Shown here: in pieces, positions 1 to 32,201 of the stretch | Layout: each line of letters opens with the position of its first letter | Numbering within the stretch: position 1 is the stretch's first letter | NCBI GenBank assembly: GCA_002789635.1 | Contig: PFTQ01000002.1 | Coordinates: forward strand, 1 to 32,201 | Direction: 5' to 3' | Origin: Candidatus Aenigmarchaeota archaeon CG_4_9_14_3_um_filter_37_18 | Lineage (GTDB): Archaea; Aenigmatarchaeota; Aenigmatarchaeia; CG10238-14 | DNA: 32,201 bases | Notes under the pieces: model-generated | Databases searched by the model: none | Told to the model about the DNA's origin: nothing | The model's input: only the letters and a program-made list of their open reading frames with translations | Made by a program: the position numbers and the translations under genes

Positions 1-53
1 TTACATTGAACAAACCACAAAATATTAACCTTTAGGAAAAGAAAATTAACTCT

Positions 54-1715
54 ATGAAGTACTCTATTCTTACTGAAACTTATGAAAGGTTAGAAAAAGA
101 ACCTGGTAAATTGAAAAAAACTGAAATACTGTCCGAACTCCTGAAAAAAACCCCGAATGAAGTTCTCCCAAAAGTAGTCCTCTTAGCTTCAGGAAAAATA
201 TTCCCAGAATCCGGATCAGAAAAAGTTGGAATAGCGGCTAAAATGATGATCAAATCCTTGACCAGAGCAACAGGGCTCTCAGAAAAAGAAATAATAAAAG
301 AATTCAAGAAGACTGGAGATTTAGGAATGGTCGCTGAAAACTGCATTCAATCAAAAAAACAATCCTCCTTATTCAAAAAAGAATTAACCATTGGCCTAGT
401 CCTAGACAACCTTCAGAAACTCTCTCAAATGGAAGGAAAAGGTTCGCAAGAAAGAAAAATGGACTTGATCTCCCAGCTGCTGGTATCATCCAAACCAAAA
501 GAAGCAAGATACATAACTAGAACAGCCCTTGAAACTTTGAGAATAGGCGTTGCCGAGGGAATAGTGAGGGATGCAATAGCGCAAGCATTCAACATAGACA
601 AAAAATCAGTGGAAAATGCATGGTTCCTTAATCCTGATTATGGTGAGATCGCAAGAATAGCAAAAGAGAAAGGAGAGAAAGGGCTGAAAAAAGTGAGCCT
701 AAAAATAGGGAAGCCTTATATCGTGATGCTTGGCGAATCTTCACCCACTCTTAAAGAAGCGCTGGAAAAGTATGAGGAATGCATGCTGGAGTACAAATAC
801 GACGGGGTAAGGACGGAAATCCATAAGAAAGGCGATAAAATTCTCCTTTTCACAAGAAGGCTGGAAGATATAACAGATCAGTTTCCAGACCTTGTAGAAT
901 TATGCAAACAGGGAATAAAATGCGAGGAATGCATAATAGAAGGCGAGACTGTTGGCATCGACCCTAAAACTAACCAACCTATCCCATTTCAGCAATTATC
1001 AAGGCGTGTGCAGAGAAAATATGACATAAAAGAAACAATAAAAAAAATACCAATAAGAGTCTATTTGTTTGACGCCATCCAAGTAAATAGAAAAACTTTT
1101 TTGGATGAGAGCTACAAAGTGAGAAGAAAAGAATTGGAAAAAATGATCAACCCAATAAAAGGCAAGCTTGAATTGTCGCATAGCTTAATAACAAAAGACC
1201 TGAAGGAAGCCGAAGAATTTTATAAAAAATCTTTAAAGGAAGGTCAAGAAGGGTTGATGGTCAAGAATATTAATGCCAAGTATCAGCCTGGCCGCCGTGT
1301 AGGACAATGGCTGAAAGTTAAGCCTGTTCTTGAGCCGCTGGATCTTGCAATAGTAGGGGCAGAGTGGGGTACAGGAAAGAGGTCAAAATGGTTTGGGTCT
1401 TTATTTTTGGCCTGCATAAAAAAGCCTTATTCAAATGAATATCTAACATGCGGGAAACTAGGAACAGGTTTAAGCGATGAGCAATTCCAAGAGCTGACCA
1501 AGCAGTTGAAAGGCTTGATATTGGAAGAAAAGGGAACAGAAGTTAGGCTAAAGCCAGAAGTGATTGTAGAAGTAGGGTATGAAGAAATACAAAAATCCAC
1601 CAAATATGAATCAGGGTATGCTCTAAGATTCCCAAGACTAATCGGATTCAAGCCGGACAGGAAATTGCCGAACGAACTTCAAAAGATAGAAAAACTGTTT
1701 AAACAACAGCCATAG
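54..1715 (+). CDS. lig: ATP-dependent DNA ligase
   Basis: 553 aa ORF with ligase motif I (EYKYDGVRTEIH, K-x-D-G-x-R), EGLMVKN and WLKVKP motifs; archaeal DNA ligase architecture. Confidence 0.96.
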   Translation: MKYSILTETYERLEKEPGKLKKTEILSELLKKTPNEVLPKVVLLASGKIFPESGSEKVGIAAKMMIKSLTRATGLSEKEIIKEFKKTGDLGMVAENCIQSKKQSSLFKKELTIGLVLDNLQKLSQMEGKGSQERKMDLISQLLVSSKPKEARYITRTALETLRIGVAEGIVRDAIAQAFNIDKKSVENAWFLNPDYGEIARIAKEKGEKGLKKVSLKIGKPYIVMLGESSPTLKEALEKYEECMLEYKYDGVRTEIHKKGDKILLFTRRLEDITDQFPDLVELCKQGIKCEECIIEGETVGIDPKTNQPIPFQQLSRRVQRKYDIKETIKKIPIRVYLFDAIQVNRKTFLDESYKVRRKELEKMINPIKGKLELSHSLITKDLKEAEEFYKKSLKEGQEGLMVKNINAKYQPGRRVGQWLKVKPVLEPLDLAIVGAEWGTGKRSKWFGSLFLACIKKPYSNEYLTCGKLGTGLSDEQFQELTKQLKGLILEEKGTEVRLKPEVIVEVGYEEIQKSTKYESGYALRFPRLIGFKPDRKLPNELQKIEKLFKQQP

Positions 1716-1781
1716 CCAAGAAAACTAGATTAAATAGAAAGAAATCTCTGTTAAGATTAAAAAGTAATGAATAAATTCTTA

Positions 1782-1798
1782 AATAGTCAATCACTATT
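1782..1798. promoter_or_regulatory. Inverted repeat AATAGT-CAATC-ACTATT upstream of the TrmB gene, possible operator
   Basis: 6-bp arms with 5-nt spacer, overlapping a TTAAATA TATA-like box, 21 nt before the start codon. Confidence 0.45.
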
Positions 1799-1818
1799 AA
1801 GTAATAAGGGGGTGTATA

Positions 1819-2655
1819 ATGTTAGCCTCATCCGAAGTTATGGATTCGTTAAAGAGCATTGGATTAAACTTATATGAAAGAAAACTATGGGTTGCACTTC
1901 TTGCAAAAGGCGTAGCCACGGCAGGAGAATTATCTGCTGTTGCGAATGTCCCGAGATCAAGGAGTTACGATGTTCTACAAACACTAGCAGACAAGGGATA
2001 CGTAGTAGTTCAGACATCCAAGCCGCTTAAGTATGTAGCGGTATCGCCAAAAGAAGGTCTAGAAAAAGCAAAAGAAAAATTAAAGGAAAACTATGAAGTC
2101 AGTATTGACAGGATAGACAAGTTTCAAGGATCAAAAGCTGTCGATGAATTAAATCAAATCCACAAGAAAGGGCTGCAGTTAGTATTGCCAGAAGATTTGA
2201 CAGGGTCATTGAAAGGGAAATATTCTGTGCTTCAGCAGATGGATTCCATGTTCAAAAATGCGACTTCCTCGGTAAACATAGTGACAACGCCGACAGGGCT
2301 AAATGAACTGTTTGAAAATCAGTATAACATCCTAAAAAAATTGAAAGAAAAAGGTGTGAAAATAAGGATAGCAGCCAAAACAGACGAGAGATGCGCAGAA
2401 GCAATAAAAGCATTGTCAGGGGTTGCAGAGATTAAAGGAATATCAGATATGCCTGTTCCTTTGCATGGAAACTTCTATATTGTAGATGGCAAGGAATTGT
2501 CAATGGGCTTATCAGATCCAGAGACCGTGCATACGTCGCAGCAGATGATGTTTTGGACTAAATCGCAGCATGCAGCAGAAAGCCTAGGAGAACCGTTGTT
2601 TAATCTAGTGTGGCAAAGCTCAGGTGCTTTAACAACTGGAAAGAAAGTCAAATAA
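1819..2655 (+). CDS. TrmB family transcriptional regulator
   Basis: N-terminal winged HTH (SIGLNLYERKLWVALLAKGVATAGELSAVANVPRSRSYDVLQTLADKGYV) and C-terminal TrmB-like effector region. Confidence 0.9.
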   Translation: MLASSEVMDSLKSIGLNLYERKLWVALLAKGVATAGELSAVANVPRSRSYDVLQTLADKGYVVVQTSKPLKYVAVSPKEGLEKAKEKLKENYEVSIDRIDKFQGSKAVDELNQIHKKGLQLVLPEDLTGSLKGKYSVLQQMDSMFKNATSSVNIVTTPTGLNELFENQYNILKKLKEKGVKIRIAAKTDERCAEAIKALSGVAEIKGISDMPVPLHGNFYIVDGKELSMGLSDPETVHTSQQMMFWTKSQHAAESLGEPLFNLVWQSSGALTTGKKVK

Positions 2656-2678
2656 TTCTTTCTTTTTTCTTTTTATTT

Positions 2679-4574
2679 TTAACCAACAAATATCGGCCTT
2701 TTTGAAAGTATTTTTGGGAGCGAGAGTTTTTTGAATGGTTTATCTCCGACTTCATCTTTTATTTTTTTAACTAATTCTTCTAGTTTCATCTTGACTTCTT
2801 TGCTTTTTTCTGACCTGATTCTAATGTTGAATTGACCACTATCTTTCTCTCTGCTTCCTAGGACAAGTATGAATGGCACCCATTCTAATTCCGCGTCTCT
2901 TATTCTTTTCTGGACTGTAAGTTGCCTGTCATCAACATCTACTCTTATATTCTCTTTCTCTAGTTTTTGCATTACCTCCTTTGAGAAATCCACAAAATCA
3001 TCTGACAGTGGGATTAATCTGATTTGAGTTGGGGATAACCATAATGGTAGTTGCGAAATACCCCCTGATTTTTCTGTCAAATAAGCTCTCTCCAACAAAG
3101 CGTAAATATCCCGTTCGATTGCACCACTGGGGGAGCAGTGGAGTATTATCACTTCCTTTTTTTTGTTATTCTCATCTATGTACCTTATTCCATAATTCTT
3201 TGAATTCTCAATATCTATCTGGTCTGTTGATAAGGCTGAGCATTTTCCTAAAGCATCTACAATATTGAACTCATACTTAAGAACAAAGTAAAACACCTTT
3301 TTATCCCAAATTTCGATTAATGCAGGTTTACCATGGAGTCTCAACAAAAGTTCAATGAAGTCTTTGTGTTCCTTGTAGAAATCCTTTGTGAATCTTACAG
3401 CAAGCTCATATTCTCCTTTTTTGAAGCCAATTCCATCAAGGGTTTCCTGCGACATTTTGAATCTTTTCTGGAATTCTTGGATGGCTTGTGGAATGTCTTT
3501 ACAAAAAGCATGAACGTCTGGCATTGTAAATGCTCTCAATCTTCTTAATCCTGCCAACTCACTCTTTCTCTCTCTTCTGAAACTGTATCTTGTCAATTCA
3601 TAAAGCCATACTGGCAAATCCTTGTGGGAGATTGTCATATCGTCTGCCATGCAAAATTGGCCGAAGCAAGCGCTGAAACGCCCAAAAAACTCCCGATCAC
3701 CAGATTTTATGATATATTGTCTTGCAGGGAATTTATTTAGATAAGCGACAGCTGCAGGATGATCTACACTATACATCAATGGGGTTTCAACTTCCATCCC
3801 CCCGTAATCAATAACTGTTTTAGTTACAAATTCTTCTAATAATGATTTGATTAGTCTGCCTTTAGGATAAAATCTTAGATTTCCTGAATCACTTGCATCT
3901 TCATAATCAGCTATTTCCATCTCTCTCATCATTTTGATATGCGGAGGAGCAATTGTTACTTCCCTGTTTTTTGCAAGTTCATATAAAGCGAATTTCTCTA
4001 GATTAGGATATTTTTTGAAATCAAAATCGCCGACTACTTTCCCCTTATCAACTTTTATTGGAATTAATTTCCCGTCAATATCCATGATATGCCAGTGTGA
4101 AACAATTTTTTCTTCTTCCTTTAATGCTTTTGATACTAGTTCTTCTTCCTCTTTTTTAACGTCCTTGCTTGTAATAGTCTTACCCTGCTCAGCCATTGGA
4201 TGCCCTTTGATCTTGAATGAGTATTGCTTATTCCAGCCGAATGGAGATCGATGAGTCTTTAGCCCTAATTTCTTCGCCTCTGTTTCCATTTCCTTAATCA
4301 CTTTCAAAGCATCTGACGGCTTGGCTAGATCACTACTAAGATGTGCAAATGGGTAAATGAGGACTTCATTGCACTTAATAACATCCAAACTTTCTTTAAC
4401 TTCTTTCATTGCTTTCTTAGCGACAGAAATATCATCATCCTTCTCAGCAGCTACAAAAACTACAACTATGTTATCATATCTAACTTTCTTTTTCTCGGCT
4501 TCTTCAGCCATTTCTATTTCTTTTTTTATCGGCTCATATTCTATGAAATCAACATGGAGCTGGAGTATTCTCAT
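2679..4574 (-). CDS. thrS: Threonyl-tRNA synthetase, archaeal type with N-terminal editing domain
   Basis: N-terminus MRILQLHVDFIEYEP typical of the archaeal ThrRS editing domain; class II motifs (FSACFGQFCMADD, RYSFRRERKSELAGLRRLRAFTMPDVHAFC) and C-terminal anticodon-binding domain. Confidence 0.96.
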   Translation of the reverse strand: MRILQLHVDFIEYEPIKKEIEMAEEAEKKKVRYDNIVVVFVAAEKDDDISVAKKAMKEVKESLDVIKCNEVLIYPFAHLSSDLAKPSDALKVIKEMETEAKKLGLKTHRSPFGWNKQYSFKIKGHPMAEQGKTITSKDVKKEEEELVSKALKEEEKIVSHWHIMDIDGKLIPIKVDKGKVVGDFDFKKYPNLEKFALYELAKNREVTIAPPHIKMMREMEIADYEDASDSGNLRFYPKGRLIKSLLEEFVTKTVIDYGGMEVETPLMYSVDHPAAVAYLNKFPARQYIIKSGDREFFGRFSACFGQFCMADDMTISHKDLPVWLYELTRYSFRRERKSELAGLRRLRAFTMPDVHAFCKDIPQAIQEFQKRFKMSQETLDGIGFKKGEYELAVRFTKDFYKEHKDFIELLLRLHGKPALIEIWDKKVFYFVLKYEFNIVDALGKCSALSTDQIDIENSKNYGIRYIDENNKKKEVIILHCSPSGAIERDIYALLERAYLTEKSGGISQLPLWLSPTQIRLIPLSDDFVDFSKEVMQKLEKENIRVDVDDRQLTVQKRIRDAELEWVPFILVLGSREKDSGQFNIRIRSEKSKEVKMKLEELVKKIKDEVGDKPFKKLSLPKILSKRPIFVG

Positions 4575-4619
4575 TCATTGCACCTCTTAATTATTTCTTA
4601 GCAATACTTAAATTATAAT

Positions 4620-4859
4620 CTAATTGTCACCTTTGTCGTTAAATGGATAAGCCACTGCTTCATATAGGGAGAATCTCCAACATTTCTTGAAAGCCCTTTG
4701 AATGGTCTCTTGAGCATTTCCAGAGCAATAAGGCACTTTTTCCGCTACCCTCCAGGCAAATCTCTGAGCCCTCTCAATATCTCCACCGTAAACTTGTATG
4801 AGTAAATTCCTTTCAACATCTGGGATAGGATCCGGCCAACCGCAATCTGTATCAGTCAT
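4620..4859 (-). CDS. Hypothetical protein, 79 aa, translationally coupled to the upstream ORF
   Basis: ORF whose ATG overlaps the preceding stop codon (TAATG). Confidence 0.55.
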   Translation of the reverse strand: MTDTDCGWPDPIPDVERNLLIQVYGGDIERAQRFAWRVAEKVPYCSGNAQETIQRAFKKCWRFSLYEAVAYPFNDKGDN

Positions 4860-5128
4860 TATATCATCTCCAACAAATTCGGTCTCCCTGAGCCTCTGTC
4901 CTGAACAACTATTTGAACGTTATTTCGCTCGATAAGGTCGAAAATATTAGAATCACATCTGGATGAAGAATACTTCGAGAAGGAGAACTTCCTGATCTGA
5001 GAGTGGTTTTCTAATATCCATCTGACCAGTTTTTCACTGGCAAATTTTCTGAAATGGACGATTTCCACAGCAGGCGAGATTTTCTCAAGGTCGGCATAGC
5101 TAGAAATAGACAAATGTTTTACATTCAC
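4859..5128 (-). CDS. Hypothetical protein, 89 aa
   Basis: ORF in the coding orientation of its neighbour, with 1-nt stop/start overlap. Confidence 0.55.
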   Translation of the reverse strand: MNVKHLSISSYADLEKISPAVEIVHFRKFASEKLVRWILENHSQIRKFSFSKYSSSRCDSNIFDLIERNNVQIVVQDRGSGRPNLLEMI

Positions 5129-5211
5129 CCTGTCCGACTTTCACCTTGCACCTTAATCACTTAGGATTGTTGGAATCACAGGTATAAATAAGTTGGAGAA
5201 ATGTCACTGAG

Positions 5212-5469
5212 TTAGTTTGTGAGTTCTCTAAAAACCTGAATATCAGCTTGACGACCAAAAGATTCAAGAGCTCTAATTATTGTATCTCTCGATATTTCAC
5301 CATCATATCCAAAGGAATAAAAACGACGACCACTGAAAGAGTCATAAGCTAGGAACCTCCATACAGACGATCCAGGAATAATATTGCAATAATTATTTCT
5401 TATCCAAAGTAAAAAATCCGCATCCTTCCCTCTCAAGTCCCCGAATATAATTAGATAATTTGTCTGCAT
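5212..5469 (-). CDS. Hypothetical protein, 85 aa
   Basis: Intact ORF, same orientation as its neighbours; no recognised family. Confidence 0.45.
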   Translation of the reverse strand: MQTNYLIIFGDLRGKDADFLLWIRNNYCNIIPGSSVWRFLAYDSFSGRRFYSFGYDGEISRDTIIRALESFGRQADIQVFRELTN

Positions 5470-5487
5470 ATTAACAATAACTGAAAT

Positions 5488-5943
5488 CTAACATATATCT
5501 TCAACTAAAAAATCATTAAGCCTAACAATATCTTTCGATCCAATCTCAATTAATGAGGTGTTTGTTCCTCCTCCACCGAAATTAGTTTCAAACTCAAGCA
5601 CCTTCCTGTCAATAATAACTCTTTTGATATTTTCATAACAACAAGGTGGCGTAGCACCAGGATCGTAGCCGCTGTATTTGTGGGCCTCTTTGAAAGGACA
5701 GACTTTAACTTTACTACCAACAATCTTTTCAACTTTTTTAGTGTCTAATCTGCAGTTGCCAGGAATGATGCAAACAATCGCATAATCATCAACCAAGCAA
5801 ACAAGAGACTTTACTATCTTCTCCAGTGGTATTCCAGTCTTCGCAGCCGCATCAGCCGTGTGGACTGTTGATTCCTTTTCGTGGATTTTGTACCAGACTC
5901 CCTTATCAGTGAGATACTTCTCAAGGATTTTTTGATTGAACAT
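5488..5943 (-). CDS. YbaK/ProX-type aminoacyl-tRNA deacylase-like protein
   Basis: YbaK-like pattern: HEKESTVHTADAAAKTGIPLEKIVKSLVCLVDD..CIIPGNCRLDTKKVEKIVG and a C-terminal GGGGTNTSLIEIGSKDIVRL segment. Confidence 0.85.
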   Translation of the reverse strand: MFNQKILEKYLTDKGVWYKIHEKESTVHTADAAAKTGIPLEKIVKSLVCLVDDYAIVCIIPGNCRLDTKKVEKIVGSKVKVCPFKEAHKYSGYDPGATPPCCYENIKRVIIDRKVLEFETNFGGGGTNTSLIEIGSKDIVRLNDFLVEDIC

Positions 5944-6000
5944 AATAAATCTCTAAATATTTTCGCAAATAAATGTTAAGAAAGTTAATTTTAATCAGAG

Positions 6001-6348
6001 GTGGGAATGATGCACAGATTGGATTTAGTTGGATTTGATAGGTTTGATGTTGATACAGTGGAAGAAGTTAAGGAGAAGATGAAGCCATTGATAAATAAGT
6101 ACGACCAGATGTTCGATACAGATACAATACAGGCTTTCAGATTATCAGTCAAAACCACGAAAAAGGATGGTGGAAAAGATCTCCACGAATTAACCATGCT
6201 ATTGAACACAACTCTCGGTGATTTTCGTGTCAGAAAAGATGGATGGGAAATACTATCTCTTGTAGACGAAATGGAGTCAGTCCTTGAAAGGCAGATCAAA
6301 GAGAAAAAGGAGCGAATAATCAAAGATAGAAAAGGGAGAAATGCTTAA
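6001..6348 (+). CDS. Small protein resembling the ribosome hibernation factor fold (HPF/S30AE-like)
   Basis: 115 aa; C-terminal GWEILSLVDEMESVLERQIKEKKERI resembles the HPF 'DLYAAIDEALDKLERQLRKYKER' pattern, after a beta-rich core (AFRLSVKTT..HELTMLLNTTLGDFRV). Confidence 0.5.
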   Translation: MGMMHRLDLVGFDRFDVDTVEEVKEKMKPLINKYDQMFDTDTIQAFRLSVKTTKKDGGKDLHELTMLLNTTLGDFRVRKDGWEILSLVDEMESVLERQIKEKKERIIKDRKGRNA

Positions 6349-6382
6349 ATTTTAATTCTTCTTATTCCTAATTGTTCTTTAA

Positions 6383-6485
6383 AGTCCCTTCGTCTAGTGG
6401 TCAAGGATAGCGAGGTTTTAACCCTATAAGGCTTTGGTCGCTAGGAAGACACCCGTTGGCGGCGGTTCGAATCCGCCAGGGACTA
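6383..6485 (+). tRNA. tRNA-Gln(UUG) containing two introns (6413-6429 and 6438-6450)
   Basis: Acceptor AGTCCCT/AGGGACT plus A73, D arm GTCTAGTGGTCAAGGAT, T arm GGCGG-TTCGAAT-CCGCC. Removing 17-nt and 13-nt BHB introns gives anticodon arm GCGGG-CTTTGGA-CCCGT, with the archaeal Gln loop, and a 73-nt mature tRNA. Confidence 0.88.
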
Positions 6486-6502
6486 TTAATTAAGCTGATT
6501 TT

Positions 6503-7411
6503 ATGAATAAAGAAATTCTAAATCATTATCTTCAATTCAGTGTATTTACAAACCCTGGCTGCTATAAAGAAATGTTACAAAAACTCCCGGAAGATATCAG
6601 AAAGATCGGTATACTTGTAAGAAAACAAATCATTCACAGAGTCACCCTCAGAAAAGGCAATATTGGCTCTAACTCTGATTTAAGATATGGGGATATGGAT
6701 AAGTTCCCGTGGTGGAGATTAAGATGTGATGATGATATTCTTCCAACTGCCTCGGCTATGATATCAGAATTAATGAGATTGGATAAAAGAGGGTTTGTGC
6801 CGAATCGCCCAGTTGAGAATAAAATAGTTGTGACTTGTCGGTGTGTTTCAATCCTAACAGCATCAATTCTCAAAAGCAAAGGTATTCCGTGCAGAGTTAG
6901 ATCTGGATTTGCACCTTATTTTTTTGAAGGAAGTTGGGATCATTGGATAAACCAATATTGGGATAAAAAACAAAAAAGATGGATCACAATAGATGTGGAT
7001 GGGTGTTTAGAAGATTTAGGGTTTGATCCATTCGACATTCCTCCAAATAGATTTGACTGGGCGGCTAACACTTGGCTGGGGATAAGAAAAAATAACCTGA
7101 ATGAAAACAATTTTATCAATGCCGGGGGTTATAGGGGATTAATGCCAGCAATGTGGGAAATATTTTATGATTTTCACAGCCTGATGAATAATGAGATCAT
7201 ATACTTTCATAATCCAAACTACAGCAGAATAAGTGAATTCAACAAACTGAAAGAAAAGGATTTCAAAGAGATTGATGACCTGGCTGAACTAATGTTAGAT
7301 CCTGATAAAAATTTCCAAGACCTCAAAAAAATTTGGAATACAAAGAAAAAATTCAGAATATTAAGTGGTGGGTTAATAGAAGATAAAGACCATGTTAAAT
7401 ACAGGTGCTGA
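6503..7411 (+). CDS. Transglutaminase-like superfamily protein
   Basis: RCVSILTASILKSKGIPCRVRSGFAPYFFEGSWDHWINQYWDKKQKRWITIDVD matches the Cys/His/Asp layout of transglutaminase-like domains. Confidence 0.7.
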   Translation: MNKEILNHYLQFSVFTNPGCYKEMLQKLPEDIRKIGILVRKQIIHRVTLRKGNIGSNSDLRYGDMDKFPWWRLRCDDDILPTASAMISELMRLDKRGFVPNRPVENKIVVTCRCVSILTASILKSKGIPCRVRSGFAPYFFEGSWDHWINQYWDKKQKRWITIDVDGCLEDLGFDPFDIPPNRFDWAANTWLGIRKNNLNENNFINAGGYRGLMPAMWEIFYDFHSLMNNEIIYFHNPNYSRISEFNKLKEKDFKEIDDLAELMLDPDKNFQDLKKIWNTKKKFRILSGGLIEDKDHVKYRC

Positions 7412-7414
7412 CTG

Positions 7415-8068
7415 ATGCATGAAGCCCTTCAAAAAACTTGGGATACAATAGCAGACTCCTGGTCTAATCTTAGAGTCAGGCCTTGGAGAGAAGTTTTGGA
7501 ATTCTCGAAAGATGTTAAAAAAGGAGTTGTTCTAGATATAGGCTGCGGCAACTGCAGGAATCTTATCCCATTTATTGGAAATGGAATTGAATGCATAGGC
7601 ATGGATTTCTCGAAAGGGATGATAAAACAGTCGAAAATATTCCTTAAGAAGCGTAATCTGAAAGCGAATTTAGTGATAGGCATCTCTGCGAACCTGCCAT
7701 TCAAAAATGAGAGTGTTTCGACGGTGATATGCAATGCTGTGCTTCATGATATAATCCAAAAAGAAGATATAAGCAGGTCGCTGAAAGAAATCCGCAGAGT
7801 TGCAAAAAATAATTGTGAGGTTCTAATGAGCGTATGGAACAGATGTCAAAAGAGATTTATCTGGCCGCTAATCAAAAGTTTCTTTTCAGGAAATTATGCC
7901 GATATTTGGGTTGACTGGAATTATCATGGAAAAATTTACAAGAGGTTTTATCATCTTTACACAAAAAAGGAATTGAGAAATGAAATTGAAAAAGTTGAAT
8001 TAAAAGTTGAAAAGGGCTGGAATGACGAAAAAGGCAATATTTGGTTGTTGATAACAAAGTGGGAATAG
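7415..8068 (+). CDS. Class I SAM-dependent methyltransferase, Trm9/ALKBH8-like
   Basis: LDIGCGNCRNLIPFI motif I, then AVLHDI..EIRRVAKNNCEVLMSVWNR, reminiscent of tRNA wobble-uridine methyltransferases. Confidence 0.75.
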   Translation: MHEALQKTWDTIADSWSNLRVRPWREVLEFSKDVKKGVVLDIGCGNCRNLIPFIGNGIECIGMDFSKGMIKQSKIFLKKRNLKANLVIGISANLPFKNESVSTVICNAVLHDIIQKEDISRSLKEIRRVAKNNCEVLMSVWNRCQKRFIWPLIKSFFSGNYADIWVDWNYHGKIYKRFYHLYTKKELRNEIEKVELKVEKGWNDEKGNIWLLITKWE

Positions 8069-8116
8069 CCTCTGAAAACTATAAGTTAACACAATTCAAT
8101 CTAATATAAGGATTGA

Positions 8117-8299
8117 ATGGAAAAGAGTGATAGTGAAAATATAATAGCTGTTTTTCTTGGGATGCTAGGTGTATTCTTTATCTTTAGTGGATATTCTAAC
8201 TACCAGACTATGAAATTCTTTGATGTTGTTAATGTAATAATACCTTTTGTGATTGGCGTAATTCTTTTGCTGTGGGTCTACAGGCTTGTGAGGAAATAA
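8117..8299 (+). CDS. Small membrane protein
   Basis: 60 aa with two hydrophobic segments; ends immediately before the next start codon. Confidence 0.5.
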   Translation: MEKSDSENIIAVFLGMLGVFFIFSGYSNYQTMKFFDVVNVIIPFVIGVILLLWVYRLVRK

Positions 8300-8593
8300 A
8301 TGTCAAAGTGGGAAATTGAAAAGAACAAGTTAGATATGGAATATCAAAAAATTATGCAAAAATATCAGGTTATTTTAACGGGTTTATATGGAATTCCTGG
8401 CGTTGTTTTCGGGTTTGTTCTGTCGCAAAATTTAGGTTTTATGAATTTACAGACTCTTTTAGGAGGTTTAATGATGGGATCTATAGCTGCGTTTTCTCTT
8501 TGGATAATATTTAATCAGCTTGAAGAAAATATTGAAAAAGAGATTCTTTCATTAAAAAAGAAAGTGGATAGTTTGGATAAAAAGAAAAAGTGA
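8300..8593 (+). CDS. Membrane protein with C-terminal coiled coil
   Basis: 97 aa; two hydrophobic helices then a Lys/Glu-rich tail; directly abuts the upstream ORF. Confidence 0.5.
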   Translation: MSKWEIEKNKLDMEYQKIMQKYQVILTGLYGIPGVVFGFVLSQNLGFMNLQTLLGGLMMGSIAAFSLWIIFNQLEENIEKEILSLKKKVDSLDKKKK

Positions 8594-8636
8594 GAATTAT
8601 TTAAGAATTAACAAATAATGGTAAGGTAGTGGTTTC

Positions 8637-9017
8637 ATGAGGATAGACATTGTTGCTAGCAGTGTAATAACAGAGAACAAGAAAATTCTACTAGTCATAG
8701 ATGCGGAAAACCAATACAAAATACCCGGAGGAAGAAAAGAAGATAATGAAACCTTTGAGGAAACAGTAAAGAGAGAGGCAAAGGAAGAAATATCATCTGA
8801 TGTGAAAGTATTTGATCTTATCAATGTTTTCTCAGTCATCTACCAAGGAGTAAAATATGCGATCTTCAATTATAGGGCAAAACTTCTTTCTGATCCTAAA
8901 CCCGCGAATGAAGTCAAATCACTGGGATGGCATAGTTATGAAGAATGCAAAAAACTGAACTTATCACCTAACGCAAAGCATATTGTTGAATTTCTTCACA
9001 AAAAAGGCGAGTTTTAA
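8637..9017 (+). CDS. NUDIX hydrolase
   Basis: Nudix box-like segment GGRKEDNETFEETVKREAKEEISSDV. Confidence 0.88.
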   Translation: MRIDIVASSVITENKKILLVIDAENQYKIPGGRKEDNETFEETVKREAKEEISSDVKVFDLINVFSVIYQGVKYAIFNYRAKLLSDPKPANEVKSLGWHSYEECKKLNLSPNAKHIVEFLHKKGEF

Positions 9018-9658
9018 TGAATGCTAAAATTAATCAATGGGAAAAGATATTCAAAGAACAGGGAGATGTTTTTGAAAAACCACATGAATACTTAAAATTT
9101 TTTTTGAAAAAACTTAAAAAGAAGAATTATAAAAGAGTTTTAGATTTAGGTTGTGGCGCAGGTAGGCATCTTATTTACCTTTCTAGTTCTGGTTTTGATA
9201 CTTATGGAATTGATTTATCTGAAACTGGAATTAAAATTTGTAATAAAAAATTAAAGGAGAAAAATCTTAAAACAAATTTAAAGTTAGGGAACATTTACGA
9301 GCGATTGCCGTATCCAGACAATTTTTTTGATGCAATCATATCAGTTCAAGTCTTGTATCATTCTAGAATTAAAAAAATAAGAAAACTGATAAGAGAAATT
9401 GAAAGGATTTTAAAACCAAGGGGTTTGATATTTATCACTGCAATGAAAACTAAGAGAAAAAATGGAATGACAAAAACCACAAAATATAGAAAAATAGGTG
9501 AAAGGACTTTTATGCCATTGGATGGATGGGAGAAGGGCTTACCACATTTTTATTTTAACAAAAGGTTAATAAGAAAGGAATTTTCAAATTTCAAAATAGA
9601 AAAAATTTGGCTTGATTCAACTCTGCGTTATTATTGTTTCGTTGGTGAACTTAAATGA
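9017..9658 (+). CDS. Class I SAM-dependent methyltransferase
   Basis: RVLDLGCGAGRHLIYLSSSGFDTYGIDLSETGI motif I and flanking region. Confidence 0.88.
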   Translation: MNAKINQWEKIFKEQGDVFEKPHEYLKFFLKKLKKKNYKRVLDLGCGAGRHLIYLSSSGFDTYGIDLSETGIKICNKKLKEKNLKTNLKLGNIYERLPYPDNFFDAIISVQVLYHSRIKKIRKLIREIERILKPRGLIFITAMKTKRKNGMTKTTKYRKIGERTFMPLDGWEKGLPHFYFNKRLIRKEFSNFKIEKIWLDSTLRYYCFVGELK

Positions 9659-10575
9659 AATGCTCATTCTGCAGCAAGCAATCAATCTACTTCCGCGAGA
9701 ACGAAGGGCATTACTTTTGCGAAAACCACTTCAGTGAAAGCATAGAAAAAAAAGTAAGAAAAAACATCAGATCCAACAATCTAATCGGCAAGAAAGATAA
9801 AATAGCAGTCGCTCTCTCCGGGGGCAAAGACAGCTCGTCAACACTCTTCCTTCTGAAAAAAATCTTTAAAAACAACCCGAATATCGAGATAATCGCAATA
9901 ACAATTGACCAAGGCTTCGGCTGCGTAAATGAATACAATGCTGCTCTTGCATCTGGCTTTTGCCAAGAAATCGGAGTAAAACACCACATATTCTCATTCA
10001 AGCAAGAATTCAAAAAAACATTTAAAGAACTCGTAAGAAAAAATCCTAAATCAAGCTACTGCAGCATATGCGGAGTCCTGAGAAGATATTTGATAAATAA
10101 GAAAGTGAGAGAACTAGGCTGCACAAAACTGGCGACAGGCCATAATCTTGACGACGAATGCCAAAGCATCCTTATGAATGTGATAAAGGGGGATATGATG
10201 AGATTAGCGAGAACAGGGGCAATGCCGATGATGGCAAAAAACCCAAAATTTATCCCAAGAATCAAGCCTTTATTCAACATACCAGAAAGTGAAGTCTTGC
10301 TGTTCGCGAAAACAAATAAAATAAAATTTTCCGGCCAATCCTGCCCATTTGCAAAATTTAACTCATTGAGAGGCGAGACTGAGCAGTACCTGAATAATCT
10401 GGAAAAAAAATCCCCAGGTGTCAAGCATAGCCTATTAGAAAGCGCGTTGAAGCTTAAGCCCCATGTTGAAAAACAATTCAAAAAAGATAAAATAAAATTA
10501 TGTGAAAAATGTAAAGAGCCCGCCAGCAAAAAAATGTGCAAAACTTGTGAAGTACTTGGGGGTGTACTATCTTAG
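9655..10575 (+). CDS. tRNA 2-thiolation protein, Ncs6/CTU1/TtuA family
   Basis: N- and C-terminal CxxC zinc motifs; PP-loop KIAVALSGGKDSSSTL; YCSICGVLRRYLIN and ATGHNLDDECQSILMNVIKGD typical of the family. Confidence 0.92.
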   Translation: MKCSFCSKQSIYFRENEGHYFCENHFSESIEKKVRKNIRSNNLIGKKDKIAVALSGGKDSSSTLFLLKKIFKNNPNIEIIAITIDQGFGCVNEYNAALASGFCQEIGVKHHIFSFKQEFKKTFKELVRKNPKSSYCSICGVLRRYLINKKVRELGCTKLATGHNLDDECQSILMNVIKGDMMRLARTGAMPMMAKNPKFIPRIKPLFNIPESEVLLFAKTNKIKFSGQSCPFAKFNSLRGETEQYLNNLEKKSPGVKHSLLESALKLKPHVEKQFKKDKIKLCEKCKEPASKKMCKTCEVLGGVLS

Positions 10576-10739
10576 CGGACCCTTTGAACTTGAATTTCAT
10601 CGATTCTTTCCATTAAAAAGCCAATTCTATCCTGCAGAAACTTGAGCTGTTTCACACTCTTGGCATTAAATAATTTATTCTTGGTTTCGAATAATTGTTC
10701 TTGGTAAAATCGAAGTTGATGGTATTCTTGACCATTCAT
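10572..10739 (-). CDS. Small coiled-coil-like protein, 55 aa (below the ORF-track cutoff)
   Basis: ATG..TAA frame MNGQEYHQLRFYQEQLFETKNKLFNAKSVKQLKFLQDRIGFLMERIDEIQVQRVR; TATA-like TTTATATAGTA upstream on the minus strand. Confidence 0.4.
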   Translation of the reverse strand: MNGQEYHQLRFYQEQLFETKNKLFNAKSVKQLKFLQDRIGFLMERIDEIQVQRVR

Positions 10740-10808
10740 TGAATCACTGTTACTATATGGTGGTAATACTATATAAATGTTACTACTATCAAAAGAAAAA
10801 ATAGAGGA

Positions 10809-12380
10809 ATGAAGATGGGAAACAAAAAAGTGTGCAGGGAAATTATCGAGGAATTAATGGTTTTAGACAGCCTAGACGACAAAATAATAGATGAAATTGC
10901 CAAAAAAATTGCCAAAAAACATGGCTTAAGTGATATCCCGAATAAAGTGGATATATTAAGGTCTTGTAAAGAAAGTGAGAGTGAAAAGCTTAAGAAATAC
11001 CTGCAAACTAAACCATCCCGATCTATTTCCGGGGTTTCTGTTATAACTGTGGTTGCAAAACCAGCACCTTGCCCTGGAAAATGCATATACTGCCCTAAGG
11101 GAGCTAACGCGCCAAAGTCATACACTGGAATGGAGCCAGCTATCCAGCGGGGAATAAGGAATAATTATGACCCGCTCAGACAAACAAAAGATCGGCTTAA
11201 TCAATACAAACTTACAGGCCACCCTTCTGACAAGATAGAGGTAATAATTATTGGGGGGACGTTCCCAGCTCTAGAAAAGAACTACCAGAACTGGTTTGTT
11301 AAATGTATTTTTGATGCTCTCAACGGGAAAGAAAGTAAAACCTTGCTGGAAGCGCAGAAGTTGAATGAGTCTGCTGAGCATAGGTGCGTGGGGCTGACAA
11401 TTGAAACACGTCCGGACTACTGTTTTAAGGAACATATCAACCAAATGCTTGAATTAGGAACTACTCGGGTGGAAATAGGTGTTCAGTCAGTCTACGACGA
11501 GGTTTTGGAGAAAGTTAAGCGTGGGCATGATGTCAAAGCTGTGGTGCGTGCTACAAAACTTGCTAAAGACAGTGGATTAAAAGTGACTTATCATATGATG
11601 CCTGGCCTGTTCACTGATTTTAATAAGGATTTAGAGCAATTTAAAGTCTTATTTTCGGATGATAGGTTTAAGCCTGATTCACTTAAGATCTACCCTGTTC
11701 TTGTTATTCCTGAGACTGAACTTTATGAGTTGTGGAAGAAAGGTGAGTATAAGCCCATAAACACAGAAGAAGGGACTAAACTTATTTGTGAGGCGATGAA
11801 GCACATTCCCAAGTACTGTCGTGTAATAAGAGTGCAGAGAGATATCCCTAATAACAAAGTTGCTGCTGGAATCGACAAGAGTAATCTTCGCGAGCTTGTG
11901 GAAAAGGAGTGTGAAAGGGGAGGAGTGAGAATTCAGGAGATCAGATATAGGGAAGTTGGACATAAGATGGCTAAAGGAGTGATTCCTGATCCTGATAAGA
12001 TTAAACTGTGTAGAATGGATTATGATGCGTCAGGGGGAAAAGAAGTTTTTTTAAGTTTTGAAGATGTTAAAAATGATGTTTTGTTTGGTTTTATTAGGTT
12101 GAGAATTCCTAGTGAACCATTTAGGAAGGAGATTGATAATAAGACAGGATTAATTCGTGAATTGCATGTTTATGGCTCTGCTGTTCAAATCGGGAAGAAA
12201 AAAGAAAATGCATGGCAACATAAAGGTTTTGGAATGAAACTTTTACAAGAAGTTGAACGAATTGCTAAAGAAGAGTTTAGTGTGAAAAAGATGGTTGTTA
12301 TTTCTGGGGTTGGGGTCAGACCATATTATTATCGTCTAGGATATAAAGTTGACGGAATCTACGTTTCTAAATTTCTTTAA
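10809..12380 (+). CDS. elp3: Elp3 family tRNA uridine modification enzyme (radical SAM + GNAT)
   Basis: PCPGKCIYCPKG radical-SAM cysteines, ETRPDYC, TRVEIGVQS, and C-terminal acetyltransferase region QHKGFGMKLLQEVERIA. Confidence 0.97.
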   Translation: MKMGNKKVCREIIEELMVLDSLDDKIIDEIAKKIAKKHGLSDIPNKVDILRSCKESESEKLKKYLQTKPSRSISGVSVITVVAKPAPCPGKCIYCPKGANAPKSYTGMEPAIQRGIRNNYDPLRQTKDRLNQYKLTGHPSDKIEVIIIGGTFPALEKNYQNWFVKCIFDALNGKESKTLLEAQKLNESAEHRCVGLTIETRPDYCFKEHINQMLELGTTRVEIGVQSVYDEVLEKVKRGHDVKAVVRATKLAKDSGLKVTYHMMPGLFTDFNKDLEQFKVLFSDDRFKPDSLKIYPVLVIPETELYELWKKGEYKPINTEEGTKLICEAMKHIPKYCRVIRVQRDIPNNKVAAGIDKSNLRELVEKECERGGVRIQEIRYREVGHKMAKGVIPDPDKIKLCRMDYDASGGKEVFLSFEDVKNDVLFGFIRLRIPSEPFRKEIDNKTGLIRELHVYGSAVQIGKKKENAWQHKGFGMKLLQEVERIAKEEFSVKKMVVISGVGVRPYYYRLGYKVDGIYVSKFL

Positions 12381-13904
12381 TTTTTCTTTGAGATTCTTTG
12401 CCATTTTCAATTCTCTACTTAAACCCCATATCTTAATTAGCATATCTTTTTTGTCTAGATTAATCCTGAACCTCTTCATAGTATCATTTATTATACCTCT
12501 ATTATCTATCCCACCTCTACTTTGAATCAGAAAATCTTTTTTGACTAATCTATCCAGTTGTCTATGAACAACCTGTTTGTGTACATGAAATTTCTCACTC
12601 CAATCTCTTACAGTAAATTCTTTATTTTCAAAATATTTCATCTTCATTAATGTCTTAGTTTTCTGATGATTCAAAAATCCTCTTAGAAATTTTATTTTTT
12701 TAGATTCATTCGTAAGTTGGGGAATTTCAAATGCATCAAGTAAATGAAGTTTATAGAACTCATCCCATCCAAATATACATATATCATTCACACCTTCTCT
12801 GTATTTTATAACCAATCTCTCTAATAACCTCTTGATAAATTCCCGATCCATTGGTCTTATAGAACCAATAGATACACTGACTATAGATTTATTTTTTATG
12901 TAGACAGAACCTTCTCCTGCAATTAACCCTTTTAGCCAATCTATACACCATTTCCTTTTTGTTAGAACAATTTTTTTACTTTCTTCAAGTAAGCTTTTAA
13001 TCACACTTCTGAGAACAGTATTAGTTAGATACACTCCCATCAATCCATAATTTTCTTGTAATCTACTTCCAGAATTGGATATAGTCCTTATTCCAATACA
13101 CTTCTTATCTAGGGTTAACCAATCTGACCAAAATTTCAAACATTCTTGTTTGTTTTTACTTTTTCTTTCATTATGTTCTAAATAAAAACTTAGTTTAGGT
13201 TTTTCATCTAAAATTCCCTCCAACCATTCTAGAAATTTTTTCACTAAAATGGGCTCTGAATTTCCAAGACTAATCTTTGAATTATCACTCTTTTCCGAAA
13301 CTTTTGTATAACCCTCACCAAAATAAAGTGCACAACCTATCCAAAATACTTGATCCAATTTTACATATCTCTTAAGTCTCGTCTCTGATTTCTTCCAGCA
13401 TGCCTGTGACCATACACGTAAATTTTTATTTGAGAATTCTACAAAAATAGGATGTTGTTTTCTTGCTCTTCTACTTGGTAAAAGATGAGATGGTAATAAT
13501 GCTAACATGTCGATAATATCTTTTTCATTTTTTTTTCCAGAAAGATTTCCTTGGATATTGAATACCAATTTATTACGTAACATGGGATTTGCTGTTAGTG
13601 GGTTATACGCTATAATATGTCTATTTATTTCATCTAACTTGAATTCATCAAAACCACTTTCAATTAAAATATTTGAAATTTCCTCTATAACCCAATATGG
13701 AATGTAAATTTTCCAACCAGACACATGTTTTCCTTTTCTCCATCCTTTTACTGTTTCTCTCATTATTTTAGTGGGTTTCATTTTCCGAATTCTTGCTTTA
13801 TTTGACAAATATTCAGCAAAGGTAGTTTGGAACTTGAAGATTTTAATTATTCCACAAAAAAGTCTTTCTCTATATTTGTCTTCCAAATAGATACTAAAAT
13901 TCAT
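12336..13904 (-). CDS. LAGLIDADG-type homing endonuclease-like protein, free-standing, with C-terminal winged HTH
   Basis: Two LAGLIDADG-like motifs (WIGCALYFGEGYT and WLKGLIAGEGSV); C-terminal FTVRDWSEKFHVHKQVVHRQLDRLVKKDFLI. Confidence 0.82.
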   Translation of the reverse strand: MNFSIYLEDKYRERLFCGIIKIFKFQTTFAEYLSNKARIRKMKPTKIMRETVKGWRKGKHVSGWKIYIPYWVIEEISNILIESGFDEFKLDEINRHIIAYNPLTANPMLRNKLVFNIQGNLSGKKNEKDIIDMLALLPSHLLPSRRARKQHPIFVEFSNKNLRVWSQACWKKSETRLKRYVKLDQVFWIGCALYFGEGYTKVSEKSDNSKISLGNSEPILVKKFLEWLEGILDEKPKLSFYLEHNERKSKNKQECLKFWSDWLTLDKKCIGIRTISNSGSRLQENYGLMGVYLTNTVLRSVIKSLLEESKKIVLTKRKWCIDWLKGLIAGEGSVYIKNKSIVSVSIGSIRPMDREFIKRLLERLVIKYREGVNDICIFGWDEFYKLHLLDAFEIPQLTNESKKIKFLRGFLNHQKTKTLMKMKYFENKEFTVRDWSEKFHVHKQVVHRQLDRLVKKDFLIQSRGGIDNRGIINDTMKRFRINLDKKDMLIKIWGLSRELKMAKNLKEKLKKFRNVDSVNFIS

Positions 13905-14000
13905 ATGTATATTATGGTATTGTTGTTATAAATAATTTACTATAAAAAGAATTATATAATTGAGATGCATCTGAATCTCTAAACTAACAAAAAAGAATTT

Positions 14001-14124
14001 TTCAAAGAAATATTTATTAGCAGGAAGGTAGTAAATTTGAACGCTTGGTATGCTTAGAGTTGAGTTATTATTTTAATGGTTTAGATTGGTTTAATCAGTT
14101 GAGTTAAAATGATGAGATTTTTGG
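14001..14124 (+). repeat. Dispersed intergenic repeat, copy A
   Basis: Shares AAATTTGAACGCTnnGTAT, GTTATTATTTTAA and AATGAtGAGrTTTTT blocks in the same order as copies B and C. Confidence 0.8.
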
Positions 14125-14238
14125 TGGTTTTCTCGGGTTTTTAGACCGATTTCATACACGAGTGGTGGTTTTTGAGGGAGGATTTAAAACTAACCTTAAA
14201 CGAGTTGAGAAAATAGAGAAAAGAAAGAAAAAAATCTA

Positions 14239-14688
14239 TTAAGCTGTTTCTTCAGATGGTGGATTTGGATTACCTATTTGATTAACAGCATCTTTTCCCG
14301 CAGTTAACAACAAATATATTGGACACATTGCTACATTATGTCTAGCTAAGCTCTCCACTGTTTGTTTTCCCTTAAAAGCTCCTCTACTCACAGTATCTTG
14401 GTCAGCTGAAATACATTGTCTAACAGATACTTGAGGGTCAGAACCAAATCTATATTTAACACCACTACAGTGAATTGAACCTGGTGAATCTAATGTTATT
14501 AGGTCCAATGTATCTGAAGCCAACATACGATTATCTGTAACATAAGCTCCTTGACATGCTTGAGCATATGGACATAAAGTTCCAAGAGCTCTTGCAACCT
14601 CTGTTTTTTGTTGTAATCCGTCTTGTCCTACCCAACTATATGATGGCATATTTATATTCACCTCAACACTACTTAATAGTAACAACAT
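14239..14688 (-). CDS. Orphan protein, Cys-containing and lysine-poor; start probably internal at MPSYSW
   Basis: 149 aa ORF with archaeal promoter-like sequence upstream (GTTTAAATA on the minus strand). Confidence 0.6.
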   Translation of the reverse strand: MLLLLSSVEVNINMPSYSWVGQDGLQQKTEVARALGTLCPYAQACQGAYVTDNRMLASDTLDLITLDSPGSIHCSGVKYRFGSDPQVSVRQCISADQDTVSRGAFKGKQTVESLARHNVAMCPIYLLLTAGKDAVNQIGNPNPPSEETA

Positions 14689-14731
14689 TACTATTTAAAC
14701 TTTTCTCTTTCTCTAACCTATACTTTCCACA
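14667..14731 (-). promoter_or_regulatory. Conserved upstream region of the orphan gene, shared with 31491-31554
   Basis: Minus strand TGTGGAAAGTATAGGTT-N14-GTTTAAATAGTAAT..TACTATT..TAGTG; contains AATAGTAA-CAACA-TTACTATT inverted repeat. Confidence 0.65.
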
Positions 14732-14840
14732 CTATACTTCCGTCAAAAAGGTCCCTAGATTTTGAGTGAAACCTTAATAAACTGTCACTATTGATTCCTA
14801 AAAATTACCTGCAGGAAATCTTTATTTTCACAGCCTGTTC

Positions 14841-14955
14841 TTCAAGGAAATTTGGGTTAGCCGAAGACAGGAAATTTGAACGCTTAGTATAGTTTCCTTT
14901 CGGTTATTATTTTAACAGTTGGGATTAGTTTAATTAGAATGATGAGGTTTTTTGG
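14841..14955 (+). repeat. Dispersed intergenic repeat, copy B
   Basis: TTCAAGGAAAT..GGGTTAG..GGAAATTTGAACGCTTAGTAT..GTTATTATTTTAACAGTT..GAATGATGAGGTTTTTTGG. Confidence 0.8.
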
Positions 14956-14976
14956 ATATTTTTAGAAAATAAGATA

Positions 14977-15282
14977 TTAAAATCGAGATTTAAAAATTCG
15001 ATAATTTCCGCCTTCTATTCTTATAGCCTTGCCATTAATTAGCGCATCTGCTATCTTCTTTCTGGCTGACAAAACTAATCTATGAAAAGTGGGTTGTGAG
15101 ATATTCATTTTTTTAGCCGCTTCTTCTTGTTCAAGCCCTTCCAAATCCTTCAGTCTTACCGCTTCGTATTCGTCTACTGCCAAAACCGTTTCTTGCAAAT
15201 CAACCATCCTTACTCCTGCTGGCTTGAAGTAAGTTATATTAGGTTTTAATCTAACTCTTCTGCAAAGTCTTGGTCGTGACAT
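14977..15282 (-). CDS. DUF134 family DNA-binding protein
   Basis: [72 protein letters not shown] is the DUF134 pattern. Confidence 0.92.
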
Positions 15283-15293
15283 AATTAAACCTT

Positions 15294-15614
15294 TTAAAAA
15301 GTTACTATTTTGTCGCTTTTCATTATAACATCGTCTAAATCTTTAAGAGATGAAATTGGACACAATTTTGAATCTTTATCACCTCTTGCTTTAACGCAAG
15401 TTCCGCAGGCAAATATTGTTCCGCCCCCGTTCTGAAACTTTTCAGCTTCCTCTTGTGTATTGAATTCGTCGGAACTTACTTTAAGATATTCGACACCTTT
15501 CCCAATCAAGAAGACTTGAACAATATATTTCTGTTTTAAGCCATAATTAGCATATCTTAATGCATTCCAACAGGTTTCTGCATCGTTTGTTGAGATTATT
15601 ATTCCTAATTTCAT
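15294..15614 (-). CDS. DsrE/DsrF-like family protein
   Basis: [53 protein letters not shown] typical of DsrE-like proteins. Confidence 0.85.
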
Positions 15615-15648
15615 GTTTCACGCCTCGTAGATTTTTAGCATAACAATC

Positions 15649-15882
15649 TTAATCATGCTCTTCAAAAGCTTTGTCCTGTTCCTTGTCTTTCTTTCTAATC
15701 CATTCGACCAACATAGCCGCATGTTCCTTTTCTTCGTTCTTATTGTGTTCGAGTATTTTCTTCAGTTCTGTATCTTTTGTCTCTTCTATCCTAGTTTCAT
15801 ACCAGTTTATCGCTTCCAGTTCTTCAATTACACTTTGTCTCGCTTTCTTTAAGTCAGAGTTTTCAACCTCTTTTGCATACAT
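15649..15882 (-). CDS. Encapsulated-ferritin-like (EncFtn-type) ferritin-like protein
   Basis: VIEELEAINWYETRIEETKDTELKKILEHNKNEEKEHAAMLVEWIRKKDK closely matches the EncFtn metal-site pattern. Confidence 0.8.
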   Translation of the reverse strand: MYAKEVENSDLKKARQSVIEELEAINWYETRIEETKDTELKKILEHNKNEEKEHAAMLVEWIRKKDKEQDKAFEEHD

Positions 15883-15895
15883 TTTTCACACCCTT

Positions 15896-15911
15896 ATGAA
15901 TAACTATTCAT
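15896..15911. promoter_or_regulatory. 16-nt palindromic operator ATGAATAACTATTCAT
   Basis: 7-bp arms ATGAATA/TATTCAT with 2-nt spacer, just upstream of the EncFtn-like gene. Confidence 0.65.
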
Positions 15912-15953
15912 TTACATATTAAAAAATTTCTAAAACAAAAAAAAGAAAAGCAA

Positions 15954-16205
15954 TCACTTCATTTCTTTCAGTCTTTTCTCTATCTCTTGCTTTTCTAAAT
16001 CAATTTCTTTAAGTTCTGCTTCAAGGATTTTCTTTTCTTCTTCTTTTGTTAGAGTTACCTGTCTTCTAAATCCAAAACCTCTTCCGTAACCTTTACCAAA
16101 TCCTCTTCGCATTCCACAACCACAAGGTCCAAACCCTCTTCCTGTAAGAGGTCCTTGTCCTAATGGTCCTGTTCCATCCATTCCTGGCACATTTTTCACC
16201 TCCAT
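15954..16205 (-). CDS. DUF5320-like protein
   Basis: GMDGTGPLGQGPLTGRGFGPCGCGMRRGFGKGYGRGF signature and charged C-terminal coiled coil. Confidence 0.85.
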   Translation of the reverse strand: MEVKNVPGMDGTGPLGQGPLTGRGFGPCGCGMRRGFGKGYGRGFGFRRQVTLTKEEEKKILEAELKEIDLEKQEIEKRLKEMK

Positions 16206-16206
16206 T

Positions 16207-16222
16207 ATGAATTAGTATTCAT
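16207..16222. promoter_or_regulatory. 16-nt palindromic operator ATGAATTAGTATTCAT
   Basis: Arms ATGAAT/ATTCAT, between the TATA-like box (GTTTAAATA, minus strand) and the DUF5320 start. Confidence 0.65.
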
Positions 16223-16230
16223 TATTTATA

Positions 16231-16246
16231 GTGAATATATATTCAT
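16231..16246. promoter_or_regulatory. 16-nt palindromic operator GTGAATATATATTCAT
   Basis: Perfect inner palindrome TGAATATATATTCA, 24 nt from the adjacent operator. Confidence 0.65.
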
Positions 16247-16313
16247 AATAGTATTTAAACTTATTGATTCAGAAGAAGTGATATTCTCTTGACAAATCTT
16301 CATTTTCTCAACC

Positions 16314-16416
16314 TTCAAGCAAATGCGGGTAAGTAAAAAGCAGAAAATTTGAACGCTGAGTATGTTTAGAGTTGAGTTATTATTTTAATGGTTGAGTTAA
16401 AATGACGAGATTTTTG
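16314..16416 (+). repeat. Dispersed intergenic repeat, copy C
   Basis: TTCAAGCAAAT..GGGTAAG..AAAATTTGAACGCTGAGTATGTTTAGAGTTGAGTTATTATTTTAATGGTTGAGTTAAAATGACGAGATTTTTG. Confidence 0.8.
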
Positions 16417-16494
16417 CAGAGAGAAATAATATTCAGATGTCGCAATCACCAACATTCTATTTATTTGACAAGCAACAATTCTTCTATCAATTGC

Positions 16495-18057
16495 ATGTTG
16501 CCTAAAAACATAGAGATAAACGACAAGTTCAAGGAGTCTCTCGGGTTAATGGAAAGCACGAGTAAAAATATCTTTATTACCGGCAAGGCTGGAACAGGGA
16601 AATCAACTCTTCTTAATTATTTCAGAAGCCTGACGGATAAGAAGCTGGCCGTGCTTGCGCCAACAGGAGTCGCTGCAATCAACATTGACGGGCAAACCAT
16701 ACACTCTTTCTTCAGGTTCAAGCCAGATGTAAACCTAAGCTCAATAAAGAAATACAAAGGCTCAGGCGGGGAAATCTACAGAAGAATCGAAACTATTGTT
16801 ATAGACGAAATCTCCATGGTGAGGGCAGACCTGCTTGACTGCATAGACAAGTTTCTGAGAATCAATGGAAAAGATTCAGGAAAGCCTTTCGGCGGAGTCC
16901 AGATGATTTTTTTCGGCGACCTCTATCAGCTGCCGCCAGTCGTAAGGAGCGAGGAAAAAGAAATATTCAAGAGCCATTACAAGAGCCAGTATTTCTTTGA
17001 CGCAAAAGTGTTCGACAGCCTTGAAATGGAATTCATAGAGCTGGAAAAGATATACCGCCAGAAAGATGAGAAATTCATCAGAATCCTGAATTCCATAAGG
17101 AACAATTCCATAGATGAAAGCCAGTTGAAATTAGTGAACGAAAGAGTCAAGCCGGACTTTAAGATATATCTGAAAGACATTTACATGCAATTAACCACGA
17201 CAAACAAATTGTCTGCGGAAATAAACGAAGGGGAGTTGTCCAAAATAAGAAGCCCGCTTCTCAGCTACGAAGGAAAAATAAAAGGCAATTTCGAAAAACA
17301 CTATCTCCCGACTGAAATCAGCCTGAAGCTTAAGGTTAACTCGCAAATAATGCTTGTAAATAATGATCCTAACGGCAGATGGGTAAACGGCACTGTCGGG
17401 AAAATAATTGGCATTGAAAAAGATGCGAAAGAAAATGATTCAATTATTGTGGAAGTTCTGAACGGGGATAAAGTAAATGTGGCCCCATATACATGGAAGG
17501 TATCAGAACTCTATTATAATAATGACACCAGCATGTTGGACTCAAGGGCAATCGGATCCTTCACCCAATATCCTATAAAACTTGCGTGGGCCATCACCAT
17601 ACACAAAAGCCAAGGAAAAACATTTGACAGGGTTGTCATAGATATAGGCAGCGGAACTTTCACTTCCGGCCAGGTTTATGTTGCTTTGAGCAGATGCATT
17701 AGCTTGGATGGGATTGTGCTGAAAAAACCGATACAGAAAAGGCATATCTTCATGGACTGGAAGATCGTCAATTTTATTACAAAATACCAGTACAAGCTGT
17801 CTGATAAAAGATGCTCCCTTGATAAAAAAATGAAAATCATTCAAAACGCCATTAAAAATAAATCAAAGCTTGATATTGTATACTTGAAATCAAAGGATGA
17901 AAAATCCAAGAGAATTATAGAGCCTATTTCAGTCGGCAAGATGGAATATATGGGAAAGCCCTATTTTGGAGTTGAAGGCTTCTGTTCTGAAAGGCAAGGA
18001 ATGAGGGTTTTCCGCGTTGACAAAATATTGGATATAAAGGAACTCGCCCCTGAGTAA
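16495..18057 (+). CDS. Pif1-like superfamily 1B helicase with C-terminal WYL-like domain
   Basis: Walker A FITGKAGTGKSTLL, APTGVAAINIDGQTIHSFF, VIDEISMVRADLLD, AWAITIHKSQGKTFDRVVID; tail LDIVYLKSKDEKSKRIIEPISVGKMEYMGKPYFGVEGFCSERQGMRVFRVDKI is WYL-like. The ORF-track start at 16402 lies inside repeat C, so ATG 16495 is preferred. Confidence 0.88.
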   Translation: MLPKNIEINDKFKESLGLMESTSKNIFITGKAGTGKSTLLNYFRSLTDKKLAVLAPTGVAAINIDGQTIHSFFRFKPDVNLSSIKKYKGSGGEIYRRIETIVIDEISMVRADLLDCIDKFLRINGKDSGKPFGGVQMIFFGDLYQLPPVVRSEEKEIFKSHYKSQYFFDAKVFDSLEMEFIELEKIYRQKDEKFIRILNSIRNNSIDESQLKLVNERVKPDFKIYLKDIYMQLTTTNKLSAEINEGELSKIRSPLLSYEGKIKGNFEKHYLPTEISLKLKVNSQIMLVNNDPNGRWVNGTVGKIIGIEKDAKENDSIIVEVLNGDKVNVAPYTWKVSELYYNNDTSMLDSRAIGSFTQYPIKLAWAITIHKSQGKTFDRVVIDIGSGTFTSGQVYVALSRCISLDGIVLKKPIQKRHIFMDWKIVNFITKYQYKLSDKRCSLDKKMKIIQNAIKNKSKLDIVYLKSKDEKSKRIIEPISVGKMEYMGKPYFGVEGFCSERQGMRVFRVDKILDIKELAPE

Positions 18058-18153
18058 CTGTTTTCTGGCATTTATCTATGGTTTATTTGGGCTTGGTTTG
18101 AAGATGCATTTGATCAATAAAACTCTTTATACAAAAACTAACAATAATTAATT

Positions 18154-19581
18154 ATGACATCCCAAAAAATGAGAGAAATACTGAATGACGTCCTAAAGAA
18201 AATCAGGCCGACATTAGACCAAAGAAAAAAATTCAACGAGCTTAGCAAGAAGATACTCGAAGTGACCAATGAAAAAATGTCAAAGTTCCGGGGAAGAGCT
18301 ATCATCGCAGGGTCATTGACAAGAGACACATGGCTCCCATCAAAGAATGAATTCGACGTGTTCATAATATTCCCAAAAGACCTATCAGAAGAAAGCCTTG
18401 AGGAGTATGGACTGAAAATCGGAAAAAATGTGATTGAAGTATTAGGAGGGACTTGGAGAATAGAATATGCCCAGCATCCATATGTCAGAGGCAGCATAGG
18501 CGATGTTGATGTGGATATAGTCCCTTGTTATGAGGTGAAGTCTGGAGAGGAAATACAGTCAGCAGTCGACAGGACACCTTTCCATGTAAAATACCTAGAC
18601 AAGAAGCTGCCTAGGCAACTGTCAGATGATGTCAGGTTGCTGAAAGCCTTTCTAAAAGCAAACGAAATCTACGGGGCGGATACAAAGACTGAAGGATTCT
18701 CAGGCTACATTTGTGAATTACTTATCATTAACTATGGCAGGTTTGAAAGCGTTCTAAGAGCTATCAACGACTGGAAACCAGAAGAAATCATTGACGTGGA
18801 GAAATACTGGGATGAAAAGGATTACAAAAAACTAAGGAAAAAATTCAAAGAGGAAATACTCATAATCATTGACCCCGTGGATAAGAATAGAAATGCTGCC
18901 GCAGCGATATCACCAGAAAACTTCTACAAATTCAAAAAAATCGCAAAACAATTCCTAAAAGAGCCGGATGCAGAAATGTTCTTCAAAAAACCCATTCAGC
19001 CACTGACAAAAAAAGAGCTAGAGCTGCAGATGCAAAACCGCGGGACGGAATTGCTGCTCGTTAAGTTTGGAAAGCCTGATGTTGTGCCAGACATTCTCTG
19101 GCCGCAGTTGAGAAGAGCAACCAAAAGGCTGGAAGGAATACTTCATGAATACGAATTCACTGTGCATAGAAGCGATTGCTGGTCGAATGAAAAAGATTCC
19201 TGCGCAATAATTCTGGAAATGGAAATTAGCAGACTCCCTCTAATCAATGAGAAAGTTGGCCCTTATGTTTGGAAGGAAGAAAACTCAAGGGATTTCATCA
19301 AGAAATATGAAAGCGTTGCAATAAACGGGCCTTATATTCGAGAAAATGCGTGGAGAGTGGAAATCAAAAGAAAGTGGAAATCCGCGCTTGGGAAATTAAA
19401 AGATACTCTAAGCGACAAAGAAAAAATCCTGAAATCAAAAGGCCTGCCAAATTATATTGCGAGCGAGATTGTAGAGAGTTTTGAAGTATTTGAGAATGAA
19501 AAAATAAGCGAGATGTTAAAGGATAAGGAATTCGCTGTATTTTTGAGAAAGTATTTTGAGAAGGAGAAATTAGGTGTTTGA
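18154..19581 (+). CDS. cca: CCA-adding tRNA nucleotidyltransferase, archaeal class I
   Basis: AGSLTRDTWLPSKNEFDVFIIFP nucleotidyltransferase motif and archaeal CCA-adding enzyme layout. Confidence 0.95.
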   Translation: MTSQKMREILNDVLKKIRPTLDQRKKFNELSKKILEVTNEKMSKFRGRAIIAGSLTRDTWLPSKNEFDVFIIFPKDLSEESLEEYGLKIGKNVIEVLGGTWRIEYAQHPYVRGSIGDVDVDIVPCYEVKSGEEIQSAVDRTPFHVKYLDKKLPRQLSDDVRLLKAFLKANEIYGADTKTEGFSGYICELLIINYGRFESVLRAINDWKPEEIIDVEKYWDEKDYKKLRKKFKEEILIIIDPVDKNRNAAAAISPENFYKFKKIAKQFLKEPDAEMFFKKPIQPLTKKELELQMQNRGTELLLVKFGKPDVVPDILWPQLRRATKRLEGILHEYEFTVHRSDCWSNEKDSCAIILEMEISRLPLINEKVGPYVWKEENSRDFIKKYESVAINGPYIRENAWRVEIKRKWKSALGKLKDTLSDKEKILKSKGLPNYIASEIVESFEVFENEKISEMLKDKEFAVFLRKYFEKEKLGV

Positions 19582-19924
19582 TATGAATGTAAAAGAATTT
19601 TTGAAACCCAATGTAAAGAAAATTATATTATTTCTTATCATGTTCGCATTATTGGCCTTCTTGTCTTTTAAATTAGGAAGAGTCTACGAAGATCCTTACA
19701 AATATATTCCAGAGTATATGAGACCGGTTGGTGGATTGCTTCTTTATAAATTGAACCCAATCTTATGGTTACCCGCTCCGCTATTTTCGCAGACACATAA
19801 TTATATAGAACATTGGCCTGTTGACAGCAACGAAATAGAAATTTCAAGCATTATTTATTGGCTAATTATTTCATACTTGATTTCATGCTCAATATTTTGG
19901 ATCTACAAGAAGGTGAAACCATGA
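19574..19924 (+). CDS. Hypothetical membrane protein
   Basis: N- and C-terminal hydrophobic helices; overlaps both neighbouring genes by a few nt. Confidence 0.55.
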   Translation: MFDMNVKEFLKPNVKKIILFLIMFALLAFLSFKLGRVYEDPYKYIPEYMRPVGGLLLYKLNPILWLPAPLFSQTHNYIEHWPVDSNEIEISSIIYWLIISYLISCSIFWIYKKVKP

Positions 19925-20748
19925 TCCGCCCGCCAGCAGTAGCAGGAATGTTTTATGAGATAGACCCCGAGAGATTGAAAAAACAAATCAAAGGTTGTTT
20001 TACTCGAGGTTTAGGGAAGGAAAAAATTCAAGAGCAAAGCTTCAAAGCATGTGTTGCCCCTCACGCAGGATACCTTTACTCAGGCCCAATTGCCGCCCAT
20101 GTTTACTCAAGAATCAAAAAAGCCAACTATATTATTCTCGGGTCCAACCACCATCCTATAGGGAATAAATACGCGATGGGATCAGGAGAGTGGAAAACTC
20201 CTTTAGGCGGAGTGAAAGTGAATAAAAAAGTTGCAGAACAACTGATGAAATGCCCTTTGCTAAAAAATGACCCAATCTCTCACCAGCCAGAACATTCAAT
20301 CGAAGTCCAACTTCCTTTTCTGCAATATCGCTTTGGCAATGATTTTAGTTTTGTCCCGATCGCTATCAGCAATGATTATCCCAGTCGTGATTTCCTTGAA
20401 GAATGCAGAATCTTAGGCGAAGCTATTGCTGATGTAATCAAAAAACAGAAAGATGACTGGATTGTTATTGCATCGTCTGATTTCTCGCATTATGTCCCAT
20501 ATGAATATGCTTATCAAATCGACAAATGGGTAATTGAAAGTATTGTTGGATTAGACGAGGAAGAATTTTTCAGCAGGGTTCAAGAGAGAGATGTGAGTGT
20601 TTGCGGGTTTGGCGGGATTGCTGTTTGCATGGTCGCTGCTAAGAAGCTTGGCTCTAAAAAAGGTGAGTTGTTGAAATACGCTACATCTGGGGACGTGATT
20701 GGAGATAAAAACAGTGTTGTAGGCTACGGGAGCATAATAATAAAATAA
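19921..20748 (+). CDS. AmmeMemoRadiSam system protein B / MEMO1 family protein
   Basis: MIRPPAVAGMFYEIDPERLKKQI..CVAPHAGYLYSGPIAAHVY..ILGSNHH..SSDFSHYVPYEYA are MEMO family motifs; ATG 19921 preferred over the ORF-track start. Confidence 0.93.
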   Translation: MIRPPAVAGMFYEIDPERLKKQIKGCFTRGLGKEKIQEQSFKACVAPHAGYLYSGPIAAHVYSRIKKANYIILGSNHHPIGNKYAMGSGEWKTPLGGVKVNKKVAEQLMKCPLLKNDPISHQPEHSIEVQLPFLQYRFGNDFSFVPIAISNDYPSRDFLEECRILGEAIADVIKKQKDDWIVIASSDFSHYVPYEYAYQIDKWVIESIVGLDEEEFFSRVQERDVSVCGFGGIAVCMVAAKKLGSKKGELLKYATSGDVIGDKNSVVGYGSIIIK

Positions 20749-20758
20749 AAAGAAAAAA

Positions 20759-20941
20759 CTAGTCCAATAAACTATTCTCGATATCTGATGTGTCCATGTT
20801 GTCAACTGCTTGGTCTAATTCATTGTCAATTGCATCATAGGCTTGATTTTCTGGTGTTTTTTGGGTATCAGCTGTTTTTGTGCAACCAGAGAAATAAACC
20901 ATTAGCAATACTAGCATCAATCCTACTAACATTAATTTCAC
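20759..20941 (-). CDS. Small predicted lipoprotein
   Basis: Signal-like hydrophobic N-terminus with lipobox-like YFSGC. Confidence 0.6.
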   Translation of the reverse strand: MKLMLVGLMLVLLMVYFSGCTKTADTQKTPENQAYDAIDNELDQAVDNMDTSDIENSLLD

Positions 20942-20948
20942 GGATCAC

Positions 20949-21947
20949 TCACACTCCTGCACCAGCATTCTGGCCTTCGTTTGGATTATTTGCTCCATCA
21001 ACTACATCCGGATTTGCATTTACCGTAGTTTCTGTTGGAACAGTTGTTTCTGTTGCTATTTGGGTAGTAGTTGTTTTCTGCCCTTGATTAACACGCTCTT
21101 TTACTATATTAGAGTCTTGATTCTGGTTCTTGACTGCATTTATAGCAACCCTTCTTTCTTCGACCTTTTTGGCTATTGTATCAAAATTTTGGATTGCTTT
21201 TTTGATTTTCACGCATTTTTCTGAATTAAGATTTTCCTTGCAGAATTCCTTTGTTGTTGTGACTATGAATTCCCTGCATTTTTCTGAATTCTGGTTATCA
21301 TTGCACCAATCCTTCAAAGCATTCCTGCATCTTGTGTCATCCATGTTATCTTGGCAGTAATCCCTGAATAATTCTTTGCATTTTTCATCGTCCGGATTAT
21401 TCTTGCAATAATCACCAGCCCCCTGCTTGCATTTTTCATTTTCTGGATTTTCGCTACAGTAGTCTTTTACCTTTTCGTTAAGCTCTAAAGGTTGAATTGA
21501 CCTCGGGGCTTCGACCATGTACAAGTTGAAAGTTCCGCTAAGGTCAAGAGTCCCAGCCCACACTTCCATTTTCATATCCTGATTCATGAACGATGTGAGG
21601 CTTAAAGACCCTACTGGCTGGTCGCTCACTTTATCGCCAGAGATTGAGTATATGTCTGCTGCTAATTTTCCCTCTTCTATCACAACGTTTTTTAGCCTGT
21701 ATTTAACTTCGTCCATCACAAAAACTCCGACGTTAAATTCTTTCTCTTCCGCTCCTGTTGCAACTATCGCTCTTGCTACGCCTGCTTTAACCATTCTGAA
21801 TTCCAATGGGTTGTCTGGTGATACTGCTATCCCTTTGCTAAGCGAGCCTATTGACTTAATTCTTGCTTGTGTTTGCACTTCTTCTTGGGATAAGATAGGT
21901 GTCACTATCAATAAAACTATAAACAATGCTATCAATAATCTGTCCAT
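20949..21947 (-). CDS. Secreted protein with tandem CX8C repeats
   Basis: N-terminal signal-like segment (LLIALFIVLLIVTPILS); five repeats of the form (Y/W/F)C-x8-C-(K/R/V); Thr-rich C-terminal linker. Confidence 0.75.
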   Translation of the reverse strand: MDRLLIALFIVLLIVTPILSQEEVQTQARIKSIGSLSKGIAVSPDNPLEFRMVKAGVARAIVATGAEEKEFNVGVFVMDEVKYRLKNVVIEEGKLAADIYSISGDKVSDQPVGSLSLTSFMNQDMKMEVWAGTLDLSGTFNLYMVEAPRSIQPLELNEKVKDYCSENPENEKCKQGAGDYCKNNPDDEKCKELFRDYCQDNMDDTRCRNALKDWCNDNQNSEKCREFIVTTTKEFCKENLNSEKCVKIKKAIQNFDTIAKKVEERRVAINAVKNQNQDSNIVKERVNQGQKTTTTQIATETTVPTETTVNANPDVVDGANNPNEGQNAGAGV

Positions 21948-22063
21948 TAGTCCACCTCGTTATTCATTTAAAATAATATTGATTTTTTGGACTATAAAAA
22001 ATAATAGCCGAAGAAAATCGAATGTGTTAATTCTTTATCTTTTCTCATCCTAAATGAATCATT

Positions 22064-23716
22064 ATGAAAGACATTATACTAAAACATACATTATTGAATG
22101 CAATCCAGTACAGTGGAAAAGCGGATATTGGAGCGGTAGTAGGCAAAGTCCTAGCAGAGAACCCTGAACTAAAGAAAGACATGAAAAAAACAATGGAAGC
22201 AATCAGCCAGACAATAAAAGAAGTCAATTCTTGGGGGTTAAAAAAACAGCAAAAAAAACTCGATGAAATGGGGTTAAAATTAGAGAAAAAACCAAAAGAA
22301 TATAAGCATGAATTGCCGGAATTGCCTAATGCCGATAAAGGAAAAGTCGTGACTGCCTTTCCCCCAGAACCTTCCAAGTATCCGCACATTGGGCATGCCA
22401 AAGCAGCATTAATAAACTATCTTTATGCAAAAAAGTATGATGGTAAATTCATTCTAAGGTTTGAGGATACTAATCCTGAGCTAGCAAAACAAGAATACTA
22501 TGATGCTATTCTTGAAGGATTAAAATGGCTCGGAATAGAATGGGATAAGCTAGACTACATTACTGATCACATGAAAAAATATTATGAAGCAACAGAAGAA
22601 TTAATCAAAGAAAACAAGGCTTATGCCTGTTTCTGCAAGTCAGAACAAATCAAAGAACATAGAAAAAATATGACTGAATGCATGTGCAGAGACAAACAAA
22701 CCCAAGAAAATCTCGGCGATTGGAAAAAAATGTTATCAGGAGAAATACAAGAAGGCGAGGTATCAGTCCGGCTAAAGATATCCATGCAACACAAAAATGC
22801 AGCTATGCGTGACCCATCAATAATGAGAATAATAGACAGACCGCATGTTAGGACTAGGAATAAATATCGGGTCTGGCCCATGTACGACTTCGGAACAACA
22901 CTTATGGATTCATGGGAAGGTGTTACTCATAGAATAAGATCAAAAGAATTCGAAGCAAGAAAAGAGTTGCAAAATTTCATCCAAAAAACACTCGGCTTTC
23001 CAGTGACTTATATTGATGAGATAGCTAGATTTAATCTTGAGGGAGTTGAATCTTCCGGGAGAAAAATAAGAGAGTTAATCGAATCGAAAGAGTTGCTTGG
23101 ATGGGATGACCCTAGACTGACAACACTCATGGCACTAAAAAGGCGGGGATTTCAACCAGAAGCTATTCGAGATTTCCTCCTTGCAACCGGCTTAACAAAA
23201 ACTGAATCCACAATAACATGGGACAAATTTGAAAGTTTTAACCGAAGAGCAATCGAGCCAATTGCAAACCGCTACTTTGCAGTATTCGATCCTTTTGAAA
23301 TCAAAGTCAATGAATCCCCAAAAATAACTCAAGCAAAAGAATACTTGCATCCAGACCATCCAGAAAGAGGCAGCAGGACAATTCCTGTTAATACAAGCAA
23401 GATTTTTATCTCGAAAGATGACTATGAAAAATACAAAGGAAAAAAAGTGAGGCTAATTGGGTTGTTCAACATTGAACTTGAAAAAAATGTTGAGTATGCT
23501 GGGAATGAAATCATTCAAGAAATGCCAAAGATTCAGTGGGTTTCTGAAGATAATATTGAAGTTAGTGTAGTCATGAATGATGGGAGCGAGAAAAAAGGAA
23601 TAGCCGAGCCAGAAGTCATTAGCTTAAAAGTAGATGATATTATTCAATTCCAAAGATTTGGTTTTGTTAGATTGGATGACAAAAGGGGAATGAAATTCTA
23701 CTTTACACACAAATGA
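22064..23716 (+). CDS. gltX: Glutamyl-tRNA synthetase, archaeal type
   Basis: FPPEPSKYPHIGHAKAALINYLYAKKYDGKFILRFEDTNPE class I signature and archaeal GluRS C-terminal beta-barrel. Confidence 0.96.
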   Translation: MKDIILKHTLLNAIQYSGKADIGAVVGKVLAENPELKKDMKKTMEAISQTIKEVNSWGLKKQQKKLDEMGLKLEKKPKEYKHELPELPNADKGKVVTAFPPEPSKYPHIGHAKAALINYLYAKKYDGKFILRFEDTNPELAKQEYYDAILEGLKWLGIEWDKLDYITDHMKKYYEATEELIKENKAYACFCKSEQIKEHRKNMTECMCRDKQTQENLGDWKKMLSGEIQEGEVSVRLKISMQHKNAAMRDPSIMRIIDRPHVRTRNKYRVWPMYDFGTTLMDSWEGVTHRIRSKEFEARKELQNFIQKTLGFPVTYIDEIARFNLEGVESSGRKIRELIESKELLGWDDPRLTTLMALKRRGFQPEAIRDFLLATGLTKTESTITWDKFESFNRRAIEPIANRYFAVFDPFEIKVNESPKITQAKEYLHPDHPERGSRTIPVNTSKIFISKDDYEKYKGKKVRLIGLFNIELEKNVEYAGNEIIQEMPKIQWVSEDNIEVSVVMNDGSEKKGIAEPEVISLKVDDIIQFQRFGFVRLDDKRGMKFYFTHK

Positions 23717-23796
23717 AATACTTATAAATCTTTAAATTCTACACTTGTTAACAAAATAATGAAGGAAGAATCGATCCGAATAGGAGGTGTGATTTG

Positions 23797-24159
23797 ATGA
23801 CTAAATTTGAGGTTCCAAAAGAGATTTCAGACAAGGTTTTACAAACCCTTGAGCTAGCAAAAAACACTGGAAAAATCAGAAAAGGGACAAATGAGACGAC
23901 AAAAAGCATAGAAAGAGGGGAAGCAAAACTAGTAGTGATAGCAGGAGATGTCCAGCCGCCAGAAATAACCATGCATTTGCCAGTCTTGTGCAAAGAGAAA
24001 AAAATTCCTTACGTACACGTTCCTTCTAAAGAGGAATTAGGGAGATCAACTGGAATAAATGTAGGAACAGCCGCAGCAACAATAGTAGAGTCAGGGGAAG
24101 GCAAATCCAATCTAGAAGAAATACTCAAAAAATTGCAAGACTTAAAGAAAGGTGATTAA
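23797..24159 (+). CDS. rpl7ae: Ribosomal protein L7Ae
   Basis: [59 protein letters not shown] 23797 with upstream GGAGGTG. Confidence 0.96.
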
Positions 24160-24369
24160 ATACCAGAAGAAGCGGTTCCCGCAGAAGTAGTTGAACTATT
24201 AGGTAGAACAGGTGTACGTGGAGTAATGCAGGCCAGATGCAGGGTATTAGAAGGGAAGGATAAAGGAAAAGTTCTGATAAGGAATATTTTCGGTCCAGTC
24301 AGAGTCAAGGATATATTGATGCTCAGGGAAACAGAAATGGAATTTTCAAGCAGAATGGAGAGGAAGTAG
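24160..24369 (+). CDS. rps28e: Ribosomal protein S28e, apparently initiating at AUA
   Basis: Frame translates (M)[68 protein letters not shown], full-length S28e; missed by the ORF track because there is no ATG/GTG/TTG start. Confidence 0.9.
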
Positions 24370-24549
24370 ATGTCGAAATGCTCTTTTTGCGGGAAAACTT
24401 TAAAGACAGGGACAGGGAAAATGTTTGTAACTAATGTGAACAAGATATATTATTTTTGCTCTGGAAAATGCGAGAAGAACTGGAGCATGGGCAGAAATCC
24501 AAAGAAATTCAAGTGGACTGAAGACTACAGGAAAGAGAAGGCACACTAG
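24370..24549 (+). CDS. rpl24e: Ribosomal protein L24e
   Basis: 59 aa frame MSKCSFCGKTLKTGTGKMFVTNVNKIYYFCSGKCEKNWSMGRNPKKFKWTEDYRKEKAH with C-x2-C...C-x3-C zinc motif. Confidence 0.95.
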   Translation: MSKCSFCGKTLKTGTGKMFVTNVNKIYYFCSGKCEKNWSMGRNPKKFKWTEDYRKEKAH

Positions 24550-24612
24550 ATTTAATAGTTCTTTTTTCATCTTAAGAGTTAATATTAAATAGAGGGAAGT
24601 CTATTCTCTATT

Positions 24613-26040
24613 ATGAGTATCACTAGTTCGTTTGGGAGAAAGGAAATACTGGATAAAATAAGTAATAAAAGAGTAATAATATCATCGGAACAAACAAGAG
24701 AGTTATTGTGGCTATCTAAAGTATCGATGAAAGTAAATAAGTGGAGTGATTTTTGCGAAAAAATGGACATTAGCATTTCTACCTTAAAGAAATGGAGAAA
24801 GGGTAAAAGTAGTATAGATGGTGATTTCTTAGGAAAAATTGTTAAACTGATTCCAGAAGAAAAATATTACTTGTTCAAAAATATGAAAATACTTGATAAA
24901 AATTGGGGAAGGTCAAAAGGTGGAAAAAAGAGTGTAGAGGCAAGAATTGAAAAATGGGGGGTGGAAGGTTTTAATAAACAACTTCTAGAAGCATCTCTCG
25001 CATCTGGTGGTTTTTTAAATTGGCATAAAACAATGAAGAGAAACCAGCCAAAAATGTATTCTGAAATTCAGAGAAAAAGATGGAAGAATTATATTGAAAT
25101 AATTAATAGGGATCCGAAGTTTCATCAAAGGAAAACGAAAACAATAATAGAAAGATTTGGGAAGGACTTTTTCACGAAGATTGGACTTAAAGGAGCTGAA
25201 TCGGGTAAAGTAAACGAGATTGAAAGAGCTGTAATCCATATCAACAAGAAACTATTTCCTTCGATTAAATTCAAAACCCACATGACATTATATGATGTTA
25301 ATTTAGATTGTGTTTATATCAAAAAACAAAAGATTATAGCTGTCGAAGAAATACTAGGATCAAGAAAAAATAGAAGTGTAACGTTTTTTGAATTAGCGAA
25401 TATTCTGGAAAAAAAGAGAGTACTGGAAAAAAACGGTCTTAAAGTTCCATTCTTTCTAACAACTCGATTCAAAACTCCATACCAAAGGTATTTCCACTGT
25501 GACGGTTGTTTATGGATGATAGACAACGATATAATACCTATATTTACCGATTTAGAATGGTCAATAAAAACCAAGCAAGAAATTATAGAAAAAAATTCAT
25601 ATGATCTTAAAAATATTGATAACTTTTGCAGGTCGATTATACAAAAGAATAAAAGTCGTATGAAATCGGGAGTCAAGATAGAAATTAACAGAAAATTTGA
25701 TTCTTTTGAACAAAGCGTGGATAATATCCTTAAAAAAAATGGTATTAAGACTGGTGGAAAAAGAGCCTTAAGGACGGTTTATAATACTTATATAGTCTCC
25801 GACAATTTTATGAAAGAAAAAAATACCGCTATTTTTATATCTAAAAGGCATATAGGAAGTATATTAGGAAACTGTTTAATTGCTAAATTATTGCTAGTTT
25901 CGCCAGTAAAAACAATAGGTATAATAATTTCTCCAAAGAGAGAAATAAAAAGGAAAATTGTTAAAAAGTTAATTGACTTATATGTGGATAAATTTTATTA
26001 TAACTTGAAAGAATTTGAAAAGGATTTAGAGGGCCGATAG
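24613..26040 (+). CDS. HTH-domain protein with possible restriction-endonuclease-like domain
   Basis: XRE-like HTH (WSDFCEKMDISISTLKKWRKGKSSIDGDFL); central LYDVNLDCVYIKKQKIIAVEEI resembles a PD-(D/E)XK core; the stop codon lies inside tRNA-Ala. Confidence 0.5.
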   Translation: MSITSSFGRKEILDKISNKRVIISSEQTRELLWLSKVSMKVNKWSDFCEKMDISISTLKKWRKGKSSIDGDFLGKIVKLIPEEKYYLFKNMKILDKNWGRSKGGKKSVEARIEKWGVEGFNKQLLEASLASGGFLNWHKTMKRNQPKMYSEIQRKRWKNYIEIINRDPKFHQRKTKTIIERFGKDFFTKIGLKGAESGKVNEIERAVIHINKKLFPSIKFKTHMTLYDVNLDCVYIKKQKIIAVEEILGSRKNRSVTFFELANILEKKRVLEKNGLKVPFFLTTRFKTPYQRYFHCDGCLWMIDNDIIPIFTDLEWSIKTKQEIIEKNSYDLKNIDNFCRSIIQKNKSRMKSGVKIEINRKFDSFEQSVDNILKKNGIKTGGKRALRTVYNTYIVSDNFMKEKNTAIFISKRHIGSILGNCLIAKLLLVSPVKTIGIIISPKREIKRKIVKKLIDLYVDKFYYNLKEFEKDLEGR

Positions 26041-26131
26041 ATCAACGGTAGATCAAGAATGCCGAAATCGCTTCCTTGGCAATAATTTACCAATCTGGAA
26101 GAGGCTTGGGGTTCAAATCCCCATCGGTCCA
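26031..26131 (+). tRNA. tRNA-Ala(GGC) containing two introns (about 26052-26066 and 26082-26095)
   Basis: Acceptor GGGCCGA/TCGGTCC with G3-U70; D arm GATC-AACGGTA-GATC; T arm TGGGG-TTCAAAT-CCCCA. Removing 15-nt and 14-nt BHB introns gives CTTCC-TTGGCAT-GGAAG and a 72-nt tRNA. Confidence 0.92.
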
Positions 26132-26140
26132 TTGAAATAA

Positions 26141-27367
26141 TTATACAGAATCTTGATGGTTCTTAATCTTCAAGTAAATTAATGAAATTAATGTGATTAC
26201 AAAACCTGATAAAATAATTCCTACTTTTAAATCCAAATAATCAGAAATTAGACCAAAAGCAACTAGACCAAAAATTTCCCCAATTTTCATATTAAATGAG
26301 TTTACAGAAAGAACAGTTGCTCTTATTTTAGACGGAACGAACTTATTGAAAAGTTCCCTGAAAGCTGGGGCTGTACTTGCAGCAAATTCTCCAATTGAAG
26401 TATATGCAATCATACTTAAAAATAATACAGGCAAATATTTCGCAAATCCAATCCCTAAAATTGCTATTCCAAATAAAAAAGTAAACAATGCCAATGAGGA
26501 CTTGTTTCCCCCAACAAACTTTACTATTTTCTGACTATAATTCAAACTAAATATGGTGATGAAGCCAGCAATAGACAATGCAAAACCCAAGAATTGTGGG
26601 GGTAAACCAACTTGAACGACATAAGGTTGATAAGAATTATAAGAAATCGTAGTAGCGAATGTTAACAAAGTCATGATCACTGTTAATGTAAATATTATTG
26701 GGTGGCTAAAAGCATGTTTAAATCCTCTTTTACCTGTTTTAACGGTTTCTATCAATACCTTTCTGATTTTAACATCTTTTCTTTCAAAATAATCTTCTTT
26801 GCCGAAAATAAGGACAAAAAATGCCAAAATTATCATACCAATTGATGTTGCCCAAAAAGCCTTATCAAATCCATATCTCACAAGAATACCACCTAAAAAT
26901 GGACCAATTACAAACCCTAAGGATGAAATGCCACCCCACCTACCAAAAAATCTGTGCAATTGTTCTGATTTTTTCTTATGTTTAATTGTGTCAACAAACC
27001 AAGCCTCTAAAGCACCTGTTTCAAGAGTAAAAGAAATCCCAGCTATAAAATAAAATAACATCAATAGAGGTAAGTTTGATCCACTTAGTAGTATACCCAC
27101 AAAAGCTAGCCCAGTAATTAAATAAGATAGAAAAACAGATATTTTTCTACCAAAAACGTCAGCAATCGCACCAGTAGGTATTTCAAAAATTAAAGATGAT
27201 ATCGGGTACATCAAGAAAACAAGTGCAATTGAAGAATAGTTTAAACCTAGATCAACAAAATATAGTGTCCAGTATGCTGCCATAAAACCAATAGAAACCC
27301 AATAAATTCCTGTCATTACATAAAAGAAACCAACTGTCTTAAATTCCTCTCTAAATTTTATTGGCAT
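26141..27367 (-). CDS. MFS transporter
   Basis: 408 aa polytopic protein with EIPTGAIADVFGRKISVFLSYLITG MFS motif. Confidence 0.92.
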   Translation of the reverse strand: MPIKFREEFKTVGFFYVMTGIYWVSIGFMAAYWTLYFVDLGLNYSSIALVFLMYPISSLIFEIPTGAIADVFGRKISVFLSYLITGLAFVGILLSGSNLPLLMLFYFIAGISFTLETGALEAWFVDTIKHKKKSEQLHRFFGRWGGISSLGFVIGPFLGGILVRYGFDKAFWATSIGMIILAFFVLIFGKEDYFERKDVKIRKVLIETVKTGKRGFKHAFSHPIIFTLTVIMTLLTFATTISYNSYQPYVVQVGLPPQFLGFALSIAGFITIFSLNYSQKIVKFVGGNKSSLALFTFLFGIAILGIGFAKYLPVLFLSMIAYTSIGEFAASTAPAFRELFNKFVPSKIRATVLSVNSFNMKIGEIFGLVAFGLISDYLDLKVGIILSGFVITLISLIYLKIKNHQDSV

Positions 27368-27488
27368 AATCCAAATTACTCCTTTTTTATTTAATAAATC
27401 TCTTAAAAAGAATAGTGTAAGGAATTAAAAAAACATGCGGGATTATAAGCTTTAAAAACATTTACTTTAAAATAAATGTGAGAGTTAT

Positions 27489-27986
27489 ATGGAAAAAATA
27501 CAAAATCAAAAACAACCCAAGCAAGAGCTGAGGGGAATAGTGAGAATACTCGGCTCAGACATGAAAGGGGAAAGAAACCTATACGTCTCGCTCCAGGGGA
27601 TAAAAGGTGTAGGCGCAAACTTGGCTAATGCTATTTGTAAAATAGGCAGCTTTGAAAGGAATAAAAAAGTCGGAACACTAACAGATCAAGATATCAAAAA
27701 AATAGAAGAAATATTAAAAGACCCGACAAAAGCTGGGATTCCTGAATGGATGTTCAACAGAAAAAAAGATCCGGAATCAGGGAAAAATATTCATATAACA
27801 GGTCCTGACCTCCCGTTTACTCATCAGCAGGATATAAAAGCAGAGATAAGACTGAAGAGTTATAAAGGCGTCAGGCATATGCTCGGACAGCCTGTAAGAG
27901 GCCAGAGAACTAGAAGTTCATTCAGAAAAGGCCGCAGCGTTGGTGTCGTAAGGAAAAAACAGCAGCCTACCAAGAAGAAAGAGTGA
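27489..27986 (+). CDS. rps13: Ribosomal protein S13
   Basis: ELRGIVRILGSDMKGERNLYVSLQGIKGVGANLANAIC..SYKGVRHMLGQPVRGQRTRSSFRKG. Confidence 0.97.
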   Translation: MEKIQNQKQPKQELRGIVRILGSDMKGERNLYVSLQGIKGVGANLANAICKIGSFERNKKVGTLTDQDIKKIEEILKDPTKAGIPEWMFNRKKDPESGKNIHITGPDLPFTHQQDIKAEIRLKSYKGVRHMLGQPVRGQRTRSSFRKGRSVGVVRKKQQPTKKKE

Positions 27987-27990
27987 TTAA

Positions 27991-28602
27991 ATGAGAAAGA
28001 TGAGAAGCATCATTAAAAAGCCATTAAGACCATGGGATAAAGAGAGAATAGATCAAGAAAAAAAACTTTTGCAGAAATACGGCTTAAGAAGAAAGAGAGA
28101 AATATGGAAAGTTGAGTCCATCCTCAGAAATTACAGGCACAGGGCCAGAGTTATCGAGGCAAAAGACGATAAAAATGGTGAAAAAATACTTTTAGATTAT
28201 CTTTATAAAATGGGCATAATTGAAAAGAGAGACGTTGATTTAGGTTCTGTTCTTGGGTTGAAAATAGATAACATCCTTAACAGGAGGTTGCAGACAATAG
28301 TCCTTGAAAAAGGCCTTGCAAATACAGCCACGCAATCCCGCCAATTGATAACCCATGGGCATATTGCTATTGATGAAAGAAGAACTGTATTCCCAAGCTA
28401 TCTTGTACCTAGGGATCTGGAAGGAAAAATCGAATATTATGGGAAGTTTACATTTGAAAAAATAGAGAAGCCAAAATCTAAGGCTGAACCAGAAGAAAAA
28501 CCCAAAATAGAAAGTGATATTCCAAAGAAAGAAAAGCCAGCCGAAGTTCAAGAAGCAAAGCCGAAAGAGCAACCAGAACCTGTCGAGAAAAAAGGTGAGT
28601 AA
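27991..28602 (+). CDS. rps4: Ribosomal protein S4
   Basis: S4 domain LNRRLQTIVLEKGLANTATQSRQLITHGHIAIDERRTVFPSYLVPRDLEGKIEYY; charged C-terminal tail. Confidence 0.96.
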   Translation: MRKMRSIIKKPLRPWDKERIDQEKKLLQKYGLRRKREIWKVESILRNYRHRARVIEAKDDKNGEKILLDYLYKMGIIEKRDVDLGSVLGLKIDNILNRRLQTIVLEKGLANTATQSRQLITHGHIAIDERRTVFPSYLVPRDLEGKIEYYGKFTFEKIEKPKSKAEPEEKPKIESDIPKKEKPAEVQEAKPKEQPEPVEKKGE

Positions 28603-29046
28603 TTGGTGAAAGAAATAAAGAGAAAACCGATTCAGAAAAAGTATGAGCTTAGGGGACTTAAGGAAGGTTCCTGGGGCGTTGCACATATTTTCTCAAGTGT
28701 TAATAATACTATCATTCATATCACGGACATTACATGCTCAGAAACTATTGCCAAATACTCTGGAGGCCAGATGACTTCCAAGGATAGGGAAAAGGGTGAT
28801 GCATTTCCTGCTTTGAAAGCTTCCAGCAAGGCTGCAGAAGAAGCAATGGAAAAAGGTATAATTGGCGTCAATATAAGAGTGAGAGGTAAAGGCGGGCATC
28901 ACAAGAAAGCACCAGGTAAGGGTGCGCAACCTGCTATCCGTGCATTAGCGAGGGCAGGCCTAAAAATAGGGTTAATAGAAGATACAACTCCGACTCCAAC
29001 GGACTCAACTCGCAAAAAAGGAGGTCGCCGTGGAAGAAGGGTCTAG
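28603..29046 (+). CDS. rps11: Ribosomal protein S11 (UUG start)
   Basis: [52 protein letters not shown]. Confidence 0.97.
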
Positions 29047-29068
29047 TTATTAATTTATATACATTAAA

Positions 29069-30169
29069 CTAGATTTTTATAATATTTGGTATCCTACTAA
29101 AATCGTTAACAAAACAAAAATCCGAATTAACTACTGACTTTCTAATTATGTTCTTCACCATGAATTCCTTATCTTTTCTACATTTTATAGCAAATATCGT
29201 CATCAAATTTGGATTTTCTATTTTTAATAGCTGGAATCTGTGATCCACAAAAAACAATCTTCTTTCAATATCCGAAAATCTCTTTGTTAAGAAACTAGTT
29301 ACCTCAATTACAAAACTTGGGTTATCTGAATTAGGAACACTGAAATCTACATTAAACTCTTTTCTGAAACCACGTACAAAAGAATGGATATTGAAGGGGA
29401 TATTATTAGATTCTAATATTTTTTTAACTATTAACTCATCTGGTTCGAAAAAACTGAATTTTTTAAAGTTTTTCAGAGTTTTTTTCAAATCAACATTCCC
29501 CATGAGTTCAATCTCTTTAAACAATTCTTCTATATCAATCATTATCGATATTGCACTTTCTGGCATCATTCTAAACTCAAACGACTCCCATTTTCTGATA
29601 TGTCTAGAAGCGATTTTCAATAATGAACTGAATTTATTGATATTCATTCCAAAAATAACCCTAAAAACCACCAAAAATCTTGGGTTTCTTACTATTATGT
29701 TGGGATCAAATGATGTAAAATTTTTTGTTTCCTTTTTCAGTAAATTAAATTGAAAAATGAAATCCTTTTCGGTCATTTCAAAAATTCTCTTCAATTTAAA
29801 TTTTGGTTTTGGAAATTCAATGAAGAACTTGTTTCTTGCATTTCTACATTCTCTCCAATTCTTAATTACATCATCTATTTCTATCTTATTTTTTCTCAAA
29901 AATTCTCTCTCAAAAAATTCCGAAACCAAAATTCTATTAGAAATTATTTTAAATCCTTGCCTACCCGCTTCAAAATGCCTCACAAATTGTTTACCTTTGT
30001 CCAACTTATTGTTTAGATCTCTTTGCGATAGACCCAAACAACATCTTAAAATTATCAAAAACTGTGGATTCTCCAAAAATAATTCAGGTCTAATCTCTGT
30101 AAAATCGTTAGTTTTATTTCTGATTATTTCAAAAACATTCCGGAATTCTTTTTGGTTCACATCCCTCAA
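29069..30169 (-). CDS. Protein with two HTH-like domains and possible PD-(D/E)XK nuclease-like C-terminus
   Basis: RCCLGLSQRDLNNKLDKGKQFVRHFEAGRQG and RVIFGMNINKFSSLLKIASRHIRKWESFE are XRE-like; C-terminal FNVDFSVPNSDNPSFVIEVTS resembles a D-x(n)-ExT/K core. Confidence 0.5.
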   Translation of the reverse strand: MRDVNQKEFRNVFEIIRNKTNDFTEIRPELFLENPQFLIILRCCLGLSQRDLNNKLDKGKQFVRHFEAGRQGFKIISNRILVSEFFEREFLRKNKIEIDDVIKNWRECRNARNKFFIEFPKPKFKLKRIFEMTEKDFIFQFNLLKKETKNFTSFDPNIIVRNPRFLVVFRVIFGMNINKFSSLLKIASRHIRKWESFEFRMMPESAISIMIDIEELFKEIELMGNVDLKKTLKNFKKFSFFEPDELIVKKILESNNIPFNIHSFVRGFRKEFNVDFSVPNSDNPSFVIEVTSFLTKRFSDIERRLFFVDHRFQLLKIENPNLMTIFAIKCRKDKEFMVKNIIRKSVVNSDFCFVNDFSRIPNIIKI

Positions 30170-30548
30170 GTCATCAGGTATCCCAAGTCTATCACCAAAA
30201 ACAATTTTAACAAGCGGTATTAGATGCTTTTCGCAACCAATGTTGGAATGAATTCTAATAAGGAGGTAGTAGATATGTTATTTATGTCAAAATAAAACCT
30301 CTAATAGGACGAAAAAAATAGATAAGTTATTTTATACTTAAAAAAATCTTTTAGTGCTTGAAAAGTTAATTTTTCTGTAAAATAGATTATATTATACCAT
30401 ATTTAACAAAAATGAATCTAAATAATCCTTTATTGGGATGAAATAAAACCTTTAAAGTCTATTAAATTCATTAACTCCAAAACTAAAAACAAAAAGAGAA
30501 ACAAACTTAAACTTTAATAAACTAAAAATAATAGCATTTGGTGATATA

Positions 30549-31166
30549 TTGAAAGTAAAAATCTTGAAAAAATCCAACGAAAGAATAGAATTTGAAGTAG
30601 AAGGATTAACACCTGGATTAGCAGGAGAATTAAGGAGAATAATGCTTTCTGAGATCCCGACAATGGCTATAGAGTGGGTCGACTTCCACAAGAACGATTC
30701 GATCATCTGGGATGAAATAATCGCAAGCCGCCTTGGCCTGATACCGTTAGTTTTCAATTCTAAATTGTATGGGATGAAAGATGAGTGCAAATGCGACGGC
30801 AAAGGATGCAGCAGATGCCAGGTCATGCTAGCGTTAAAAAAGAAAGGCCCTTGCATGGTATATTCCGAGGATCTTAAATCATCTGACAAGGAAGTCAAGC
30901 CAATCTACGGCAAGATACCGATTGTCGAATTGATGGATAACCAGGAGTTGGAGTTTGAAGCGACTGCGGAGCTAGGATTAGGAAAAGTCCACGCTAAATG
31001 GCAAGGCGCGGTAGTTGGGTATGAAGCCAGCCCGAAAAAAGACAAATACACCTTTATAGTTGAAACGGCTTGTGGGTTAAGCGCTGAAGATGTTGTAAAA
31101 AAGAGTTTTGAAGTCCTTCAGGAAAAGTTGAAAGATTTTGGCACTGATGTGGCAAGATTAAAATAA
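30549..31166 (+). CDS. rpoD: DNA-directed RNA polymerase subunit D (UUG start)
   Basis: EVEGLTPGLAGELRRIMLSEIPTMAIEWVDFHKNDSIIWDEIIASRLGLIPL; insert with Cys motif ECKCDGKGCSRC. Confidence 0.96.
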   Translation: MKVKILKKSNERIEFEVEGLTPGLAGELRRIMLSEIPTMAIEWVDFHKNDSIIWDEIIASRLGLIPLVFNSKLYGMKDECKCDGKGCSRCQVMLALKKKGPCMVYSEDLKSSDKEVKPIYGKIPIVELMDNQELEFEATAELGLGKVHAKWQGAVVGYEASPKKDKYTFIVETACGLSAEDVVKKSFEVLQEKLKDFGTDVARLK

Positions 31167-31190
31167 CTAATCCTATAATATTAACTAGAC

Positions 31191-31322
31191 GCAGGGGTTG
31201 CCAAGTCTGGTCAAAGGCGCAGGATTCATTCGAATGCGAAACTCAGAATGCGAAACTTAAGAAAGCCACTTGGGAGATCCTGTCCGTTAGTCGGTCCGTG
31301 AGTTCGAATCTCACCCCCTGCA
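31191..31322 (+). tRNA. tRNA-Leu containing two introns; anticodon CAG or UAA depending on splice sites
   Basis: Acceptor GCAGGGG/CCCCTGC plus A73; Leu-type D arm GCCAAGTCTGGTCAAAGGC; stem CAGGA/TCCTG; long variable arm TGTCCGTTAGTCGGTCC; T arm GTGAG-TTCGAAT-CTCAC. BHB introns 31224-31240 + 31248-31276 (CAG) or 31224-31254 + 31262-31276 (UAA). Confidence 0.9.
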
Positions 31323-31432
31323 TCCTTGTTGTATCAGGGAGTACTGACCTATAATCTTCAGAATTTTTTGGATTTTGGGTATAGTGAAACATTATTAAGA
31401 CCCAACTCGTAATCTGGAGATATTATTTTGGA

Positions 31433-31456
31433 AACTCTTGAATTAGTTCAAGAGTT
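31433..31456. repeat. Perfect inverted repeat AACTCTTGAA-TTAG-TTCAAGAGTT
   Basis: 10-bp arms with 4-nt loop, intergenic, downstream of tRNA-Leu. Confidence 0.8.
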
Positions 31457-31490
31457 CAGAATTTTTGAGTATTTTATCAAAAATCTATAT

Positions 31491-31554
31491 TGTAGAAAGT
31501 ATAGGTTGAATAAATGAAATGTTTATATAGTAATTATACTACTATAGAATAGTG
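31491..31554 (+). promoter_or_regulatory. Conserved upstream region of the orphan gene, shared with 14667-14731
   Basis: TGTAGAAAGTATAGGTT-N13-GTTTATATAGTAAT..TACTATA..TAGTG. Confidence 0.65.
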
Positions 31555-31560
31555 AAAAAT

Positions 31561-32067
31561 ATGACTGGAACCAAAGTATCACCCCAATTGGCTGCTGATG
31601 TTGTAAAGATTTGTGTAGTTCCTTTTGGATTTTCCCACGAATTAGGAAATCCCTTACAACCTGGAAGTGGTTATCCTTATAGAACCGACGAAAGAGGTTT
31701 ATGGGGACACTACGAAGGTGAAGACAGATATACAAATAGAACTTTTTCAGAAGGACCAAGTGAATATTTCCCTAAATTTGAAGATAGAGTATTAAGACCA
31801 CTAGTTGCTGCTGTTCGTGGATGTTATGACCCTACACAACTTGAACAATTAAGACAATTTGATGTTCATTGGGGTTCAAAAGGATTGTTTTTAACATCTG
31901 ACCCACAACAAGCAGGTTCACAAGGTGCGGTATTCATAGACCCTTCAGATTATGACGCTTTCAGAAGAAGACTTGCTAACCCTTCAGTTCCATATTGGAA
32001 TGAGGTTAGAGACCAAGTTCTTGCAGGAACAGATTCAAGAAACCCATTAAGAAAATTAGTAGAATGA
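31561..32067 (+). CDS. Orphan protein, lysine-poor, about 168 aa
   Basis: ATG 31561 frame MTGTKVSPQLAADVVKICVVPFGFSHELGNPLQPGSGYPYRTDERG..; TATA-like box GTTTATATAG upstream. Confidence 0.6.
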   Translation: MTGTKVSPQLAADVVKICVVPFGFSHELGNPLQPGSGYPYRTDERGLWGHYEGEDRYTNRTFSEGPSEYFPKFEDRVLRPLVAAVRGCYDPTQLEQLRQFDVHWGSKGLFLTSDPQQAGSQGAVFIDPSDYDAFRRRLANPSVPYWNEVRDQVLAGTDSRNPLRKLVE

Positions 32068-32121
32068 TTGATTTTTTCCTTTTCTCTTAATTTTTCTTTA
32101 ATTCCCTAAAAAACAACTTTA

Positions 32122-32138
32122 TGAGTCATTTAGACTCA
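32122..32138. repeat. Inverted repeat TGAGTC-ATTTA-GACTCA
   Basis: 6-bp arms, 5-nt loop, downstream of the orphan ORF; possible terminator or operator. Confidence 0.4.
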
Positions 32139-32201
32139 AACAGAATCTCCGAATGAAGTCCAGAAATTAGAATGGGCGTGAGAGCAATAAGCTCCCAGAG
32201 C

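What the first reader, a model, noticed from the sequence alone, without database searches (positions are those of the whole stretch)
31191..31322. tRNA-Leu gene that could be spliced to two different anticodons (CAG or UAA)
Seen directly: the anticodon region contains the tandem near-duplication GAATGCGAAACTCA|GAATGCGAAACTTA (31232-31259). It yields two anticodon loops, CTCAGAA (CAG) and CTTAAGA (UAA). In both options the first intron begins after G30, where exon CGCA can pair with either of the two TGCG copies, and the second intron ends at AG|A before TCCTG, where TGGG can pair with CTCA or, with more G-U pairs, CTTA. Option 1 removes 31224-31240 and 31248-31276. Option 2 removes 31224-31254 and 31262-31276 and gives CAGGA-CTTAAGA-TCCTG, which to my recollection matches a common archaeal tRNA-Leu(UAA) arm, including G37. 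Option 1 has the stronger central helix but an unusual A37 for Leu. Inference: either the duplication created a decoy, or one gene makes two isoacceptors by alternative BHB splicing, which I do not know to be described in this form.
Basis: partly seen in the sequence, partly recalled or inferred. Interest (0 to 1): 0.93.

Follow-up and report, generated by a model that had tools for sequence, protein, structure and literature searches.

The report
One tRNA gene, two possible anticodons
In a group of tiny archaea, one leucine tRNA gene carries two alternative anticodon segments and appears able to be spliced two ways into two different leucine tRNAs, replacing two separate genes; this reading rests on comparative sequence evidence and has not been shown by RNA data.

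Summary
The window (a MAG related to Candidatus Aenigmatarchaeota) holds a tRNA-Leu gene at 31191-31322, just downstream of rpoD, whose anticodon region is the 14-nt tandem near-repeat GAATGCGAAACTCA|GAATGCGAAACTTA.

It is not an assembly error or a private decoy. The same double unit, CTCAG first and CTTAAG second, is kept in six genomes of four genera and two families, while the surrounding intron sequence varies. Strict bulge-helix-bulge enumeration gives both tRNA-Leu(CAG) and tRNA-Leu(UAA) in 6 of 6.

Relatives without the double unit have a separate UAA gene at the same rpoD site and, in 7 of 8, a separate CAG gene, usually 26-280 bp further on. The genomes with it have no separate CAG or UAA gene; four of them, one 97% complete, carry exactly UAG, GAG, CAA and this gene. 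The intron base facing anticodon position 34 is G, the only base pairing with both C and U, in 6 of 6 double genes against 1 of 8 single UAA genes.

Best reading: alternative cis-splicing of one pre-tRNA into two isoacceptors. I found no described precedent; the nearest are shared split-tRNA halves. No RNA evidence exists.

The parts
31191..31322 (+). tRNA-Leu gene with two alternative anticodon segments (pre-tRNA, 132 nt; 86 nt mature in both splicing schemes)
   Evidence: RF00005 40.7 bits; Leu covariance model 95.1 bits; BHB enumeration
31191..31223 (+). 5' exon, nt 1-30 (acceptor 5' strand, D arm, CAGG of the anticodon stem)
   Evidence: sequence; splice sites from BHB enumeration
31218..31221 (+). 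CGCA: exon strand of the central helix of intron 1; can pair with either TGCG copy
31232..31245 (+). repeat unit 1, GAATGCGAAACTCA (first 3' splice site plus C32-U33-C34-A35 of the CAG form)
   Evidence: the core TGCGARACTCAG is identical in six genomes except at R
31246..31259 (+). repeat unit 2, GAATGCGAAACTTA (second 3' splice site plus C32-U33-U34-A35 of the UAA form)
   Evidence: conserved in six genomes
31224..31240 (+). intron 1, CAG route (17 nt, position 30/31)
   Evidence: strict BHB, inner helix 3 bp
31241..31247 (+). alternative middle exon for CAG: A31 + CTCAGA (nt 32-37)
31248..31276 (+). intron 2, CAG route (29 nt, canonical position 37/38)
   Evidence: central helix CTCA:TGGG, no inner helix
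31224..31254 (+). intron 1, UAA route (31 nt, position 30/31)
   Evidence: strict BHB
31255..31261 (+). alternative middle exon for UAA: A31 + CTTAAG (nt 32-37)
   Evidence: the same anticodon arm occurs in single UAA genes of relatives
31262..31276 (+). intron 2, UAA route (15 nt, canonical position 37/38)
   Evidence: central helix CTTA:TGGG
31271..31274 (+). TGGG: intron strand of the central helix of intron 2; second base (31272) faces nt 34 and as G pairs with C34 or U34
   Evidence: TGGG in 6 of 6 double genes; A at the facing base in 7 of 8 scorable single UAA genes
31277..31322 (+). 3' exon, nt 38-73 plus long variable arm (A38, TCCTG, variable arm, T arm, acceptor 3' strand, A73)
30549..31166 (+). 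rpoD-like gene (archaeal RNA polymerase subunit D) directly upstream; marks the conserved site of the tRNA-Leu(UAA) gene
   Evidence: tblastn with this protein finds its homologue beside the UAA or double gene in 14 relatives, including 4 of the other 5 double genes (not G010)

Best explanation
The gene is a dual tRNA-Leu gene. One pre-tRNA is spliced by the archaeal tRNA-splicing endonuclease in two mutually exclusive ways. If CGCA (nt 25-28) pairs with the first TGCG and TGGG pairs with CTCA, introns of 17 and 29 nt leave and tRNA-Leu(CAG) results. If CGCA pairs with the second TGCG and TGGG pairs with CTTA, introns of 31 and 15 nt leave and tRNA-Leu(UAA) results. The choices are coupled: taking the second TGCG removes CTCA, and pairing CTCA with TGGG buries the second TGCG in intron 2. 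Shown here: the sequence, its conservation, the geometry of both routes, no separate CAG or UAA gene detected in the carriers, and the shared rpoD site. Inferred: that both products are made, charged by LeuRS and used, and that the unit arose by a 13/14-nt slippage duplication in a two-intron UAA gene, which by itself makes the upstream loop CTTAG (UAG), followed by T to C.
For: (1) Conserved double unit, CTCAG then CTTAAG, in six genomes, with flanking intron sequence variable. (2) Both products pass the strict BHB test in 6 of 6 genes and are the only products common to all. (3) In G000, G001, G002 (97% complete) and G006 the Leu genes are exactly UAG, GAG, CAA and this one, by covariance model and by a search for Leu-type 3' ends. 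A separate CAG gene is found in 0 of 6 carriers and 7 of 8 non-carriers of the family (Fisher p 0.005, not corrected for relatedness). (4) In G005, G007, G008, G009 and G011 separate UAA and CAG genes stand 26-280 bp apart downstream of rpoD; the double gene stands alone at that site in G000, G001, G002, G006 and G017. (5) The intron base facing nt 34 is G in 6 of 6 double genes, A in 7 of 8 scorable single UAA genes. (6) CUG is 12% and UUA 25% of Leu codons in 21 window genes. (7) Both routes fold within about 1.6-4.9 kcal/mol of each other in the five family genes.
Against: No RNA data. U34 of tRNA-Leu(UAG) might read CUG, so CAG is not strictly required. The genomes are MAGs of 72-97% completeness; in G002 other isoacceptors, among them the essential Ser(UGA), were not found either, so detection is imperfect. 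G010 (72%) holds 3' tRNA fragments resembling a Leu(CAG) gene of its relative G008, and G017 also lacks detectable UAG and GAG genes, so absence of CAG means little in those two. Intron 2 on the CAG route has little or no inner helix, and the endonuclease in the family is a single ~180-aa protein, the size of alpha4 enzymes, whose tolerance of relaxed motifs is unknown here. Carriers are not one clade on an RpoD tree that is poorly resolved.
Confidence: 0.72

Rival explanations
1. Only tRNA-Leu(UAA) is made. The upstream unit is a relic or a structural element of intron 1, and the CAG isoacceptor was lost because tRNA-Leu(UAG) reads CUG by wobble.
For: UAA must be made, since no other UAA gene is found in the carriers. 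The UAA route is slightly more stable in five of six genes. Wobble reading of CUG by U34 is possible in principle (general knowledge).
Against: The upstream CTCAG, including its C34, is invariant in six genomes while the rest of the intron drifts. Intron 2 keeps G rather than A opposite nt 34. CUG is 12% of Leu codons in the window genes. Carrier G002 keeps C34 tRNAs in most other boxes, e.g. Val CAC, Thr CGT, Gly CCC, Pro CGG, Arg CCT.
Confidence: 0.2
2. Recursive splicing: intron 1 is removed in two steps (17 nt, then 14 nt) using both TGCG copies, always ending in UAA; the duplication gives a second acceptor but no second tRNA.
For: After removal of the 17-nt intron, CGCA can still pair with the second TGCG, so re-splicing is geometrically possible (read from the sequence; one search gives the sites).
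Against: Does not explain why CTCA stays pairable with TGGG, why the anticodon-like CTCAG is fixed, or why the CAG gene is missing.
Confidence: 0.05
3. The repeat is an assembly or strain-mixture artefact.
For: The assembly is a MAG of 67 contigs.
Against: Found in six separate genomes, four genera, two families, with differing flanks.
Confidence: 0.01
4. Only tRNA-Leu(CAG) is made and UAA is the decoy.
For: CTCA:TGGG is the stronger central helix.
Against: UUA is 25% of Leu codons in the window genes and no other UAA gene was found in the carriers. CTTAAGA in a CAGGA/TCCTG arm is the UAA arm of the single genes at the same rpoD site.
Confidence: 0.02

Closest known systems
tri-split and split tRNA genes of Caldivirga maquilingensis (Fujishima et al. 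2009, as reviewed in PMC4033280)
   Same: Shared tRNA body pieces combined with different anticodon-bearing pieces give synonymous tRNAs, through BHB motifs
   Different: There the pieces are separate transcripts joined in trans; here both anticodon segments lie in one transcript and are chosen in cis
split tRNA-Glu of Nanoarchaeum equitans (one 3' half used by two 5' halves; PMC4033280)
   Same: Two isoacceptors share part of their coding sequence
   Different: Trans-splicing of separately encoded halves; the anticodon difference lies on separate genes
archaeal tRNA genes with multiple BHB introns, including non-canonical positions (Sugahara et al., as reviewed in PMC4033280)
   Same: Two introns, at 30/31 and 37/38; the sister gene tRNA-Leu(CAA) and some single UAA genes have the same pair
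   Different: Those give one product; here a duplicated acceptor-plus-anticodon unit gives two
mutually exclusive exons in spliceosomal pre-mRNA (general knowledge)
   Same: Tandem-duplicated alternative segments, one or the other included
   Different: Protein endonuclease acting on RNA structure, no spliceosome; the alternative segment is 7 nt

Membership tests
archaeal tRNA-Leu gene | tRNA fold with long variable arm and Leu-type acceptor and T arms | tested here: met
archaeal tRNA-Leu gene | charging by leucyl-tRNA synthetase of both products | not testable with these tools
   both products share every base outside the anticodon loop; needs aminoacylation
BHB-intron tRNA gene | 3-nt bulges separated by a 4-bp central helix at each splice-site pair | tested here: met
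   4/4 pairs for all four introns in all six genes
BHB-intron tRNA gene | inner helix flanking the motif (canonical hBHBh') | tested here: inconclusive
   2-4 bp for intron 1 in the five family genes, 1-2 bp in G017; 0-2 bp for intron 2 except 5 bp on the UAA route of G017; intron 2 of the CAA gene in G008 also has none
BHB-intron tRNA gene | a splicing endonuclease in the genome | tested here: met
   PF01974 in 6 of 7 genomes tested, single ~180-aa copy in the family genomes with a hit, 409-aa protein in G017, none found in G006
split (trans-spliced) tRNA | 5' and 3' parts encoded at separate loci | tested here: not met
   one contiguous gene of 127-139 nt in six genomes
tRNA gene with alternative splicing to two isoacceptors | two BHB-valid products with different anticodons, conserved across genomes | tested here: met
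tRNA gene with alternative splicing to two isoacceptors | both mature RNAs present in the cell | not testable with these tools
   needs tRNA sequencing
tRNA gene with alternative splicing to two isoacceptors | no separate gene for the second isoacceptor | tested here: inconclusive
   none found in six carriers, convincing in G000, G001, G002, G006; MAGs incomplete, G010 and G017 uninformative

The most novel reading that the evidence does not exclude
A single tRNA gene is regularly spliced in cis, through two overlapping and competing bulge-helix-bulge motifs, into two functional isoacceptors with different anticodons (CAG and UAA), and has replaced two separate genes in these archaea.
Probability: 0.7. 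Interest if true: 0.93.

Novelty: new variant of a known kind. Interest (0 to 1): 0.88.

Why it matters
If true, one tRNA gene is not always one tRNA: an archaeon would choose an anticodon by alternative splicing of a tRNA. It would add a cis route to the known trans-splicing route for sharing tRNA parts, show how introns let small genomes merge genes, and give a compact system in which the supply of two isoacceptors depends on competing RNA folds. It also warns that gene-prediction tools, which assign one anticodon per gene, can misread tRNA complements: ARAGORN missed the gene in the window and gave Leu(UAA), Asp, Ser or Arg for its orthologues.

Tried and rejected
Assembly artefact: rejected by six-genome conservation. 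Chance: a CAG product appears in 0.2-0.5% of shuffles per gene, but chance products with other anticodons do occur (e.g. CAT in G000 and G001), so single-genome enumeration alone was not relied on. With the central helix relaxed to 3 of 4 pairs the enumeration yields many products and is uninformative.

A hidden CAG gene: a Leu covariance model and a search for Leu 3' ends, which would also show a split gene's 3' half, found none in G000, G001, G002 and G006. My first 3'-end pattern had a spacing error and is void. A looser phylum-wide pattern found the same six genes, plus a G007 UAA gene in which CTCAG is one arm of the intron-1 hairpin, with A opposite nt 34 and a separate CAG gene; the other hits look unrelated to tRNA by eye.

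An RpoD tree did not resolve whether the double unit arose once. Literature searches found no cis alternative splicing of a tRNA; this library lacks most subscription papers.

Full report
What is there. The window is contig C62 of a 0.89-Mb MAG in 67 contigs, 86% complete. At 31191-31322, 24 bp after the end of an rpoD-like gene, lies a tRNA-Leu gene (RF00005 40.7 bits; Leu model 95.1 bits). ARAGORN in its default mode misses it. Its anticodon region is CAGG ATTCATTC GAATGCGAAACTCA GAATGCGAAACTTA AGAAAGCCACTTGGGAGA TCCTG. Every coordinate in the finding is right.

Two products. I enumerated all one- and two-intron excisions that meet a strict bulge-helix-bulge rule (four pairs in the central helix, 3-nt bulges cut after the second base) and leave a five-pair stem and a seven-base loop with U33. 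In the window gene these include CAGGA-CTCAGAA-TCCTG (CAG) and CAGGA-CTTAAGA-TCCTG (UAA), plus two products with anticodon CAT. In both Leu products intron 1 is at 30/31 and intron 2 at the canonical 37/38. The tRNA-Leu(CAA) gene of the same genome has the same two positions, with a long inner helix in intron 1, so the architecture is ordinary for this lineage. What is unusual is the duplicated acceptor-plus-anticodon unit.

Conservation. The core pattern TGCGARACTCAG-TGCGARACTTAAG occurs in 6 of 160 genomes of the phylum: three species of the window's genus, two other genera of the family, and one genome of another family in the same order. In the six aligned genes the two core blocks and TGGG are invariant apart from a one-base bulge alternation and one single-base indel, while the inner loop of intron 1 and the rest of intron 2 vary in length and sequence. 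CAG and UAA are the only products common to all six. Shuffling the rest of intron 1 gives a CAG product in 0.2-0.5% of trials per gene.

Gene complement. With a Leu-specific covariance model I listed Leu genes in 14 genomes. G000, G001, G002 and G006 each have exactly four: UAG, GAG, CAA and the double gene. A search for Leu-type 3' ends gives the same four, which also speaks against a trans-split CAG gene. Among eight family members without the double unit, all eight have a separate UAA gene and seven a separate CAG gene. CAG is 0 of 6 against 7 of 8, with two weak cases among the six: G010 is 72% complete and contains 3' tRNA fragments like a CAG gene of its relative G008, and G017 lacks detectable UAG and GAG as well. 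From completeness alone, missing CAG in G000, G001, G002 and G006 has a chance of about 2 in 10,000; this treats the genomes as independent, and detection is imperfect, since in G002 the essential Ser(UGA) was not found either (read).

The site. The UAA gene sits beside rpoD in the relatives. In G005, G007, G008, G009 and G011 the CAG gene follows it at 26-280 bp (from the coordinates). In five of the six carriers (not G010) the double gene occupies that rpoD site, and no second Leu gene follows within the stretch read, about 0.9 kb in the window and 1.5 kb in the others. The simplest history, which is inference, is a two-intron UAA gene in which a 13/14-nt slippage duplication made a second unit. 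The duplication alone gives an upstream loop CTTAG (anticodon UAG), one T to C change gives CAG, and the neighbouring CAG gene then became dispensable. Whether this happened once is unresolved.

Intron 2. The intron base that faces nt 34 in the central helix must be G to pair with C34 and may be A or G for U34. It is G in all six double genes; in single UAA genes with a scorable intron it is A in seven and G in one (p 0.005, not corrected for relatedness). I assigned these by eye from the printed sequences, leaving out G004 as ambiguous and G003 as intronless.

Mechanism. CGCA (nt 25-28) can pair with either TGCG, and TGGG with CTCA or CTTA; the two consistent combinations give CAG or UAA. Forced folds of both are within 1.6-4.9 kcal/mol in the five family genes, UAA lower; in G017 CAG is lower by 6. 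These are model energies at 37 C without protein or modification. The endonuclease in the family genomes is a single protein of about 180 aa, the size of alpha4 enzymes; the four archaeal types and the link between specific loops and relaxed substrates are described in PMC12397907. Whether this enzyme tolerates the weak inner helix of intron 2 is unknown, but the CAA gene of G008 needs that tolerance too.

Known relatives. In Nanoarchaeum equitans one 3' tRNA-Glu half serves two 5' halves, and in Caldivirga maquilingensis anticodon-bearing pieces can be swapped to make synonymous tRNAs (PMC4033280). Both are trans-splicing. I found no paper describing one gene spliced in cis to two anticodons, with the limit that most subscription papers are not in this library. 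I therefore call it a new variant of a known kind: known machinery and known modular logic, in a new arrangement.

Verdict. Observation confirmed; interpretation supported by four lines of comparative evidence that are distinct but not statistically independent, because the genomes are related. Not proven without RNA.

Noticed in passing
window 6383-6485 and 26031-26131: Two further tRNA genes in the window with introns (Gln with anticodon TTG by ARAGORN; an Ala-like gene with probable introns in both the D and anticodon regions). The whole genome is rich in tRNA introns.
   Followed up: no
G042:C25:24472-24529 (L205): A tRNA-Leu(UAA) gene in another family has the anticodon segment ACTTAAG twice in tandem; both copies read UAA, and strict enumeration also allows a UAG product.
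   Followed up: partly
G010:C86:452-472 (L202) and G010:C176:3841-3861 (L203): Isolated tRNA 3' ends without a 5' part, resembling the 3' end of a tRNA-Leu(CAG) gene of G008; possibly integration-site remnants or split-gene halves.
   Followed up: no
G008:C8:444936-445021 (L129): G008 has a second tRNA-Leu(CAG) gene with an unusual D stem (C10) and one mismatch in the acceptor stem; G007 has a similar gene with an intron.
   Followed up: no
G000:C50:3391-3536 (L044) and G008:C8:381176-381301 (L140): Leu genes that appear to carry an additional intron in the variable arm.
   Followed up: no
G000:C50:797-914 (L032): A tRNA gene (Thr-like) with a run of N and a repeated T arm inside, an assembly gap within a tRNA gene.
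   Followed up: no
G000 and G002 tRNA lists: No tRNA-Ser(UGA) gene was recognised in either genome although it should be essential; either missed or encoded unusually.
   Followed up: no
window 12336-13904 (-): ORF with motifs resembling LAGLIDADG homing endonucleases (GLIAGEGS, YFGEGY), by eye only.
   Followed up: no
G017:C3:2572-3042 (L223): The splicing endonuclease of G017 is a 409-aa protein with two matches to PF01974, unlike the single ~180-aa protein of the window's family.
   Followed up: no
L077, L112, L052 (rpoD genes): The RpoD-like proteins of G003, G006, G008 and G017 are about 57 residues longer than that of the window.
   Followed up: no
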